In this document: positions 1 to 64,000 of the stretch, piece by piece
How the letters are laid out: every line of letters starts with the position of its first letter
How positions within the stretch are numbered: the stretch's first letter is position 1
Origin: Rubellimicrobium sp.
GTDB lineage: Bacteria > Pseudomonadota > Alphaproteobacteria > Rhodobacterales > Rhodobacteraceae
Assembly (NCBI GenBank): GCA_019454835.1
Contig: JACFNP010000014.1
Coordinates: forward strand, 1-64,000
DNA length: 64,000 nucleotides
Reading direction: 5' to 3'
The notes under the pieces: generated by a model
Databases searched by the model: none
The model's input: only the letters and a program-made list of their open reading frames with translations
What the model was told of the DNA's origin: nothing
Made by a program: the position numbers and the translations under genes

Positions 1-233
1 GCGGGCCGCAGTGCGGCCCGACCCGGCCCTTCGCCCGGAGCGCAAGCGAAGGGCGAGGGGGGATCAACTTGTCCCGACCTGTCCTGCACGGGCAGCGTCC
101 GCCCCGGTGGGCGCGGAATCGCGCCCGCCGATGGCGGGGCGGGCGCGGCCCGTGCGCTTGGCGCACGGGCGGGAATGTTGACGCGAAGCGCTGTGGCGCG
201 GGTCACTCGCCCCGCGCCAGTTCGGGCGGCCCC
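1..233. other. Gene-free left edge rich in hairpins
   Basis: No convincing coding sequence is visible here. Four strong inverted repeats lie close together: 2-9 with 13-20 (8-bp stem, 3-nt loop), 26-34 with 46-54 (9-bp stem), 109-115 with 120-126 (7-bp stem, GAAT loop), and 149-157 with 161-169 (9-bp stem, TTG loop). The stretch lies downstream of the reverse-strand psuG stop and may also hold the 3' end of a gene beyond the window. None of the stems is followed by a long T tract. Confidence 0.6.
149..169 (-). terminator. Possible psuKG terminator hairpin
   Basis: A perfect 9-bp GC-rich stem (CCCGTGCGC / GCGCACGGG) with a 3-nt loop sits about 65 nt beyond the psuG stop in the direction of psuG transcription. 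There is no clear T run, so a Rho-independent terminator is inferred only from the stem and its place. Confidence 0.35.
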
Positions 234-1142
234 TTACCCCGCCAGCGCCCGCGCGATCGCTGCCGCGAGCCGGGCGTTGTTCAGCACCAGCGCGATATTG
301 GCGGTCAGGCTGCGGCCTTCGGTCAGCTCGAACAGGCGTTGCAGCAGGAAGGGCGTCACCTCCTTGGCGGCGACGCCCCGTGCTGCGGCCTCGGCCAGCG
401 CCTGCTCGATCACCGGAGCAAGTTCGGCGGCGGGGATCTCGTCGGCCTCGGGGATCGGGTTCACGACCAGTTGCCCGCCGGGCAGGCCCAGCGCCTGCCG
501 CATCCGGAAGGCGGCGGCGATGTCCCCGGCATCGTCCATGCGCAAGGGCGCGCGCAGCCCTGAATCGCGCGACCAGAAGGCCGGGATCGCGTCCTGACCG
601 TAAGCGATCACCGGCACGCCGAGGGTTTCCAGCGTCTCGAACGTTTTCGGCAGATCGAGGATCGCCTTCGCCCCCGCCGCCACCACGTTCACCGGCGTCT
701 GCGCCAGTTCGTGCAGGTCGGCGGAAATGTCGAAGCTGTTTTCCGCCCCGCGATGCACGCCGCCGACGCCGCCGGTGGCGAAGGTGGCGATCCCGGCGAG
801 ATGCGCGCAGATCATCGTCGCCGCAACCGTCGTGGCGCCGTTGCCGCCGCGCACGAGGCAGGCGGCCAGATCGGCGCGCGACAGCTTGGCCACGTCCTGC
901 ATCCGGCCCAAAGATTCCAGTTCCGCCGCGCTCAGCCCGATGTGGATGCGGCCTGCCATGATGGCGATGGTCGCGGGCACGGCACCTGCCGCGCGGATCG
1001 TGGCCTCGACCTGCGCAGCGGTCTCGATGTTGCGGGGCCAGGGCATCCCGTGGGTGATGATGGTCGATTCGAGCGCGACGACCGGCGCGCCGTCCTTCAG
1101 CGCGGCGGCGGTTTCGGGGGAATGGACGAGCGGCGGGTTCAT
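234..1142 (-). CDS. psuG: Pseudouridine-5'-phosphate glycosidase
   Basis: The 302-aa product matches the PsuG/IndA family, which reversibly splits pseudouridine 5'-phosphate into uracil and ribose 5-phosphate in the cytoplasm. Family stretches include VALESTIITHGMPWPRN near residue 25, AIMAGRIHIGL near 60, GGNGATTVAAT near 95 and FATGGVGGVHRGAE near 120. Length is normal for the family (about 300 aa). The ATG at 1142 overlaps the psuK stop by 4 bases (ATGA), so the two are translationally coupled. The kinase makes the substrate that this enzyme cleaves. The same frame stays open upstream, but that part is a shadow of psuK. Identity is confident; activity is inferred from the family. Confidence 0.93.
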   Translation of the reverse strand: MNPPLVHSPETAAALKDGAPVVALESTIITHGMPWPRNIETAAQVEATIRAAGAVPATIAIMAGRIHIGLSAAELESLGRMQDVAKLSRADLAACLVRGGNGATTVAATMICAHLAGIATFATGGVGGVHRGAENSFDISADLHELAQTPVNVVAAGAKAILDLPKTFETLETLGVPVIAYGQDAIPAFWSRDSGLRAPLRMDDAGDIAAAFRMRQALGLPGGQLVVNPIPEADEIPAAELAPVIEQALAEAAARGVAAKEVTPFLLQRLFELTEGRSLTANIALVLNNARLAAAIARALAG

Positions 1143-2032
1143 GGGGCGATCTCCGGGCTGATATGGGCGGTGGCGGCGGCCAGTGCTGCGGCCAGCGCCG
1201 CGTCGCGCGGCGCGCCGCGCAGGCAGGCGGCGACATGGGCGGCCATGAAGGCATCGCCCGCGCCGGTGACGCGCGCGACGGCGGTGGACGGCGGCAGGGC
1301 GGTGACGACATCGCCGCCCCGCGCGTCGGCCACCATCTGCGCGCCGTCGGTGACGACGGCCCGCGCGGCGCCGCGCGCGGTCAGGCCAAGCGCGGCCTCG
1401 GCGGCGTCGGCGAAGGGCGTGGTGCAGAGGCGCGCGGCCTCGTCGCGGTTCACATGCAGCGTGGCCGAAGGATGGGACAGAAAGGGCGCCAGCCGTCCGG
1501 CCTTGCCCGGCCCAGCCGAGGCGACATGCAGCCGCGCGCGGGCGAACAGCGGCGAGGCGGCGATCCCTTCGAGCACCGCGTCCGTCAGGTTGCCGTCGAT
1601 GCAGACCGGCCCGGCCCATGGCGCGGTGGCCGACCCCAGCCGCCCGTCGGCGAGCGGCGTCAGGATGTCGTCCCCCGCCGATTCGAGCGCGCCTGCATCG
1701 GCTACTGCGGACATCAGGCCGTCCGGCCCCTCGATGGCCAGATAGCGGTCGGTCGCCCGGCCCGCGAGGCGCAGCACATGCGCCGTGTCGATGCCGCGCG
1801 CCTCGGTTGCGGCCAGCAGTTCGGTCCCTTCGGCATCCGCGCCCACGGCGCCCAGAATGGCGGGGTGCAAGCCGTGGCGCGCCAGCGCGGCGGCGATGTT
1901 GCCCGCCACGCCGCCGGGGCTGCGGGTGATCCGCCCCGGCACGTCGGCACCGGGGTAAAGCGGCACCACCGCATGGCCGATCACGTCCCAGAGCAGGGCG
2001 CCGATGCAGAGGATGTCGGGCGTGCGGGTCAT
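1139..2032 (-). CDS. psuK: PfkB-family pseudouridine kinase
   Basis: A 297-aa PfkB/ribokinase-family sugar kinase. The N-terminal substrate-binding motif is GGVAGNIAAAL (about residues 41-51), and the C-terminal PfkB signature TGAGDAFMAAHVA (near residue 255) carries the catalytic Asp of GAGD. By itself the fold could act on several sugars or nucleosides. The 4-base overlap with psuG makes phosphorylation of pseudouridine the likely role, feeding salvage of pseudouridine released from RNA turnover. It is the first gene of the two-gene operon. The 5' region holds a long palindromic element, so its promoter must lie in or next to that repeat. Confidence 0.85.
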   Translation of the reverse strand: MTRTPDILCIGALLWDVIGHAVVPLYPGADVPGRITRSPGGVAGNIAAALARHGLHPAILGAVGADAEGTELLAATEARGIDTAHVLRLAGRATDRYLAIEGPDGLMSAVADAGALESAGDDILTPLADGRLGSATAPWAGPVCIDGNLTDAVLEGIAASPLFARARLHVASAGPGKAGRLAPFLSHPSATLHVNRDEAARLCTTPFADAAEAALGLTARGAARAVVTDGAQMVADARGGDVVTALPPSTAVARVTGAGDAFMAAHVAACLRGAPRDAALAAALAAATAHISPEIAP

Positions 2033-2087
2033 GGCTCTCTCTCGCCCCGAAACGGGGGGCGGTCAATCGGGGCGGGGGGGTGGCCAA

Positions 2088-2277
2088 GGGCAGTCGGGCG
2101 AACCGCTCTGCGCGGGCTGGCACGGCACCGCCGTATGAAAATTCCGTCATTGCAAAAAAATCCAGTCATTGCGAGGCGAAGCCGAAGCAACCCCGACCGC
2201 TCGCGCGATGCCCTCGGGGTTGCTTCGTCGGCTTCGCCTCCTCGCAATGACGGAAGATGTCGCGCCCCCGATTACCC
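2088..2277 (-). repeat. Full-length palindromic MITE-like element, copy 1
   Basis: This element fills most of the 424-bp gap between psuK and the next gene (2033-2456), in which I see no coding sequence. The core palindrome is 2165-2251, with a long arm carrying CCTCCTCGCAATGAC on the right, so the copy is inverted relative to most others. The outer ends are GGGCAGTCG at 2088-2096 and CGATTACCC at 2269-2277, near-perfect terminal inverted repeats. Flanks outside the core match, in reverse complement, those of the copies at 55713 and 58420. A partial repeat of the arm end (GTCATTGC, 2147-2154) next to a run of seven A marks an internal rearrangement. Confidence 0.8.
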
Positions 2278-2456
2278 TGGTGGCAAAGCCGGTGAAGCAA
2301 CCCGCCCCCCGCAAAAAGGCCGCGCCCGAAGGCGCGGCAAGTCTGACAGGGAGGAAGTCGCCCGGCACCCGAAGGGCCGGGCGCTTCCACTCTGGCACGC
2401 GAGTGTGAAGAATGTATTGTGCGGACCCGATGTTGCTTGTCGCCGGGGGCGTTTGA

Positions 2457-4004
2457 ATGACGGGTTCGATCTTCGTGGGGGGCGGCGGCGAGGATTACGC
2501 CACGCCGCAGGAGCTGCTGCTGGCGCTGGCCAACCGTCACGGTCTGATCGCCGGGGCGACCGGCACCGGCAAGACCGTCACCCTGCAGATTCTGGCCGAG
2601 GGCCTGTCCGCCGCCGGTGTCCCGGTGTTCCTGGCCGACATCAAGGGCGACGTGGCGGGTATCGCCCGCCCCGGCGACCCGCAGGGCAAGCTGCATGATG
2701 CCTTCATGTCCCGCGCGCAGACCATCGGGCTGGATCTGCAATATGCCGCCTTTCCGGTCACCTTCTGGGACATCTTCGGCGAGCAGGGCCACCCGGTGCG
2801 GGCCACCGTGGCCGAGATGGGGCCGCTGCTGCTGGCGCGGCTGCTGCAACTGTCGGACGTGCAGGAAGGCGTGCTGAACATCGCCTTCCGCGTCGCCGAC
2901 GAGGAAGGGCTGGCGCTGCTCGACCTCGAGGACCTGCAGGCGCTGCTGACCTGGTGCGGCCAGAACGCGCGCGACCTGTCGCTGCGTTACGGCAACGTCA
3001 GCGTGGCCTCGGTCGGCGCGATCCAGCGCGCGCTTTTGATGCTGGAAAATCAGGGCGGCGCGCTGCTGTTCGGGGAACCGGCGCTGAACCTTGCCGATCT
3101 GATGCGGCTTGATGCGCAGGGGCGCGGGATGGTGAACATTCTTGCCGCCGACAAGCTGATGAATTCGCCGCGCCTTTATGCCACCTTCCTGCTGTGGCTG
3201 CTGTCGGAACTGTTCGAGAGCCTGCCCGAAGTCGGCGACCCCGAGAAGCCGAAACTCGTGTTCTTCTTCGACGAGGCGCATCTGCTGTTCGACGACGCGC
3301 CGAAGGCGCTGGTCGAAAAGGTCGTGCAGGTCGCGCGGCTGATCCGCTCGCGCGGGGTGGGGGTGTGGTTCGCCACCCAGAACCCCGGCGATGTGCCCGA
3401 TCCGGTGCTCGCGCAACTGGGCAACCGGGTGCAGCATGCGCTGCGCGCCTATACCGCCAACGACCGCGCCGCGCTGGAGAAGGCCGCGCGCACCTACCGC
3501 GACAACCCGCGTCTGGATATTGCGCAGACCATCATGGAGGTCGGCACCGGCGAGGCCGTGACCTCGTTCCTCGATCGCAAGGGCACGCCCGGTGTCGCCG
3601 AGCGCACGCTGATCCGCCCGCCCTCGTCGCAGCTTGGCCCGATCACGGCGGAGGAACGCGCCGCGATCATCGCCGCCTCGCCGATGCAGGCGAAATACGG
3701 GCAGCGGGTGAACCGCGAGAGCGCCTATGAAATCCTGTCCGCCCGCGCCGCGCAGGCGGCAACCGACACCGCGCCCGCGCCCGAGGCGCCGCGCGAGTTC
3801 AGCCACGCGACCCGCTTCGGCGGCACCGCCTCGCGCACCGCCCCCGCGCGGACGGCCCCCGCCTCCGCCGCGCGCAAGAGCACGGGCACCAGCGCCACCG
3901 ACTTCGGCCAGGCACTGGCCAGCGCGGCGGTAAAGGAATTGCGCGGCACGACGGGGCGGCGGCTGGTGCGGGGGCTGTTCGGTTCGCTGACCCGCGGGCG
4001 GTGA
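2457..4004 (+). CDS. HerA-like ATPase, DUF853/YjgR family
   Basis: A 515-aa cytoplasmic P-loop ATPase of the DUF853 (YjgR) branch of the HerA/FtsK superfamily. Walker A is GATGTGKT at residues 33-40. Walker B is [14 protein letters not shown] near residue 265. [10 protein letters not shown] near 310 is a sensor-like motif, and an Ala/Arg/Thr-rich C-terminal tail follows after about residue 440. Family members are annotated as helicase-like, but their biological role is poorly defined, so none is claimed. The ATG at 2457 directly precedes the conserved SIFVGGG start. It stands alone between two repeat-bearing gaps. Confidence 0.85.
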
Positions 4005-4024
4005 CGCTCTCGTCATAACGACCC

Positions 4025-4302
4025 GTCATTGCGAGGAGCCGAAGGCGACGAAGCAACCCCGATGGTGTGTGTGAGCGGTCGGGGTTGCTTCGGCTTCGCC
4101 TCGCAATGACGAAAGTATGAACCGTCATTGCGAGGAGCCGAAGGCGACGTGGCAATCCATGCTGCAACCGCGCGCCCGGCATGGATTGCTTCACTTCGTT
4201 CGCAATGACGGGGGGTGAACCGTCATTGCGAGGAGGCGAAGCCGACGAAGCAACCCCGACCGCTCGCGCAGTGCCCTCGGACCTGCTCAGCCTCGCAACG
4301 AC
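4025..4302 (+). repeat. Tandem array of three palindromic core elements
   Basis: Three copies of the intergenic palindrome lie head to tail at 4025-4110, 4124-4209 and 4222-4302, separated by 12-13 bases. The first has CAACCCCGAT-type inner arms. The second is a distinct subtype with inner arms GGCAATCCAT / ATGGATTGC and a right arm ending TTCACTTCGTTCGCAATGAC. The third has a decayed right arm ending CTCGCAACGAC. They occupy essentially all of the 305-bp gap between the HerA-like ATPase and xerD, where no gene is seen. Confidence 0.85.
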
Positions 4303-4309
4303 GCGCCCG

Positions 4310-5227
4310 CTACTCCCGCGCCAGCGGGTGTTTGGTCAGCACCAGCTCGCGCAGATGCGCGTCCAGAACATGCGTGTAGATCTCGGTCGTCGCCACGTCG
4401 GCATGGCCGAGCATGGTCTGGATCGCGCGCAGGTCGGCGCCGCCGGCCAGCAGATGCGTGGCGAAGGCGTGGCGCAGCACATGCGGCGTCACCCGTTCGG
4501 GCGGCAGGCCCGCGACCTGCGCAAGAGCCTTGAGGACCAGGAAGAACCCCTGCCGCGTCAGATGCCCCTCGCGGCTGCGCGCCGGGAACAGCCAGCGCGA
4601 CGGCGGCCTGCCGTCAAGGCGGCGCGCGCGTTCCGCCAGCCAGCACGTCAACGCCTCGCGCGCGGGCGGCGACAACGGCACCAGCCTTTCGCGACCGCCC
4701 TTGCCGCGCACGAGGATCATGCGCGGGTCGCCCTCGGCGGCTGCCAGCGGCAGCGACACCAGTTCGCTGACCCGCATCCCGGTCGCATAAAGCAGCTCCA
4801 TCAGGCAGGTGGTGCGCGCCGCATCGCCGGGGTCGGCGCGGGCGGCGGCGAGCAGCGCGTCGACCTCGGCCAGGCTCAGCACCTGCGGCAGGCGCCGGGC
4901 CTTGCCGGGGCCGGTCAGGCGCAGCGCGGGGTTGTCCGCGCGCCAGCCTTCCTCATGTACAAAGCGGAAAAGCTGGCGGATCGAGGACAGCCGCCGCGCG
5001 CGCGTCGCCGCCGACAGGCCGGTGGCATCGCAGCGGGCGAGATAGGATTCGATCCCCTCCGCCGTCACCGTGGCGAAATGGCCGTCCGCCGCCGCCAGCC
5101 AGTCGGCAAGGTCTCGCAGGTCGCGCCCGTAGGCGAGCAGCGTGTTGCGCGCCGCCCCCGATTCGGCGGCCTCGGCGTCGAGGAAGGTGGAAATCCACCG
5201 CGCCATCGGTCGGGCGGCGGCGTTCAT
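4310..5227 (-). CDS. xerD: Site-specific tyrosine recombinase XerD
   Basis: A 305-aa tyrosine recombinase with an N-terminal SAM-like core-binding domain (about 8-95) and a C-terminal catalytic domain. The catalytic set is complete: Arg152 (ATGMRVSEL), Lys176 (RGKGGRERL), His249 and Arg252 (HVLRHAFATHLL), His275 (LGHADVATT) and nucleophile Tyr284. It would act with XerC at the chromosome dif site to resolve dimers. Length and motif spacing fit XerD rather than phage integrases, and no att-like repeats or prophage genes flank it. The ATG at 5227 overlaps the stop of the upstream 515-aa gene (ATGA). The upstream frame is open but is a shadow of that gene. Confidence 0.9.
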   Translation of the reverse strand: MNAAARPMARWISTFLDAEAAESGAARNTLLAYGRDLRDLADWLAAADGHFATVTAEGIESYLARCDATGLSAATRARRLSSIRQLFRFVHEEGWRADNPALRLTGPGKARRLPQVLSLAEVDALLAAARADPGDAARTTCLMELLYATGMRVSELVSLPLAAAEGDPRMILVRGKGGRERLVPLSPPAREALTCWLAERARRLDGRPPSRWLFPARSREGHLTRQGFFLVLKALAQVAGLPPERVTPHVLRHAFATHLLAGGADLRAIQTMLGHADVATTEIYTHVLDAHLRELVLTKHPLARE

Positions 5228-6771
5228 GGCGCGAGGATCAGATATTGCAGCGCCGCGCGCCGGGTGATGTCCTCGAGACCCACCGAGCGCAGGAAGGCCA
5301 GCCCCTCGGTCACCGCCAGCGGGTCGCCCTCGATCCCCGGTGCCATCTGGGCGAGCACCCGCAGGATCGCCTCGCCCAGCCGCCCCTCGCGCGGCAGGGC
5401 GGTCAGCGCATCGGGCAGCACCGGATCGGCCAGCGCGGTCAGCACCGCATCGGTGCGGGCGTCGTGCGCGCTCAGCCCGGCGACATCGCCGCGCGCCACG
5501 GCGGCCAGCACGGCGTTGCCGTCGCCTGCGGGCACGGCCTCCTGCGCGACGGCCTCGTAGTCCGGCGACAGCAGCCCGATCCGCCACGCCAGCGCGCCCG
5601 CCTCGCCCGTCAGGCCCGCCGCGACCAGACGCGGGCCGTAATATTCGGCGAATGCCGCCCCCGCACCGCGCGCGGCCATCGCCTCCCAGGCAGGCGGCAG
5701 CGCGGTTGCGATGGCGTCCGGCCCCCGGTCGAGGGCGGCTTCCAGCGTCTGGATGGCGCGCGCCCGGTCCCAGATGCCGCCCGAGGCGGCGGGGGTTTCC
5801 TGCATGTAGAGCGCGAACAGCACGTTGGGCGAGATCGCCCCCACCCGCACCAGACGTTCGGCGGCCTCCATGCGGCTGCGCCAGGGCGCGATGTCGCGCA
5901 GGTCGGCATGGGCAAAGGCCCTTGGCAGCGTGGCGGTGGCGATCGGCTCGCCCAGCGCCTCGCGCAGCCGGTAGATCAGCGGCGAGGGCCGTGCGGGCGG
6001 CGGCAGCGGCGCGGCGCCCTCGGCGGCTTCGGGGTCGAGGAACAGCGTGAGGACACGGTCGTCCTCGCCGTCGATCTGTCCCAGCGCCCGCCCGGTGCCC
6101 AGCGTCAGCATCGCCGCATCCCAGTCGCCCTTGCGCATCAGGCAGAAGATGCGCGCGGGCAGCGTCGGCGCCAGCGCCGGGTGGCGGTCCATGAAGCGGC
6201 AGGCCTCATCCTCGGTGCCGGTCAGCAGCGAGACATCGAACCAGCGGCGGAAGATTTCCGCCTCCTCGCGGTCGGCGCGTTCCAGCAGCGCCTGCGCGGG
6301 TTCCAGCGCGCCCAGATCGAGCAGCTTGTCGACGCGGGCCAGGAAGAAATCGCTGCCCGGCCCGTCGCCCTGCGGCGGGTCGGCTTCGGCCAGCAGCAGC
6401 GTCGTGAACAGCTCGCGCAGCGCGGGCAGGGTCTCGGCGCCCTCGGCGGTGATGAGCGCGGCCAGAATGTCGGCGCGGCTGCCCGACCACAGGTCGGCGG
6501 GCAGGCCGGTGATCGAGGCGGGCAGCAGCCCCAGCCCGCCGCGCGGCGCGGCGTCGAGCGACCGCACGGTGATTTCCGGCGTCGCGGCGCTGTCGCTGAT
6601 CGGGGGTTCGCCGGGGTCGGCCACCGGCGCCTGCGTGCCGCCGGTAACAAGGTCCGACCCGGCGCCGACGCTTTGCGACAGCCAGTCGATGGCCGAAAGC
6701 GGCGGCGAATCATCCTGCGCGAACGCGGGCGCCGCCAGCGCGATGCACAGCGCGATCAGGCCGCGTCTCAT
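5224..6771 (-). CDS. Exported alpha-helical protein of unknown function
   Basis: A 515-aa protein with a clear Sec signal peptide (MRRGLIALCIALAAPAFAQ, cleavage expected after AFA). The mature part is Ala/Leu/Glu-rich and helical, with TPR-like helix pairs but no motif that I can name. The region PALRELFTTLLLAEADP to the C-terminus reads as a superhelical scaffold. It is translationally coupled on both sides: its ATG overlaps the stop of the 50-aa gene upstream and its TGA overlaps the start of xerD. An envelope-located scaffold or assembly factor is possible, but no function is assigned. Confidence 0.8.
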   Translation of the reverse strand: MRRGLIALCIALAAPAFAQDDSPPLSAIDWLSQSVGAGSDLVTGGTQAPVADPGEPPISDSAATPEITVRSLDAAPRGGLGLLPASITGLPADLWSGSRADILAALITAEGAETLPALRELFTTLLLAEADPPQGDGPGSDFFLARVDKLLDLGALEPAQALLERADREEAEIFRRWFDVSLLTGTEDEACRFMDRHPALAPTLPARIFCLMRKGDWDAAMLTLGTGRALGQIDGEDDRVLTLFLDPEAAEGAAPLPPPARPSPLIYRLREALGEPIATATLPRAFAHADLRDIAPWRSRMEAAERLVRVGAISPNVLFALYMQETPAASGGIWDRARAIQTLEAALDRGPDAIATALPPAWEAMAARGAGAAFAEYYGPRLVAAGLTGEAGALAWRIGLLSPDYEAVAQEAVPAGDGNAVLAAVARGDVAGLSAHDARTDAVLTALADPVLPDALTALPREGRLGEAILRVLAQMAPGIEGDPLAVTEGLAFLRSVGLEDITRRAALQYLILAP

Positions 6772-6920
6772 GGTTCCAGCACCACGGGCAGGCGGATGTC
6801 CTGTTGCGGCGCCGCGAATTCCGCCGGGAACAGCAGCGGCCCGAGATAGGCGAATGCCACCACGCCCAGCGCGGCCAGGACGATCAGCACCGCCAGCCCC
6901 TTGATCAGTCGCCGCTTCAT
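6768..6920 (-). CDS. Small single-pass membrane peptide, 50 aa
   Basis: A short reading frame starts at ATG 6920, encodes 50 aa and ends in TGA overlapping the ATG of the 515-aa gene (ATGA). The product has a basic N-terminus (MKRRLIKG), one strong transmembrane helix (LAVLIVLAALGVVAFAYL, about residues 9-26) and a short polar tail ending PVVLEP. The coupling, the positive-inside charge and the hydrophobic segment support a real gene. It may anchor or insert next to the exported 515-aa protein. No family is recognised. Confidence 0.7.
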   Translation of the reverse strand: MKRRLIKGLAVLIVLAALGVVAFAYLGPLLFPAEFAAPQQDIRLPVVLEP

Positions 6921-7056
6921 TGCCTGCCCCGGTCGCCTTTGTTGCTCTTGCGGTGTTTATATATGGCATCCCCGGCAAGATCACGCCATTGAAGGCGTCG
7001 TCCGGGCCGCCGGGGCCGGGTTTGGGGGCACGAGGCAACACGTTCTGGTGAGGTGA

Positions 7057-7638
7057 ATGGACAAGGCGCGCACGGGCGATGCCGCACGGCACGATGGCAG
7101 GCATCCGCAGCTCAGGCGCGGGGTGGCGCTGGTCGGCATGATGGGGGCGGGCAAGACGGCGGTGGGGCGGGTGCTCGCGCAGAAGCTGGGCGTGCCGTTT
7201 CTCGACAGCGATGCCGCCATCGAAGAGGCCGCGCAGGCCACCATCGCCGAAATCTTCGCCCGCGACGGCCAGGAATTCTTCCGCGCCCGCGAGGCCGAGG
7301 TGATCGCGCGGCTGCTGTCCGGGCCGCCTGCGATCCTGTCCACCGGCGGCGGCGCCTACATGCAGGAGCGGGTGCGGGCGCTGATCCATGATGCGGGCGT
7401 GGCGCTGTGGCTGAACGCCGATCTGGCGACGCTCTGGGCGCGGGTGCGCCACCGCGACACCCGCCCGCTGCTGCGCACACCCGATCCCTACGCGACGCTT
7501 GCCGGGATTTATGAACGGCGCGTGCCGGTCTATGCACTGGCCGAGCTGAGCATCCGGGTCGCGCCGCATTTCAGCGTCGAGGAAACCGCCGCACGCGCGC
7601 TGGACGTGCTGGCGACACGCCCGGATGTGCTGGGCTGA
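7057..7638 (+). CDS. aroK: Shikimate kinase
   Basis: A 193-aa shikimate kinase, which phosphorylates shikimate with ATP in the fifth step of the chorismate pathway. The P-loop GMMGAGKT is at residues 27-34, followed by FLDSDAAIE (shikimate-binding Asp near 50), the FFRAREAE Arg, and STGGGAYM, the substrate-binding GGG loop near 105. The lid Arg region RPLLR lies near 140. The ATG at 7057 is preceded by GAGGTGA. The N-terminal 20-aa extension before the core is common in alphaproteobacteria. aroB starts 6 bases later, so the two form an operon. Confidence 0.95.
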   Translation: MDKARTGDAARHDGRHPQLRRGVALVGMMGAGKTAVGRVLAQKLGVPFLDSDAAIEEAAQATIAEIFARDGQEFFRAREAEVIARLLSGPPAILSTGGGAYMQERVRALIHDAGVALWLNADLATLWARVRHRDTRPLLRTPDPYATLAGIYERRVPVYALAELSIRVAPHFSVEETAARALDVLATRPDVLG

Positions 7639-7644
7639 GGGGGA

Positions 7645-8760
7645 ATGATGGAACGGGTGCGCGTCGATCTGCCGGGGCGGGACTACGACATTCTCATCGG
7701 CCCCGGCCTTGTCGCCGGGGCGGGCGCGCATCTGGTGCCGCTGCTGTCGCGCAGGCGGGTTGCCGTCATCACCGAAGAACGGGTAGCGGCGCTGCATCTG
7801 CCTGCGCTGGCCGCCGCGCTGGAGGCCGAGGGCATTGCCCATGACGCGCTGGTCCTGCCTGCGGGCGAGGCGACGAAGGGCTGGGAAAACCTGACCCGCG
7901 CGGTCGAATGGCTGCTGGCCGGGCGCTTCGAGCGCGGCGATCTGGTCGTGGCGCTGGGCGGCGGGGTGATCGGCGATCTGGCGGGCTTTGCCGCCGCGAT
8001 CACAAGGCGCGGGATGCGCTTCGTGCAGGTGCCGACGACGCTTCTGGCGCAGGTCGACAGTTCGGTGGGCGGCAAGACCGGCATCAACGCGCCGCAGGGC
8101 AAGAACCTGATCGGCGCCTTTCACCAGCCGTCGCTGGTGCTGGCCGATACCGCGCTGCTGGCCACGCTGCCGGACCGCGATTTTCGCGCGGGTTACGGCG
8201 AGGTGATGAAATACGGGCTGCTGGGCGACGAGGGCTTCTTTGCCTGGCTTGAAGCCCACGGCCCCCGGCTGCGGGGTGACGGCGCGGCGCTGGTGCAGGC
8301 GGTGGCGCGGTCCTGCGCGATGAAGGCGGGGATCGTCGCCCGCGACGAATACGAATCGGGCGAACGCGCGCTGCTGAACCTCGGCCATACCTTTGGCCAT
8401 GCGCTCGAGGCCGCGACCGGCTATTCCGGCCGGCTGCTGCATGGCGAGGGCGTGGCCCTGGGTTGCGTGCTGGCCTTCGACCTGTCGGCGCGGCTGGGCC
8501 TTTGCGCACAGGAAGACCCGTCACGCCTGCGCGCGCATCTGGCGGCCATGGGCATCGCCACCGGACTGGACGCGATTTCGGGCGACCTGCCCGATGCCGA
8601 GGGGCTGATCGCGCTGATGGGGCAGGACAAGAAGGTCGTGGCCGGACAGATGCGCCTGATCCTCGCGCGCGGGATCGGGCGGGCGTTCGTTACCGCCGAG
8701 GTGCCGCCGGACGCCCTGCGCGCGCTGCTGGCGGACGCGCTGGCGGCGCGGGCGGGCTGA
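7645..8760 (+). CDS. aroB: 3-dehydroquinate synthase
   Basis: A 371-aa DHQ synthase that converts DAHP to 3-dehydroquinate using NAD and a divalent metal. Signature segments are GGGVIGDLAGFAAA (NAD-binding, near 108), VPTTLLAQVDSSVGGKTGI near 130, KYGLLGD and the metal-binding NLGHTFGHALEAATGY near 245. Full length and normal. It follows aroK directly, and its stop lies 12 bases from the stop of the convergent lytic transglycosylase gene, so no space remains for a conventional terminator. Confidence 0.96.
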   Translation: MMERVRVDLPGRDYDILIGPGLVAGAGAHLVPLLSRRRVAVITEERVAALHLPALAAALEAEGIAHDALVLPAGEATKGWENLTRAVEWLLAGRFERGDLVVALGGGVIGDLAGFAAAITRRGMRFVQVPTTLLAQVDSSVGGKTGINAPQGKNLIGAFHQPSLVLADTALLATLPDRDFRAGYGEVMKYGLLGDEGFFAWLEAHGPRLRGDGAALVQAVARSCAMKAGIVARDEYESGERALLNLGHTFGHALEAATGYSGRLLHGEGVALGCVLAFDLSARLGLCAQEDPSRLRAHLAAMGIATGLDAISGDLPDAEGLIALMGQDKKVVAGQMRLILARGIGRAFVTAEVPPDALRALLADALAARAG

Positions 8761-8772
8761 GACCCGTCCCGA

Positions 8773-9354
8773 TCAAGACCCCCAGATCACCCGCACATAG
8801 CCCTGGGTTTCCGCATAGGGCGGGATGCCGCCGTATTGCACGACCACTTCCGGCCCGGCGTTGTAGGCGGCCAGCGCCAGCGGCCAGGAACCGAAGCGGT
8901 CGAACTGGCGGCGCAGATAGCGCGCGCCGCCGTCGAGATTGGCGCCGGGGTCGTTGATGTCGACCCCCAGCGCCGCCGCCGTGGCGGGCATGAGCTGGGC
9001 CAGGCCGACCGCCCCCTTGGGCGATACCGCGCCCGTGTTCCAGCGCGATTCCTGCTGGACGAGGCGCAGGAACAAGTCCTCGGGCACGCCGTGGCGCAGC
9101 GCCGCCGAGCGCGCGACATCAAGCCATGGGCCGGAATAGGTGCCCTGCCAGGCAGGCACCGATCCGGGCGGCGGCGGCACTTCGACGGGCGGGGGCTGGA
9201 GGCGCACCGAATCGTTGTATTGCTGCGCCGCACGGCCATCGAGCACGGCAAGCTGCGACGCGAACAGCGCGCTGCGGTTCATCGCCGAGAGATTGTCCGC
9301 CGCAGCGCCCTGCGCCGCCATCACGGCTGCCGCCGCCAGTGCGATTGCCCGCAT
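8773..9354 (-). CDS. Lytic murein transglycosylase (SLT domain)
   Basis: A 193-aa exported protein. The signal peptide (MRAIALAAAAVMAAQGAAA, residues 1-19) is followed by a Pro-rich linker (PPPVEVPPPPG, near 54-64) and a C-terminal SLT/goose-lysozyme-like domain. The catalytic Glu is E102 in VQQESRWN. Downstream motifs GAVGLAQLMPATA and ALAAYNAGPEVV are typical of the family. It would cleave peptidoglycan glycan strands in the periplasm to give 1,6-anhydro ends. Small size and a single domain suggest a housekeeping or assembly-linked enzyme. The partner system is unknown. Confidence 0.9.
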   Translation of the reverse strand: MRAIALAAAAVMAAQGAAADNLSAMNRSALFASQLAVLDGRAAQQYNDSVRLQPPPVEVPPPPGSVPAWQGTYSGPWLDVARSAALRHGVPEDLFLRLVQQESRWNTGAVSPKGAVGLAQLMPATAAALGVDINDPGANLDGGARYLRRQFDRFGSWPLALAAYNAGPEVVVQYGGIPPYAETQGYVRVIWGS

Positions 9355-9482
9355 GAACGCCTCGTGTCGCTGTCCCAGACGGCGCGAAGATGGCCCGAAA
9401 CCGCCCGGTTGGCCAGCAATTTCGCCATCCGTGACCCGAGCGCGGCTTATTTCCGCCGCGAGCGCGTGGCAAGGTGGCGCCC

Positions 9483-10724
9483 ATGTACGGGACGGATCAG
9501 CGACAGGTCAGGCGGCGGCGGGTGTTCTACGTCCCCGGCTACGACCCGATTCATCCGCGCCGCTACCGCGAACTCTACCGCCGCGAAGGCGCGGCGCAGG
9601 CAGGGATATCCGGCTACGACATTGCGCTGGCGGCGCGCAGGGGCCGTGGTCCCTACGGCTGGAGCGTGACCTCCACGCAGGACGGCGCCACCGTCGAGGC
9701 CGAGATCGACGTGCTGGTCTGGTCCGACATCGTGCGCGCGTCGATGTCGGACGGCATTGCCGCCACCTATCTGCAACTGGCGCGTACCGCCTGGACCTAT
9801 ATCGCCTCGGGGGCGCTGTTTAGGCTGATGCGGCTGCGCAAGGGGCCGGTGATCGCGGCGCTTTACCCCGTGGCGGTGCTGCTGCTCGAAGGGCTGGCGG
9901 CGCTGCTGCTGGCGGGGGTGGCGGCCGGGGCCGTGCTGGGCGTCTGGGCGCTGCTGCTGCCTGCGTTCTGGCTGCGCTGGCCGGTGGCGCTGGCGGCAGG
10001 CGCGGTCGTCGTGCCGCTGGTGCTGCGCTGGTTCCGGCGCCACGACGGCAAGGTCTACGCCTGGTATCTCATGCATGACTACGCCCATACCGCCAGCCTG
10101 CGGGGTGCCTGGCCCCCCGCGCTGGCGGCGCGGCTGGCCGAATTCCGCTCGCGCATCGCCGCCGCGTTGCGCGAGGATGTCGACGAGGTTCTGGTCGTCG
10201 GCCATTCCTCGGGCGCCCATCTGGGGGTCAGCCTGCTGGCCGGGCTGATCCGCGCGGGCGGCGTTCCGCAGGACGGCCCGGCGCTGGCGTTCCTGACGCT
10301 CGGGCAGGTGGTGCCGATGGCGTCCTTCCTGCCCGAGGCGCACGGGCTGCGGGCCGACCTGGCCTTCCTGTCCACCCGCGACGAGATCACCTGGGTCGAT
10401 GTCAGCGCGCCGGGCGACGGCTGCACCTTCGCTTTGTGCGATCCGGTCGCGGTCTCGGGCGTGGCGCCCGAGGGGCAGCGCTGGCCGCTGGTCGTCTCGG
10501 CGGCCTTCTCGCAGACGCTGTCGCCCGAACGCTGGGCGGTGCTGCGGCGGCGGTTCTTCCGGCTGCATTTCCAGTATCTGTGCGCCTTCGACCGCCCCGG
10601 CGACTACGATTATTTCCGCATCACGGCGGGGCCGCAGACGCTGGCCGACCGCTATGCAGGCCGCGCGCCGTCGCGCTCGCGCATCACGCGCGCCGCATCG
10701 CGCTACACCTCGACCGCGCCCTGA
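9483..10724 (+). CDS. Membrane-associated alpha/beta-hydrolase-like protein
   Basis: A 413-aa protein. The start is ATG 9483 because AAGG (9471-9474) is well placed for it; a GTG nine bases earlier is less likely. The N-terminal strand VFYVPGYDP is followed by Arg-rich helices. Two hydrophobic helices lie at about residues 122-150 and 152-182. A nucleophile-elbow-like GHSSG at 240-244 (VLVVGHSSGAHLG) follows. This resembles a serine hydrolase fold interrupted by a membrane hairpin. The substrate is unknown, and the acid and His residues were not pinned down. It may be a conserved but uncharacterised Rhodobacterales family. Confidence 0.75.
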   Translation: MYGTDQRQVRRRRVFYVPGYDPIHPRRYRELYRREGAAQAGISGYDIALAARRGRGPYGWSVTSTQDGATVEAEIDVLVWSDIVRASMSDGIAATYLQLARTAWTYIASGALFRLMRLRKGPVIAALYPVAVLLLEGLAALLLAGVAAGAVLGVWALLLPAFWLRWPVALAAGAVVVPLVLRWFRRHDGKVYAWYLMHDYAHTASLRGAWPPALAARLAEFRSRIAAALREDVDEVLVVGHSSGAHLGVSLLAGLIRAGGVPQDGPALAFLTLGQVVPMASFLPEAHGLRADLAFLSTRDEITWVDVSAPGDGCTFALCDPVAVSGVAPEGQRWPLVVSAAFSQTLSPERWAVLRRRFFRLHFQYLCAFDRPGDYDYFRITAGPQTLADRYAGRAPSRSRITRAASRYTSTAP

Positions 10725-10732
10725 GCGCTTTC

Positions 10733-10767
10733 TTTCGCGCCCGCCACTGGGTAAGCCCAGCGCGAAA
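10733..10767 (+). promoter_or_regulatory. Nested leader hairpin before ridA
   Basis: TTTCGCG (10733-10739) pairs with CGCGAAA (10761-10767), and inside it CTGGG (10747-10751) pairs with CCCAG (10756-10760) around a TAAG loop. A 7-nt bulge lies on the 5' side. The structure ends 6 bases before the AAAGGAG ribosome-binding site of ridA, so it could end upstream transcription or affect ridA translation. Confidence 0.45.
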
Positions 10768-10784
10768 CCGCAAAGGAGCAGACC

Positions 10785-11132
10785 ATGTCCGAGATCACCC
10801 GCATCCAGCCCGGCCCGCGCATGTCGCAGGCGGTCATCTACAACGGCACCGTGCATCTGGCGGGCCAGGTCGGCACCGAGGGCGCCTCGGTCACGGTGCA
10901 GACGCAGACCGCGCTGGCCGCCGTCGATGCGCTGCTGGCCGAGGCCGGGACCGACAAGGGCCGCGCGCTGACCGCGCAGATCTGGCTCGCCTCGATGGAC
11001 GATTTCGCCGAGATGAACGCCGTCTGGGATGCCTGGGTCGCCCCCGGCAACCCGCCCGCGCGCTGGTGCGGCGAGGCGAAGCTGGCAACGCCTGGCTATC
11101 TGGTCGAGATCATGATCAGCGCCGCGGTGTAA
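10785..11132 (+). CDS. RidA family (YjgF/YER057c/UK114) protein
   Basis: A 115-aa RidA-superfamily protein, a small trimeric cytosolic fold. Canonical RidA hydrolyses reactive enamine/imine intermediates made by PLP enzymes. Typical segments are AVIYNGTVHLAGQVG, the helix ALAAVDALLAEAGTDKGRAL and PARWCGEAKLATPGYLVEIMI. The conserved Arg that defines the deaminase clade (usually near 105) is not obvious at the expected C-terminal spot (ATPGYLVEI), so this may be one of the other Rid subgroups. An AAAGGAG site lies just upstream. It is flanked by repeats downstream and a hairpin upstream. Confidence 0.85.
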   Translation: MSEITRIQPGPRMSQAVIYNGTVHLAGQVGTEGASVTVQTQTALAAVDALLAEAGTDKGRALTAQIWLASMDDFAEMNAVWDAWVAPGNPPARWCGEAKLATPGYLVEIMISAAV

Positions 11133-11166
11133 GGGGGCGGGGGCCTCGCGGGTGACGGGAAATGTC

Positions 11167-11351
11167 GTCATTGCGAGGAGGCGCAGCCGACGAAGCAACC
11201 CCGATGTCGTGTGCGAGCGGTCGGGGTTGCTTCGGTTTGCGCCTCGCAATGACGAGAACTCCCCGTCATTGCGAGGAGGCGCAGGCGACGCGGCAACCCC
11301 GATGTCGTGTGCGAGCGGTCGGGGTTGCTTCGGCTTGCGCCTCGCAATGAC
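11167..11351 (+). repeat. Tandem pair of palindromic core elements
   Basis: Two 87-bp copies (11167-11253 and 11265-11351) in the same orientation are separated by 11 bases. Both share the same centre (GATGTCGTGTGCGAGCGGTC), so they look like a recent tandem duplication. They fill the gap between ridA and the convergent substrate-binding protein gene. Confidence 0.85.
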
Positions 11352-11379
11352 GAACCACCCCCGGCGCGGCGCGATCACC

Positions 11380-12957
11380 CTACTCGTCGCGCCACCATTT
11401 GTAATGATGGTGTTCGAGCATCGGGTGCATGTCGAGACCGTGCACCCCCGGCGTGACGTGACGGTAGAGCATCCGCCAGTAGGGCTGGATCAGCACGTCC
11501 TGCTCGACAAGGATTTCCTCCAGCCGCGCCATCACCACCCGGCGCGCGTCGGCATCGGCAAGCGTGCCCGCGCGGGCGAGAAGGGCGTCGAACTCGGGGT
11601 CGGAAAAGCCGGTCTCGTTCCAGGCGCCGCCGGTCTTGTAGGCAAGGTTCAGCACCTGCACGCCCAGCGGGCGCATGTTCCACTCGGTCGCCGAAAACGG
11701 ATAGTCGCGCCATTCGTCGCGGTAGATCGCGGGCGGCACCACGGTGCGCTTCACGGTAAAGCCCGCGTCGCGCATCTGGGCCGCGACCGCGTCGCAGGTC
11801 ATCGCCTGCCAGTCGTCGTCGAGCGAGACCAGATCGAACTTCATCTGCCGGTAGCCGGTGGTGCGCAGGAAGGCGCGGCTGGCCTCGGGATCGGGCGGGC
11901 GCGAGATGCCCGGCGCATATTCGGGGTGGATCGGGCAGACATGGTGATTTTCGGCGACCAGCCCCATGCCGCCATGCCCCAGCTCCAGCACCACCTCGTT
12001 GTCGACGGCGTCGATGATGGCGCGGCGCAGGCGCTGGTCGTCGTAGGGCGCGGCGGTCTGGCGAAAGCGCACCGCGATCGTGGCGGCGGTCAGCGCCTCG
12101 GAACGCTCCCAGCCGATGGCGTCGTAGAGTTCGACGAAATCGGTGGCGGTCTGGTCGCTGGCGTCGATCTCGCCGCGTTCGGCGGCATCGAAGATCACCG
12201 CCGGATCGGCGCCGAGATCGACATATTCGATCCGGTCCAGCCACGGCCCGCCATAGACCCGCCCGCCCCACCACGGATGCGCGGTGTTGCGCACCAGCAC
12301 CTGCGTCACGCCGGGTTCGTTCACTTCGGGCAGATAGGGGCCGGTGCCGAGCGGGTCCGCCGCCGGGTCGCCGCCACCGTAGGACGGATGCACCAGCGCC
12401 GCCGGGTAATCGGCCAGATTCACGATCAGCGCGATGTCGGGCGCCGAGGCGTGAAGCCGCAGCCTGGCCGCATCGACGATCTCGACCGCATCCTCGCGCA
12501 TCTGCCCGGTGGCCGCATCGCGCAGCACGTCGAGACGCGCGGCCATCGAATTGCCCTCGACGCTGCCGTCGCACCAGCGGCGCAGGTTGAAGCGCACGTC
12601 CTCCGCCGTGAAGGGGTCGCGGTTGTTCCAGCTTACGCCGGGGCGCAGGTGCAGATCCCAGACGGTGGCATCGTCATTGGCCTCCCAGCGGTCCAGCAAC
12701 ATGCCGCGCAGGCTGCCGTCGGCCTGGTATTCGACCAGATATTCCAGCCAGCCGCGACAGAAGTTCGCCTCTTCGGACCACGCCCAGAGGCGCGGATCAC
12801 GGGTCGGGCGGGTCTCGAGGTTCATGCGCAGCGTGCCGCCCGCGACGGGCTGGGCGTCGTCGGCGCGCAGCGGTGACGGCAGCCCGATCAGCGCTGCCGC
12901 CGCACCTGCGGTCAGGCCCAGCGCCGTCGCGCGGGTCAGGAATTCGCGGCGGTCCAT
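11380..12957 (-). CDS. Peptide-type ABC substrate-binding protein (family 5)
   Basis: A 525-aa solute-binding protein of the DppA/OppA (SBP_bac_5) family. The N-terminus MDRREFLTRATALGLTAGA is a twin-arginine-type signal (RREFL), which suggests export of a folded protein. Typical family segments are WDLHLRPGVSWNNRDPFTAEDVRFNL near residue 95 and DPLGTGPYLPEV near 200. It would bind peptides, nickel or another small ligand in the periplasm. No permease or ATPase genes are next to it, so it is an orphan binding protein. The next gene upstream on the same strand is an AraC regulator, a possible controller. Confidence 0.88.
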   Translation of the reverse strand: MDRREFLTRATALGLTAGAAAALIGLPSPLRADDAQPVAGGTLRMNLETRPTRDPRLWAWSEEANFCRGWLEYLVEYQADGSLRGMLLDRWEANDDATVWDLHLRPGVSWNNRDPFTAEDVRFNLRRWCDGSVEGNSMAARLDVLRDAATGQMREDAVEIVDAARLRLHASAPDIALIVNLADYPAALVHPSYGGGDPAADPLGTGPYLPEVNEPGVTQVLVRNTAHPWWGGRVYGGPWLDRIEYVDLGADPAVIFDAAERGEIDASDQTATDFVELYDAIGWERSEALTAATIAVRFRQTAAPYDDQRLRRAIIDAVDNEVVLELGHGGMGLVAENHHVCPIHPEYAPGISRPPDPEASRAFLRTTGYRQMKFDLVSLDDDWQAMTCDAVAAQMRDAGFTVKRTVVPPAIYRDEWRDYPFSATEWNMRPLGVQVLNLAYKTGGAWNETGFSDPEFDALLARAGTLADADARRVVMARLEEILVEQDVLIQPYWRMLYRHVTPGVHGLDMHPMLEHHHYKWWRDE

Positions 12958-13133
12958 GCGGCCCGCAAGACAGTCGCGCGCAAGGATGGTCGCCCCCGGA
13001 TGGACCCGCGTTCGTCCCGCCGGTTGCCGCATCTCGCCCTCCCCATGTCGCGGCAACAGAACGCCCGTTTTTCGCGCGCAGGTCAAGCGCTTGGGCAGCG
13101 CGGCGGATGACGGATGCGCGACCGCGCGGGGGA

Positions 13134-13952
13134 TTACCCCTTTGACGGCCCCGAGCGGCGAAAGGCAGTGGGCGTCATGCCGGTATGGGACTGGAAGGAC
13201 CGGGTGAAATAGGCGGCCGAGGAAAACCCGAGCGCGCGGGCGATTTCCTGCACGGGGGTGCGGCTGTCGTGCAGGCGGCGCCGCGCCTCGTGGATCACCC
13301 GGTCGTTGAGCAGCGCCAGCGCCGAACGCCCGCAGGTGATGCGACACGACCGGCTCAGATGCGTGGGCGTCACGCCCAGCAGCGCGGCATAATCGGCGAC
13401 GCCGCGCGCGGTGCGGTAGTCGCGCTCGACGAGGTCGGTATAGGCGGCGACAAGGCGGGCAGGGGGCGACTCGCTGCGCGCGGGTTCCTGCGGCGCGGCC
13501 TCGTCCAGGCCGGATTGCCGCGCGAAGAACACCGCCAGCAGCCCGGCATGATAGAGCGCGGCGCGGTCATGGCCCGGCCGGGCGCCGGTCAGTTCGCGTT
13601 CGAGCGCATCAAGGATCTGCACGATTTCCTTCTGGGCCAGCACGTCCTTCAGGCGCAGATGCACCGGCATCTCGGGCCATTCGCCCGCCATGGCGGGCGG
13701 GATGGCCAGCAGGCTGCCGAACACGCCCTGTCCGGCCTCGAAGCCGTACATGGTGCGCGCCGGGATGAAGATCAGGTTGTTCGGCCCGTAGCCCGAGGTC
13801 AGCCCGGCGACGGTGATCCGCCCCTGTCCGCGCGAGATGTGCAGCAGGCGCGGGCTGGAATGGCTGCGCATCGCCTCGGTGCGCCAGCGCTGCGCGGGCG
13901 TGGTCTGGCCGATGGCGGCAAGGCTCAGTCGATTGTCCGGATCGTCGGTCAT
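13134..13952 (-). CDS. AraC-family transcriptional regulator
   Basis: A 272-aa regulator with an N-terminal cupin-like ligand-binding domain (about 25-140; RLLHISRGQGRITVAG, NLIFIPARTMYGFE) and a C-terminal AraC/XylS double helix-turn-helix. The second domain carries YAALLGVTPTHLSRSCR and VQEIARALGFSSAAYFTRSFQ, the latter being the family signature, and ends TGMTPTAFRRSG. It lies 176 bp upstream of the substrate-binding protein gene on the same strand and may control it. The inducer is unknown. Confidence 0.88.
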   Translation of the reverse strand: MTDDPDNRLSLAAIGQTTPAQRWRTEAMRSHSSPRLLHISRGQGRITVAGLTSGYGPNNLIFIPARTMYGFEAGQGVFGSLLAIPPAMAGEWPEMPVHLRLKDVLAQKEIVQILDALERELTGARPGHDRAALYHAGLLAVFFARQSGLDEAAPQEPARSESPPARLVAAYTDLVERDYRTARGVADYAALLGVTPTHLSRSCRITCGRSALALLNDRVIHEARRRLHDSRTPVQEIARALGFSSAAYFTRSFQSHTGMTPTAFRRSGPSKG

Positions 13953-14072
13953 CTTGGCCCGCTTCAGGTTCGATAAGTGAAAGTCTGCCGCCGCGAATCG
14001 ATTCGGGCAAACGGAGAATCACGGGCCGGGATGAAAAGCCGGGGACGAGTCTGTGGACAAGTCGGGGCACAA

Positions 14073-14930
14073 TCAGGGCACAACCTGTGTCCATCCGCGC
14101 ATCCGCGCCCGCGCCCAGGTGCGCTGACGCTTGGCATATTGCCTTGTCTGCACGACCATCGCGTCACGCAGCGCGTCGCGCGAAAGCCTTCCCTCGACAT
14201 GCGCCATCACCTCGCGCGCGCCGATGGCGCGGGCGGCGGGCAGGTCGTCGCGCCACAGCGGGCGCAGGGCGCGGGCCTCGTCGATGACGCCGCCCGCGAG
14301 CATGGCATCGACGCGGGCGGCAATGCGGGCGTTCAGCGTGGCGACCACGGGCATCACCAGCAGCGGCACGGCGGCGGCCAGCGGCAGCAGCGGCGGCGGG
14401 GTCGCCGCCTGCCACGACGCCAGCCCGCGCCCGGTGGCGCGCAGCACCTCCCAGGCGCGCTGCACGCGGGCGCGGTTGGCAAGGTCGATCCCGGCGGCGG
14501 TCGCGGCGTCCAGCCCGGCGACCAGCGCGGGCAGAGACAGCGCATCGGCCTCGGCGCGCAGGTCGGACGGCACTGGCGGGATGTCGGCCAGCCCCTCGGT
14601 GAGGGCGCGGAAATACAGCCCCGTGCCACCGACGATCACCGGGCGGGGGCCGGACGCCAGCAGCGGTGCCACGTCGCGCAGCCAGGCGCCGACCGAACAG
14701 GCGCCGTCGAAGGGCACATGACCGTAAAGCGCATGGGGCACCGCCGCCTCGTCCTCGGGCGAGGGTCGCGCGGTCAGGATGCGCCAGCCCGCGAATACCT
14801 GCGCGGCGTCGGCATTCACCACCACGCCGCCGCCCGCGCGCGCGATGCGCAGCGCCAGCGCCGATTTGCCCGCCGCCGTCGGCCCGAAGATCAGCACCGG
14901 ACGCCCCGGAGGGATCGCCGACAGGTCCAT
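14073..14930 (-). CDS. miaA: tRNA dimethylallyltransferase
   Basis: MiaA adds a dimethylallyl group to A37 of tRNAs that read UNN codons. The P-loop is [13 protein letters not shown] near residue 16. [22 protein letters not shown] and the C-terminal [12 protein letters not shown] segment are all family hallmarks. ATG 14930 (285 aa) is chosen because GAGG (14937-14940 on the reverse strand) lies 6 bases upstream; ATG 14945 or GTG 14951 would add 5 or 7 residues. It is divergent from pyrH. Family members average about 300 aa, so the protein is complete. Confidence 0.93.
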
Positions 14931-15006
14931 GTCGTGCCTCGCCATTGTCACCGGCGCCTTTTTCCGACATTCCTCCGCCCGGCGGCAAGCGGCAGGAGAG
15001 ACGGCG

Positions 15007-15756
15007 ATGGCAGGGCAGGCAGAACAGGCACCGGAGACGACCTTTCGCCGCGTGATGCTGAAGATTTCCGGCGAGGCGCTGATGGGCGCGCAGGGCTACG
15101 GTCTTGATCCGCGCACGGTGGAACGCATTGCCGCCGAGGTGAAATCGGTCCACGACCTCGGGGTCGAGATCTGCATGGTGATCGGCGGCGGCAACATCTT
15201 TCGCGGGCTTCAGGGCGCCGCGCAGGGGATGGAGCGCACCACCGCCGATTACATGGGGATGCTGGCCACGGTGATGAACGCGCTGGCCATGCAGTCGGCG
15301 CTCGAAGGGATCGGGGTCTATACCCGCGTCATCTCGGCGATCCCGATGGACCAGATCTGCGAACCCTACATCCGCCGCCGCGCCGTGCGACACCTTGAAA
15401 AGAAGCGCGTCTGCATCTTTGCCGCAGGCACCGGCAACCCCTATTTCACCACCGACACCGCCGCCACGCTGCGCGCGTCCGAGATGGGCTGCGAGGCGGT
15501 GTTCAAGGGCACCAAGGTCGACGGCGTCTATGACCGCGACCCGGCCCGACATGCCGATGCCCGCCGCTATGACCGGGTCAGCTATGATGAATGCCTGGAG
15601 CGCAATCTGGGCGTGATGGATGCGACGGCGATCGCGCTGGCGCGCGACAACGGGCTGCCGATCATCGTCTTCTCGCTGGATGAACCCGGCGGCTTTCGCG
15701 GCATCCTTGCCGGGCGCGGCACCTATACGACGGTCGACGGCGCAAAAGCCGCCTGA
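15007..15756 (+). CDS. pyrH: Uridylate (UMP) kinase
   Basis: A 249-aa bacterial hexameric UMP kinase of the amino-acid kinase fold; it phosphorylates UMP to UDP. Family features are [23 protein letters not shown], the acceptor-site stretch [31 protein letters not shown] and [13 protein letters not shown] 15007 has GGAGAGA upstream. The same frame extends further 5' but overlaps miaA divergently and is not coding. It heads the pyrH-frr-uppS-cdsA-dxr-rseP run. Confidence 0.97.
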
Positions 15757-15850
15757 TCTATACGAATCGTTTACCTTCACACTATAGAGACGGAGGCGAG
15801 CGGGCGTCTGCCCCCGCCTCGACGCAAGGGCAGAAGGACGCAGACGCTCC

Positions 15851-16414
15851 ATGGCTGAGGAATTTGAACTCGACACCGACGACCTGACCCGGCGGATGGA
15901 GGGGGCACTGGCAAACCTGCGGACCGAATTCGCCAGCCTGCGCACCGGCCGCGCCTCGGGCGCGATGCTGGAACCCGTGATGGTCGAAGCCTATGGCCAG
16001 GCAACGCCGGTCAACCAGCTCGGCACCGTCAACGTGCCCGAACCGCGCATGGTGACGATCAACGTCTGGGATCGCGCCATGGTGTCCAAGGTGGAAAAGG
16101 CGATCCGCGAATCGGGCCTGGGCATCAACCCCCAGACCAACGGCACCATCATCATGCTGCCGATCCCCGAACTGAACGAAGAACGGCGCCGCGAGCTGAC
16201 CAAGGTTGCGGGCCAGTATGCCGAATCCGCCCGCGTCGCGGTGCGCAACCTGCGCCGCGACGGCATGGACAAGGTGAAGAAGGCCAAGGCCGACGGCCTC
16301 TCCGAAGACGACGCCAAGTTCTGGGAGGGCGAGGTGCAGGACCTGACCGACCGCTACATCGCCCGCGTGGACGAGTCGCTCGAGGCAAAGCAGGCCGAAA
16401 TCATGCAGGTATGA
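15851..16414 (+). CDS. frr: Ribosome recycling factor
   Basis: A 187-aa RRF, which splits post-termination ribosomes with EF-G. It has the expected two-domain layout: long helices ([24 protein letters not shown] at the N-terminus, [19 protein letters not shown] in the C-terminal half) and a central beta domain ([23 protein letters not shown]). Length is standard (185 aa). A 94-bp gap separates it from pyrH. It is AT-richer than its surroundings (TATACGAATCGTTTACC, CACTATAGAG) and may hold a promoter, though no confident -35/-10 pair was found. Confidence 0.97.
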
Positions 16415-16421
16415 GGCACAG

Positions 16422-17168
16422 ATGGCGGTTGTCCAGGCGACCACGACCGAACCGGACGGCGAAGGTGCCGGTCCCCGCCATGTCGCCGTCATCATGGACG
16501 GCAACGGCCGCTGGGCACAGTTGCGCGGGCGGCCGCGCCTTTACGGCCATCATGCGGGCGTGCGCCGCGTGCGCGAAATCGTCGAGGCCTGCCCGGCGCT
16601 GGGCGTGAAATATCTGACCGTCTTTGCCTTTTCGACCGAGAACTGGAAACGCACCCAGGCCGAGGTCGCGGGGCTGATGATGCTGTTTCGCCGCTATATC
16701 ACCCGCGAGGCGCAGGATCTGCTGAAAAACGGCGTGCGGGTGCGGTTCATCGGCGACCGTATCCGGCTGGAACCCCGGCTGGTCGAACTGATGGATGATC
16801 TGGAACTGCTGACCCAGGGCAATGATCGCGTTCATCTGACCGTGGCGCTGAATTACGGTGGCCGGGACGAGGTGACCCGCGCCGCCCGCCGCCTTGCCTA
16901 TGAGGTCGAGCAGGGCCGTCTCTCGCATCGTGACGTGGATGCCGAAACGCTGGCGCGGTTCCTGGATACCCATGTGCTGCCCGACCCCGATCTGGTGATC
17001 CGCACCTCGGGCGAGGCGCGGATTTCCAATTTCCTGCTCTGGCAGTCGGCCTATGCCGAATACGAATTCGTCGACACGCTCTGGCCCGATTTCACCAGGG
17101 CGGAATTTGCCCGCATCGTGCACGGCTTCGCACATCGCAACCGCCGCTTCGGCGCGGTCAGCGCCTGA
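16422..17168 (+). CDS. uppS: Isoprenyl transferase (undecaprenyl-PP synthase)
   Basis: A 248-aa cis-prenyltransferase that makes the C55 lipid carrier precursor for peptidoglycan. The signature VAVIMDGNGRWAQLRG holds the catalytic Asp, with GHHAGVRRVREIV next to it. LTVFAFSTENWKR and the C-terminal RTSGEARISNFLLWQSAYAE are conserved. It starts 7 bases after frr and is followed by cdsA after 8 bases, in a tight operon. Confidence 0.96.
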   Translation: MAVVQATTTEPDGEGAGPRHVAVIMDGNGRWAQLRGRPRLYGHHAGVRRVREIVEACPALGVKYLTVFAFSTENWKRTQAEVAGLMMLFRRYITREAQDLLKNGVRVRFIGDRIRLEPRLVELMDDLELLTQGNDRVHLTVALNYGGRDEVTRAARRLAYEVEQGRLSHRDVDAETLARFLDTHVLPDPDLVIRTSGEARISNFLLWQSAYAEYEFVDTLWPDFTRAEFARIVHGFAHRNRRFGAVSA

Positions 17169-17176
17169 GCGCGGCC

Positions 17177-18010
17177 ATGGCGGGGGGCAACTGGGCGGAT
17201 CTGGGGCCGCGCGTGACATCGGGCCTTGCGCTGGCGGTCCTGGGCATCGCGGCGGTGGTGGCGGGCGGCGCGTGGCTGGCCTTCGTTGCGGCGGTGGTGG
17301 CGGGGTTGCTGCTGTGGGAACTCGCCGGGCTGACGGGCGCGCGCGACGGCCGCGACAGCGATGTCGTCACGCCGGGCACGGCGGGGCAGGGCGGCGCGGT
17401 GCTGGCGACGCTCGGCGCGGCGGCGGTGGCGCTGACCGGGCCGCATCTGGCACCGACGCCGGAAATGGCGCTGCTGGCGCTCCCGGCGCTGGCCACGCCA
17501 TTCCTGCGCATGGCCGCGCCGTCGACCGGGCGCCGCCTGCTGCTGGCGCTGCTGGCGCTGGCGATCCCGGTGGCGGTCTGGGGGCTGCTGGTGCTGCGGG
17601 AATCGGGCGGCGTGCTTCCGGTGCTGTGGCTGGTGGCGGTGGTCGTCGTCACCGATGTCGCGGGCTATTTCGCCGGGCGCGCCTTGGGCGGGCCGAAATT
17701 CTGGCCGCGCCTCAGCCCGAAAAAGACCTGGTCGGGCACCGTCGCGGGCTGGATCGGCGCGGCGCTGACCGGCTGGGCCTTTGCCGGGCCGATGGGCGCG
17801 GGGGCGGGGCTGGTCGTGCTGTCGGTCGCGGCCTCGCTGGCGGGCCAGATGGGCGACATCGGCCAGAGCGCCCTGAAACGCCGCGCCGGGGTCAAGGATT
17901 CCTCGGCGCTCATCCCCGGCCACGGCGGGGTGTGGGACCGCTTCGATGCCCTGCTGGCGGCGGCGCTGTTCGTGCTGGCGGTGCGGGTAGTGACGGGGGC
18001 GCCGGGCTGA
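17177..18010 (+). CDS. cdsA: Phosphatidate cytidylyltransferase
   Basis: A 277-aa polytopic membrane enzyme that turns phosphatidate and CTP into CDP-diacylglycerol, the branch point for phospholipids. About eight hydrophobic helices are visible. The C-terminal family signature is present around residues 205-240: GQMGDIGQSALKRRAGVKD followed by HGGVWDRFDALL. The N-terminal half is Ala/Val/Leu-rich, as usual for CdsA. It lies between uppS and dxr without room for a promoter. Confidence 0.94.
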   Translation: MAGGNWADLGPRVTSGLALAVLGIAAVVAGGAWLAFVAAVVAGLLLWELAGLTGARDGRDSDVVTPGTAGQGGAVLATLGAAAVALTGPHLAPTPEMALLALPALATPFLRMAAPSTGRRLLLALLALAIPVAVWGLLVLRESGGVLPVLWLVAVVVVTDVAGYFAGRALGGPKFWPRLSPKKTWSGTVAGWIGAALTGWAFAGPMGAGAGLVVLSVAASLAGQMGDIGQSALKRRAGVKDSSALIPGHGGVWDRFDALLAAALFVLAVRVVTGAPG

Positions 18011-18025
18011 TATATGTGACCCCTC

Positions 18026-19195
18026 GTGAAGTCACTGACCATCCTCGGCGCGACCGGCTCCATCGGTCGGAACACCATCGACCTCGTCGCCAGGGAACCC
18101 GACCGCTGGCGGATCGAGGCCCTGACGGGTGGGCGCAACATCGACCGTCTTGCGCAGGATGCGCGACGGCTGGGCGCCCGCATCGCCGTCACCTGCGAAC
18201 CCGCCCTGCACGGCGCCCTGCGCGACGCGCTTGCCGGTTCGGGCATCGAGACCGCCGCCGGTCCCGCCGCGCTGGTCGAGGCCGCATCGCGGCCCGTCGA
18301 TCTGACGCTTTCGGCCATCGTCGGCGCCGCCGGGCTGCCGCCCGGCCTTGCGGCGCTGGAACGCGGCGGCACGCTGGCGCTCGCCAACAAGGAAACGCTG
18401 GTCTGCGCCGGGCCGCTGGTCATGGCCAGCGCCGCCGCCAGCGGCGCGCGCATCCTGCCGGTGGACAGCGAACATTCGGCGATCTTCCAGGCCCTCGCGG
18501 GTGAAGACACCGCCACGGTCGAGCGCGTGGTCATCACCGCCTCGGGCGGCGCCTTCCGCGACTGGCCGCTCGACCGGCTGGCGGCGGCCACGGTCGAACA
18601 GGCGTCCACACATCCCAACTGGGCCATGGGCCAGCGCATCACCATCGATTCGGCCTCGATGTTCAACAAGGCGCTCGAGCTGATCGAGGCGCAGCAGTTC
18701 TTCGGCCTCGACCCCGCGCTGATCGAGGTGCTGATCCATCCGCAAAGCCTGATCCACGCCCTCGTCGGCTTTCACGACGGCGCGCTGATGGCCCATGTCG
18801 GCCCGCCCGACATGCGCCACGCCATCGGCTATGCGCTCAACTGGCCGCAGCGCCGTGCCCTGCCGGTCGAGCGGCTCGATCTGGCGCGGATCGGCCAGCT
18901 CAGCTTTACTGCGCCCGATCCGGCGCGCTATCCGGCGCTGGCGCTGGCGCGCGAGGTGATGGCGGCGGGCGGGCTGGCCGGTGCGGTGTTCAACGCCGCC
19001 AAGGAAGCGGCGCTCGACGGCTTCATCGCCGGGCAAATCGGTTTCACGGCAATGTCGGTTGTGGTCGAGCGGGTCATGGCCAGAATGACGCCCGAGATCG
19101 GGCCGGACCGCGCCGCAATGACGCTGGATGCCGTGCTTGACGCCGACCGCCTCGCCCGCATCCGCGCGCGCGAGATCATCGAGACGATGGATTGA
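18026..19195 (+). CDS. dxr: 1-deoxy-D-xylulose-5-phosphate reductoisomerase
   Basis: A 389-aa DXR, the second enzyme of the MEP isoprenoid pathway, NADPH- and metal-dependent. The NADPH-binding LTILGATGSIGRNTIDL begins at residue 4. ALANKETLVCAG, PVDSEHSAIFQAL (metal ligands Asp and Glu) and HPNWAMGQRITIDSASMFNK follow. The start is GTG 18026, directly followed by the conserved KSLTILG. It sits next to uppS, which uses its downstream product. Confidence 0.96.
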   Translation: MKSLTILGATGSIGRNTIDLVAREPDRWRIEALTGGRNIDRLAQDARRLGARIAVTCEPALHGALRDALAGSGIETAAGPAALVEAASRPVDLTLSAIVGAAGLPPGLAALERGGTLALANKETLVCAGPLVMASAAASGARILPVDSEHSAIFQALAGEDTATVERVVITASGGAFRDWPLDRLAAATVEQASTHPNWAMGQRITIDSASMFNKALELIEAQQFFGLDPALIEVLIHPQSLIHALVGFHDGALMAHVGPPDMRHAIGYALNWPQRRALPVERLDLARIGQLSFTAPDPARYPALALAREVMAAGGLAGAVFNAAKEAALDGFIAGQIGFTAMSVVVERVMARMTPEIGPDRAAMTLDAVLDADRLARIRAREIIETMD

Positions 19196-19199
19196 CCCC

Positions 19200-20522
19200 G
19201 TGAGCCTTGCGCAGCTTCTGCCCCAGTTCGGCAACCTTGCCTTCACCCTGATCGCCTTCGTCGTGGCCCTGTCGGTCATCGTCGCGGTGCATGAATACGG
19301 CCATTACATCGTCGGTCGCTGGAGCGGGATTCATGCCGAGGTGTTCTCGCTGGGCTTCGGCCCGGTGCTGTTTTCGCGCATCGACCGGCGCGGCACGCGC
19401 TGGCAGGTCGCGGCGCTGCCCTTCGGCGGTTATGTGAAATTCCTGGGCGACGCGAACGCGGCCTCGGTCGGCAGTTCGGGCGATGTCGCCGGGGACATGC
19501 GACGCCACACGATGCTGGGCGCGCCGCTGTGGGCGCGGGCGGCGACGGTGCTGGCAGGGCCTGCCTTCAACTTCGTGCTGGCCTTCGTGCTGTTCGCGGG
19601 CGTCATCATGTCCAGCGGCACCCCGCGCGACCCGCTGACCGTGGCCAGCCTGACGCCGCTGCCCGCGCAGATGCAGGGCGACCTGCGCCCCGGCGACGAG
19701 GTGCTGGCCGTTGCGGGCCAGCGCATCGACGAGGCGCTGCTGCCCGACACCGACCTGGCCGATGCGACCGTCCCCTACGAAGTCCGCCGCGACGGCGCCG
19801 CGCTTGCGATCAGCGGCCCCAATCCGCGCCTGCCGGTGGTCGGGTCGGTGAACCCCGGCTCGCGCGCGTTTGACGCCGGGGTGCGGCCCGGTGACGTGGT
19901 GCTGGCGGTCTACGGCGAGCCGGTCGCCAATTTTACCCGCATCATCGAGATTGTCAGCGAATCGGACGGAAGGCCCCTGCCGCTGCTGCTGTGGCGCGAC
20001 GGGGCCGAGATTACCCTTGTCGTGACACCGAAGCGGCAGGATTTGCCGCTGGCCGACGGCAGCTTTGAAACCCGCTGGCTGCTGGGCATCGTGCAGGGCG
20101 CGGCGTTCGAGCCGGAACTGACCACGCCGGGGTTGGTGACGGCGGCGGGCGCGGCGCTCGGGCAGATCCGCTACATCACCGTCTCGTCGGTCTCGGCGCT
20201 CTGGCACATCGTGTCGGGGGCGATCTCGACCTGCAACCTGTCTGGGCCGGTCGGCATCGCCGAAGCCTCGGGCGCCGTCGCGGCGCAAGGCGCGATGCCC
20301 TATGTCTGGTTCCTGGGGGTGCTGTCGGCGGCCATCGGGCTGCTGAACCTGTTCCCGGTGCCGGTCCTTGATGGCGGGCATCTGGTGTTCCACCTCTGGG
20401 AGGCGGTGACCGGCAACCCGCCGTCCGATGGTGCGCTGCGGGTGCTGATGGCGGCGGGGCTGGCGGTGATCCTGACGCTGATGGGCTTTGCGGTGCTCAA
20501 CGATCTGGTGCTCTGCCGCTAA
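19200..20522 (+). CDS. rseP: RseP-type site-2 intramembrane metalloprotease
   Basis: A 440-aa zinc protease that cleaves membrane substrates such as anti-sigma factors. The active-site motif HEYGH is near residue 30 in VHEYGHYIVGRWSG. Two PDZ-like domains (about 140-260) and a C-terminal NLFPVPVLDGGHLVF with the second zinc ligand (LDG) complete the family plan. The likely start is GTG 19200, four bases after the dxr stop; the longer open frame runs inside dxr. In many alphaproteobacteria bamA follows rseP, but here an FAD oxidase gene does. Confidence 0.94.
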   Translation: MSLAQLLPQFGNLAFTLIAFVVALSVIVAVHEYGHYIVGRWSGIHAEVFSLGFGPVLFSRIDRRGTRWQVAALPFGGYVKFLGDANAASVGSSGDVAGDMRRHTMLGAPLWARAATVLAGPAFNFVLAFVLFAGVIMSSGTPRDPLTVASLTPLPAQMQGDLRPGDEVLAVAGQRIDEALLPDTDLADATVPYEVRRDGAALAISGPNPRLPVVGSVNPGSRAFDAGVRPGDVVLAVYGEPVANFTRIIEIVSESDGRPLPLLLWRDGAEITLVVTPKRQDLPLADGSFETRWLLGIVQGAAFEPELTTPGLVTAAGAALGQIRYITVSSVSALWHIVSGAISTCNLSGPVGIAEASGAVAAQGAMPYVWFLGVLSAAIGLLNLFPVPVLDGGHLVFHLWEAVTGNPPSDGALRVLMAAGLAVILTLMGFAVLNDLVLCR

Positions 20523-20617
20523 GGCGCGCGACCGCGCGGTGGCGCCGCCGGTCCGCCCCGGCCTTGCCCCTCGCCCCGGAAGGGGTCATTTGCAGGCCGG
20601 GCAAAGGGGGCGACGGC

Positions 20618-21988
20618 ATGGCACTCGACAACATAGTGGCGCAGGAACTCGCGACGCGTTTCGGCGACCGCTTCACGCAGAACCCGACCGAGCGCCTCAA
20701 TCACGCGGGCGGCGAGAGCCATCATGTCAAACAGCCGCCCGACGCCGTGGTCTGGCCGCTGTCCTCGGACGAGGTGGCCGCCATCGTGCGCGTCTGCGTG
20801 GCGCATGACACGCCGGTCATCGGCTATGGTCTGGGGTCGTCGCTCGAGGGGCATGTCTCGGCGGTCCGGGGCGGGGTCGCCATCGACATGATGCGGATGG
20901 AGCGCATCCTGCGGGTCTCGCCCGACGATCTGGATTGCACGGTCGAGGCCGGGATCACCCGCGAGGCGCTGAACACGGGCCTGCGTGCCTCGGGGCTGTT
21001 CTTTCCGGTCGATCCCGGCGCCAATGCGACGCTTGGCGGCATGGCGGCCACGCGCGCCTCGGGGACGACGACGGTGCGTTACGGCACGATGTCGGAAAAC
21101 GTGCTGTCGCTGAAGGTGGTCACGCCCGAGGGCGAGATCATCCACACCGGCGCGCGGGCGCGCAAGTCGTCGGCGGGCTATGATCTCAAGCACCTGTATA
21201 TCGGTTCCGAAGGCACACTCGGCATCATCACCGAACTGACCCTGCGCCTACACGGTCGCCCCGAGGTGGTGGTGGCGGGCGTCGCCACCTTCCCCGGCCC
21301 GGATGAGGCCAGCCGTTCGGCAATCGAGGCGATCCAGGCGGCGCTGAACCCGCAGCGCATGGAATATCTCGATGCGGGCGGAATTCGCGGCGTGAATGCG
21401 GTGGCGCATCTGGGCGAGGACGAGGCCGACACCCTGTTCTTTGAATTCGCGGGCAGCGGCGACGAGGTCGCGGCACAGGTTGCCTTCTTCGAGGACATCG
21501 CCCGCGACAACGGCGCGCTGTCGTTCCGCACCGCGACCGCGCAGGAGGACCGCGAACGGCTGTGGCGCGCGCGCCACGGCGCCTATCCGGCCTCGCTGAG
21601 CCTGCGGCCGGGGTCGAAGGGCTGGCTCACCGATGTCTGCGTTCCCATCGGCGCGCTGGCCGAAAACGTCACCGCCGCCAAGGCGCTGATGGCGGCCTGC
21701 CCGGTGCCCTCGGTGGTGCTGGGCCATGTGGGCGACGGCAATTTTCACGTGATCTTCGCGCTGGACCCCGAAAATGCGGACGAAATGGCGGCGGTCGAGG
21801 CGGTGAACGAGAAGATCGTCGCCCGCGCGCTGGCATCGGGCGGCACCTGCACCGGTGAACACGGCGTGGGTCTGGGCAAGATGCGGTTCATGGAGGCCGA
21901 GCACGGCGCCGCGCTGGGGATCATGCGGCGCCTGAAGGCGGCGCTTGACCCGAAGGGCCTGTTCAATCCGGGCAAGATGCTGCCGTGA
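20618..21988 (+). CDS. FAD-linked D-2-hydroxyacid dehydrogenase (Dld/GlcD-like)
   Basis: A 456-aa flavoprotein of the PCMH-type FAD-binding family with a D-lactate dehydrogenase/glycolate oxidase C-terminal domain. The FAD-binding part includes PVIGYGLGSSLEGH, PVDPGANATLGGMAATRASGTTTVRYG and LYIGSEGTLGIIT. The C-terminal part has HVGDGNFH, CTGEHGVGLGK and LFNPGKMLP. It likely oxidises D-lactate or a similar hydroxyacid and passes electrons to the respiratory chain. ATG 20618 follows AAAGGGGG; a start 54 bases earlier is less likely. No GlcE/GlcF partners are next to it, so a stand-alone D-lactate dehydrogenase fits best. Confidence 0.88.
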   Translation: MALDNIVAQELATRFGDRFTQNPTERLNHAGGESHHVKQPPDAVVWPLSSDEVAAIVRVCVAHDTPVIGYGLGSSLEGHVSAVRGGVAIDMMRMERILRVSPDDLDCTVEAGITREALNTGLRASGLFFPVDPGANATLGGMAATRASGTTTVRYGTMSENVLSLKVVTPEGEIIHTGARARKSSAGYDLKHLYIGSEGTLGIITELTLRLHGRPEVVVAGVATFPGPDEASRSAIEAIQAALNPQRMEYLDAGGIRGVNAVAHLGEDEADTLFFEFAGSGDEVAAQVAFFEDIARDNGALSFRTATAQEDRERLWRARHGAYPASLSLRPGSKGWLTDVCVPIGALAENVTAAKALMAACPVPSVVLGHVGDGNFHVIFALDPENADEMAAVEAVNEKIVARALASGGTCTGEHGVGLGKMRFMEAEHGAALGIMRRLKAALDPKGLFNPGKMLP

Positions 21989-22008
21989 GCGGGCCGTGGC
22001 CCGGTCCC

Positions 22009-22193
22009 GTCATTGCGGGGAGGCGCGGCCGACGCGGCAACCCCGAAGGTCATGCGCAAGTGATCGAGGTTGCTTCGGCTCCGCCTCGCAATGACGATTA
22101 CCCCCCGTCATTGCGAGGAGCCGTAGGCGACGCGGCAACCCCGATGTTGTGTGTGAGCGGTCGGGTTGCTTCGCCTGACGGCTCGCGGGTGAC
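22009..22193 (+). repeat. Tandem pair of palindromic core elements
   Basis: Copies at 22009-22095 and 22107-22193 share orientation, with an 11-base spacer. The second ends CTCGCGGGTGAC instead of CTCGCAATGAC, a variant seen again at 42395-42407 and 57264-57274. They lie in the 281-bp gap before the toxin-antitoxin promoter. Confidence 0.85.
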
Positions 22194-22222
22194 GGGGTTT
22201 CGGGTGGCAACATTACTCGCCC

Positions 22223-22259
22223 TTGCCGTTTGGCATGAATGACCTATATTCACGCCAAA
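22223..22259 (+). promoter_or_regulatory. Toxin-antitoxin promoter with overlapping operator
   Basis: A sigma-70-like promoter is visible: -35 TTGCCG (22223-22228), 16-bp spacer, -10 TATATT (22245-22250). Across it lies an inverted repeat, TTTGGCATGAAT (22229-22240) and ATTCACGCCAAA (22248-22259), with one mismatch in 12 and a 7-bp centre. An operator covering the -10 box is what autorepression by the antitoxin would need. AAAGGAG follows at 22257-22263. Confidence 0.75.
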
Positions 22260-22269
22260 GGAGACCGCC

Positions 22270-22683
22270 ATGCAATTCGCAACGCTTGAACCCGTCGCCG
22301 CCAGCCCCGACCTGCCCGCCATCACCGATGCCGAGGCCGCCGCGCTGGCGCGGGCCACGGTCAACCTGTTCGGGCACTGGCAACTGGGTGATGCCGAGGC
22401 GCGGGTGCTGCTGGGCGACATGGCGCCGCGCACCTGGGCGCGCTGGAAGGCGGGCGGGATCGGGCGGATCGACCGCGACCTGCGGGCGCGCATGGCGATC
22501 CTGATGGGGATTCACAAGGCTTTGCGGACCATCTTCACCGACCCCGCGCGCGGTTATGCGTGGATTCGCAAGCCGAATGCGGCGCTGGCGGGCCAAAGCG
22601 CGCTGGATGTCATGCTGCGGGGCGAGATCACCGACCTGATCGACCTGCGCAGCTACCTCGACGCCGAGCGCGGCGCGTGGTAA
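22270..22683 (+). CDS. Xre/MbcA/ParS-type antitoxin (DUF2384)
   Basis: A 137-aa antitoxin of the MbcA/ParS/Xre class. An N-terminal helical, Xre-like DNA-binding part (about 18-75; RATVNLFGHWQLGDAEARVLL) precedes the C-terminal toxin-binding domain (about 80-137; FTDPARGYAWIRKPNAALAG, then SALDVMLRGEITDL). The family neutralises RES-domain toxins and represses its own operon. The RES gene begins before this stop, and an inverted-repeat operator lies at 22229-22259. ATG 22270 has AAAGGAGA upstream. Confidence 0.88.
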   Translation: MQFATLEPVAASPDLPAITDAEAAALARATVNLFGHWQLGDAEARVLLGDMAPRTWARWKAGGIGRIDRDLRARMAILMGIHKALRTIFTDPARGYAWIRKPNAALAGQSALDVMLRGEITDLIDLRSYLDAERGAW

Positions 22684-23387
22684 GCGTGCCCGCGCGCCGC
22701 ATCCGCTGGCCGCGCAGCCATCGCATCATCCGCTCGATCCACCCGCCGATCGACCTGTTCGAGGATATCGCCGATCCCGCCGACTGGGAGGCGCTGGCCT
22801 CGGCCGAGGCCAAGTTCAATCCCCGCATCCGCGAGAGCATCGGTGATCTGTCCAGGGTGCCGGTCGCACGGCGCGTCACCGGGCCGGGGGCAAGCTGGGT
22901 GATGGCGCCCTTTGTCCATTGCTCGCCGCAAAGGCCGGGGCGGTTCTCGGACGGCAGTTTCGGGCTGTATTATGCCGGAGACCGCATCGAGGTGGCGATT
23001 GCCGAGACCATCCACCACCACGCCCGCTTCATGCGCGCGACGGGTGAGGAACCCGGCTGGGCCTCGCAGTTCCGCGAACTCGTGGGGTCGGTCGATGCGC
23101 TGCTCGACGATGCGAGCGGGCAGGCCGATCTGCTCGATCCCGAGGATTACCGCCCCTCGCAGGTCTTCGGCGCCGCGCGCCGCGCGGCGGGGTCGGACGG
23201 CATCACCTGGCCAAGCCTGCGCTATCACGGCGGGTTCTGCATCGGCGTCTTCTGGCCCGATGTGGTGCCGGTCCCGGTGCAGGGCGCGCATTACGCCTAT
23301 CACTGGAACGGGGCGGCGGTGGATTACGTCAGGCGGCTCGATACCGGCGACGTGATGGTGGTGCGGGCTGCGGGGGACGGTGACTGA
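22677..23387 (+). CDS. RES-domain toxin (ADP-ribosyl/NAD-targeting type)
   Basis: A 236-aa RES-domain protein if started at GTG 22677, which overlaps the antitoxin by 7 bases; GTG 22686 would give 233 aa. RES toxins are ART-fold enzymes that degrade NAD+ or ADP-ribosylate metabolic enzymes. Features are RSHRIIRSIHPPIDLFEDIA, ARRVTGPGASW, the Tyr/Glu segment SFGLYYAGDRIEVAIAET near 95-112 and a C-terminal SLRYHGGFCIGVFWPD. At over 230 aa it is on the long side for the family. No frameshift or stop is seen, so the pair looks intact. Confidence 0.85.
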   Translation: MVSVPARRIRWPRSHRIIRSIHPPIDLFEDIADPADWEALASAEAKFNPRIRESIGDLSRVPVARRVTGPGASWVMAPFVHCSPQRPGRFSDGSFGLYYAGDRIEVAIAETIHHHARFMRATGEEPGWASQFRELVGSVDALLDDASGQADLLDPEDYRPSQVFGAARRAAGSDGITWPSLRYHGGFCIGVFWPDVVPVPVQGAHYAYHWNGAAVDYVRRLDTGDVMVVRAAGDGD

Positions 23388-23457
23388 CGCGGCCCCTGTC
23401 GCTTTGGCGCCGGAAATGGCATAGGGCCACCCGGCCAGGGCAGCAGGCAGGGCGGAT

Positions 23458-24450
23458 GTGACCCAGGACAGGACAGGCGCGGCGCGGCTTTCGGTGGCGC
23501 CGATGATCGACTGGACCGACCGTTACTGTCGGCAGTTCCACCGCGTGCTGTCGCGCGAGGCGCTGCTTTATACCGAGATGATCACCGCCAATGCCGTCAT
23601 TCACGGCGACCGCGACCGAATCCTTGGCCATGCGGGTGATGGCCCGGTCGCGCTGCAACTGGGCGGCGCCGATCCGGGCGCGCTGGGCGAAGCGGCGCGG
23701 ATCGGGGCCGACCAGGGCTATGACGAGGTGAACCTCAACTGCGGCTGCCCCTCGGACCGGGTGCAGTCGGGGGCCTTCGGCGCGGTGCTGATGCGCGATG
23801 CGCCTCTGGTGGCGGATTGCGTCGCCGCGATGATCGCCGCGCAACCGCTTGAAGTGACGGTGAAATGCCGCATCGGCGTCGATGACGACGATCCCCGCGA
23901 GGTGCTGCCGCGTTTCATCGAGACCGTCGCCGCCGCCGGGGTGCGCCGCTTCATCATCCATGCCCGCAAGGCGTGGTTGCAGGGGCTGTCGCCCAAGGAA
24001 AACCGCGAAATCCCGCCGCTCGATCATGCGCTGGTCATCGGGATGAAACGGGAATTTCCGCAGCTTTCCATCAGCCTGAACGGCGGTGTTCAGTCTCTGG
24101 ATGAAGCGCGGGCGCTGCTTGAACAGGGGCTGGACGGGGTGATGATCGGCCGCGCCGCCTACCAGCGCCCGTTCGACGTGCTTGGCAGGGCGGATGCGAT
24201 CATCTGGGGCAAGGGCGCGGCGCAGACCCGCGCGCAGGTGGTGGCGCGCATGGAGCCGGTCATCGCGGCGCATCTGGCGCAGGGCGGCAGGCTGCACCAG
24301 TTCACGCGCCACATGCTGGGCCTGTTCGCGGGCGAGTCCGGCGCGCGGGCCTGGCGGCGGATCCTGTCGGAAGAGGGCGGCTGCGCGGGGGCTGGTATTG
24401 AGGTGCTGCACCGCGCGCTGGCGGCCACGGGGGAACGGCTGGCCGCCTGA
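23458..24450 (+). CDS. dusA: tRNA-dihydrouridine(20/20a) synthase DusA
   Basis: A 330-aa FMN- and NADPH-dependent enzyme that reduces uridine in the tRNA D-loop. The TIM-barrel signature pieces are PMIDWTDRYCRQFHR, NLNCGCPSDRVQSGAFGA with the catalytic Cys, VKCRIGVDDDD and FIIHARKAWLQGLSPKENR, the last typical of DusA. The start is GTG 23458, directly ahead of the conserved TQDRTGAARLSVAPM. It lies 70 bp after the toxin gene and is probably transcribed separately. Confidence 0.93.
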   Translation: MTQDRTGAARLSVAPMIDWTDRYCRQFHRVLSREALLYTEMITANAVIHGDRDRILGHAGDGPVALQLGGADPGALGEAARIGADQGYDEVNLNCGCPSDRVQSGAFGAVLMRDAPLVADCVAAMIAAQPLEVTVKCRIGVDDDDPREVLPRFIETVAAAGVRRFIIHARKAWLQGLSPKENREIPPLDHALVIGMKREFPQLSISLNGGVQSLDEARALLEQGLDGVMIGRAAYQRPFDVLGRADAIIWGKGAAQTRAQVVARMEPVIAAHLAQGGRLHQFTRHMLGLFAGESGARAWRRILSEEGGCAGAGIEVLHRALAATGERLAA

Positions 24451-24484
24451 CGGGGCCGATGCGTTCCGCCGTCATTGGTTCCGC

Positions 24485-24771
24485 CCTCATTGCGAGGAGC
24501 CGGAGGCGACGAAGCAACCCCGAGGTTGTGTGTGAGCGGTCGAGGTTGCTTCGGCTGCGCCTCGCAATGACGATGCCCATACCCTCCGTCATTGCGAGGC
24601 GGCACCGCCGCCGTGGCAATCCATGCCGCAGCCGTGCGCCCGGTGTGGATTGCTTCACTTCGTTCGCAATGACGATGTGTGAACCGTCATTGCGAGGAGC
24701 CTCAGGCGACGAAACAACCCCGATGTTGTGTGCGAGAGGTCGGGGTTGCTCCGGCTGCGCCTCGCAATGAC
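24485..24771 (+). repeat. Tandem array of three palindromic core elements
   Basis: Copies lie at 24485-24571, 24588-24673 and 24686-24771, in the same orientation. The outer two are the CAACCCCGA subtype and the middle one is the GGCAATCCAT subtype, the same mixed pattern as at 4025-4302. They fill the 328-bp gap between dusA and the convergent glmU gene, in which no gene is seen. The array ends 7 bases from the glmU stop, so it could form the 3' end of both transcripts. Confidence 0.85.
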
Positions 24772-24778
24772 GGCCCCC

Positions 24779-26125
24779 TTACCCCTTCTGCGCCGCCTTC
24801 ATCTCGCGCAGCCGGGCAAAGAACCGCCGGGCGAAGCCCTCCTTCACCTCCTGGCGCGCGCGCGCGATGGCCATGGCACCGTCGGGCACGTCGCGGTTGA
24901 CGACTGACCCCGTGGCCGTCATCGCCTCGTCCCCCATCACCACCGGGGCGACAAATACCGTGTTCGATCCCACGAACGCATCGCGGCCGATCACGGTGCG
25001 ATACTTGAACACGCCGTCGTAATTGGCGGTGATCGTGCCCGCGCCGATGTTGGTGCGCGGGCCGACATCGGTGTCGCCCAGATAGGTGAGATGGCCGGCC
25101 TTCACGCCTTCGCCCAGATGGGCGTTCTTCACCTCGACGAAATTGCCGACATGGGCATCCTCGTCCAGTTCCGCGCCGGGGCGCAGTCGTGCGAACGGGC
25201 CGACCGAGGCGCCGCGCGAGATGTGGCAACCGGTCAGGTGGCAGAAGGGCAGCACATGCGCGCCCGATTCGATGGTGACGCCGGGGCCGAAGACGCAGGG
25301 GCCTTCGACGATTGCGTCGCGGCCGATGGCGGTGTCGAAGGCGAGGATCACCTGTCCGGGTGCCTTCAGCGTCACGCCGTCCTCGATCAGCAGGGCGCGG
25401 GCGCGGCCTTGGAAGATGTCCTCGGCGCGCGCCAGATGGGCGCGGGTGTTGATGCCCATGGTCTCGGCCTCGTCGCAGCGCACCACCACCGCGCGCAACC
25501 CGTCCGCGCGGCCCAGCGCCACCACGTCGGTGAGATAGATTTCCCCCTGCGCGTTGCGAGGTTCGACCCGGTCCAGCAGGCGCAGCAGCACCGCCGCATC
25601 CCCCATGACCACACCGGAATTGTGCAGCGTCAGCGCGCGGGTGGCGTCACCGGCGTCGGCCCATTCGACGATTTCCAGCAGCTCGTCGCCATCGGTGACA
25701 AGGCGGCCATAGCGTTCCTCGGGGCGGCTCTCGAAGCCGAGCACGACGATATCGGCCTCGGCGCGCGCGGCCTGCATCCGCTCCAGCGTCTCGCCGCTGA
25801 CGAAGGGCGTGTCGCCGTAAAGCACCAGCAGGTCGCCCGCCGCCCCCGCCAGCGCATCGGCGGCGGCCAGCACCGCATGGCCGGTGCCGCGCTGTTCGGC
25901 CTGGGTGGCGATCACCGCCTCGGGCCAGTAGTCCAGCGCCGCCTTCGCCACCGCCGCGCCGCCGGTGCCGGTGACGACGACCAGCCGTTCGGGCGCCAGC
26001 GCCAGCCCCGCGCGCATGGCGTGCACGACCAGCGGCGCACCGGCGAGCGGGTGCAGCACCTTGGGCAGGTCGGAATTCATCCGCGTGCCCTGGCCCGCGG
26101 CGAGGATGACGACGTTGACGTTCAT
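24779..26125 (-). CDS. glmU: Bifunctional UDP-GlcNAc pyrophosphorylase/acetyltransferase
   Basis: A 448-aa GlmU. The N-terminal uridyltransferase domain (about 1-225) carries LAAGQGTRMNSDLPKVLHPL and later GYGRLVTDG-like loops. The C-terminal left-handed beta-helix acetyltransferase (about 245-440) shows hexapeptide repeats such as IGRDAIVEG and VGPRTNIGAGTITANYDG. It makes UDP-N-acetylglucosamine for peptidoglycan and LPS. It is divergent from gph, with a 97-bp shared upstream gap. Full length. Confidence 0.96.
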   Translation of the reverse strand: MNVNVVILAAGQGTRMNSDLPKVLHPLAGAPLVVHAMRAGLALAPERLVVVTGTGGAAVAKAALDYWPEAVIATQAEQRGTGHAVLAAADALAGAAGDLLVLYGDTPFVSGETLERMQAARAEADIVVLGFESRPEERYGRLVTDGDELLEIVEWADAGDATRALTLHNSGVVMGDAAVLLRLLDRVEPRNAQGEIYLTDVVALGRADGLRAVVVRCDEAETMGINTRAHLARAEDIFQGRARALLIEDGVTLKAPGQVILAFDTAIGRDAIVEGPCVFGPGVTIESGAHVLPFCHLTGCHISRGASVGPFARLRPGAELDEDAHVGNFVEVKNAHLGEGVKAGHLTYLGDTDVGPRTNIGAGTITANYDGVFKYRTVIGRDAFVGSNTVFVAPVVMGDEAMTATGSVVNRDVPDGAMAIARARQEVKEGFARRFFARLREMKAAQKG

Positions 26126-26222
26126 GGTGGCCCCCGCTGGTTTGCCGGTGTTCTAGCTGCCGCGACCGCGCGCGCCAAGCGCCGGGGCTTTCCTTCGTCT
26201 CACGGATCGTTACAGGGGGTCC

Positions 26223-26888
26223 ATGCGCAGCGTCATCTTCGATCTCGACGGCACCCTTGCCGATACCAGCGGCGATCTGGTCCGGGCCGCGAATGCCACA
26301 TTCGCGGGGCTGGGCCTTGCCGTGCGGCTGGATGCGCGGGCCGATGCGGGCCTGGCCATGCGCGGCGGGCGGGCGATGCTGGGGCAGGGCCTTGCGCGCG
26401 CGGGTCTGCCCGTCGATGCCGCCGTGATCGAGCGCGGCTATGCCGCGCTTCTGGACCATTACGCGCGCGACATCTGCCGCGACTCGGCGCTCTATCCCGG
26501 CGCGATGGAGGCGGTCGGGCAACTTGGCGCGATGGGCTACCGGGTCGGCATCTGCACCAACAAGCCCGAGGCGCTGGCCGATGCGCTTTTGCGCGCGCTG
26601 GGGGTCCGCGACGCCTTCGCCTGCCTGGTCGGCGGCGACACGCTGCCGGTGCGCAAGCCCGACCCGGCGCCGCTGATCGAATCGGTGCACCGCGTCGGCG
26701 GCGATCCGGCGCGCGCCTGCCTTGTCGGCGACACCGAATCCGACCACGGCGCGGCGCGGGCGGCCGGGATGCCGTCGCTGCTGGTGACCTTCGGGCCGGA
26801 TGGCGGGGCGGTCCGCGCGCTGGCGCCCGATGCGCTGGTCGCCCGCTTTGCCGACCTGCCGGACGCCGTCGCGGCTCTGGAGCTTTGA
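26223..26888 (+). CDS. gph: Phosphoglycolate phosphatase-type HAD hydrolase
   Basis: A 221-aa HAD-superfamily phosphatase. Motif I is FDLDGTLADTSGDL (nucleophile Asp8, acid Asp10), motif II is GICTNKPEAL, and motifs III/IV are RKPDP and CLVGDTESDH. A helical cap lies between residues 15 and 90. The sequence fits Gph, which removes phosphate from 2-phosphoglycolate, though other HAD substrates cannot be excluded. The MFS gene starts 4 bases after its stop, so the two may share a transcript. Confidence 0.85.
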   Translation: MRSVIFDLDGTLADTSGDLVRAANATFAGLGLAVRLDARADAGLAMRGGRAMLGQGLARAGLPVDAAVIERGYAALLDHYARDICRDSALYPGAMEAVGQLGAMGYRVGICTNKPEALADALLRALGVRDAFACLVGGDTLPVRKPDPAPLIESVHRVGGDPARACLVGDTESDHGAARAAGMPSLLVTFGPDGGAVRALAPDALVARFADLPDAVAALEL

Positions 26889-26892
26889 CATC

Positions 26893-28164
26893 ATGTCTGC
26901 CGCCAGCGGGCGCCCCGCGCTGATCTTCATCTTCGTGACGGTCCTGCTCGACGTGATCGGCTTCGGCATCATCATGCCGGTGATGCCCGCCCTGATCGAG
27001 GAGGTCGGCGGCGGCGACATCGGCAGCGCCGCCGCGATCTTCGGCTGGATGGCGGTCGCGTTCTCGCTGGCGCAGTTCCTGTTCGCGCCGCTGATGGGCA
27101 GCCTGTCGGATGCCTTCGGGCGCCGCCCGCTGCTGCTGCTGGCCATCGCCGGGCTGGCGCTGGATCATGTGGTCTTCGCGGTGGCGCCGACGCTGCTGTG
27201 GCTGTTCGTCGCGCGCGTGATCGCGGGGGCCTGCGGGGCCTCGGTCGTCATTGCCAACGCCTATGTCGCCGACATCACCGCGCCCGAGGGCCGTGCCCGC
27301 GCCTTCGGCCTGCTGGGGGCCGCGTTCGGGGTGGGGTTCATCCTCGGGCCTGCGATGGGCGGGCTGCTGGGCGCGTTCGGGACGCGGGTGCCGTTCTGGG
27401 TGGCGGCGGGGCTGGCGGCGCTGAACTTTCTTTTCGGCCTGCGCATGGTGCCCGAGTCGCTGCCGCAATCGCGGCGCCGCGCGTTCGACTGGCGGCGCGC
27501 GAACCCGTTCGGCGTCTTCCGGGTCTTTGCCGCCTATGGCAACGTGCTGCCGCTTCTGGGCGTGCTGGCGCTCTATTTCTTCGGCTCGACCGTCTATCCG
27601 GCGATCTGGGCCTTCTGGGGCACGGCGCGCTTCGGCTGGTCCGAGGCGATGATCGGCGCCACGCTGGCCCTTTACGGCGTGTGCTCGGCGCTGGTGCAGG
27701 GCGGGCTGGCGGGGCCTGCGTCGCGCTGGCTGGGCGAGGGGCGGGTCGTCCTGCTGTCGCTGGTGCTGGGCACCGTCATGGCGCTGGCCTACGGGATGGT
27801 CGGCTCGACCTTGGGCGTCGTCATCCTGACCCTGCTCCACGCCCCCGAGGAACTGGCCTTTCCGACGATGAACGCGATCCTGTCGCGCGCGGCCCCCGAG
27901 GACGCGCAGGGCGAATTGCAGGGCGGCATCGCGGCGGCATCGAACCTGACGATGATGCTGGGCACGCTGTTCTTCGCCCAGGTCTTTGCGCGCAGCCTCG
28001 ATCCCGCGCGCCCCGAGACCACCTCGGGCACCGCGTTCTTCGTCGCGGCGGCGATCATCGCGCTGTCGCTCGTGGCCTTCTTCCGGCTGCGCCGACGCGG
28101 GCCGCTGATCCCCGATGCGCCGGGCGGGGCGCCCGGCGGGGCCACGGACCCGACAACCCCGTGA
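26893..28164 (+). CDS. MFS transporter, TetA/TCR1-like
   Basis: A 423-aa major facilitator superfamily protein with 12 predicted membrane helices. The N-terminus [24 protein letters not shown] and the loop 2-3 motif [15 protein letters not shown] are typical of the TetA/drug:H+ antiporter branch. It would export a small molecule across the inner membrane; the substrate is unknown, and resistance is not implied. ATG 26893 follows the gph stop closely. The C-terminus is Gly/Pro-rich ([11 protein letters not shown]). Confidence 0.85.
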
Positions 28165-28169
28165 TAGAG

Positions 28170-28184
28170 GCCGCAGCCTGCGGC
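28170..28184. terminator. Possible bidirectional terminator hairpin
   Basis: GCCGCA (28170-28175) and TGCGGC (28179-28184) form a 6-bp perfect stem with a 3-nt loop in the 36-bp gap between the convergent MFS and apbE/nosX genes. There is no T run, so the call rests on position and pairing only. Confidence 0.35.
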
Positions 28185-28200
28185 AGGGTGGCGGTGGGCC

Positions 28201-29106
28201 TTACGCTGCCAGCGCCTCGATCCTTGCGCCGGGGAAGCGGGCGATCATTGCCGTGATCTCGTCCTGCGTTTCCACCACGCAGGCGGCGGTGGACAGCGCG
28301 TCGGCCAGGGCGGCGCTGTCCGCGCTGATCGACACCGAGGACCAGTGCGGCGGCACCGGGGCGCCCGTGCGCGGGTCGAGGATATGGCCCAGCCGCCCGG
28401 CCTGATCGAAGGTCGTCCCCAGCGGCGACGAGGTCGCCAGCGCGCGCGAGGCCAGCCGGATGCGCGGCCCTGATTCCAGCGTCACCGGCCAGCCGCCGCC
28501 TGCGGGCGAGGCGCCCAGTGCCCGCATCTCGCCGGTGTCGATGAAGATGCCGGTCAGCCCCTCGGCGGTCAGCAGCGCGGCCACGCGGTCGGCGATATGA
28601 CCCTGCGCGACGCCGTTCAGCGTCAGCGCCATGCCGGGTGCCAGCTTCACCGCGCCCGCGTCGAACGCCACGCCCGCCCAGCCGCGCGCCACGCGGGCGA
28701 TGGCGTCGGGCGCGGGGTCGGCCCCGGCGGTCACGGATTCGGCCCAGAGCGCCCAGAGCGGCTGCACCGTGGGATCGAAGGCCCCGCCGCTGGCACCATG
28801 AACCGCGCCTGCGGTGGCAAGGCAGTCGAGCAGTTCAAAGGGCGGCGCCTCCAGCCGCCCGTCGCGGTTCAGCCGCACCAGCGCACTGTCGGTGCGGTAG
28901 AGGCTGAACACGGCATCCAGCCGCTCGATTTCCGCCTGGACGCGGGCGGCGATGGCCTGCGCGTCGGGATGGTCGAGGCGGATCGAGGCCCGCGCCCCCA
29001 GCGCCTGCCCGGTCCAGACAAGCTGCGGCGCATCGGCGCGCGCGGCGGCAGGCAATGTCGCGGCCACGGCGGAGATGGTCAGAAAACGGCGGCGGGTGAG
29101 GGTCAT
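28201..29106 (-). CDS. nosX: FAD:protein FMN transferase (NosX/ApbE)
   Basis: A 301-aa ApbE-family flavin transferase, exported by a Tat-type signal (MTLTRRRFLTISAVAATLPA). It attaches FMN covalently to a Thr in target proteins, here most likely the FMN-binding domain of NosR encoded at the head of the same cluster. Family features are SGGAFDPTVQPLW, VAQGHIADRV and the C-terminal GRLGHILDPRTGAPV, with conserved His and Asp. It overlaps nosL by 4 bases and ends the nos operon. Confidence 0.92.
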   Translation of the reverse strand: MTLTRRRFLTISAVAATLPAAARADAPQLVWTGQALGARASIRLDHPDAQAIAARVQAEIERLDAVFSLYRTDSALVRLNRDGRLEAPPFELLDCLATAGAVHGASGGAFDPTVQPLWALWAESVTAGADPAPDAIARVARGWAGVAFDAGAVKLAPGMALTLNGVAQGHIADRVAALLTAEGLTGIFIDTGEMRALGASPAGGGWPVTLESGPRIRLASRALATSSPLGTTFDQAGRLGHILDPRTGAPVPPHWSSVSISADSAALADALSTAACVVETQDEITAMIARFPGARIEALAA

Positions 29107-29681
29107 CGGACCTCCTCCTCGATGGTCTGGGACAGGGCGCGCAGGCGGGCGGCAAAGTCGGAGTCGTCGGCCTCGTCGATGGCGACGGTCGGGGTCAGCA
29201 CCATGGCGTCGGGAATGTCGGCAAGGCGCAGCACCTCGCCGCCCTCGGCCCGTGCCATGGCCTGCGCCTCGGCGTCGGTGGCGAAGGGAATCGTCTCGGG
29301 CAGGCCCATGCCGCCCTCGCGGGTAGTGCCGACGACATAGAACGCATCCGCCGCCGCGATCCAGTTGCCGTCGCCGGGTTCGTCCCAGGTGGCACCGGCG
29401 CGGCCCATGTCGTTCACATAGACGGCCATGATCGGCGCGCTCTGTTCGGGCGCGCGCATGTAGGCGATGGCGTCGCGCACCTGGCTGAAGAACAGCGGCG
29501 CGGGCGCGCCCTCAAGGTGGACCTGCGCCTTCGGCCCCGGATGTTCCAGCAGGTTCATCTGGCAGTAATGGCCCAGCGTTTCCGCCGTCATGTCGACAGC
29601 GTGGATGTTCTGCGTGGCCTTTTCCTTGCAGGCCGCCAGCGCCAGCGCGGCCAGAAGGGCAAGGACGAGCGGGCGGGTCAT
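29103..29681 (-). CDS. nosL: NosL copper-binding lipoprotein
   Basis: A 192-aa outer-facing lipoprotein. The lipobox ALAACKEK gives Cys18 as the acylated residue. The NosL copper-binding motif is HYCQMNLLEHPGPKAQ near residue 40 (Cys, Met, His). It is thought to hand Cu(I) to apo-NosZ through the NosDFY machinery. ATG 29681 overlaps the nosY stop (ATGA). The longer open frame upstream lies within nosY and is not used. Confidence 0.93.
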   Translation of the reverse strand: MTRPLVLALLAALALAACKEKATQNIHAVDMTAETLGHYCQMNLLEHPGPKAQVHLEGAPAPLFFSQVRDAIAYMRAPEQSAPIMAVYVNDMGRAGATWDEPGDGNWIAAADAFYVVGTTREGGMGLPETIPFATDAEAQAMARAEGGEVLRLADIPDAMVLTPTVAIDEADDSDFAARLRALSQTIEEEVR

Positions 29682-30499
29682 GGCGTCACCCTCCTGAAGG
29701 CGGCCCAGGCGAGGGCCAGTGTGATCACAGGCCATATGGCGACCGAGAGGGCCGATTTCCACAGGGCGATCGAGGCGGCGGCAGCCCCCATGCCGCTGGC
29801 GGCGCCCACGGCGCCGGATGCAGCAAGGTTGAACAGCCGGAACGCATCCGCCGGGTTGGCGAGCAGCGCCACCGGCAGCACATGCGTGGTCAGCGCGCCG
29901 CCGCCGTCGGCCACCACCATCGCCAGCAGGCCCAGATCGTAGAGCACCACGAACAGCAGCCACAGCCCGATGGCCAGCCCCGCCGCCCCCGAAGGCCGCC
30001 GCGACAGCGCCGACAGCGCATAGGCCGCGCCGAGGAAGGTCGCGCCCAGCAGCACCGACGACCAGCCCAGCCGCACCAGCGCGGGCAGACCTGCGCCCGC
30101 GCGCGGATCGGTGGCGATGGCCGCCACCCCGGCGGCGCCGTAGCCCAGCACCACCGCCAGCACCAGGATCACCAGATGGGCCGCGAACTTGCCGATCAGG
30201 ATTTCCAGCCGCGACACCGGATAGGCCAGCAGCAGCGGCAGGGTGCCGCGCTCGACCTCGCCCGCCACGGCGTCAAAGCCGATCAGCAGCGCCAGCAGCG
30301 GCAGCAGGTAGATGGCCAGCGAGGTGAGCGAGGCCACGATCACCGACAGTCGGTCCACGCCGACATCGCCGGTGGGCGCGGCCCCTGCCGCCGCCAGCAC
30401 CAGCGAAAAGACCACCATCAGCGCGACCGCGATCACCACCCAGCGGTTGCGCAGGGCGATGCGGAATTCGGCCCCGGCGGTGGCGAGTATCGCCCTCAT
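29678..30499 (-). CDS. nosY: NosY, ABC-2 type permease for NosZ maturation
   Basis: A 273-aa inner-membrane protein with six hydrophobic helices and a large first loop; VAGEVERGTLPLLLAYPVSR is the typical ABC-2 coupling helix. It forms the NosDFY complex with NosF and NosD for assembly of the NosZ copper centre. Start and stop codons overlap nosF and nosL by 4 bases each. Confidence 0.93.
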   Translation of the reverse strand: MRAILATAGAEFRIALRNRWVVIAVALMVVFSLVLAAAGAAPTGDVGVDRLSVIVASLTSLAIYLLPLLALLIGFDAVAGEVERGTLPLLLAYPVSRLEILIGKFAAHLVILVLAVVLGYGAAGVAAIATDPRAGAGLPALVRLGWSSVLLGATFLGAAYALSALSRRPSGAAGLAIGLWLLFVVLYDLGLLAMVVADGGGALTTHVLPVALLANPADAFRLFNLAASGAVGAASGMGAAAASIALWKSALSVAIWPVITLALAWAAFRRVTP

Positions 30500-31392
30500 T
30501 GCCCGTCCCTCCGGCTGAAATGGGAATAGATATCCTCAAGGCTGGGCGGGATCACGTCGAGATCGGCGACCGCCGCGCCCAGCCCGGCGATGCGGGCCAG
30601 AGCCGCCAGCTTGTCACCCTGCGGCGCGGTCAGCCGCAGGATGCCGTCGGGGCCGGGGGTCGCGGCCAGCGCGGCAGCCAGCGTGTCCGCCTGTCCGGGG
30701 GCGGGGGTGACGAGGAACTGCACCGGCAGTGCGGCCTCGTGGCGCAGCTCGGGCAGGGTGCCCTGCGTGACCAGACGCCCGCGCGACAGGATCAGGATGC
30801 GGTCGGTGCGGGCCTCAACCTCGGTCAGGGCGTGGGACGACAGCAGCACCGAGGCCCCTTCGGCGGCCAGATCATCAAGCAGCGCGTAGAAATCGCGCCG
30901 CGACACCGGATCGAGGCCCGAGGTCGGTTCGTCCAGCACCAGCAGGCGCGGCCTGCCGATCAGCGCCTGCGCCAGCCCGACGCGCTGCCGCATCCCCTTG
31001 GAATAGGTGCCGATCCGGCGCCCGGCGGCGTCATGCAGCCCGACGCGGGCCAGCAGGTCGCGCGCCTGCGCGGGGCGTTCGCCGCGTAAGCTGAGGAACA
31101 GGCGGATCTGTTCCTCGCCGGCCAGCGCCGGATGAAAGGCCGCGTTCTCGGGCAGATAGGCCACCTGCGCGCGCGCCGCCGCCGAACCGGGGGCCGCGCC
31201 GCAGACGGTGACCTCGCCTTCGGTCGCAGGGATCAGGCCGAGGATGATCTTCATCATCGTCGACTTGCCCGCGCCGTTGTGGCCCAGCAGGGCGACACGC
31301 TGCCCGGCCTGCACCTGAAGCGAGACCTGCGACAGTGCCTCGACCGGCCCGAAGCGTTTAGTCAGCCATGAGATCGTCAATGTCGCGGTCAT
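30496..31392 (-). CDS. nosF: NosF, ABC ATPase for NosZ maturation
   Basis: A 298-aa ABC ATP-binding protein. Walker A is LLGHNGAGKSTMMK near residue 38, the signature is YSKGMRQRVGLAQAL near 130, Walker B is LLVLDEPTSGLDP and the switch His is in LLSSHALTEVE. The C-terminal 90 residues form a NosF-type accessory domain. ATG 31392 lies inside the 3' end of nosD, overlapping by 35 bases. The frame is open 51 bases further upstream, but the chosen ATG fits the conserved TATLTISWLTKRFG start. Confidence 0.93.
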   Translation of the reverse strand: MTATLTISWLTKRFGPVEALSQVSLQVQAGQRVALLGHNGAGKSTMMKIILGLIPATEGEVTVCGAAPGSAAARAQVAYLPENAAFHPALAGEEQIRLFLSLRGERPAQARDLLARVGLHDAAGRRIGTYSKGMRQRVGLAQALIGRPRLLVLDEPTSGLDPVSRRDFYALLDDLAAEGASVLLSSHALTEVEARTDRILILSRGRLVTQGTLPELRHEAALPVQFLVTPAPGQADTLAAALAATPGPDGILRLTAPQGDKLAALARIAGLGAAVADLDVIPPSLEDIYSHFSRRDGQ

Positions 31393-32686
31393 TGCTTCGC
31401 CTTGTGTCCCAGCGCCCGGCGGCTTCGGCCTCCATGGCCGCAAGCTCGGGCGGGACGGGAATGGTGATGGCCTGCATCAGCGGATGCGAATCGCGCACGC
31501 CGCCGGGCAGGGTTGCGGGAAAGTCGCGCTGGCTCCAGCGGATCAGTTGCACGGCGGGCGACCCCGTCAGCAGCGCCGCCGCCGGTTGCGACCAGAGGAT
31601 CTGATCCATGAGATCGTTGGGCCGGTAGATGCCGTCGCCGATGCCGTCGCCGTTCAGGTCGAAGGCCGCGTTGTCGGACCAGTAGTTGCCGCGGCCGTCG
31701 TGGCTCCACTCCATCATGCGGGTGCCGACGTATTTCACCTGCTCGCGGTTGCCGAGAAAGGCGTTGCCGGTCAGCACGTTGCGTTCCGACCCGGCGGTGT
31801 AGTGGATGCCGATGTCGCAGCCTTCAAAGCGGTTGTTCCAGATCAGGTTCAGGCTGGCGTTGTAGATGAACAGGCATTTCGCGGTGCCGCCGCGCACCAG
31901 ATTGCCGCTGATGTCGGCGTTGTTGGCATAGTTCAGCGCCAGCCCGTGATCGCGGTCGCCGAGGCTGAGATTGTCCGCCACCACCGCGCGGTTCGAGTTC
32001 ATGATCGCAAAGCCGAGATGGTTGCCGATCGAGACGTTGCCCGACACTTCGGTGTTGCGGGTATACATGAAATGCACGGCAAAGCGCAGGTCGCGGAACA
32101 GGTTGTCGCGGTAGATGCTGTCGGCGGAGGCGTTGGAAAAGATGCCGTCGCGCCCGTAGCGGATGGAATTGCCCTCGACCAATGCGCCGGGGCTGTTCCA
32201 GATGTAGATGCCGTTGCCGCGTTCGTTCATGTGCGGGACACGGGTGCCGATCACCTCGTTGCCGGTCACATGCGCGTCACGCCCGCCGTGGATGTCGATG
32301 CCGTGCATGTTGCCGGTGACCAGCAGGTCGGCGATCACGGCACGGTCGGCCTCGCGCAGCACCTTGACCCCGGCGTCGAGGTCTTCGTTGCGGTGCCCCG
32401 ACCCGGTGACGGTAAAGCCCGCAAGCGTCACGTCCGGCGCGTCGATGGTGATGACGGTGCCGCGGCCCAGCCCGTCCACGACCGCGTCACGGCTGCCGGT
32501 GATGGTCAGCGGGCGGTCGATGGTGACGGCACCCGCATGGGTGCCGTCCTGCAATGTCAGCACGTCGCCGGGGTCGGCCCCGGCGATGGCCTGCGCCAGA
32601 CAGCCCGCGCAAGGCGCGACCGACACCTCCCCGCCAAGGGCGGGGAGGGCGGTCGTCGCCAGCAATGCGAGGGCCAGCCGGATCAT
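31358..32686 (-). CDS. nosD: NosD, periplasmic beta-helix copper chaperone
   Basis: A 442-aa exported protein (signal MIRLALALLATTALPALGG) with a right-handed parallel beta-helix (CASH/NosD repeats). Repeat turns such as VTGNMHGIDIHGG, VEGNSIRYGRDGI, ISGNLVRGGTAK and LTGNAFLGNRE run from about 90 to 330. It binds NosFY on the periplasmic side and docks NosZ. The reading frame ends in TAA after LMAD, inside the start region of nosF. Confidence 0.94.
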   Translation of the reverse strand: MIRLALALLATTALPALGGEVSVAPCAGCLAQAIAGADPGDVLTLQDGTHAGAVTIDRPLTITGSRDAVVDGLGRGTVITIDAPDVTLAGFTVTGSGHRNEDLDAGVKVLREADRAVIADLLVTGNMHGIDIHGGRDAHVTGNEVIGTRVPHMNERGNGIYIWNSPGALVEGNSIRYGRDGIFSNASADSIYRDNLFRDLRFAVHFMYTRNTEVSGNVSIGNHLGFAIMNSNRAVVADNLSLGDRDHGLALNYANNADISGNLVRGGTAKCLFIYNASLNLIWNNRFEGCDIGIHYTAGSERNVLTGNAFLGNREQVKYVGTRMMEWSHDGRGNYWSDNAAFDLNGDGIGDGIYRPNDLMDQILWSQPAAALLTGSPAVQLIRWSQRDFPATLPGGVRDSHPLMQAITIPVPPELAAMEAEAAGRWDTRRSNDRDIDDLMAD

Positions 32687-32689
32687 CGC

Positions 32690-34666
32690 TTACGCCTTGG
32701 GCCGCACGAACATGCGGCCGCGCATCTCCATGTGGAGCGCGTGGCAGAACCACTGGCAGTAATACCAGTAGACGCCCGGATTGGCCGCGACGAAGGTGAC
32801 CGACGAGGTCTGCTGCGGCCCGATCTCCATGGCGACGCCGTGGTTGCCCACGGTGAAGCCGTGCGTCAGGTCGTCGATTTCATCAAGGTTGGTGATGATG
32901 ACCGTGACCTCGTCGCCCTCGTTCACCTCGAAGCTGGTGAGCGAGAAGTTCGGCGCCTCGGACGACATGTAGACCCGCACCTTGGTCGGATCGTCGGCGT
33001 CGCGGACCACGTCCTCGCACCAGTCGTCGATGTCGATGCCGTCCTTTTCGGCCTGGGCGCGGGTTTCGGCCCACATCCGGTCGTCGCGGTCCCAGACCGA
33101 CTTGATGACCGGCGCCATGATCGCCGGATCGACCGAGATCGCGTCATGCGGCTCGGCGAAGGTCGGGCCGTCGTGGACCAGCACCATCTTGTCGCCCGAG
33201 ATGTCGATGAGCTGGTCGTTCTCGGCCTTCAGCGGACCGACGTTCAGGAAACGGTCCTTCGAGAACTTGCACAGGCAGACCAGCCAGTCGTTCCTGGCGT
33301 CCAGCGTCTCGCCCATCGTGGTCTTGAGGTGGCCGGGCTGGTAGTGCACGTCGATCTTGTCCTTGATCGGGTCCACGTCCTCGCCGTTGTAGGCGCGGAT
33401 CGCGTCCTCGATGTTCCACTTGGCCACCTGGCTGTCGAGGAACAGGGACGTATAGGCATTGCCGCGCCCGTCGAACGCGGTGTGCAGGGGCCCGAGACCC
33501 AGCTCGGGTTCCGCGACCACGACCGAGCGCAGGTCGACCTCGGCCTCGGGCTGCGCAAACAGGCTGTCGAACTTCGTCACGTCAAGGACGGTGACGGTCG
33601 GCGACAGCTTGCCCGCGATGCACAGATGCTTGCGGTCCGGCGCCATGTTGCAGCCGTGCGGGTTGTTGGCGATGGGCACATAGCGGGTGAAGTTGCTTTT
33701 CGCCTCTTTCCGGCCGTCGACGATCTTGCAGCCGTTCATCTCCTGATATTCGCCCGCCGCGATGGCGCGCTCGATCTCGGCGATGTTGAAGATGACGACA
33801 TGGTCCATCTCGGCTTCGGTCATCTCTTCGAGGGTCATGCCCATTTCCGAGTTGTACGAGGTCGAGAACGCCCATTTGCCTTCGTAGTCGGCATCGGTGT
33901 TGTCGAGGTTGCCGCTGACCAGCACCTGCCAGGCGACCTGCATCTCTTCGGCATCGACGGCGGTGAAGACGTTCACATAGGTGGACACGTCGTCCATCGT
34001 GCTGCCGTCGTTGACCAGCGGTGCCTCGTCCTCGCCGTTGGCAAAGACATAGGTGGTCTTGGGCCACTTCTGCGGCCGCATCCCGTGGATCGCCTTGGCG
34101 TTGGGGATTTCGAGGATGGCATCCGTCTTCATCACGTCGCAGCGCACCCGCGCGACGCGGGTGTTGGCCTTGTCGTTCATGAACAGGAACCGGCCGTCAT
34201 ACTTGCCCTCGGTGTAGGACATGTGGACGTGGTGCAGGTCGCCCTGGTCGTGGATACGCTTGCCGTTGGCGGCGAGCTGCTTCTTCGTCTTTTCGGTCAT
34301 CGTCCGCTCGTGGATGCGGATCGATTCGTTGGTCTGGCCCCAGCCGGTCGCCGAGCAGCGGTTGAACACCGGCACCCGCATCAGCTCGCGCATCGAGGGG
34401 ATGCCGAGGATGCGCATCTCGCCGGTCTGGCCCGAGGACCAGAAGCCGTAATAATCGTCAAGCTGGCCGGGGGCGATGTTGATCTCGCCCGCAGGCTGCG
34501 CGGCGGCCCCGGTCGTCCCGGCGGCCAGCGCCGCAGCAGCGCCCGCGCCCACGGCGGCAGGGCCAAGGGCCATGCGGCCCCCCACGGCGCCTGCCAGTGC
34601 GGCACCTCCTGCCGTTGCGCCCAGAAGCGCGCGGCGGCTCAGGCCCTTCCTGTTTTCGGTATCCAT
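32690..34666 (-). CDS. nosZ: Nitrous-oxide reductase, Tat-exported (clade I)
   Basis: A 658-aa periplasmic multicopper enzyme that reduces N2O to N2. A Tat signal, [20 protein letters not shown], marks clade I. The seven-bladed propeller binds the CuZ cluster through His residues in [29 protein letters not shown] and AEPHDA. The C-terminal cupredoxin holds CuA: Cys637, Trp639, Cys641, His645 and Met648 in [13 protein letters not shown]. All ligands seen are intact, so it should be functional. It lies between nosR and nosD, with 18 bp to nosR and 3 bp to nosD. Confidence 0.98.
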
Positions 34667-34684
34667 GAAACCGTCTCCTTCTTT

Positions 34685-36886
34685 TCAAACGGTCGTTACA
34701 CGGGAAGCATTGGGATGGCCGACGGGCGGCCGTCCCAGATCGGGCGGTGCGCCGGCCGCAGCGGCCTTGGCGCGACGCTTCACCTTCTTGATGACGACGG
34801 GGCAGCGATCTTCTGACTGGTAGAGCACCTGGCAGTGCAGGCAGTTCACGCATTCGTTCGGGTTGATCTCGCCGGTCGGGTGGATCGCCTGCACCGGGCA
34901 TTCGTTGGCGCAGGTCTGACAGGGGTTGCCGCATTCGTGGTAGCGCTTGAGCCAGTCGAACATCCGCATCCGGGCCGGGATGGCCAGCCCGGCGCCCAGC
35001 GGGCACAGGTAGCGGCAGTAGAAGCGTTCCACGAACAGCCCGGCCATCAGCAGCGCCGCGACATAGGCCACGAAGGGCCAGGCGCGGGCGAATTTCAGGA
35101 TGATCGCGGTCTTGAAGGGTTCGACCTCGGCCAGTTGCTCGGCCTGACCCAGACTGACCAGCGAGACGCCGAACAGGCCGAGGAAGATCATGTATTTGAT
35201 CGGCCACAGCCTTTCGTGCAGGCCCCAGGGCAGGGTCCATTGCGGCACGCGCAGCTTGCGGGCGATCTGGTTGGTCAGTTCCTGCAGGGCGCCGAACGGG
35301 CACAGCCAGCCGCAATAGGCCCCCCGCCCCCAGAAGATCAGCGCGGCGGCGACCGCGAACCACAGGATGAAGGTCAGCGGGTCCAGCAGGAACGCCTGCC
35401 ACGAGAAGCCGGTGATGAGCGAGTTGAACAGCGCGAGGATGTTCACCACCGAGAGCTGCGCGTTGAAATACCAGCCCAGCACCACCAGCGTGACGGTGAG
35501 ATAGGCCATGCGGAAGATGTAGAACTTCCTTTCGTTGCGGGTGGCGAACATCTGGAAGAAGAACACGCCCGTCAGCACCGCCAGCATGGCGCCGAGAATG
35601 GCGATCTTCAGCTTTGAATCCTGCCAGATGCGCTTCCACAGCGCGGCCTGTGCGGTGGCCTCGTCCGCGCTGATGCCGCCTGCCTGCGCGATCTCGGGCG
35701 GGGCAGCGGTCGCGGGGGCGGCGACGGGCCGCAGGTATTGCGGCGGAAGCTGGTAGCCCAGCTCGAAGGTCTCGAACGCCTTGTCCACCGGGCCGACCGC
35801 GCGCTGCACCAGCAGTTGCAGGCGGAAGGGTTTCGTCGGATCGAAGCCGGAAGCGACCGGGATGCGGAACAGGTCGGTTTCGGTGAATTCCGGCGCCCCG
35901 CCGGCGCCGATGCCACCAAGACGGCGGTGGTCGCGGTCGTGGAAGCGCACCGAGATGTCGTCCTGGATCAGCACGATGCGGTCGAAGATGCCGCCGCGCA
36001 CATAGCCCGAACCCTTGAAGCTGTAGAGGCCGCGCGCCATCACCGCGATGGCTTGGTCGCCCTCGGCAAGCCAGCCGTCCAGATTTGCGGCATCGCCCGC
36101 CTGCAACAGCGCATCGCCGATGGCGGGTACCGAGACGAGGCCCATGTACATGTCGATGAAGTTGGTCTCGGGGGCGTCATCCAGCGGGCGCTCGGCGGCG
36201 CGCGGGTCGGGGTTGTGCTCGAACGCGGCGTTCACCTGGCCCACGTCCAGCGACATGCGGCGAACCGTGCCGTCGCCCTCCATGGTGAACCAGTCGCTGT
36301 CGATCACGGCCTCGGGGTCGATCTCGTATTGCGGGCCTGCGGGGGCGGCCAGCGGCTCCAGCCCGCCCAGCCCCAGTTCGCGCGCGACCTTGATGCCGGA
36401 ACGCACGATGGAATCGTCGATCACCATGACGGTGACGGTCGCGCCCGAGATGATCTCGACATCGTGGCTGGTGCCGCCCGATTGCGCCTCGGCCACGAGG
36501 TTCAGGCCCGCATAGCTTTCCACGAGGTTGCGCACTCGCGATTCGGGGATGCCGATCAGGACGATGGGTTCGGAATGCTGGACCAGCCGCACCCCGGCCA
36601 CCACGCCGTCGGGACCGACCGCGACGAGGGTATGGATCGGCTTGCCGGAATAGCCGGTGGTGCCGACGAAGTCCGAGGTGATGAACGCCCAGGCCACGGT
36701 TTCGCCGCGCCGCAGCACCGGCGCCACCGCGATGTCGTCGCGGATCGGCCCGAACCCGTCCGCCCCCGGCACCAGTTCGCCTGCATCCTGACCGGGCAGA
36801 AGCTGCGACAGCACGCTTTGCGCCGTCGCGGGAAGGGCAAGAAACAGGCTGAGGGCGAGGGCAAGGAGAAGGCGTAGGACAGTCAT
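34685..36886 (-). CDS. nosR: NosR, membrane flavo-iron-sulfur regulator/electron donor
   Basis: A 733-aa integral membrane protein needed for nos transcription and for electron flow to NosZ. A signal peptide (1-22) is followed by a periplasmic FMN-binding domain in which IISGATVTVMV, near 150, has the Thr expected to carry covalent FMN. Then come about six membrane helices, two CxxxCP motifs (YCGWLCPFGALQE, YCRYLCPLGAG), and a C-terminal 2x[4Fe-4S] domain (CQTCANECPVQAIHP, CVNCLHCQVLYQSEDRCP). ATG 36886 precedes the signal; the much longer open frame upstream is not coding. It heads the operon behind an FNR-type site. Confidence 0.95.
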   Translation of the reverse strand: MTVLRLLLALALSLFLALPATAQSVLSQLLPGQDAGELVPGADGFGPIRDDIAVAPVLRRGETVAWAFITSDFVGTTGYSGKPIHTLVAVGPDGVVAGVRLVQHSEPIVLIGIPESRVRNLVESYAGLNLVAEAQSGGTSHDVEIISGATVTVMVIDDSIVRSGIKVARELGLGGLEPLAAPAGPQYEIDPEAVIDSDWFTMEGDGTVRRMSLDVGQVNAAFEHNPDPRAAERPLDDAPETNFIDMYMGLVSVPAIGDALLQAGDAANLDGWLAEGDQAIAVMARGLYSFKGSGYVRGGIFDRIVLIQDDISVRFHDRDHRRLGGIGAGGAPEFTETDLFRIPVASGFDPTKPFRLQLLVQRAVGPVDKAFETFELGYQLPPQYLRPVAAPATAAPPEIAQAGGISADEATAQAALWKRIWQDSKLKIAILGAMLAVLTGVFFFQMFATRNERKFYIFRMAYLTVTLVVLGWYFNAQLSVVNILALFNSLITGFSWQAFLLDPLTFILWFAVAAALIFWGRGAYCGWLCPFGALQELTNQIARKLRVPQWTLPWGLHERLWPIKYMIFLGLFGVSLVSLGQAEQLAEVEPFKTAIILKFARAWPFVAYVAALLMAGLFVERFYCRYLCPLGAGLAIPARMRMFDWLKRYHECGNPCQTCANECPVQAIHPTGEINPNECVNCLHCQVLYQSEDRCPVVIKKVKRRAKAAAAGAPPDLGRPPVGHPNASRVTTV

Positions 36887-36970
36887 GCGGCGCTCCGCTG
36901 GCAGGGATCGCGCCGGAAGAATCACCGCCGCGACGTTGACCTTCGATAAGTCGGAATGGTGAACATGACT

Positions 36971-36984
36971 TTGACCGGAATCAA
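36971..36984. promoter_or_regulatory. FNR/NnrR/Dnr-type binding site before nosR
   Basis: TTGACCGGAATCAA matches the FNR/CRP-family dyad TTGAT-N4-ATCAA at nine of ten conserved positions. The centre lies about 91 bp upstream of nosR (reverse strand) and 146 bp upstream of the divergent polyamine-type gene. Low-oxygen or NO control of nosRZDFYLX through FnrP/NnrR-like regulators is the expected use. The 237-bp divergent gap (36887-37123) holds no gene. Confidence 0.8.
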
Positions 36985-37123
36985 ACTCGGCAATTTTTTT
37001 CTGCGCTGCGGCACACCCCCCGCGCACACGCAGTTGACGCATCACGCCGCCGCGCGCATGATCCCGCGCAGGAACGGGCGCGGCAGCGTGATCCGTGATC
37101 CGCAATCGAACAGGGAGAACGAC

Positions 37124-38242
37124 ATGACCATGATGAAACGGCGCAGCCTGCTCAAGGCTGGCGCGGCCGCAACGCTGGCCGCGCCGTGGATCGGCAGCCG
37201 GGCCTTCGCGCAGGGGTCGTCCGGCGAGGTGAAGATTTTCGCCTGGGCAGGCTACATCAACGACGAGATGCTGGCGGCGTTTGAATCCGCGACCGGCATC
37301 AAGGCCAGCTTCACGCCCTACGGCACCAATGATGAATTGCTGAACCAGTTGCGCGCCAACAACGGCGCGGGCTTCGACGTGATCTGGCCGACCGTGGACC
37401 GGGTGCCCAACTACGTCGAATTCGGCCTCGTGCAGCCCATCGACGAATCGAAGGTCGAAGTGGCCCGCTGCCTGCCGTCGGCCTGGGAAAACTCGGCCAA
37501 GTTCGGCGCGGTCGTGGACGGCGCCCGCTATCAGGTGCCCTCCGACTGGGGCACCGAGGCGCTGGCCTTCGACAAGGAACAGGCGCCGATGGAATACGGC
37601 ACCGCCTCTTACGGCGACATCTGGAAGCCCGAGATGGCGGGCAAGGCCACCGTGCGCGCGCATTCCTCGCTCGTGGGTCTGGGCCTCTGGCTCGAGGCCG
37701 AGGGCAAGCTGCCGCGGCCGCTGCTCGATGCCTTTGCCGACCCCGATGCGCAGGTGGAAATCTTCGACGTGATCGTGGCCGAGGCCATCGCCCGCAAGGG
37801 CAACATCATGCAGTTCTGGAACAACGAGAACGAGGCCCAGGGCGCCTTCCGCGTCAATGGTGCCGCCATCGGCCAGACCTGGGATTCGACCGGCGCGGCG
37901 CTGGCCAAGGAGGGGCTGCCGGTGGGCTTCATCGCCCCGAAAGAGGGCGCGCTGGCGTGGATGGAGGGCATCTCGATCCCCGTGGGCGCCGAGAACGTCG
38001 ATCAGGCGTATGCCTTCATCAACTGGTTCCTTACCCCCGAAGCGGGCGCGATGTATTCCAACGCGACCTCGATCAACTCGACCGCCGTGGGCGCCGCCGA
38101 CCTGCTGTCCGCCGATGCGCAGCAGTTCTTCGCCGACGCCTATCCGGGCGACGCGCTGGACAAGCTGTGGTGGTGGCCGATCCAGGAAAACTGGTATGTC
38201 GCCAAGCGCAACGAGTATCAGGACAAGTTCCTCTCGGCCTGA
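37124..38242 (+). CDS. Polyamine-type ABC substrate-binding protein
   Basis: A 372-aa periplasmic binding protein of the PotD/PotF family. The N-terminus MTMMKRRSLLKAGAAATLAA is a Tat-like signal. VKIFAWAGYINDEMLAAFE and IKASFTPYGTNDELLNQL are the usual polyamine-binder openings, and the end has WWWPIQENWYVAKRN. ATG 37124 follows AGGGAGAA. ATPase and two permease genes follow, so this is the ligand-binding part of a complete importer. The exact ligand (putrescine, spermidine or another amine or organic acid) cannot be read. Confidence 0.9.
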   Translation: MTMMKRRSLLKAGAAATLAAPWIGSRAFAQGSSGEVKIFAWAGYINDEMLAAFESATGIKASFTPYGTNDELLNQLRANNGAGFDVIWPTVDRVPNYVEFGLVQPIDESKVEVARCLPSAWENSAKFGAVVDGARYQVPSDWGTEALAFDKEQAPMEYGTASYGDIWKPEMAGKATVRAHSSLVGLGLWLEAEGKLPRPLLDAFADPDAQVEIFDVIVAEAIARKGNIMQFWNNENEAQGAFRVNGAAIGQTWDSTGAALAKEGLPVGFIAPKEGALAWMEGISIPVGAENVDQAYAFINWFLTPEAGAMYSNATSINSTAVGAADLLSADAQQFFADAYPGDALDKLWWWPIQENWYVAKRNEYQDKFLSA

Positions 38243-38256
38243 TCCGGGCGCGTATC

Positions 38257-38278
38257 GGGGGGCGGGCGACCGCCCCCC
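38257..38278 (+). terminator. Intercistronic GNRA-capped hairpin
   Basis: GGGGGGCGG (38257-38265) and CCGCCCCCC (38270-38278) form a perfect 9-bp stem closed by a GCGA tetraloop and followed by TTCCT. It lies between the binding-protein gene and the ATPase gene. Such a structure commonly gives partial termination or protects the upstream mRNA, so that binding protein exceeds transporter subunits. Confidence 0.7.
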
Positions 38279-38307
38279 TTCCTGAATGGACCTGAACCGG
38301 AGGACGC

Positions 38308-39375
38308 ATGTCGCGCTCCGTCCAGCTTGACCGCGTGGGGATGACCTTCGGCACCACCCGCGCCGTCAGCGATGTGACCTTCACCGTCGAGGACGGCGAG
38401 TTCTTCTCGATCCTCGGACCTTCGGGCTGTGGCAAGACCACGCTTTTGCGCATCGTCGCGGGCTTCCTGCGTCCGACCGAGGGCACGGTCCTCATCGGCG
38501 GCCGCGACATGGCGGGGCTGGCGCCGAACAGGCGGCCGACGGCGATGATCTTCCAGTCGCTGGCGCTGTTCCCGCTGATGTCGGTCCGCGAAAACATCGC
38601 CTTCGGCCTCGAGGCGCGCGGTGTCGGCAAGGCCGAGCGCAGCCGCAAGGCCGACGAATTGCTCGACGTGGTCGCGCTGGGCGGCTTTGGCGACCGCAAG
38701 CCGGGCGAGCTGTCGGGCGGGCAGCGCCAGCGCGTCGCCATCGCCCGCGCGCTGGCGGTGGAACCCGACGTGCTGCTGCTGGACGAACCCTTGTCCGCGC
38801 TGGACCTGAAATTGCGCCAGCACATGCGCGCCGAACTGCGCGCCTTGCAAAAACGCACCGGCGTCACCTTCATCTACATCACCCACGACCAGGGCGAGGC
38901 GCTGGCGATGTCCGACCGCGTCGCGGTGATGAGCGCGGGTGTGGTCGAACAGATCGGCGCCCCGCAGGACCTCTATGCCAATCCGCAGACGCCCTTCGTC
39001 GCCGGTTTCGTGGGCGAGACCAACCGCATCGCCGGGCGGGTCGCGGCGCTTGCGGGCGGCATCGCCACCGTGGACACCGGCCTTGGCCCGATGCGCGGCC
39101 GCGCCGGGCCGGGGCTGGCCGAGGGGCAGGCGGTGAAACTCTACGTCCGCCCCGAGGCGCTGACGCCGGGCACCGGCGGCGAGAACAGCCTTGCCGCCCG
39201 CGTCGAGCGGGTCGATTTCGAGGGCGCCTTCGCGCTGGCGCACGGCCGCCTTGCCGATGGCGAGGAGATGATCGCCTCGATCCCGGCCACGCGGCTGGCG
39301 GACGCGCCCGGCATCGGCACCGAGGCGGCGTTCCATTTCGACACGGATCATGCCGTGGTGCTGGCCGATGCGTGA
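38308..39375 (+). CDS. Polyamine-type ABC transporter ATPase (PotA-like)
   Basis: A 355-aa ABC ATPase. Walker A is LGPSGCGKTTLLR near residue 38, the signature LSGGQRQRVAIARAL is near 138 and Walker B VLLLDEPLSALD is near 158. The C-terminal TOBE/MalK-type regulatory domain spans about 240-355. The layout is that of PotA/PotG. It overlaps the first permease gene by 8 bases. With the neighbouring binding protein and two permeases it forms a complete importer. Confidence 0.92.
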   Translation: MSRSVQLDRVGMTFGTTRAVSDVTFTVEDGEFFSILGPSGCGKTTLLRIVAGFLRPTEGTVLIGGRDMAGLAPNRRPTAMIFQSLALFPLMSVRENIAFGLEARGVGKAERSRKADELLDVVALGGFGDRKPGELSGGQRQRVAIARALAVEPDVLLLDEPLSALDLKLRQHMRAELRALQKRTGVTFIYITHDQGEALAMSDRVAVMSAGVVEQIGAPQDLYANPQTPFVAGFVGETNRIAGRVAALAGGIATVDTGLGPMRGRAGPGLAEGQAVKLYVRPEALTPGTGGENSLAARVERVDFEGAFALAHGRLADGEEMIASIPATRLADAPGIGTEAAFHFDTDHAVVLADA

Positions 39376-40249
39376 TCTGGTCCAGCGATTCGGCGGCAGC
39401 CTCACCACGGTTTTCGTGGCGCTGGTGCTGCTGTGGATGGTGGGCATGGTGCTGGCGCCGAACCTGCTGATGATCGACTACGCTTTGCGCCCGAACCTGC
39501 CGCCCGCCCAGATCGGCGGGCCGAACGATCACTATTCGCTGGCGAACTTCACCTATCTCGCGGGCGAGGCCACCCATCGCGCGATCTTCTTCAAGACGAT
39601 CTGGGCCTCGGCCATCGTCACCTTCGTGACCCTCGTGGTCTGCTATCCGCTGGCCTTCTGGCTGGCGCAGCGCGCCACCCCGGCGCAGGCGGGGCTGGCG
39701 ATCCTCGGCCTCGTCATCCCGTTCTGGATCAACGAGGTTCTGCGCACGCTGGCCTGGTATATCCTGCTGGCGTTCCGGGGGCCGCTGAACGCGGTGCTGC
39801 TGGCGCTGGGCCTGATCTCGGAACCCGTGCGCTGGGCCGGTGACGGCGGCGTGCTGGCGGCGATGACCTATGCCTACATCCTGTTCATGCTGTTCCCGAT
39901 CTACAATTCGATGGAAAGCCTTGAAGCCGCACAAATCGAGGCCGCGCGCGACCTTGGCGCGAAAAGCTGGCGCATCCACTGGCGGGTGGTGATCCCCCAC
40001 GCCAAGGCAGGCATCGCCACCGGCTGCGTGTTCACCTTCATGCTGGCAGCCGGGTCGTATATCGCGCCCTCGCTGCTGGGCTCGCCCGGAAGCCGCTGGT
40101 TCACGGAAATCATCTACAACTGGTTCTTCGAGGGCGGCGACTGGAATCGCGGCGCGGCCTATGCGCTGGTGCTGCTGGTGCTGTGCCTTGCGGTGGTGCT
40201 GGCGACGCTGAAACTGGCGCGGGTGAACCTCGCGGATGTGACGAAATGA
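39368..40249 (+). CDS. Polyamine-type ABC permease (PotB-like)
   Basis: A 293-aa inner-membrane permease with six hydrophobic helices. It carries the EAA loop EAAQIEAARDLGAKSWRIHWRVVIP near residue 190. The first periplasmic loop is long, as in PotB. ATG 39368 overlaps the ATPase stop and its own stop overlaps the next start (ATGA), so translation is coupled throughout. Confidence 0.92.
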   Translation: MRDLVQRFGGSLTTVFVALVLLWMVGMVLAPNLLMIDYALRPNLPPAQIGGPNDHYSLANFTYLAGEATHRAIFFKTIWASAIVTFVTLVVCYPLAFWLAQRATPAQAGLAILGLVIPFWINEVLRTLAWYILLAFRGPLNAVLLALGLISEPVRWAGDGGVLAAMTYAYILFMLFPIYNSMESLEAAQIEAARDLGAKSWRIHWRVVIPHAKAGIATGCVFTFMLAAGSYIAPSLLGSPGSRWFTEIIYNWFFEGGDWNRGAAYALVLLVLCLAVVLATLKLARVNLADVTK

Positions 40250-41049
40250 GCGCGGGCCGCCTGTCCCGCGTGGTGTTCGGCGTCTATCTGACGCTGTTCT
40301 TCGTCTACCTGTTCGCGCCGCTTCTGGTGATGAGCGCCGCGACCTTCAACACCAGCCGCTTCCCGACCGTGATCCCGTGGCAGGGCTTCACGCTGAGCTG
40401 GTTCGTCGAACTGTGGCGCGACGGCGCGATGTGGCGTTCGGTGCGGGTGTCGATCGTGGTGGCGTTCTTCGTGGTGCTGGTCGCGGTGCCGGTCGGCACC
40501 GCCGCCGCGCTGGTGCTGACCTCGGTGCACGAACGGGCGAGGGGGGTGCTTTACGGCTTCATGGTCTCGCCGCTGCTGACGCCGGGCGTGGTGGTCGGCA
40601 TCGCCACGCTGATCCTGTGGCGGCAGGTGGGTGTCGGCGGCGGGATCTTTCTCATCATCCTCGCGCAATCCAGCTTCATCGCCTGCTATGTCATGCTGAT
40701 GGTGGCGGCGCGGCTGCAACGCTTCGACCGCACCCAGGAGGAGGCGGCGCTGGGGCTGGGCGCGTCGAAATTCATGGTGTTCCGCCGCGTGTTGCTGCCG
40801 TTCCTGCGCCCCGCGCTGATCGCGGCGGCGTTTCTGGCGGTGCTGCAGTCGTTCGAGAACTACAACACGACGCTCTTCGTGCGCGGGCTGGACACGCCGC
40901 TGACGATCTTCATTGCGTCGAAAGTGCGCACCGGCCTGACGCCTGCGGTGAACGCGCTGGCGCTGGCGATGATCGCGCTGACGGTGCTGGGCGCGCTGGC
41001 CTACGAGATATTCCGCCATCGCCAGAAGGCCCGCGCGACTGCGGGCTGA
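40246..41049 (+). CDS. Polyamine-type ABC permease (PotC-like)
   Basis: A 267-aa permease with six helices and the EAA loop EEAALGLGASKFMVFRRVLLP near residue 165. Length and form fit PotC/PotI. ATG 40246 overlaps the previous stop by 4 bases. It is the last gene of the transporter operon and ends 13 bases from the convergent CPBP gene. Confidence 0.92.
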   Translation: MSAGRLSRVVFGVYLTLFFVYLFAPLLVMSAATFNTSRFPTVIPWQGFTLSWFVELWRDGAMWRSVRVSIVVAFFVVLVAVPVGTAAALVLTSVHERARGVLYGFMVSPLLTPGVVVGIATLILWRQVGVGGGIFLIILAQSSFIACYVMLMVAARLQRFDRTQEEAALGLGASKFMVFRRVLLPFLRPALIAAAFLAVLQSFENYNTTLFVRGLDTPLTIFIASKVRTGLTPAVNALALAMIALTVLGALAYEIFRHRQKARATAG

Positions 41050-41062
41050 ACCTGCGCGCCGC

Positions 41063-41686
41063 TCAGGTCGCCCCTGGCCAGTTGCGCGCCGCGATGTCGG
41101 CGAAGGCGAAGAGGTTGAAGGCCACATGCGCGGCGATGCCGGGGCCAAGCACCCCGGTTCGCAGCCGCAACGCCATCCACACCGCGCCCATGGCCGCCGC
41201 GCCGATGACCAGCCCTGCGGTGCCTGCCGGGCTTGCGAGGCCGCGCGCGAATCCCCAGCTCACATGCCACAGCGCGAACAGCGCCCAGGCGACTACCATC
41301 CCCTCGCGGTCGGGGGCGGGGAGAAGGGCGCCGCGCCAGAACATTTCTTCCGCCGTGCCGTTGACCAGCGCCATCACGGCCACCGGAACCAGCAGGATCG
41401 CCGGAAAGCCGCTGTCGCCCAGCACCCCCAGCGCCAGCCAGGCCATCGCCACCACCGGCACGAAGGCCAGCGCCGCCAGCAGGCGCGGCGGGCGGGCATG
41501 GGCCAGCAGCGCCGCGCGATCCGCCCCCGACAACGCCCGCCACGCCAGCGCGCCGATCAGCGCCCAGTACAGCACCAGCGCCGCGACGACGCCGGGCAGG
41601 GGGCCTGCCCAGCGTGTCAGCCAGTGGACCAGCCCCGCGAACACCGGCAGCGCCCCCAGCATGACAAGGGCCAGCCGCCAGTCCAT
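41063..41686 (-). CDS. CPBP-family intramembrane metalloprotease
   Basis: A 207-aa membrane protein with about six to eight hydrophobic helices. The CPBP (Abi/CAAX) motifs are present: EEMFWRG near residue 114 (motif 1, EExxxR), FALWHVSW near 138 (motif 2, FxxxH) and HVAFNLFAF near 190 (motif 3, HxxxN). Family members act as CAAX-like or regulated intramembrane proteases. The substrate is unknown. Its ATG shares the T of the universal stress protein stop (TGATG), so the two are co-translated. Confidence 0.85.
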   Translation of the reverse strand: MDWRLALVMLGALPVFAGLVHWLTRWAGPLPGVVAALVLYWALIGALAWRALSGADRAALLAHARPPRLLAALAFVPVVAMAWLALGVLGDSGFPAILLVPVAVMALVNGTAEEMFWRGALLPAPDREGMVVAWALFALWHVSWGFARGLASPAGTAGLVIGAAAMGAVWMALRLRTGVLGPGIAAHVAFNLFAFADIAARNWPGAT

Positions 41687-42141
41687 CAGGTGATTTCCTC
41701 GAGCCGCTCCTTGCTCATGTCGCCCGGCACGATGGTGATCGGCACCGGCAGGGTGCTCACCTGCCGCATGAGCGTGGCGACCAGCGCCCCCGGCCCCTTG
41801 CGGTCGCCCCCGGCGCCCAGGACCAGAATCCCGATCTCGGAATCGTCGCTGATCTGGGCAAGGATTTCGGCCACGATCTCGCCCTCGCGGATGACCAGTT
41901 CCGGGCTGACCCCGTGCTTGTCGCGCATCCATTTCGAGAACACCTCGAAATGCACGGTGATGCGCTCGCGCGCCTCGGCGCGCATGACCTCGGCCACACC
42001 GGCCCACTGGTCGAAATCCTCGGGGTCGATGACGGCGAGAATCTGCACCGCCGCGCCGGTATGCCCCGCCCGCATCGCCGCAAAGCGCATGGCGTTGAGA
42101 CATTCGCGGCTGTCGTCGAGGACGACGAGAAACTTGCGCAT
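41686..42141 (-). CDS. Universal stress protein, UspA family
   Basis: A 151-aa USP-domain protein. It starts MRKFLVVLDDSRECLNAMR, typical of the fold, and has VIDPEDFDQW and the ATP-loop-like LGAGGDRKGPGALVATLM near residue 115-130 (the common form is G-2x-G-9x-G-S/T). The residue after the last Gly here departs from the strict ATP-binding motif. It is coupled to the CPBP protease gene. A stress or low-oxygen role is plausible but not shown. Confidence 0.85.
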   Translation of the reverse strand: MRKFLVVLDDSRECLNAMRFAAMRAGHTGAAVQILAVIDPEDFDQWAGVAEVMRAEARERITVHFEVFSKWMRDKHGVSPELVIREGEIVAEILAQISDDSEIGILVLGAGGDRKGPGALVATLMRQVSTLPVPITIVPGDMSKERLEEIT

Positions 42142-42268
42142 GATTTCTGCCCCGTGTCTTTCGCGCGATTGTGGCCGAAGGGGCGGCGGCTGTGCAAGGA
42201 CTGTTGCATCGCCGACCGCAAGCACCCGTCGGCGCGCGTGAAGCCGAAGTCATCCGCCGGGTGCGGGG

Positions 42269-42407
42269 GCAGCGTGGATTGCCATGTCGGCTTTCGCCGC
42301 CTCGCAATGACGGCAGTTCTTGTCATTGCGAGGCGAAGCCGCAGCAACCCCGACCGCTCGCGCGCAACATCGGGGTGCTTCGTCGCCTGCGGCTCCTCGC
42401 GGGTGAC
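42269..42407 (-). repeat. Partial plus complete palindromic core element
   Basis: A complete core at 42322-42407 is in reverse orientation (its long arm ends CTCCTCGCGGGTGAC on the right). Directly upstream, 42269-42311 looks like the right half of a second, decayed copy ending GCCTCGCAATGAC. Together they take up about half of the 285-bp gap between the universal stress protein gene and the trpS 3' end; no gene is seen in the rest. Confidence 0.75.
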
Positions 42408-42426
42408 GGGGAGTGCGTGCCCGGCT

Positions 42427-43446
42427 TCAGCCGCGCAGCAGGCCGACGATGTCGTAGGTCTGCTTCAGGATCGGCGCCGCGATCTCGCGGGCGCGTTCGG
42501 CGCCGCGTCCGAGGATGCGGTCGATCTCGGCGCGGTCGCCCATCAGGCGGGCCATTTCGGCGCTGACCGGCGCCAGCCGTTCGACCGCCAGATCGGCGAG
42601 CGCGGGCTTGAACACCCCCCAGCCCGCGCCCGGATATTGCGCCAGCACCGCCTCGGGGGTGATGTCCGCCAGCCCGGCATAAATCTCGACGAGGTTCTTC
42701 GCCTCGGGCCGCCCCGTCAGGCCCGCGGCGGTCTCGGGCAGGGGTTCGGCATCGGTGCGTGCCTTGCGGAATTTCCGCGCGATGGCGTCGGCGTCGTCGG
42801 TCATGTTGATCCGCTCCATGTCGGATTCGCCCGATTTCGACATCTTCTTCGTGCCGTCGCGCAGGTTCATCACCCGCATCGCCGGGCCTTCGATCACCGG
42901 CTGCGTCTCGGGGAAGAAGTCGATCCCGAAGTCGTGGTTGAACTTCTGGGCGATGTCGCGGGTCAGCTCGACATGCTGCTTCTGGTCCTCGCCGACCGGC
43001 ACATGGGTGGCGTGGTAAAGCAGGATATCGGCGGCCATCAGCGAGGGATAGGCGAACAGGCCCAGACTCTGGGCCTCGGCGTTCTTTCCGGACTTCTCCT
43101 TCCACTGCGTCATGCGGTTCATCCAGCCCATCCGGGCGACGCAGTTGAAGATCCAGCCCAGCTCCGCGTGCTCGCTGACCTGCGCCTGATTGAAGAGGAC
43201 GGAGCGTTCGGGGTCGATCCCGGCGGCCAGAAACCCCGCCGCCACCTCGCGCGTCGCATCGGCCAGATGCGCCGGGTCCTGCCAGACGGTGATCGCGTGC
43301 AGGTCGACGACGCAGTAGATCGTCTCGAAGTCGGTATCCTGATAGGCCACGAAGCGCTTGATCGCGCCGAGATAGTTGCCAAGCGTCAGCCCGCCCGAAG
43401 GCTTGATGCCGGAAAAGACACGGGGGGTAAACTTCTGGTCGGTCAT
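42427..43446 (-). CDS. trpS: Tryptophanyl-tRNA synthetase
   Basis: A 339-aa class I aminoacyl-tRNA synthetase that charges tRNA-Trp. The HIGH-like signature is [15 protein letters not shown] near residue 16, and the KMSKS loop is [11 protein letters not shown] near 205. [20 protein letters not shown] and [11 protein letters not shown] are also conserved. Full length. It is divergent from the rhomboid-like gene. Confidence 0.96.
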
Positions 43447-43527
43447 GCTCGGCCCTTGGGGAAATGCTGTGGCAATGCGCGCCCGGCGGGCTTAGCCATG
43501 GGGCGAAAGCAGGTCAAGGAACAGCCC

Positions 43528-44238
43528 ATGCCACAAGGCCGCCGATCCGCCAGCCCGTTCAACGCCATATCGCCGGTGGTGCTGGCGCTTGCCGCCGTCA
43601 TGACGGTGATCGAGCTGGGGTTCATGCTCGGCGCCTCGGGCGTCATCGGCGGTCGCGCGGGCATCGGCTGGCGCATGGCGGCGATCCAGGACTGGGGCTT
43701 CTCGCCGCTGGTCTGGGACCAGGTCGTGACCTGGGGCAACACCGCCCCGCGCCTGCTGGCGCGGTTCGTCACCTATGCCTTCGTCCACGGCTCGTTCACC
43801 CATGCGCTGTTCGCGGTGGCGATGCTGCTCGCGCTGGGCAAGTTCGTGGGCGACGTGTTCCGTCCATGGGCGGTGCTGGCGGTGTTTCTGGGCGGGGTGC
43901 TCACCGGCGCGGTGGTCTTTGCGCTGGTCATGCCGCCGCAGCGCTATCTGTTCGGCGCCTATCCCGGCGTCTATGCGCTGATCGGCGCCTTCACCTGGAT
44001 ACTCTGGGCGGGTCTCGGCGCGCGCGGGCTGAACCGGCTGGCGGCGTTCCGGCTGATCGGCTTCCTGCTGGTGCTGCAACTGGCCTTCGCCGCCATCGGC
44101 CCGCTGATCGGCGGCAGCGGCGTCGACCTGGGGTTCATTGCCGAACTGGCAAGTTTCGCCATGGGCTTCGCGCTGTCGGTGGTGGTGTCGCCCGGCGGCT
44201 TTCGCGCCCTGCAGGCCCGGTTGCGCAGCCGCAACTGA
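43528..44238 (+). CDS. Rhomboid-fold membrane protein lacking catalytic residues
   Basis: A 236-aa protein with six predicted membrane helices in a rhomboid arrangement. ATG 43528 is preceded by AAGGA (43516-43520). Active rhomboids use a Ser in GxSG and a His in the last helix. Here the matching sites read FGAYPGVYALIG (Ser replaced by Tyr) and ELASFAMGFAL (His replaced by Phe). The usual HxxxN of helix 2 reads HALFA. It therefore looks like a pseudoprotease, perhaps a membrane-protein chaperone like iRhoms and Derlins. It is divergent from trpS and convergent with murJ. Confidence 0.8.
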   Translation: MPQGRRSASPFNAISPVVLALAAVMTVIELGFMLGASGVIGGRAGIGWRMAAIQDWGFSPLVWDQVVTWGNTAPRLLARFVTYAFVHGSFTHALFAVAMLLALGKFVGDVFRPWAVLAVFLGGVLTGAVVFALVMPPQRYLFGAYPGVYALIGAFTWILWAGLGARGLNRLAAFRLIGFLLVLQLAFAAIGPLIGGSGVDLGFIAELASFAMGFALSVVVSPGGFRALQARLRSRN

Positions 44239-44259
44239 CCGGGCGGGCGCGGCGCCCCC

Positions 44260-45804
44260 TCAGCCGCGCCGCATCGCCCGGCGCAATTCGTCGGGCCGGA
44301 ACGCCCCCAGCGCGAATCCTGCAGCAAAATAGACCGCCGCCCCCGTCGCCACCAGCAGCGCCAGCGCCCCGTAGCGCCAGCCGGGCACCAGCAGCCAGCC
44401 GTCGAGGCCCACCGCCAGCCCGCGCAGCACCAGCACCATCGCCCCCGCCGCCGCCACGATCCGCCACAGCCGCGCCCGCAGCCGGGCGTCGGTCTGCGCC
44501 GCCTCGCCCAGCCCGCGCGACCCCAGCCACAAAAGCCCCGCCATCGCCCAGGCGGAAAGAGTCATCCCCCAGGCCGCCGCCGACCAGCCGATCACCAGCC
44601 CCAGCCCCAGCGCGACGCCGACATTCATCACCATGGCGACCAGCGCATAGCGGAACGGGCGCCGCGTATCCTCGCGGGCATAGAACAGCGGCTGGAGCAC
44701 CTTCTGCAGCACGAAGGCGGGCAGCCCCGCGCCGTAGATCGCGAGCGCAAGCGCCGTCGCCTCGGCATCCGCGGCCCCGAACGCCCCGCGCCCGTAAAGC
44801 ACCGAGACCAGCGGCCAGGCGATCGCCATCAGCGCCGCCGCCGCCGGGATCGTCAGCGCGAAGGCGAATTCCGCCGCCCGGTTCAGCGCATCTCGCCCGC
44901 CCGCGACATCGCCCGCGCCCAGCCGCCGCGACAGTTCCGGCAGCAGCACCGTGCCGACCGCGACGCCGACGACGCCCAGCGGCAGTTGATACAGCCGGTC
45001 GGCATAGACCAGCCACGACACCGCGCCCTCGGTATAGCTGGCGATCTGCCGCCCGACGATCAGGTTGACCTGCACCACGCCGCCCGACAGCACCACCGGC
45101 GCCGCGATCACCAGCAGGCGCCGCACCTCGGGCGTAAGCCGTGGCCGGGTCAGGCGCGGCGCATAGCCCAGCCGCGCCGCCGCCGCCCACATGAAGCCGA
45201 ACTGCACCACCCCGGTGACCGGCACCGTCCACGACAGCGCCAGCCCCATGTCCCAGCCCGCCAGATGCGCGAGCAGCATCGCCGCGATGAACATGAGATT
45301 CATCAGCACCGGCACCGCTGCGGCTTCGGTGAACCGCCCGTGGCTGTTCATGATGCCCGAGATCAGCGCGACGAGCGAGATGAACAGGATATAGACGAAG
45401 GTGATGCGCCCGTAGCCCACCGCCAGATCGAAGCGCGCGTCGCCCGCAAAGCCGCTCGCCATCGCCCAGACCAGCAGCGGCATCAGCAGCGTGCCCAGCG
45501 CGGCGAACAGCACCAGCACCGCCGACAGCCCCGAAAAGGCGTCGCGGGCGAAGGCGTCGGCATCCTCGCGCGATTCCAGCTTGCGCGCGTAAAGCGGCAC
45601 GAAGGCCATGTTGAACGCGCCTTCGGCAAAGAAGCGCCGGAACATGTTGGGCAGCGAGAAGGCCACGTTGAAGGCATCGGCCATCGCCCCGGTGCCGAGG
45701 AAGCCCGCGATCATCACGTCGCGCAGGAATCCCGCGCCGCGCGACAGCAGCGTCCACAGCCCCACGGTGACGACCCCGCGAATGAGGCGGATCGGTTCGG
45801 CCAC
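44260..45804 (-). CDS. murJ: Lipid II flippase MurJ
   Basis: A 514-aa polytopic protein of the MVF/MATE superfamily, with about 14 helices, that flips lipid II to the periplasm. Typical segments are LLSRGAGFLRDVMIAGFLG, FNVAFSLPNMFRRFFAEGAFN and FYAREDTRRPFRYALVAM. GTG 45804 is the probable start, with AGGA six bases upstream; it overlaps no coding part of glnD, whose stop is at 45807-45809. The much longer open frame upstream is antisense-phase to glnD and is not used. Confidence 0.94.
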   Translation of the reverse strand: MAEPIRLIRGVVTVGLWTLLSRGAGFLRDVMIAGFLGTGAMADAFNVAFSLPNMFRRFFAEGAFNMAFVPLYARKLESREDADAFARDAFSGLSAVLVLFAALGTLLMPLLVWAMASGFAGDARFDLAVGYGRITFVYILFISLVALISGIMNSHGRFTEAAAVPVLMNLMFIAAMLLAHLAGWDMGLALSWTVPVTGVVQFGFMWAAAARLGYAPRLTRPRLTPEVRRLLVIAAPVVLSGGVVQVNLIVGRQIASYTEGAVSWLVYADRLYQLPLGVVGVAVGTVLLPELSRRLGAGDVAGGRDALNRAAEFAFALTIPAAAALMAIAWPLVSVLYGRGAFGAADAEATALALAIYGAGLPAFVLQKVLQPLFYAREDTRRPFRYALVAMVMNVGVALGLGLVIGWSAAAWGMTLSAWAMAGLLWLGSRGLGEAAQTDARLRARLWRIVAAAGAMVLVLRGLAVGLDGWLLVPGWRYGALALLVATGAAVYFAAGFALGAFRPDELRRAMRRG

Positions 45805-45806
45805 TG

Positions 45807-48407
45807 TCAATCCTGTCCCTGCTCGGTGGCCGCGCTGCGCAGGGCGGCCTCGATGCGTGCCTGTTCCGCGCCGGGCGGCAGTTTCTGCCCGAATCGGTCC
45901 CTCACATAGAACGTATCGACCGCCTGTTCGCCATAGGTGGCGATCACCGCGCTGACGATCCGGGCGCCGCTGTCCGAGATCGCGCGGCTCAGGTCGTGCA
46001 GCAGGAAGGGCCGGTCGCCGGTGTCGACCTCGACCACGGTGCAGCTTTCCGAGGCGGCGTTGTCGAATGTCACCACGGTCGGCACCGGACGGCTGCGCGC
46101 CGGGGCGGCGGGGCGCGGGCGGGGAAGGGTGCCGGGCGGCGCCGCAAGCGCGGCGGTGATGCGGACCTCGAGCCGCGCCATGTCCTCGGGCGGGTAGGGG
46201 TGGCCCGCATCGTCCTGCACCCAGAACACCGCCGTCGCCCGGTCGTCGCGCGTGGTCCAGGTGCGCGCATCGACGACATTGGCGCGCGCGGCGGCCACGG
46301 CGCCCGCCATATGCGCGAACAGCCCCGGCGCATCCGCCATCACGATGCAGACGCGGGTGGCGTCGCGCGCGGGTTCGGCGTCCAGCGCGATGCCGGTGCC
46401 ATCCGCAGGCGTGTCGCGCAGCAGCCCGGCAAAGGCGACATGCGCCCCGGTGTCGAGACCCTGCCAGTAGCCTTCGGCATGGCGCTGCATCTCGGCGCTC
46501 ATGTCCCCGGCGCTCCAGCCGTGCAGCCGGGCGCGCAGCACGCGCCGCGCCTGGCCCGCACGCCCGGCGGGATGCACCGGCCCCGCCGCCTCCAGCCGCG
46601 CGGCGGTGGCGCGGTGAAGCTGGCGCAGCAGCATCGCCTTCCAGTTGTTCCACACCCCCGGCCCCACCGCCGAGATGTCGCAGACCGTCAGCACGGTCAG
46701 CAGGTCCAGCCGCTCGCGCGTGCCGGTGATCCGCGCGAAATCGCGCACCGTGCGCGGGTCCGAGACATCGCGCTTCTGGGCCATGTCGGACATCAGCAGG
46801 TGATGGCGAACCAGCCATTCGACCGTATCGGCATCCGCCCGCGCCAGCCCCAGCCGCAGCGCGACCCGCCGCGCGATGCGGGCGCCGGTCTGCGCATGAT
46901 CGCCCGGCAGCCCCTTGCCGCAGTCGTGCAGCAGCAGCGCCACATGCAGCACCCGCCGGTTCACGCCGCGCCTCAGAATGTCGGTGGTGATCGGCAGCGC
47001 CGCCGCCATCTCGCCGCGCTCGACCCGCGACAGATGGGCCAGCGCCTGGATCGTGTGCTCGTCGACCGTGTAATGATGGTAGCGGTTGAACTGCATCATC
47101 GCCACCACCGCGCCGAACTCGGGCACGAAGGCGCCGAGCACGCCGGTCTCGTTCATCCGCCGCAGCACGGGTTCGGGCTGGCCGTGCCGGGTGAGCAGGC
47201 CGAGAAACAGCCGGTTGGCCTCGGGGCTGGCGCGCAGGGCGTCGTCGATGCGCTCGAGACTGGCGGCGATCAGGCGCAGGGTCTCGGGGTGAAGGAAGGC
47301 CCCGGCGCGCTGGGCCTCCTCGAAGGCGGCAAGCAGGTTCACCGGATCGGCCAGGAACGCGGCCCGGTCGGCCACGATCAGCCGGTTCAGGCGCAGCGCG
47401 AACGGCGGGCGCGGCGTCACGATGCGGCGCGAACGCGCCAGCAGCGGTGCGGGCTTCTGGCGGCGTTCCTCGAGCGCCGAAAGCAGGATGCGGGTCAGGT
47501 CGCCGACCCGCGTGGCATGGCGGAAGTAGTCGCGCATGAAGCTCTCGACCCCGCGCGCGCCCGCGCGGTCGGCGTAACCCATGCGCGCCGCCACCTCGAC
47601 CTGCGCGGCAAAGGTCAGCCGCTCCTCGGCCCGGCCCGCCAGCAGGTGCAGATGGCAGCGCACCGCCAGGAAGAAGTCCGCCGCCTCGTCGAAGACGGCG
47701 CGTTCGTCGCGGGTGAAAAGCCGCACCGCGCCGGGGTCGTCGGGTGCTTCGCCTGCCGCGACATGGGCCGCGATCCAGTAGAGCGAATGGAGGTCGCGCA
47801 GCGCGCCCTTGCCCTCCTTCACGTCGGGTTCGAGCATGAAGCGCTGCCCGCCATGGCGCGCGTGGCGCATCTCGCGCTCGGCGAGTTTCGCCTCGATGAA
47901 GGCCGCAGGCGGCGCCGACAGCACCTCGTGGCGCAACCGCGCCTGCAGCACGCGCGCCAGCGCCGCGTCACCGGCGACCGGGCGCATTTCCAGCAGGCTC
48001 GTGCGGATCGTCATGTCGTCGCGGGCCAGCCGCAGGCAGTCGTCGAGGCTGCGGCTGGCATGGCCGACCGAAAGCCGCAGATCCCACAGGATGTAGAGCA
48101 ACGCCTCGATGATCCGCCGGTCGCCGGGCGCAGGCGGCCCCGGCGCGAGGAACAGCAGGTCGACATCGGAAAACGGCGCCATCTCGCCCCGGCCCCAGCC
48201 GCCGGTGGCGACCAGCGCCAGCCGGGTCGGGCCGCCCTGCGGCCCCCCCCGCGCCCCCACCTGTGCTGTGGCCACGCGCAGGGCGCCGCGCACCAGCCGG
48301 TCGGTCAGCCGCGAGGTGGCCGCGACGACCGGCCGGGCGTCGCGGGGCGCGCGCGCGAAGGCGGCGGCGATGGTGGCGCGCCCGTCATCGAGCGCACGGC
48401 CCAGCAC
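45807..48407 (-). CDS. glnD: Bifunctional PII uridylyltransferase/removing enzyme
   Basis: An 866-aa GlnD, the nitrogen sensor that uridylylates PII proteins. The nucleotidyltransferase motif is VATGGWGRGEMAPFSDVDLLFL, with paired Asp residues, near 75. The HD domain has LHDCGKGLPGDH near 485. Two ACT domains end the protein (RVCIVMADAPGLFAHMAG; FLLHDLSRAISDSGARIVSA). The start is uncertain. GTG 48407 is the first standard codon, but the frame stays coding-like for about 35 codons upstream (LEAALDAALADLPAGR) to an overlap with the preceding stop, so a CTG start or longer N-terminus is possible. It precedes murJ. Confidence 0.93.
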   Translation of the reverse strand: MLGRALDDGRATIAAAFARAPRDARPVVAATSRLTDRLVRGALRVATAQVGARGGPQGGPTRLALVATGGWGRGEMAPFSDVDLLFLAPGPPAPGDRRIIEALLYILWDLRLSVGHASRSLDDCLRLARDDMTIRTSLLEMRPVAGDAALARVLQARLRHEVLSAPPAAFIEAKLAEREMRHARHGGQRFMLEPDVKEGKGALRDLHSLYWIAAHVAAGEAPDDPGAVRLFTRDERAVFDEAADFFLAVRCHLHLLAGRAEERLTFAAQVEVAARMGYADRAGARGVESFMRDYFRHATRVGDLTRILLSALEERRQKPAPLLARSRRIVTPRPPFALRLNRLIVADRAAFLADPVNLLAAFEEAQRAGAFLHPETLRLIAASLERIDDALRASPEANRLFLGLLTRHGQPEPVLRRMNETGVLGAFVPEFGAVVAMMQFNRYHHYTVDEHTIQALAHLSRVERGEMAAALPITTDILRRGVNRRVLHVALLLHDCGKGLPGDHAQTGARIARRVALRLGLARADADTVEWLVRHHLLMSDMAQKRDVSDPRTVRDFARITGTRERLDLLTVLTVCDISAVGPGVWNNWKAMLLRQLHRATAARLEAAGPVHPAGRAGQARRVLRARLHGWSAGDMSAEMQRHAEGYWQGLDTGAHVAFAGLLRDTPADGTGIALDAEPARDATRVCIVMADAPGLFAHMAGAVAAARANVVDARTWTTRDDRATAVFWVQDDAGHPYPPEDMARLEVRITAALAAPPGTLPRPRPAAPARSRPVPTVVTFDNAASESCTVVEVDTGDRPFLLHDLSRAISDSGARIVSAVIATYGEQAVDTFYVRDRFGQKLPPGAEQARIEAALRSAATEQGQD

Positions 48408-48508
48408 CGCCAGCGCGCCGTCGCGGCCCGCAGGCAGGTCGGCAAGGGCTGCGTCGAGCGCGGCCTCGAGACCCGGCGCCGGATGATCCCCGGCGGGCGC
48501 CCGCTGGC

Positions 48509-49687
48509 TCAGAAGCCCGCGCCGCCGAAGGCGCGCGGCGCCGCATCGACGACCGTGACCTGGCCGGAACGGACTTCGGCCACCGCCAGCCCGCGCTCGT
48601 TGGTGCCGTCGGCGAGGAAGCGGAAGATGCCCGAGGTGCCCCGGAACCCCTGCGCCTGGGTCAGCGCCGCCCGCCCGAGCGGACGCTCGCCGCCGCGCGC
48701 GACCAGCGCGCCCACCGCCGCGATGCCGTCATAGGCGAGGCTGGCCAGCGGATGCGGCGGGGTGCCGTAGGCGGCGGCATAGCGGCTCTCGAACAGCGCG
48801 GTCATCTGCTGGTCCGGCAGCGCGAACAGCCCGCCCTGCAACCCCGGCAGCGACAGCGCCTGCGGCGTGGCGTTCCAGCGCGTCAGGCCGATGAAGCGGG
48901 TGGAGGCGGCGTTCAGCCCCGCCTCGGGCAGCGCGGTGGCCAGGATCGGCAGTTCGGCGTTCACGCCTGCGGTGGTGAAGATCGCGCCCGCCCCCGACGC
49001 GCGCGCTGTGGCCGCGATGCGCGGCGCCGCCGCCTGCACGGCGGCCTGCGAGAGCGCGTAGCTTTCGACCCCGGCCAGCGTCGCGCCGTTGTCGCGCACG
49101 GCGGCGGTGATCGCGTCGCGGCCGATCTGGCCCTGAAGGTCCGCGCCATGGGCGACGAGATAGCTGGTGATGCCGTGGCGCATCCCGTAGCGCACCAGCC
49201 GGTCGGCGGTGTTGCGGAAGGTCTGGCCAAGCACGAAGACATTGCCGCCCGCGATGGTCGGGTTGTTCGAGAAGGCCAGCACGTTGATGCCCGAGGCGGC
49301 CACGGCCACCCCGGCGGCATTGGCCTCTTCGGCGTAGAGCGGCCCGAGGATGATCGCGGCGCCGTCGCTGACCGCCTGCGCGGCGACCTGCGCGGCGCGG
49401 GCCGGGTCGCCTGCGGTCGCATAGACCGCCAGGTCGATCTGCGCGCCGTCGATGTCGGCCACGGCCAGCCGCGCGGCGTTTTCCAGATGCGCGGCGATGA
49501 GTTCGTCGCTGGAGGCGCCCGATCCGGCCGGAACCAGCAGCGCGACCCGCACCGGCGCGCCGGAGGTCAGGTCGGGGCCGCCCGCGCCGCCGCCGGGCAA
49601 GGGCTCGCAGGCGGCAAGGGCCAGGGCGCCAGCCATGGCCGCGAGGGTGGCGAGCGCCTTGCGGCGGGAGAACAGGCTGGCAATCAT
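48509..49687 (-). CDS. LpoA/YraM-like lipoprotein (penicillin-binding protein activator)
   Basis: A 392-aa lipoprotein. Its signal ends in a lipobox, LALAACEP, with Cys27 acylated. The mature part has a type I periplasmic-binding fold (PVRVALLVPAGSG, AVSDGAAIILGPLYAEEA, FIGLTRWNATPQAL, PHPLASLAYDGIAAVGAL), as in LivK-like receptors and the C-terminal domain of LpoA. Next to rsmI and yraN it matches the yraL-yraM-yraN arrangement, so a role in activating peptidoglycan synthesis at the outer membrane is likely. An amino-acid receptor is the alternative. Confidence 0.8.
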   Translation of the reverse strand: MIASLFSRRKALATLAAMAGALALAACEPLPGGGAGGPDLTSGAPVRVALLVPAGSGASSDELIAAHLENAARLAVADIDGAQIDLAVYATAGDPARAAQVAAQAVSDGAAIILGPLYAEEANAAGVAVAASGINVLAFSNNPTIAGGNVFVLGQTFRNTADRLVRYGMRHGITSYLVAHGADLQGQIGRDAITAAVRDNGATLAGVESYALSQAAVQAAAPRIAATARASGAGAIFTTAGVNAELPILATALPEAGLNAASTRFIGLTRWNATPQALSLPGLQGGLFALPDQQMTALFESRYAAAYGTPPHPLASLAYDGIAAVGALVARGGERPLGRAALTQAQGFRGTSGIFRFLADGTNERGLAVAEVRSGQVTVVDAAPRAFGGAGF

Positions 49688-49794
49688 GACACGATCCTTC
49701 CGGCGGGTAACGGCTGCGGGACGCTGGTGGCGCAACCGGCGAACCCGGCCCATAATAGGAAAGTAGCCCGTGGGGTCTAGGGAGGAATCGCGCC

Positions 49795-50661
49795 ATGGCG
49801 TGGCAGAAGGTGGCTCTGGACCCGGTGCTTCATCTGGTGGCGACCCCGATCGGCAACGCGCGCGACATCACGCTCAGGGCGCTCGACATCCTTGCCAGCG
49901 CCGATCTGCTGGCCGCCGAGGACACCCGCAGCCTGCGCAGGCTCATGGATATTCACGGCGTGGCGCTGGCCGGCCGCGAGATCGTGGCGCTGCACGACCA
50001 TTCCGGCGCAAGTGCGGCGGCGCGGCTGCTCGATGCGCTGGGGGCGGGGCGGTCGGTGGCCTATGCCTCCGAGGCGGGCACGCCGGTCCTCTCGGACCCC
50101 GGCTTTACCCTGGTGCGCGGCGCGATCGGCCGGGGGCTGGCGGTGACGGCGGCACCGGGGCCTTCGGCGCTGCTGGCGGCGCTGGTGGTGGCGGGCGTGC
50201 CTGCGGAGCGCTTTGCCTTCATGGGATTCCTGCCTGCGGCGGCGGGCGAGCGGCAGGCGGTGCTGCGCGAATTGCGCGATTTTCCGCTGCCGATGTTCTT
50301 TCTGGAATCGCCGCGCCGGATCGCGGCGACGTTAGGGGAAATGAAGGTAATCTGGGGTAGCGAGAGGGCGGCGGTGTTGTGCCGGGAACTGACGAAGCGA
50401 TTCGAGGATGTGGTGCGCGGGACATTGGGCAGCCTGGCGGATGCCGTCGCGGGCGACGGCGTGAAGGGCGAGGTGGTTCTGGTCGTCGGGCGCGGTGAAG
50501 CGGCGCCGCCCGATGACGATGCGGTCCGTGCCGCGCTGGCGCAGGCCATGGGGCATCTGCGGCTGAAGGATGCCGCCGGGGCGGTGGCGGGCGCGCTCGG
50601 CCTGCCCCGGCGGCAGGTCTACCAGGTGGCGCTTGCCATGCAGGAGGAGGATGACGAATGA
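49795..50661 (+). CDS. rsmI: 16S rRNA 2'-O-methyltransferase RsmI
   Basis: A 288-aa SAM-dependent methyltransferase that modifies C1402 of 16S rRNA. It is a tetrapyrrole-methylase fold: [52 protein letters not shown] and [13 protein letters not shown] are hallmarks. The stop overlaps the yraN start (ATGA). It diverges from the LpoA-like gene across a 107-bp gap. Confidence 0.94.
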
Positions 50662-51056
50662 CGCAGATGGCCAGAACGACGATCCCGGCAACGCGCCGTC
50701 TGCGCGGGCAAAGGGCATGGGCCTCGGGCCATGCCGCCGAGGACATCGTCGCCCGCCGCTACGAAGGCGAAGGCAAGCCGGTCCTCGACCGCCGCTGGCG
50801 CGGCCAGGGCGGCGAGATCGACATCATCGCCCGCGAAGGCGATTCCCTCGTCTTCGTCGAGGTGAAGAAGGCCCGCTCCTTCGACGAAGCCGCCTGGCGG
50901 CTGGGCGCGCGCCAGATCGCGCGGCTCTGTGCGGCGGCGGCCGAATACCTTGGCGGCCAGCCGCGCGGCCAGGATTCCGAGATGCGCTTCGATCTGGCGC
51001 TGGTCGACGGCGGCGGCGCGGTGCAGGTGATCGAGAACGCCTTCATGGCGGCCTGA
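50658..51056 (+). CDS. YraN family (UPF0102) nuclease-like protein
   Basis: A 132-aa protein of the UPF0102 group, an endonuclease-like fold related to Holliday-junction resolvases. The core [28 protein letters not shown] carries the D-ExK type residues (Asp, Glu, Lys). It overlaps rsmI by 4 bases. The function of the family is not settled. Confidence 0.88.
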
Positions 51057-51115
51057 CGCCCCATTGCACCCTGCGGCAGTGCGGTCCAGACAGGGCCGAC
51101 ACCCGGAGAGACGCC

Positions 51116-52060
51116 ATGGCCCTGAAAGTCGCCTTCCAGATGGACCCGATCGAGCGGGTCAACATCGACGCCGATTCGACCTTCCGCATCGCCGAGGAGG
51201 CGCAGGCACGCGGGCATGAGCTGTTCTGCTACCCGCCCGAGGGGCTGGCCTTTCAGGAGGGCCGCGTGACCGCGCGCGGCTGGCCTCTCGTGGTGCGCCG
51301 GGTGCGGGGCGACCACTACACGCTCGGGCCGGGGGCCGAGGTCGATCTGGCCGGTTTCGATGTCGTCTGGCTGCGCCAGGACCCGCCCTTCGACATGCAG
51401 TATATCACCACAACGCATCTTCTGGACATGATCCATCCGAAGACGCTGGTGGTGAACGATCCGTTCTGGGTGCGCAACTACCCCGAGAAACTGCTGGTGC
51501 TGCGCTTTCCCGACCTGACCCCGCCCACCGCCGTGGCCCGCGATCTCGACACGTTGCGCCGGTTCCGCGACCGGCACGGCGACGTGATCCTCAAGCCGCT
51601 CTACGGTAACGGCGGGGCGGGGGTGTTCAAGCTCGCCCATGGCGATTCGAATCTCTCGTCGCTGTTCGAGCTGTTCACCGGCTTCTCGCGCGAACCGCTG
51701 ATCGTGCAGAAATTCCTGCCCGCCGTGGCGCAGGGCGACAAGAGGGTGATCCTCATCGACGGCGAGGTGGCGGGGGCGATCAACCGCGTCCCGCAGCCCG
51801 GCGAGACCCGCTCGAACATGCATGTCGGCGGCCGCCCCGAGAAGGTGGCACTGACCGGACGCGACCGGGAAATCTGCGCGCGGATCGGGCCGCTTTTGCG
51901 CGAGAAGGGCCAGGTCTTCGTCGGCATCGACGTGATCGGCGACTGGCTGACCGAGATCAACCTGACCTCGCCGACCGGCATCCAGGAACTCGAACGCTTC
52001 GACGGCACCAATTCCGCCGCGCTGATCTGGGACGCGATCGCGCGGCGGCGCGCGATGTGA
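51116..52060 (+). CDS. gshB: Glutathione synthetase
   Basis: A 314-aa ATP-grasp enzyme that joins glycine to gamma-glutamylcysteine. The N-terminal domain has [20 protein letters not shown] and [15 protein letters not shown]. The ATP-grasp part has [37 protein letters not shown] and the C-terminal [18 protein letters not shown] 51116 follows GGAGAGA. The open frame upstream is a shadow. The next gene overlaps by 4 bases. Confidence 0.96.
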
Positions 52061-52980
52061 GCAGGCCGCCGCCATCGCTGCGCCTGCGTCTCGCGGTGCG
52101 GCTGGCGCGTGTTCTCCTGCGCCCCCGCCTTGCGCGGATGCGTCTGCCGGACGAACCGCAGGCGGTGCTCGCGCGCCGGGCGGGGCTGATGCTGCGCCCG
52201 CCGCCGGGGCTGCTGCGGCTGGTGCGGCACCGGGGCGATCTGGAGTGGCACTGGATCAGCGCCGGGCCGGTCGCGCCGGGCCGGGTGGTGCTCTGGTTCC
52301 ACGGCGGCGCCTTCGTGGCCGGCTCGCCGGTGATCTACGCGGCGATGCTGGGGCGGCTGGCGCGGCTGGCCGGGGTCGAGGTCTGCGCGCCGCGTTATCC
52401 GCTGGCGCAGGAGACCCCGTTTCCCGCCGCGCCAGATACTGCAATGGCGGCGTGGGAGGGTTTGCTGGCGCTGGGCTACCGGCCCGGCGACATCGTGATC
52501 GCGGGCGATTCGGCGGGCGGCGGGCTGGCGGCGGGGCTGCTGGCACGGGTGCTGACCGGTGGCGCGCGCCCGGCGGGGCTGCTGCTGTTCTCGCCCTGGG
52601 CCGATCTGGTGCTGGCGGGCGACAGTCTGGCCGCGAACGGGCCGCGCGATCCGTTCCTGCCGGTCGAGCGCATCGGCGAGATCGTGGCGCTTTATCTGCA
52701 GGGCGCCGATCCCGCCGATCCGCGCGCCTCGCCGGTGCTGGCAGCGTATCCCGGCGCGCCGCCTGCGCTGATCCAGGCCGGTGCGGACGAGGCGCTGCTG
52801 TCGGATGCCGTGCGGCTGGCGGCGCGGCTGCGGGCGGGCGGCGGGACGGTGGCGCTCGACCTCTGGGCGGGCTGCCCGCATGTCTGGCAGTTGTTCGACG
52901 GCTGGCTGCCCGAATCGCGCCTGGCCTTGCGCGCGGCGGCGCGCTTCGTTCAGGCCTCTTTCGCCAGCACCAGCCGGTAG
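52057..52980 (+). CDS. HSL-type alpha/beta-hydrolase (esterase)
   Basis: A 307-aa serine hydrolase of the hormone-sensitive-lipase family. The oxyanion motif [13 protein letters not shown] is near residue 78. The nucleophile elbow is [14 protein letters not shown] near 150 (GDSAG), and [15 protein letters not shown] near 235 should carry the acid. The His is probably in GCPHVWQLF near 275. The start is GTG 52057, overlapping the gshB stop. It likely acts on short acyl esters; the substrate is unknown. Its 3' end overlaps the convergent comM gene by 31 bases. Confidence 0.85.
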
Positions 52981-54464
52981 GACAGGGCCTCGGCGACATG
53001 CGGCTGGCGTACCGCGTCGCTGCCGTCGAGATCGGCGATGGTGCGCGCCACCCGCAGCACCCGGTGGTAGCCGCGCGCCGACAGCCCCATCCGGTCCGCC
53101 GCCCGCGACAGCATCGCGCGGCCGCCCGCGTCGGGGGTCGCCACCGCATCGAGAAGCCTGCCCTCGACATCGGCGTTCACCCTGGCACGCGGCTGGTCTG
53201 CGTAGCGCGCCGCCTGCACCGCCCGCGCGCGGGCGACGCGGGCGGCGATGGTGGCCGATTCCTCGCCCGCGGCGGGCAGGTCGAGATCGGCGAGCGTCAC
53301 CGCAGGCACCTCGATGCGCAGGTCGAAGCGGTCCATCAGCGGCCCCGAGATGCGGCCGAGATAATCCTCGCCGCAGCCCGGCGCGCGCGAACAGGCGCGG
53401 TCGGCATCCGTCAGGTGGCCGCAGCGGCAGGGGTTGGCGGCGGCCACCAGCATGAACCGGCAGGGATAGCGGACATGGGCATTGGCGCGGGCGACCACGA
53501 CCTCGCCGGTCTCGATCGGCTGGCGCAGGGTTTCCAGCACCAGGCGGGGAAATTCCGGGAATTCGTCCATGAACAGCACGCCGTTATGGGCCAGGCTGAT
53601 TTCACCGGGGCCCGCCTGCCGCCCGCCGCCGACGATGGCAGCCATGGATGCGGTGTGGTGCGGTTCGCGGAACGGGCGGGCGCGGCTGATGCCGCCTTCG
53701 TCGAGCAGTCCGGCCAGCGAGTGGATCATCGAGGTTTCCAGCGCCTCGGCGGGGGTCAGCGGCGGCAGGATGCCGGGGATGCGCGCGGCGAGCATGCTTT
53801 TGCCCGAGCCGGGCGGCCCGACCATCATCAGGTGATGGCGCCCGGCGGCGGCGATTTCCAGCGCGCGCTTGGCGCGTTCCTGGCCGCGCACGTCGCGCAA
53901 GTCGCGCGGCGCGGCAGCGGCAGCGACCTCGCCGGGTTCGGGCGGGGTCAGGATCTGGGTGCCGTTGAAATGGCGGATAACGGCGGTCAGCGAGGGCGCG
54001 GCGATCACCTCGGCGGCGCCGACCCAGGCGGCTTCGGCGCCGCTGGATTGCGGGCAGAGCAGCATCCGCCCTTCCTCGGCGGCGGTCATCGCGGCGGGCA
54101 GCGCGCCGGTGACCGGCACCAGCCCGCCACCGAGCGAGAGTTCGCCCAGCGCGACCGTGCGCTCAACCTCGTCGGCGGGGATGATGTCCAGCGCGGCCAG
54201 CAGCGCCAGCGCGATCGGCAGGTCGAAATGCGAGCCTTCCTTGGGCAGGTCGGCGGGCGAGAGGTTGATGGTGATGCGCTTTGCGGGCAGCGCTATGGCC
54301 ATGCCCGAGAGCGCCGCGCGCACCCGTTCGCGCGCCTCGCTGACGGCCTTGTCGGGCAGGCCGACGATGAAGAAGGCCGGGATTCCCGGTGAGAAGGCGC
54401 ATTGCACCTCGACGAGGCGGGCCTCGACCCCCTCGAAGGCCACCGTGTAGGTGATCGCGGTCAT
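52950..54464 (-). CDS. comM: ComM/YifB family Mg-chelatase-like AAA+ ATPase
   Basis: A 504-aa ATPase. An N-terminal Lon-like S5 domain (1-170; FFIVGLPDKAVSEARERVRAAL, INLSPADLPKEGSHFDLPIAL) precedes the AAA+ module. Walker A is VGPPGSGKSMLAAR near 220, Walker B is LFMDEFPEF near 300, and NPCRCGHLTDADRACSR is a Cys-rich element typical of YifB. ComM is a branch-migration helicase that helps integrate incoming single-stranded DNA. In Rhodobacterales this matters for transformation-like and gene-transfer-agent uptake. A CtrA-like box lies upstream. Confidence 0.92.
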   Translation of the reverse strand: MTAITYTVAFEGVEARLVEVQCAFSPGIPAFFIVGLPDKAVSEARERVRAALSGMAIALPAKRITINLSPADLPKEGSHFDLPIALALLAALDIIPADEVERTVALGELSLGGGLVPVTGALPAAMTAAEEGRMLLCPQSSGAEAAWVGAAEVIAAPSLTAVIRHFNGTQILTPPEPGEVAAAAAPRDLRDVRGQERAKRALEIAAAGRHHLMMVGPPGSGKSMLAARIPGILPPLTPAEALETSMIHSLAGLLDEGGISRARPFREPHHTASMAAIVGGGRQAGPGEISLAHNGVLFMDEFPEFPRLVLETLRQPIETGEVVVARANAHVRYPCRFMLVAAANPCRCGHLTDADRACSRAPGCGEDYLGRISGPLMDRFDLRIEVPAVTLADLDLPAAGEESATIAARVARARAVQAARYADQPRARVNADVEGRLLDAVATPDAGGRAMLSRAADRMGLSARGYHRVLRVARTIADLDGSDAVRQPHVAEALSYRLVLAKEA

Positions 54465-54513
54465 GGTCGTCTGCCCCCCGGAACGCCCGTGCGGGCAAGG
54501 TGGCAGGCTTGTG

Positions 54514-54529
54514 TTTAGGATTGGTTAAC
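54514..54529 (-). promoter_or_regulatory. CtrA-like box upstream of comM
   Basis: Read on the + strand, TTTA (54514-54517), seven bases, then TTAAC (54525-54529) match the CtrA form TTAA-N7-TTAAC with one mismatch. It lies 50-65 bp upstream of the comM start in the 97-bp gap behind the phosphatase gene. Control of competence genes by CtrA is known in Rhodobacter capsulatus, which makes the site plausible, but it is unproven. Confidence 0.5.
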
Positions 54530-54561
54530 CGAAAAAAGAGGCGGCACGTCGGGGGATGTCT

Positions 54562-55131
54562 TTACAGAAGAACGTTCAGCCGCCGCAGGGACCAGTCCGG
54601 GCCGGCGATCGTGATCTCGCCCAGCGACAGCGGCGCCACGGTGCGGCCCATGACTTCGGCGGCGCTCTCGCCGGTGGCGCGCTGGGCCAGCGCGAGGATC
54701 GGGCCGAAATGGGCGACGACGATCAATTCGTCGTGCCGCGCAAGCAGGCGCCCGGTTGCGGCGTGGACGCGCGCCACCAGCGCCTGCCAGCCCTCGCCGT
54801 CGGGCGGCGCGGCGGCGGCCGGGTCGCTCCAGAAGGTGCGCGACAGGTCGGGGTCGCGGGCGGCGACCTCGGCGGCGCTCAGCCCCTCCCAGCGGCCGAA
54901 ATTCATCTCGCGCAGGCCCGGATCATGCGGCAGGCGCGGGCGGGCGCCGGTGATGGCGTCGGCGGTCGCTACCGCGCGCAGCAGGTCGGACGAGACCACC
55001 GGCACCTCGGGCAGCGCGGCGGCGAGGCGGGCCAGCGCGGCACCATCGCCCAGATCGGCGGGCAGGTCGGTCCAGCCGGTCAGCGTGCGCGCATGGGTGG
55101 GGCCGTGCCGGACCAGCCAGAGCCGCTTCAC
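54562..55131 (-). CDS. Histidine phosphatase, CobC-like
   Basis: A 189-aa member of the histidine phosphatase superfamily. The phospho-accepting His is in LWLVRHGPTHA (residues 4-14), and the second His is in LIVVAHFGPILALAQRA near 142. LREMNFGRWEGLSAAEVAARDP is typical of the CobC/PhoE branch. It overlaps the cobU gene, so alpha-ribazole-phosphate phosphatase in cobalamin nucleotide-loop assembly is the favoured role; a general phosphatase is the alternative. Confidence 0.82.
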   Translation of the reverse strand: MKRLWLVRHGPTHARTLTGWTDLPADLGDGAALARLAAALPEVPVVSSDLLRAVATADAITGARPRLPHDPGLREMNFGRWEGLSAAEVAARDPDLSRTFWSDPAAAAPPDGEGWQALVARVHAATGRLLARHDELIVVAHFGPILALAQRATGESAAEVMGRTVAPLSLGEITIAGPDWSLRRLNVLL

Positions 55132-55658
55132 GGCAGGTCTCCCTTCAGGGCCAGCGGCAGCCCAGCCATGACCGCGACGACGAGACCGGCGCGCGCGGCG
55201 AGGCGGCGGTTGAAGCCGCCCTGCACGTCGCGGAACCGCCGCGCGAGCGCGTTTTCGGGCACGATCCCGGCGCCGACCTCGTTCGAGACCACGACCACCG
55301 GGCCGGGTACGGTGGCGAGAGCGGGCCAGAGCGCCACTTCGGCGGCATCGAGATCGGCGTCGGCCAGCAGCAGGTTGGTCAGCCAGAGCGTCGCGCAGTC
55401 GACGAGCACCGCCTCGCCCGCCGCCACCCCGGCCAGCGCGCCGGGCAGGTCGCGCGGCGCCTCGATGTTGCGCCAGCCCCGGCCCGCGCGCGCGGCGCGG
55501 TGGCGGGTGATGCGGGCCGTCATCTCGGCGTCACGGGCCTCGGCGGTGGCGACATAGACCGGCGCGAAGCCGCTGCCGAGAAGCAGCCCTTCGGCAAAGG
55601 CCGACTTGCCCGAAGCGGCGCCGCCGAGAACCAGGGTAAGACGGGGCAGGGTGGTCAT
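55128..55658 (-). CDS. cobU: Adenosylcobinamide kinase/guanylyltransferase
   Basis: A 176-aa CobU/CobP enzyme that phosphorylates adenosylcobinamide and adds GMP. The P-loop is LVLGGAASGKSAFAEGL (residues 8-24) and the signature VVSNEVGAGIVPENALARRFRDV is near 125. ATG 55658 fits the conserved LPRLTLVLGG start; a longer frame reaches into the repeat. It overlaps the phosphatase gene by 4 bases. No B12 riboswitch was recognised upstream. Confidence 0.93.
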   Translation of the reverse strand: MTTLPRLTLVLGGAASGKSAFAEGLLLGSGFAPVYVATAEARDAEMTARITRHRAARAGRGWRNIEAPRDLPGALAGVAAGEAVLVDCATLWLTNLLLADADLDAAEVALWPALATVPGPVVVVSNEVGAGIVPENALARRFRDVQGGFNRRLAARAGLVVAVMAGLPLALKGDLP

Positions 55659-55712
55659 GGCGGCGGTGTAGCGCAGGGCGGGGCCGGGCGCCACCGTTGC
55701 CGCGCGGCGGTT

Positions 55713-55906
55713 GGGCAATCGGGCGGACGGCATGTTCCGTCACCCGCGAGGAGGCGTTTCGTCATTGCGAGGAGGCGAAGCCGACGAAGCAACCCCGATG
55801 TCGAGCGCGAGCGGTCGAGGTTGCTTCGGCTTGCGCCTCGCAATGACGGGATTTGCGGGCGGCGACGCCGTGCGAACCCGCGCAGCCGCAGTTCGCCCGA
55901 TTGCCC
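55713..55906 (+). repeat. Full-length palindromic MITE-like element, copy 2
   Basis: The ends are GGGCAATCG (55713-55721) and CGATTGCCC (55898-55906), a perfect 9-bp terminal inverted repeat. The core is 55761-55847, with an additional decayed left-arm copy at 55739-55756 (GTCACCCGCGAGGAGGCG). The outer flanks match those at 58420-58590 base for base over long stretches (for example TGCGGGCGGCGA). It occupies half of the 377-bp gap between cobU and hsp20 and ends 26 bp before a sigma-32 promoter. Confidence 0.85.
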
Positions 55907-55931
55907 TGCCGTGCGACACCTCGCCGCAACT

Positions 55932-55959
55932 CTTCAAATCAGGGGCCGCGTGCCCATAT
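55932..55959 (+). promoter_or_regulatory. Sigma-32 (RpoH) type promoter for first hsp20
   Basis: CTTCAAA (55932-55938), a 14-bp spacer and CCCATAT (55953-55959) match the RpoH consensus CTTGAAA and CCCATNT with one mismatch. It lies 76 bp upstream of the hsp20 start, as a heat-shock promoter should. Confidence 0.8.
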
Positions 55960-56035
55960 CGGCGTCAGGGCCCGACCGGGTCTGCCGGGACGGGTCGCCA
56001 CCCGATGCGCGCGCATCCGAGCGAGGAGAGTTCCC

Positions 56036-56569
56036 ATGGCCGAGAATGCCGACAAGACCCCCGCCACCCCCGACGAGACCGCCCCCGCCGCGCGGGGCGA
56101 CTGGCCGCCCTTCGACAGCCTCAGGCGCGAGGTCGACCGGCTGTTCGACGACTTCAACCCGTTCGGCTGGGCGCTGCCGCAGGCGCGTCCGGGCTTTGGC
56201 TCCGGCTGGCGGCGGCGGATGCGCGAGGGCTGGGCCGCCAGCCCCGCGATGGATGTCGTCGAGAAGGACGGCAGCTACGAGATCAGCGTCGAGCTGCCGG
56301 GTATCGACGAGGGCGACATCGAGGTGAAGGTCGCCGACCGGATGCTGACCATCCGCGGCGAGAAGAAGGAAGAGACCGAGGACCGCAGCAAGGGCTACCA
56401 TCTTTCCGAGCGCCGGTTCGGTTCCTTCCAGCGCAGCTTCCAGCTTCCGCCGGGCGTCGATGCCGACGCGATCACGGCGGGTTTCGCCAAGGGTGTGCTG
56501 ACCGTCACCCTGCCCAAGAGCGCCGATGCGCAGCAGGCCGAACGCCGGATCGCCGTGCAGAGCAAGTGA
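56036..56569 (+). CDS. Hsp20/alpha-crystallin chaperone, class 1
   Basis: A 177-aa small heat-shock protein. The charged, Pro-rich N-terminal arm has FDSLRREVDRLFDDFNPFGW near 26-45. The alpha-crystallin domain runs from about 75 to 165 (MDVVEKDGSYEISVELPGID, ADRMLTIRGEKKEE, RRFGSFQRSFQLP, GVLTVTLPKS). It would hold unfolding proteins in oligomers. ATG 56036 has GAGGAGAG upstream. This AxxLR-type arm differs from the second hsp20 at 60401, so the two are not recent duplicates. A 16-bp stem terminator follows. Confidence 0.92.
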   Translation: MAENADKTPATPDETAPAARGDWPPFDSLRREVDRLFDDFNPFGWALPQARPGFGSGWRRRMREGWAASPAMDVVEKDGSYEISVELPGIDEGDIEVKVADRMLTIRGEKKEETEDRSKGYHLSERRFGSFQRSFQLPPGVDADAITAGFAKGVLTVTLPKSADAQQAERRIAVQSK

Positions 56570-56571
56570 AA

Positions 56572-56611
56572 GGCGGGGCGCGGGGCGCGCGGGATCGCCC
56601 CGCGCCCCGCC
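56572..56611. terminator. Strong bidirectional terminator hairpin
   Basis: GGCGGGGCGCGGGGCG (56572-56587) pairs perfectly with CGCCCCGCGCCCCGCC (56596-56611), a 16-bp stem with an 8-nt loop. It lies in the 48-bp gap between the convergent hsp20 and DUF302 genes. No T tract follows, but stem strength and position support termination on both strands. Confidence 0.7.
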
Positions 56612-56617
56612 GCCCCC

Positions 56618-57004
56618 TCAGATCGCCGCGACCACCTCGCGCAGCATGTCGCCGACCTGGCCCGCGACTTCCTGCAGTTGCGCGTTGTCGATGGCCTGCA
56701 TCGAGGCGACCGGGTCGATGGCGCTGACCTCGACGCCGTCGGGCGTCTCGCGCAGGATCACGTTGCAGGGCAGCATGGCGCCGACCTTCGGCTCGACCTG
56801 CATCGCCTGATGCGCCATCGGCGGCTTGCAGGCGCCGAGGATGACGTAGCCCGGCACATCGACGCCGATCTTGGCCTTGAGCGTGGCCTTCACGTTGATT
56901 TCGGTGAGCACCCCGAAACCCTGCCCGGCCAGCGCCGCGCGGGTGCGGGCGTCGATGTCTTCCAGCGTGGCGCCGGGAAAGCTGCGGTCGATGGTATAGC
57001 TCAT
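56618..57004 (-). CDS. DUF302 domain protein
   Basis: A 128-aa single-domain DUF302 protein: YTIDRSFPGATLEDIDARTRAAL, GFGVLTEINVKATLKAKIG, YVILGACKPPMAHQAM, VGAMLPCNVILRETPDGVEVS and a helical end. Two Cys residues (ACKPP and LPCNV) are conserved in many members. The function of the family is unknown; it is often found near sulfur, metal or respiratory genes. ATG 57004 follows AGGAGA. It is a single gene between a terminator and repeats. Confidence 0.85.
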   Translation of the reverse strand: MSYTIDRSFPGATLEDIDARTRAALAGQGFGVLTEINVKATLKAKIGVDVPGYVILGACKPPMAHQAMQVEPKVGAMLPCNVILRETPDGVEVSAIDPVASMQAIDNAQLQEVAGQVGDMLREVVAAI

Positions 57005-57097
57005 GGGGGGTCTCCTGTCGGTCGGGGAAGATACATCACGATCCGCAGATATATCCTCGGCGCGGGAATGCAAGAGCGTACGGGGGCCGGTTCTCTT

Positions 57098-57274
57098 GTC
57101 CTTGCCGATGCCGGCGAAGCAACGTCGTCGGGCGATCTGCCCTCGGGGTTGCTTCGTCGCCTGCGGCTCCTCGCAATGACGGCAGGAGACGGGCCGCGCC
57201 GTCATTGCGAGCCGGAGGCGAAGCAACCCCGATCATTTGCGTCAAACCGTCGGGGTTGCCGCCTCGCGGGTGAC
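57098..57274 (-). repeat. Two palindromic core elements, one shortened
   Basis: A reverse-oriented copy with a decayed left arm is at 57098-57180 (right long arm GCGGCTCCTCGCAATGAC). A shortened 74-bp copy follows at 57201-57274, ending CCTCGCGGGTGAC. They lie in the 279-bp gap between the ABC ATPase 3' end and the DUF302 gene, where no gene is seen. Confidence 0.75.
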
Positions 57275-57283
57275 AGGGGAAAC

Positions 57284-58339
57284 CTACCCCAGCCGCGCCC
57301 CTGTCGCCGCGTCGAACAGGTGCAGGCGGTCCGGTGCGACCTTCAGCGTCAGGCGGTCGCCGGGCCGGGCGTCGAGCCGTTCGCGGAACACCGCGCGCAC
57401 CTCGTGGCCGCCGATGGTGCCGAAGACATGGGTTTCCGGCCCGGTCGGCTCGATCACCGAGACAAGGAAGCTGACTGGCCCCGCTGCATCGCGTTCAAAA
57501 CTTTCCGGGCGAATGCCGAGCGAGACCCGCGCGCCCTCGGGCACGGCGACCTGCCCGGTCGGGATGGTGCCGTCGCCGTCGATCATCACGCCGCCCGCCA
57601 CCGTCACGGCGGGCAGGAAGCTCATCGCCGGAGAGCCGAGGAACCCCGCGACGAAGCGGTTCGCCGGGTGGTCGTAAAGATCGAGCGGCGTGCCGACCTG
57701 CTCGATCCGGCCCGCGTTCATCACCACGATGCGGTCGGCCATGGTCATGGCCTCAATCTGGTCGTGGGTGACGTAGATGATGGTCGAGCCGAGCTTCTGG
57801 TGCAGGGCCTTGATCTCGGTGCGCATGGAAATCCGCAGCTTGGCGTCGAGATTCGAGAGCGGCTCGTCGAAAAGGAAAAGCTGCGGGTCGCGCACGATGG
57901 AGCGTCCCATTGCGACGCGCTGGCGCTGGCCGCCGGACAACTGGCCCGGATTGCGGTCGAGATAGGCCGACAGGTTCAGGATTTCCGAGGCGCGGGTCAC
58001 GCCCGCCTCGATGGTCTCGCGGGCCTCGCCCCGGATGCGCGGCCCGAACGAGATGTTGTCGCGCACCGTCATGTGCGGGAACAGCGCATAGCTCTGGAAC
58101 ACCATCGCCATGTTGCGCTTTTGCGGCGGAATGTCGTTGGCACGGGTGCCGCCGACGACAAGATCGCCGCCGGTGATGTCCTCGAGGCCCGCGATCATGC
58201 GCAGCAGCGTCGACTTGCCACAGCCCGAGGGGCCGACGAGGACGACGAACTCGCCGTCGGCCACGTCGAGCGACAGGTCGGGAATGATCCGCACCGAGCC
58301 GTATTCCTTGCGCAGGTTCCTGATCTGGAGATCGGCCAT
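57284..58339 (-). CDS. Sugar-type ABC transporter ATPase (UgpC/MalK-like), orphan
   Basis: A 351-aa ABC ATPase of the carbohydrate CUT1 class. Walker A is LVGPSGCGKSTLLRM near residue 35, the signature NPGQLSGGQRQRVAMGR is near 130 and Walker B LFLFDEPLSNLDAK is near 153. The C-terminal TOBE/MalK regulatory domain is present (residues 235-351). No binding protein or permease gene lies next to it, so it may serve several sugar importers, as shared MsiK-type ATPases do. The surrounding gaps are filled with repeats on both sides. Confidence 0.9.
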   Translation of the reverse strand: MADLQIRNLRKEYGSVRIIPDLSLDVADGEFVVLVGPSGCGKSTLLRMIAGLEDITGGDLVVGGTRANDIPPQKRNMAMVFQSYALFPHMTVRDNISFGPRIRGEARETIEAGVTRASEILNLSAYLDRNPGQLSGGQRQRVAMGRSIVRDPQLFLFDEPLSNLDAKLRISMRTEIKALHQKLGSTIIYVTHDQIEAMTMADRIVVMNAGRIEQVGTPLDLYDHPANRFVAGFLGSPAMSFLPAVTVAGGVMIDGDGTIPTGQVAVPEGARVSLGIRPESFERDAAGPVSFLVSVIEPTGPETHVFGTIGGHEVRAVFRERLDARPGDRLTLKVAPDRLHLFDAATGARLG

Positions 58340-58419
58340 GTCTCGCTCCCTGCGCGTGCGGCGTTTGCGTGACTGTGAAGCCTGCGGGTGCGGAAATCAA
58401 CAGGAAGGCATCGCGCCGG

Positions 58420-58590
58420 GGGCAATCGGGCGCGTGGCATATTCCGTCATTGCGAGGAGCCGCAGGCGACGAAGCAACCTCGATGGTTGTGCGCAAGCGT
58501 TCGGGGTTGCTTCGGCTTCGCCTCGCAATGACGGGGTTTGCGGGCGGCGATGCCGTGCCACCCCGCGTAAGGCAGATCGAGCGATTGCCC
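58420..58590 (+). repeat. Full-length palindromic MITE-like element, copy 3
   Basis: The simplest full-length copy, 171 bp. Terminal inverted repeats are GGGCAATCG (58420-58428) and CGATTGCCC (58582-58590). The core is 58446-58532. Left outer arm: GGCATATTCCGTCATTG; right outer arm: CAATGACGGGGTTTGCGGGC, then GGCGATGCCGTGCC. It fills most of the 277-bp gap between the ABC ATPase and RNase T2 genes. No clear target-site duplication is visible. Confidence 0.85.
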
Positions 58591-58616
58591 TGCGCGTCAT
58601 GCCCCGCGCGGCGCCG

Positions 58617-59267
58617 TCACCGGATCGGCTGGAACAGCGCATCGCCCAGCGTGCAGTCGCGCGCCGCGTCCGGGGCGCAGTCGCGCGGCTCCAGATCGGG
58701 CGTCAGGCAGATGCGCACCTCCTGGATCATGCCCGCGCGGCAGGTCACGGTGATGCCCTGCGGCGACAGTTGCGGGTTGGCGTCCAGAAACGCCTCCTCG
58801 ATCAGGCGGGCGGGCAGGCGCACGTCGCGTTCCAGCGCGTCGAGCAGCGGCGGCTTCACGATCATGTCATGGGCCGCGCGCGCCTGCGCGAAATAGTCGC
58901 CCGCAGGCAGGCCCGCGCAGGCGCCGTGCTTGCGCCACTGATACCAGGCAAGGCCGCCCGACCCCATGATGTCGGCCATCTCGCCGGTCAACCGCCGCGA
59001 CGGCGCGGGCCAGGGCGAAAGGCAGTCCTGCGGCCAGCCGCCGCTGTCGTATTCGGGCCAGAGGCCGTGCAGCGTCCAGCCCAGATCGCGGCTGCCGTCG
59101 CATTCGGGGCTGCTCGTGGCATCGCCTTCCAGCGTGCACCAGTTGGGCGACCAGGTGAGCGACAGGACATAATAATCGAAGTCCCCCGCCCGACCCTCGG
59201 CGGCAAGGGGCAGGGGGCCGGACAGGATCGCGGCCAGAAGGGCGAGGCGGGCGGAAAGCGCGTGCAT
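58617..59267 (-). CDS. Ribonuclease T2 family enzyme, periplasmic
   Basis: A 216-aa exported RNase (signal about 1-23). CAS I is WTLHGLWPEY with His67 and CAS II is YQWRKHGACAG with Lys113 and His114. In most T2 enzymes CAS II begins EW; here the Glu is Gln110, which may change the rate. Several Cys residues (44, 56, 82, 117) could form the usual disulfides. It would degrade RNA in the periplasm. The promoter at 59297-59324 gives a very short 5' leader. Confidence 0.88.
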   Translation of the reverse strand: MHALSARLALLAAILSGPLPLAAEGRAGDFDYYVLSLTWSPNWCTLEGDATSSPECDGSRDLGWTLHGLWPEYDSGGWPQDCLSPWPAPSRRLTGEMADIMGSGGLAWYQWRKHGACAGLPAGDYFAQARAAHDMIVKPPLLDALERDVRLPARLIEEAFLDANPQLSPQGITVTCRAGMIQEVRICLTPDLEPRDCAPDAARDCTLGDALFQPIR

Positions 59268-59296
59268 TTGGGGCCTTTCAAATCTTCGATCACGCG

Positions 59297-59324
59297 ATTA
59301 TAGAGCACCCCAGTTCCCCGACAA
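59297..59324 (-). promoter_or_regulatory. Sigma-70 promoter for RNase T2 gene
   Basis: On the reverse strand, TTGTCG (59324-59319), 16 bases and a perfect TATAAT (59302-59297) form a strong promoter 30 bp before the RNase T2 start. The transcript would begin near 59290. Confidence 0.65.
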
Positions 59325-59397
59325 CGAGAACGGTGGCGGCCCTTCGGCCCCACGCCCCGGCAGGGGCCCGGTGGGGGAGTGTCTGACGAGGTGCAGG

Positions 59398-60153
59398 ATG
59401 ACTGCTGACAAACCGCTGATGGCCCGCGCGACTGCGGTCTGGCTCATCGACAATACAACGCTCGGCTTCAAGCAGATTGGCGATTTCTGCGGGCTGCACG
59501 AACTCGAGGTCCAGGGCATCGCCGATGGCGACGTGGCCACGGGCGTGCGCGGCTTCGATCCGGTGGCGAACAACCAGGTCGAGATGACCGAGATCCGCAA
59601 GGGCGAGGCCGATCCGCTTTACAAGCTGAAGCTGAAGTTCAACCCCGCCTCGGTCGGCGAGGAAGTCCGCCGTGGCCCGCGCTATACGCCGCTCTCCAAG
59701 CGGCAGGACCGTCCCGCCGCGATCCTGTGGCTGGTGAAGTTCCACCCCGAGCTGACCGACGGCCAGATTTCAAAGCTGGTCGGCACGACCAAGCCCACGA
59801 TCCAGACGATCCGCGAGCGCACGCACTGGAACATCAACGCGCTGGAACCCATCGACCCCGTGGCGCTGGGCCTGTGCCGCCAGACCGAGCTTGACGCCGC
59901 CGTGGCCAAGGCCAACGAACGCCGGATCAAGGACGGCACCGCCATCGAGGACGACGAACGCCGCAAGCTGGTCTCGACCCAGCAGAGCCTGAGCATGTCG
60001 CCCGAGGCCCGCATCCCCAGCGCGATCGCCGGCCTCGAGAGCTTCACGCTGTCGGGCAGCCACGACGACGACCGCGAGGACGAACCCGAGATCGACGCCG
60101 ACAGCCTGTTCAACCTGCCCGACGACGACGAGGACGACGACACGGATCGTTGA
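59398..60153 (+). CDS. trcR: DUF1013 cell-cycle transcriptional regulator, TrcR type
   Basis: A 251-aa protein of the alphaproteobacterial DUF1013 family. TAVWLIDNTTLGFKQIGDFC at the N-terminus, LEVQGIADGDVATGVRGFDP, and a helix-turn-helix-like LTDGQISKLVGTTKPTIQTI near 125 are conserved. The C-terminal tail is strongly acidic (DDDREDEPEIDADS and a final DDDEDDDTDR). The family is annotated as cell-cycle regulator TrcR; its exact targets are not readable here. ATG 59398 is used, as it precedes the conserved PLMARATAVW; an in-frame start 27 bases upstream is possible. Confidence 0.85.
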   Translation: MTADKPLMARATAVWLIDNTTLGFKQIGDFCGLHELEVQGIADGDVATGVRGFDPVANNQVEMTEIRKGEADPLYKLKLKFNPASVGEEVRRGPRYTPLSKRQDRPAAILWLVKFHPELTDGQISKLVGTTKPTIQTIRERTHWNINALEPIDPVALGLCRQTELDAAVAKANERRIKDGTAIEDDERRKLVSTQQSLSMSPEARIPSAIAGLESFTLSGSHDDDREDEPEIDADSLFNLPDDDEDDDTDR

Positions 60154-60157
60154 GGGC

Positions 60158-60267
60158 GGCTCGCAATGACGGTTGCTGTTTCGTCATTGCGAGGAGGCGC
60201 AGCCGACGAAGCAACCTCGACGGCATCGCGCAAGCGGTCGGGGTTGCTTCACTTCGTTCGCAATGAC
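60158..60267 (+). repeat. Palindromic core element with fragment
   Basis: A core copy is at 60183-60267 (left arm GTCATTGCGAGGAGGCG; right arm of the ACTTCGTTCGCAATGAC subtype, so left and right arms come from different subtypes). A 13-bp arm fragment, GGCTCGCAATGAC (60158-60170), follows the TrcR stop by 4 bases. The element ends 18 bp before the second sigma-32 promoter. Confidence 0.8.
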
Positions 60268-60285
60268 GACACCCCTCACGCACCC

Positions 60286-60313
60286 CTTGAAAGCGCATTT
60301 CACCATCCCATCT
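60286..60313 (+). promoter_or_regulatory. Consensus sigma-32 promoter for second hsp20
   Basis: CTTGAAA (60286-60292), a 14-bp spacer and CCCATCT (60307-60313) match the RpoH consensus at every defined position. It lies 87 bp upstream of the second hsp20 start. Confidence 0.88.
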
Positions 60314-60400
60314 GAGTGAGACCGGGGCGCCAGTCGGGCCCCGGCGACCCGCCTGCCCCGAGGGGGAGGCACCCAGGTATCGCTCGATGGAGGATGACCC

Positions 60401-60868
60401 ATGCGTACTTTCGATCTCGCGCCCCTTTACCGCGCCACCGTCGGTTTCGACCAGATTGCCGACATGATGGACCGGCTCGTGTCCAGCGACGCGGGCGCCA
60501 GCAACTATCCGCCCTACAACATCGAAAAGACCGCCGATGACGGCTGGCGCATTTCGGTTGCCGTCGCCGGTTTCGCGGCGGACGACCTGAATGTCGAGCT
60601 GCGCGAAAACGCGCTCATCGTGTCGGGCCGCCGGGCTGCCGACGAAGGCGAGCGGCATTTCCTGCATCGCGGCATCGCCACCCGCGCCTTCGAGCGCCGC
60701 TTCACCCTTGCCGACCACGTCCGGGTCAGCGCGGCGAGCCATGAAAACGGGATGCTCCATATCGACCTCGTCCGCGAGGTGCCCGAGGCGCTGAAGCCGC
60801 GCCGTATCGACATCGTGTCGGGGACCGCCAGGCCCGCCCTCGAGGCCGAGGCCAGGCCGGTCAACTGA
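60401..60868 (+). CDS. Hsp20/IbpA-type chaperone, class 2
   Basis: A 155-aa small heat-shock protein close to IbpA/HspH. The N-terminal FDLAPLYRATVGFDQIADMMDRL is the typical class A opening. The alpha-crystallin domain (about 38-130) has YPPYNIEKTADDGWRISVAVAG, ENALIVSGRRAADE and FLHRGIATRAFERRFTLADHV, and GMLHIDLVREVPE closes it. ATG 60401 follows GGAGGATG. It has its own sigma-32 promoter and its own terminator (60891-60921), so it is a monocistronic heat-shock unit. Confidence 0.93.
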   Translation: MRTFDLAPLYRATVGFDQIADMMDRLVSSDAGASNYPPYNIEKTADDGWRISVAVAGFAADDLNVELRENALIVSGRRAADEGERHFLHRGIATRAFERRFTLADHVRVSAASHENGMLHIDLVREVPEALKPRRIDIVSGTARPALEAEARPVN

Positions 60869-60890
60869 CCCGCCGTAGTTGACGAGTGAC

Positions 60891-60921
60891 GGGGCGCAGG
60901 GCCATTCCCTGCGCCCCTTTT
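60891..60921 (+). terminator. Rho-independent terminator after second hsp20
   Basis: GGGGCGCAGGG (60891-60901), a 5-nt loop and CCCTGCGCCCC (60907-60917), then TTTT (60918-60921). The 11-bp stem with T run is the clearest intrinsic terminator in the window. The last T is the first base of the convergent P1 peptidase stop codon. Confidence 0.88.
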
Positions 60922-61916
60922 CACGTCCGCCCGAAGCTGTCGCGCCAGGTCGGCAGCAGATCGCCCGGTGCGGGCGTGGCCAGATAGACCGCGCGCGCGA
61001 TGGCGCGGGTCATGCAGATCGCGGCGGCATGGCCCAGCATGACCGCATCGGCGGGCAGATCGGCCAGCGGGTGCGCGCCGGTGGCGGCGGCAAAGACCAG
61101 ATCGCCGTCCATCGCGGTGTGTGACGGCACCACGGCGCGGGCGATCCCGTCATGGGCGCAGATCGCCAGCCGCGTGCAGCCCGCCTTGTCGAGCAGGGCA
61201 TCGGTGGCGACGATCCCGATGGTCGTCGATTCGCCCGTGCGCAGCTTGGTGGCGGGCAGGGCCAGCGGCAGCGCCGAACGCGCCGGGCCGAAGCCGCCGA
61301 ACTCGCCCCCGACCTCGAAGGGCGCGGCGTGGAAATGCGGCCCCTCGCCCGCCACGACCGAACCCACTGCATTCACCGCGACCAGCGCGCCGACCACATG
61401 GCCCGACGGCAGCACCAGCGAGGCCGACCCGATCCCGCCCTTCAGTATCGCCGTGGTGGCGCCGGTGCCCGCCCCGGCGGTGCCGAGCGCAAAGTCCTCG
61501 GCCGCTGCCGCAAAGGCCGCGCGGCCCAGCGCGGGGTAGGGGTTCTCGTCCCCGTCCCGCTCGCCGCCGTTCAGCAGGTCGAACAGGATCGCGCCCGGCA
61601 CGATCGGCACGAGCGCCGGTCCGACGGCAAAGCCGCGCCCGGCCTCGGCCAGCGCGGCGGCCACGCCCGAACAGGCATCCAGCCCGAAGGCCGAGCCGCC
61701 CGACAGCACGAAGGCATCGACATGCGCGACGCTGCGTTCCGGGGCCAGCGCGTCGGTCTCGCGCGTGCCGGGGGCGGCGCCCATGACATGCACGCCGCCG
61801 ATGAAGGGCGCCCCGGCGGTCAGCACGGTAACGCCGGTCTTGATCCGGTCGTCCTGCGCCTGCCCGACCCGCAGGCCCGGCACGTCGGTAATCAGGTTGC
61901 GCGGCCCCGGCGTCAT
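60921..61916 (-). CDS. P1-family (DmpA-type) aminopeptidase
   Basis: A 331-aa N-terminal-nucleophile hydrolase of the DmpA/L-aminopeptidase D-esterase family. ITDVPGLRVGQAQDDRIKTGVTVL at the N-terminus, FVLSGGSAFGLDACSGVAAAL, the autocleavage-region TGATTAILKGGIGSASL and the C-terminal LVFAAATGAHPLA are conserved. The nucleophile should be the Ser or Thr released by self-cleavage near residue 155-165 or 230; I could not fix it. It overlaps the SDR gene by 4 bases and is transcribed after it. The substrate is unknown. Confidence 0.85.
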   Translation of the reverse strand: MTPGPRNLITDVPGLRVGQAQDDRIKTGVTVLTAGAPFIGGVHVMGAAPGTRETDALAPERSVAHVDAFVLSGGSAFGLDACSGVAAALAEAGRGFAVGPALVPIVPGAILFDLLNGGERDGDENPYPALGRAAFAAAAEDFALGTAGAGTGATTAILKGGIGSASLVLPSGHVVGALVAVNAVGSVVAGEGPHFHAAPFEVGGEFGGFGPARSALPLALPATKLRTGESTTIGIVATDALLDKAGCTRLAICAHDGIARAVVPSHTAMDGDLVFAAATGAHPLADLPADAVMLGHAAAICMTRAIARAVYLATPAPGDLLPTWRDSFGRT

Positions 61917-62575
61917 GGCATCGCGGCGCCCCGTCCGCCGTCAAGCCGCAGCACCTGCCCGGTGATCGCCGCCGCATCCGCACCACCCAGCGCCAGCACG
62001 GCGGCCGCGAAGGCGCGCGCATCGGGCAGGCGGCCCAGCGGGACCGGCGCGGGCGCGGGCGCGGGGCCTGCGCTCATGAAGCGGGGCAGGGCGGGCGCGT
62101 CCGGTGCAAGGCCGATCACCGCGTTGACGCGCACACCGTCACCCGCATGGCGCCCGGCCAGCGCGGCGGTGGCGGCGGCGACCCAACCCGCCGCCGCCTC
62201 GTGCCAGACGCCGGGCGCGGGCGGCAGCGACAGGGCAAGGACCAGCGCGCCGCGCTGTGCCGACAGGGCCGGAATGAACGCTTCGACGGTGTGTTGCGCC
62301 GCCTGCGCCGTCGCGGCGATGTCGGCGCCGTTCACGACCAGCACCACCAGCGCGCAATCGCCCGCCTCCCCGGCCAGCCGCCGCAGCGCATCGCCGTCGC
62401 CGGGGTCGCAGTCGGCCCCCGCCTGCCCGAATGTCTGCGCGAAGGCGGCGGCGGTCCCGGCGGTGGCGTCGGTAAGCGTGACCGCCGCGCCCGCAGCGGC
62501 CAGCGTGCGGGCGATGGTCCGGCCCGCACCCTGCGCGCCGCCGATCACGACTGCCTTCTGCCCGGCCATTCCCAT
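61913..62575 (-). CDS. SDR-fold protein without the Tyr-Lys catalytic pair
   Basis: A 220-aa Rossmann protein related to short-chain dehydrogenases. The nucleotide-binding VIGGAQGAGRTIARTLA is normal and the C-terminal ITGQVLRLDGGRGA matches the family end. The middle does not: the Ser-Tyr-xxx-Lys stretch reads LSLPPAPGVWHEAAAGWVAA, with no YxxxK. It is also shorter than the usual 250 aa. It may bind NAD(P) without oxidoreductase activity. ATG 62575 is used (AGGTGG upstream); ATG 62569 is the alternative. Coupled to the P1 peptidase gene. Confidence 0.75.
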   Translation of the reverse strand: MGMAGQKAVVIGGAQGAGRTIARTLAAAGAAVTLTDATAGTAAAFAQTFGQAGADCDPGDGDALRRLAGEAGDCALVVLVVNGADIAATAQAAQHTVEAFIPALSAQRGALVLALSLPPAPGVWHEAAAGWVAAATAALAGRHAGDGVRVNAVIGLAPDAPALPRFMSAGPAPAPAPVPLGRLPDARAFAAAVLALGGADAAAITGQVLRLDGGRGAAMP

Positions 62576-62725
62576 CACGCCACCTGTCCCCGATCCGGTG
62601 CCATGGTGCGGCGCGTCACGGGCGGGTGCAAGCGCCCCGCGCGGAATCCGTCGACTCGGCAGAGATTTGCACATCTGCCGCAAACTGGTATGAGCGGGGC
62701 TGTTTTCGTGCTGTCCGAGTCCGCA

Positions 62726-63667
62726 ATGCTGCCAATGCCTGCCCCCGCCATCAGCCGCCGCCACCTTCTGCTCGGAGCGGGCGGGCTGTCGTTTCTCGCC
62801 GCCTGCGCCGCGCCGGTCGAGGAGGTGCCCGAGGAAACCGTCAACGGCATCCCGCTCAGCCAGATCGTCGAAGGGTATGGCCCGCTGCCCGACGAACGCT
62901 TTCCGCTGGGCCCGGTGCCGCCGGAATACCTGGTCGGCGTGAACCGTCGCGGGCACGGGCGCTATCTTGGCGACGCGCGCCCCGGCTCCATCGAGATCGA
63001 CAATTATGCCAAGCTGCTCTACTGGATCGAAAGCGAAGGCACCGCCTGGCGCTATTCCATCGCGGTCGGTCGCCTGGGCCGCACCATGCGCGGCACGACC
63101 ACCGTGCAGAACAAGCGCGAATGGCCAAGCTGGACTCCCACGGCGAACATGATCCGTTCGGAACCCGAAATCTACCGCCAGTTCGCAGGCGGCGTGCCGG
63201 GCGGCCCGGCCAATCCGCTGGGGGCGCGGGCGCTCTATCTCTATCGCGGCGGGCGCGACACGATGTATCGCATCCACGGCACGAACGACTGGTCGTCGAT
63301 CGGCAATTCCGGCTCGGCGGGCTGCATCCGGCTGTTCAACCATGACATCATCCACCTGTTCGCACGGGTGACGATGGGCACGCCGGTCATCATGCGCAGC
63401 AGGGAAGATTCGATCCGCATCGAGGGCGAGGCGCTCGCCAATCGCGGCATCGACCTGCCCGCCTATTTCGCCTCGCGCGAATCCATCGAGGACGGCACCG
63501 CAGGCCAGCGCCCGCCGGTGCTGGAAGCGATGATGAACGCGGATGGCACCTACCCGCCGGAAATCCTTGCGCAGCTCGCCGCGCGCGGCATGACCGACCT
63601 CGCCGACGAGACCGCAGGCACCATCGCACCGCACGACCCGCTTTCGGCGGCGACGCTGGGCGTCTGA
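62726..63667 (+). CDS. L,D-transpeptidase, YkuD domain lipoprotein
   Basis: A 313-aa cell-wall enzyme. The N-terminus combines a twin-Arg (SRRHLLLGAGG) with a lipobox (FLAAC, Cys27). The YkuD domain covers about 85-220: YSIAVGRLGRTMRGTT, the catalytic HGTNDWSSIGNSGSAGC with His184 and Cys200, then IRLFNHD. It would make 3-3 crosslinks or attach proteins to peptidoglycan. Starts at 62690 and 62735 are also possible. The last 22 bases of the gene recur at 63785-63806. Confidence 0.9.
   Translation: MLPMPAPAISRRHLLLGAGGLSFLAACAAPVEEVPEETVNGIPLSQIVEGYGPLPDERFPLGPVPPEYLVGVNRRGHGRYLGDARPGSIEIDNYAKLLYWIESEGTAWRYSIAVGRLGRTMRGTTTVQNKREWPSWTPTANMIRSEPEIYRQFAGGVPGGPANPLGARALYLYRGGRDTMYRIHGTNDWSSIGNSGSAGCIRLFNHDIIHLFARVTMGTPVIMRSREDSIRIEGEALANRGIDLPAYFASRESIEDGTAGQRPPVLEAMMNADGTYPPEILAQLAARGMTDLADETAGTIAPHDPLSAATLGV
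63646..63667 (+). repeat. 22-bp direct repeat, gene-end copy
   Basis: The final seven codons region of the L,D-transpeptidase gene, including its stop, recurs at 63785-63806 with 21 of 22 bases identical. The two copies bracket a palindromic core element and are offset by 139 bp. Confidence 0.75.
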
Positions 63668-63683
63668 GGGCGCGGCCTGCATC

Positions 63684-63774
63684 GTCATTGCGAGGCGGCG
63701 CAGCCGACGCGGCAATCCACGGGGCCGGGCGCCACACCCGGTATGGATTGCTTCGGCTTGCGCCTCGCAATGAC
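63684..63774 (+). repeat. Palindromic core element
   Basis: A 91-bp copy with inner arms GGCAATCCAC and GTATGGATTGC, right arm CTTGCGCCTCGCAATGAC. It is followed by GGGAGTTGCGGGCGGC, part of the outer flank seen in the full-length copies, so it is a truncated long element. It lies in the 210-bp gap before the last gene. Confidence 0.8.
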
Positions 63775-63784
63775 GGGAGTTGCG

Positions 63785-63806
63785 GGCGGCAACGCTGGGC
63801 GTCTGA
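63785..63806 (+). repeat. 22-bp direct repeat, downstream copy
   Basis: Second copy of the 63646-63667 sequence, ending in the same GCTGGGCGTCTGA. It has no open frame of its own here and lies 72 bp before the final gene. Confidence 0.75.
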
Positions 63807-63877
63807 TCCTGCACCCGGAGTTTGCGGGCGGGGCGCGGGCGCGTTAGGGTCGGGGCGGTCCGTGAAGGAGCGCGCCC

Positions 63878-64000
63878 GTGCTCGCCGACAGCCTGATCTT
63901 CCCGGCGCTGGCCCTGTTCTGCCTGGGCTGGGTGGTGCCGCGCCTGCTTGCCGCCTTCTGGCCCGAGGGCGTGAAGCCGCTGATCCTGCTCGGCCTCGTC
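63878..64000 (+). CDS. Partial membrane protein, cut by window edge
   Basis: An open frame begins at GTG 63878, with AAGGAG at 63865-63870, and runs off the right end after 41 codons with no stop. The visible product is strongly hydrophobic (SLIFPALALFCLGWVVPRLL, then KPLILLGLV), so a membrane protein. No family can be named from this piece. Confidence 0.6.
   Translation, partial: MLADSLIFPALALFCLGWVVPRLLAAFWPEGVKPLILLGLV

Follow-up and report, generated by a model that had tools for sequence, protein, structure and literature searches.

Rhomboid pseudoproteases have been described mainly in eukaryotes, where they comprise the iRhoms and the Derlins. The targets of iRhoms are client proteins and not the enzymes, and AarA becomes inactive if it is given a proline just before the serine site, where iRhoms have one (PMC3149277). 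For bacteria, a non-proteolytic role is reported for YqgP of Bacillus subtilis, an active enzyme which serves as an adaptor of FtsH, and this role was described as without precedent among prokaryotic rhomboids (PMC7231995). The catalytically dead variant S288A of YqgP still presents MgtE to FtsH, and the adaptor role requires an unobstructed active site (PMC7231995). Our literature search, with most subscription journals outside its reach, gave no description of a bacterial rhomboid subfamily that is dead throughout. Likewise, we found in the literature on rhomboid pseudoproteases in Alphaproteobacteria nothing on a dead clade in the slot between trpS and murJ, no work linking a rhomboid with these two genes and no mutant phenotype in roseobacters. 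Here we analyze such a gene in a stretch of 64,000 nucleotides from Rubellimicrobium sp. (contig JACFNP010000014.1), henceforth called the window.

A rhomboid gene between trpS and murJ

The gene is an unbroken open reading frame of 236 codons at position 43528-44238 on the forward strand with the sequence AAGGA 5′ to its ATG. It is flanked by trpS (42427..43446) and by murJ (44260..45804, start codon GTG at 45804; PF03023, 327 bits), both on the reverse strand. The preliminary description of an intact gene between trpS and murJ is thus borne out. The gene lies head-to-head with trpS and tail-to-tail with murJ. Since it is divergent from the former and convergent with the latter, it shares an operon with neither of them and the neighbors therefore give no function for it. 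The arrangement is widespread: of 67 loci tested, all have trpS next to the rhomboid gene and 61 have a detectable murJ. The gap between trpS and the rhomboid gene (43447-43527) has only 81 bases, and the two divergent genes may thus share a promoter region. Two genes beyond trpS the window carries a member of a second intramembrane protease family, a CAAX/Rce1-like protein with EExxxR and HxxxN motifs (41063-41686, reverse strand; PF02517, 50.9 bits). Of the loci compared, just one (L134) showed a gene resembling it.

The encoded protein of 236 amino acids matches the Pfam Rhomboid family PF01694 with 45.8 bits, compared to a curated cut-off of 22.6. The NCBIfam equivalogs for rhombosortase and GlpG gave 18.7 of 84 bits and 15 of 250 bits, respectively. 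We modeled the structure with AlphaFold2 on an alignment of 52 orthologues (A1). The model (pLDDT 93.8, pTM 0.88) has six membrane helices (TM1 16-36, TM2 90-110, TM3 113-134, TM4 145-165, TM5 171-190 and TM6 202-220), an L1 loop from residue 37 to 89 and a C-terminal helix from 224 to 234. Basic residues at both ends suggest that both termini are cytosolic. In a comparison with solved structures GlpG gave a Z score of 18.6 (rmsd 2.9 Å over 177 residues) and iRhom1 a Z score of 18.8 (3.7 Å, 203 residues), so that these two are tied as best solved match; iRhom2 follows with 17.2 and the Derlins with 8 to 10. The rhomboid fold proposed in the preliminary description is therefore confirmed by the structure prediction. 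When the PDB was searched with the single protein by phmmer no rhomboid was matched, whereas a profile search did match one. With the GlpG-type proteases (MEROPS S54, PF01694) the family shares the six-helix fold, the L1 loop, the GxxxG motif of TM6 and the equivalents of Gly199, Gly209 and H145.

The former active site and newly conserved residues

The catalytic positions were assigned with two mappings. In the first the A1 profile was laid over active alphaproteobacterial rhomboids, in the second the family profile was matched to Haemophilus influenzae GlpG (2nr9) in the PDB. Both place a Tyr/Phe column of the family over the serine of GxSG (GLSG in 2nr9), Pro146 over the glycine following this serine, Ala96 over the asparagine of HxxxN and an acidic column, Glu206 in the window, over the catalytic histidine (H254 of GlpG). 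More precisely, WVADLAGFxxG lies over WEAHLGGFxxG of the active alphaproteobacterial rhomboids, and in 2nr9 the acidic column falls on the histidine of NAAHISGLIVG. The former GxSG motif of the window is Gly143-Ala144-Tyr145-Pro146 (43954..43965, codon of Tyr145 at 43960-43962), the former HxxxN motif extends from His92 to Ala96 (43801..43815, codon of Ala96 at 43813-43815) and Glu206 is encoded at 44143..44145, all on the forward strand. In terms of GlpG, Ser201, Gly202, Asn154 and His254 are all replaced.

The tyrosine and the alanine had been recognized before, and both assignments hold. The histidine, on the other hand, had been thought to be replaced by the phenylalanine of ELASFAMGF, which is wrong. 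This residue, Phe210, is located four residues past Glu206, and it is not a replacement because phenylalanine is also found in 11 of 12 active genes of the sister clade described below.

It had been proposed to check whether the replacements are conserved among relatives. This is indeed the case. A set of 174 orthologues, in which most genera have a single representative and named species were added, shows these four replacements repeatedly, and the pattern is therefore not due to chance. At the serine position we find phenylalanine in 82, tyrosine in 79, tryptophan in 5, methionine in 3 and threonine in 2 sequences, and leucine, histidine and serine in one each, that is, an aromatic residue in 166/174. 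The column after it is proline, again in 166/174. The histidine column (n = 173) contains aspartate (123), glutamate (47), asparagine (2) and glutamine (1) and thus an acid in 170 sequences and never a histidine. The asparagine of HxxxN is valine, alanine, glycine or serine in nearly all of the 174 orthologues and never asparagine. The sole serine at the serine position belongs to L103 (G059), where it is paired with aspartate at the histidine and serine at the asparagine position. As this lone sequence has no histidine, the dyad is present in none of the 174 orthologues.

We also considered active sites of other composition. A serine/histidine pair elsewhere in the fold had been named as a possible objection, and we found no conserved serine that is a good candidate; the only one conserved in at least 60% is S217 (58/80) at the end of TM6. 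A pair of Glu29 and Asp/Glu206 as an aspartyl-type site was rejected as well, since Glu29 is invariant in the active sister clade, too, and hence older than the loss of catalysis. Judged by sequence, the family has neither the catalytic serine on TM4 nor the catalytic histidine on TM6 of the rhomboid intramembrane serine proteases (S54), and we infer that proteolytic activity is absent. The former active site is probably filled by the aromatic residue and the proline. For this clade the name given in the record WGR63770.1 of Paracoccus ferrooxidans, "rhomboid family intramembrane serine protease", is thus misleading.

Besides the losses there are gains. Arg79 (43762..43764, forward strand) is present in 171/174 orthologues and is methionine or serine in the active sister clade; it is aligned with what we take to be R137 of GlpG. 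Lys105-xxx-Asp109 at the end of TM2 (43840..43854, forward strand) are clade-specific charges, with lysine in 159/174 and glutamate or aspartate in 155/174, while the active alphaproteobacterial relatives mostly have serine or threonine and arginine at these positions. The C terminus carries a PGG(W/F) turn followed by a basic amphipathic helix (44191..44235, forward strand), which was not seen in active relatives, GlpG included, and contains a conserved arginine (R233, 165/171). Arg79, Lys105, Glu109, Trp48 and Asn12 are, together with this C-terminal module, among the positions that were changed and then fixed in the dead clade. This is the pattern of a changed function and not of decay.

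The comparison with the eukaryotic pseudoproteases reveals likeness and difference. Like the dead clade, the metazoan iRhom1 and iRhom2 form a conserved subfamily with a dead rhomboid fold, and they too have a proline in the turn of GxSG. However, their proline stands before the serine site (GPx; PMC3149277) and that of the dead clade after it (GxYP), iRhom1 retains the histidine (AHISG), and the iRhoms have a long N-terminus and the iRhom homology domain. Both are missing from the protein of the window, which has no more than 236 residues and whose TM1 already starts at residue 16. The location of the proline on the other side of the serine site is an apparent convergence, and the tree of bacterial genes suggests that the dead clade arose independently. 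The Derlins share the non-proteolytic rhomboid fold and the GxxxG motif of TM6, which is kept in the dead clade (first glycine, G209, 160/173; second glycine, G213, 173/173), with SxxxG in the window copy. Their WR motif is not found, as Arg79 occupies the place of the arginine but residue 78 is not a tryptophan; a separate Trp48-Arg49 of the dead clade stands earlier in L1. The p97-binding SHP box of the Derlins would have no bacterial partner, and at the sensitivity used a sequence search retrieved no Derlin.

Distribution, origin and selection

The gene is present in 133 of 149 Rhodobacteraceae genomes searched; any match was obtained in 140, and seven of these were excluded as active rhomboids or too weak matches. 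It was not seen in the other 16 genomes, some of which are incomplete, and is thus dispensable in some lineages. Among 385 alphaproteobacterial genomes scores above 300 bits are confined to Rhodobacteraceae, with 69 bits being the best score outside. In the 25 loci read outside this family serine, histidine and asparagine are all kept. Most genomes also carry an active classical rhomboid. In the window genome this is the only other rhomboid (L001, G000:C52:29992-30432; 103.7 bits), which has GASG and the catalytic histidine. In six genomes of 98-100% completeness, however, the dead gene is the only PF01694 rhomboid over the cut-off.

Some minor observations concern individual genomes. In P. 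ferrooxidans the annotated order is trpS, rhomboid, murJ and glnD, with the rhomboid product named serine protease, and this block is located on a replicon of 1.46 Mb listed as plasmid. The gene is present on five replicons of Paracoccus that are listed as plasmids, and in P. denitrificans it is located on a so-listed replicon of 1.73 Mb. In these cases core genes are found on a secondary replicon (L246, CP038202.1; NZ_CP141053.1). One orthologue, L236 (G032:C51), has an in-frame TGA, so that this copy is possibly defective or wrongly assembled. Long open frames that seemed to imply fusions were read as upstream antisense read-through in DNA of high G+C content.

In a tree of 68 rhomboids the dead genes form one clade (support 100/99), and active Rhodobacteraceae rhomboids form its sister clade (100/96). 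The topology also holds without the six key columns (100/98 and 98/95). The sister clade (L102, L104-L112, L120 and L121) comprises the closest relatives of the dead genes, with which it shares Glu29 and Arg49. All its catalytic residues are intact, that is, HxxxN, GASG (GSSG in one) and the catalytic histidine, and its members are without Arg79 and the C-terminal PGG helix and mostly without Lys105. Three of these active genes, L106, L107 and L108, are found in the trpS-murJ slot (for L107 only trpS was seen). Orthologues with a normal dyad had been regarded as evidence against a dead rhomboid. Such genes do exist at this locus, but they belong to a separate clade and therefore date the loss of catalysis and do not refute the loss itself. 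With their full dyad in the same slot, L106-L108 could be useful as natural controls. With a single dead clade and an active sister clade of which three members share its slot, catalysis was probably lost only once, which is the simplest account. When all slot genes are held together in the tree, this is not rejected (AU p 0.209). The genes may have descended in place at the trpS-murJ slot; an older duplication fits equally well.

The ratio dN/dS is between 0.025 and 0.24 in 13 of 14 close pairs; for the window and its nearest relative it is 0.45, where dS may be underestimated at the given G+C content. Furthermore, in an alignment of 52 diverse members 12 columns are invariant and about 40 more nearly so. 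By these measures the gene is under strong purifying selection. Rhomboid pseudoproteases are generally characterized by a dead dyad that purifying selection keeps throughout a subfamily, and this is found here. That the gene is intact and has been kept for a function other than proteolysis, as first proposed from the window, is now strongly supported by the single clade, the selection, the new invariants and the conserved synteny.

Possible functions

As dead or inactivated rhomboid folds are known to bind membrane clients, binding of clients without cutting is the most likely role. The membrane-protein binding or quality control suggested in the preliminary description is plausible in view of the fold and of these precedents. 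From the sequences, the model and the analogy to known systems we consider it rather probable that the protein is a dedicated catalytically dead bacterial rhomboid which binds membrane proteins without cutting them, perhaps as an adaptor. The protein would still engage transmembrane segments of its client laterally, as other rhomboid folds do. No cleavage would follow, since the dyad is missing and the turn of the former active site now holds a proline and an aromatic side chain. The client could then be stabilized, assembled or handed over, and the conserved C-terminal helix is likely to serve for docking or as an element at the membrane surface. To name FtsH, for instance, as the partner would be a guess by analogy with YqgP. 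YqgP is likewise a bacterial rhomboid and would share the catalysis-independent function; its dyad, however, is intact and its N-terminal domain is cytosolic, and neither such a dyad nor such a domain is present here. The aromatic residue at the serine position, set against the open site needed by YqgP, argues against the same binding pocket. A more specific version is that the family is a dedicated counterpart of Derlins and iRhoms, which arose independently in Rhodobacteraceae as a protease-independent client receptor and whose C-terminal helix docks FtsH or another membrane factor. This we propose only tentatively. With active sisters in the slot and no other rhomboid in some genomes, these bacteria offer a tractable system for finding out what a rhomboid fold does without cutting.

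Alternatively, the protein could be a brake on the cell's own active rhomboid protease, acting in a dominant-negative manner by substrate competition or hetero-oligomerisation. A possible target, L001, is at hand in the window genome as in most others, and the iRhom of Drosophila was initially taken for an inhibitor of rhomboid signaling (PMC3149277). Yet iRhom itself turned out to act on substrates and not on the enzyme (PMC3149277), and the six near-complete genomes without another PF01694 protein over the cut-off make a role purely as a brake unlikely.

Still less probable is a site rebuilt for other chemistry, in which Asp/Glu206, Arg79 and the aromatic residue 145 would catalyze a reaction or bind an ion or a lipid head group. 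The acid and Arg79 are indeed nearly invariant, and the active sister clade has neither. But aspartate and glutamate swap freely (123 to 47), which is unusual for a catalytic acid, there is no conserved nucleophile, and the aromatic residue and the proline at the former serine and glycine suggest a filled site. Co-variation between positions 79 and 206 is uninformative because exceptions are too few; one sequence has neither residue.

The preliminary description had alluded to MurJ, the lipid II flippase, and the frequent adjacency of murJ would fit a chaperone or assembly factor specific to this protein. The convergent genes are not co-transcribed, though, and in six related genomes trpS directly adjoins murJ with no rhomboid between, so that the adjacency of these two does not depend on the rhomboid. 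As active members of the sister clade occupy the same slot, too, we regard the link to MurJ as unsupported and very improbable.

Least probable of all is a decaying or structurally relaxed relic carried along by its conserved position, for although the slot members L103, L115 and L117 are very divergent and one genome (G032) has the in-frame stop codon, the low dN/dS ratios, the invariant columns and the new invariants missing from active relatives all speak against it.
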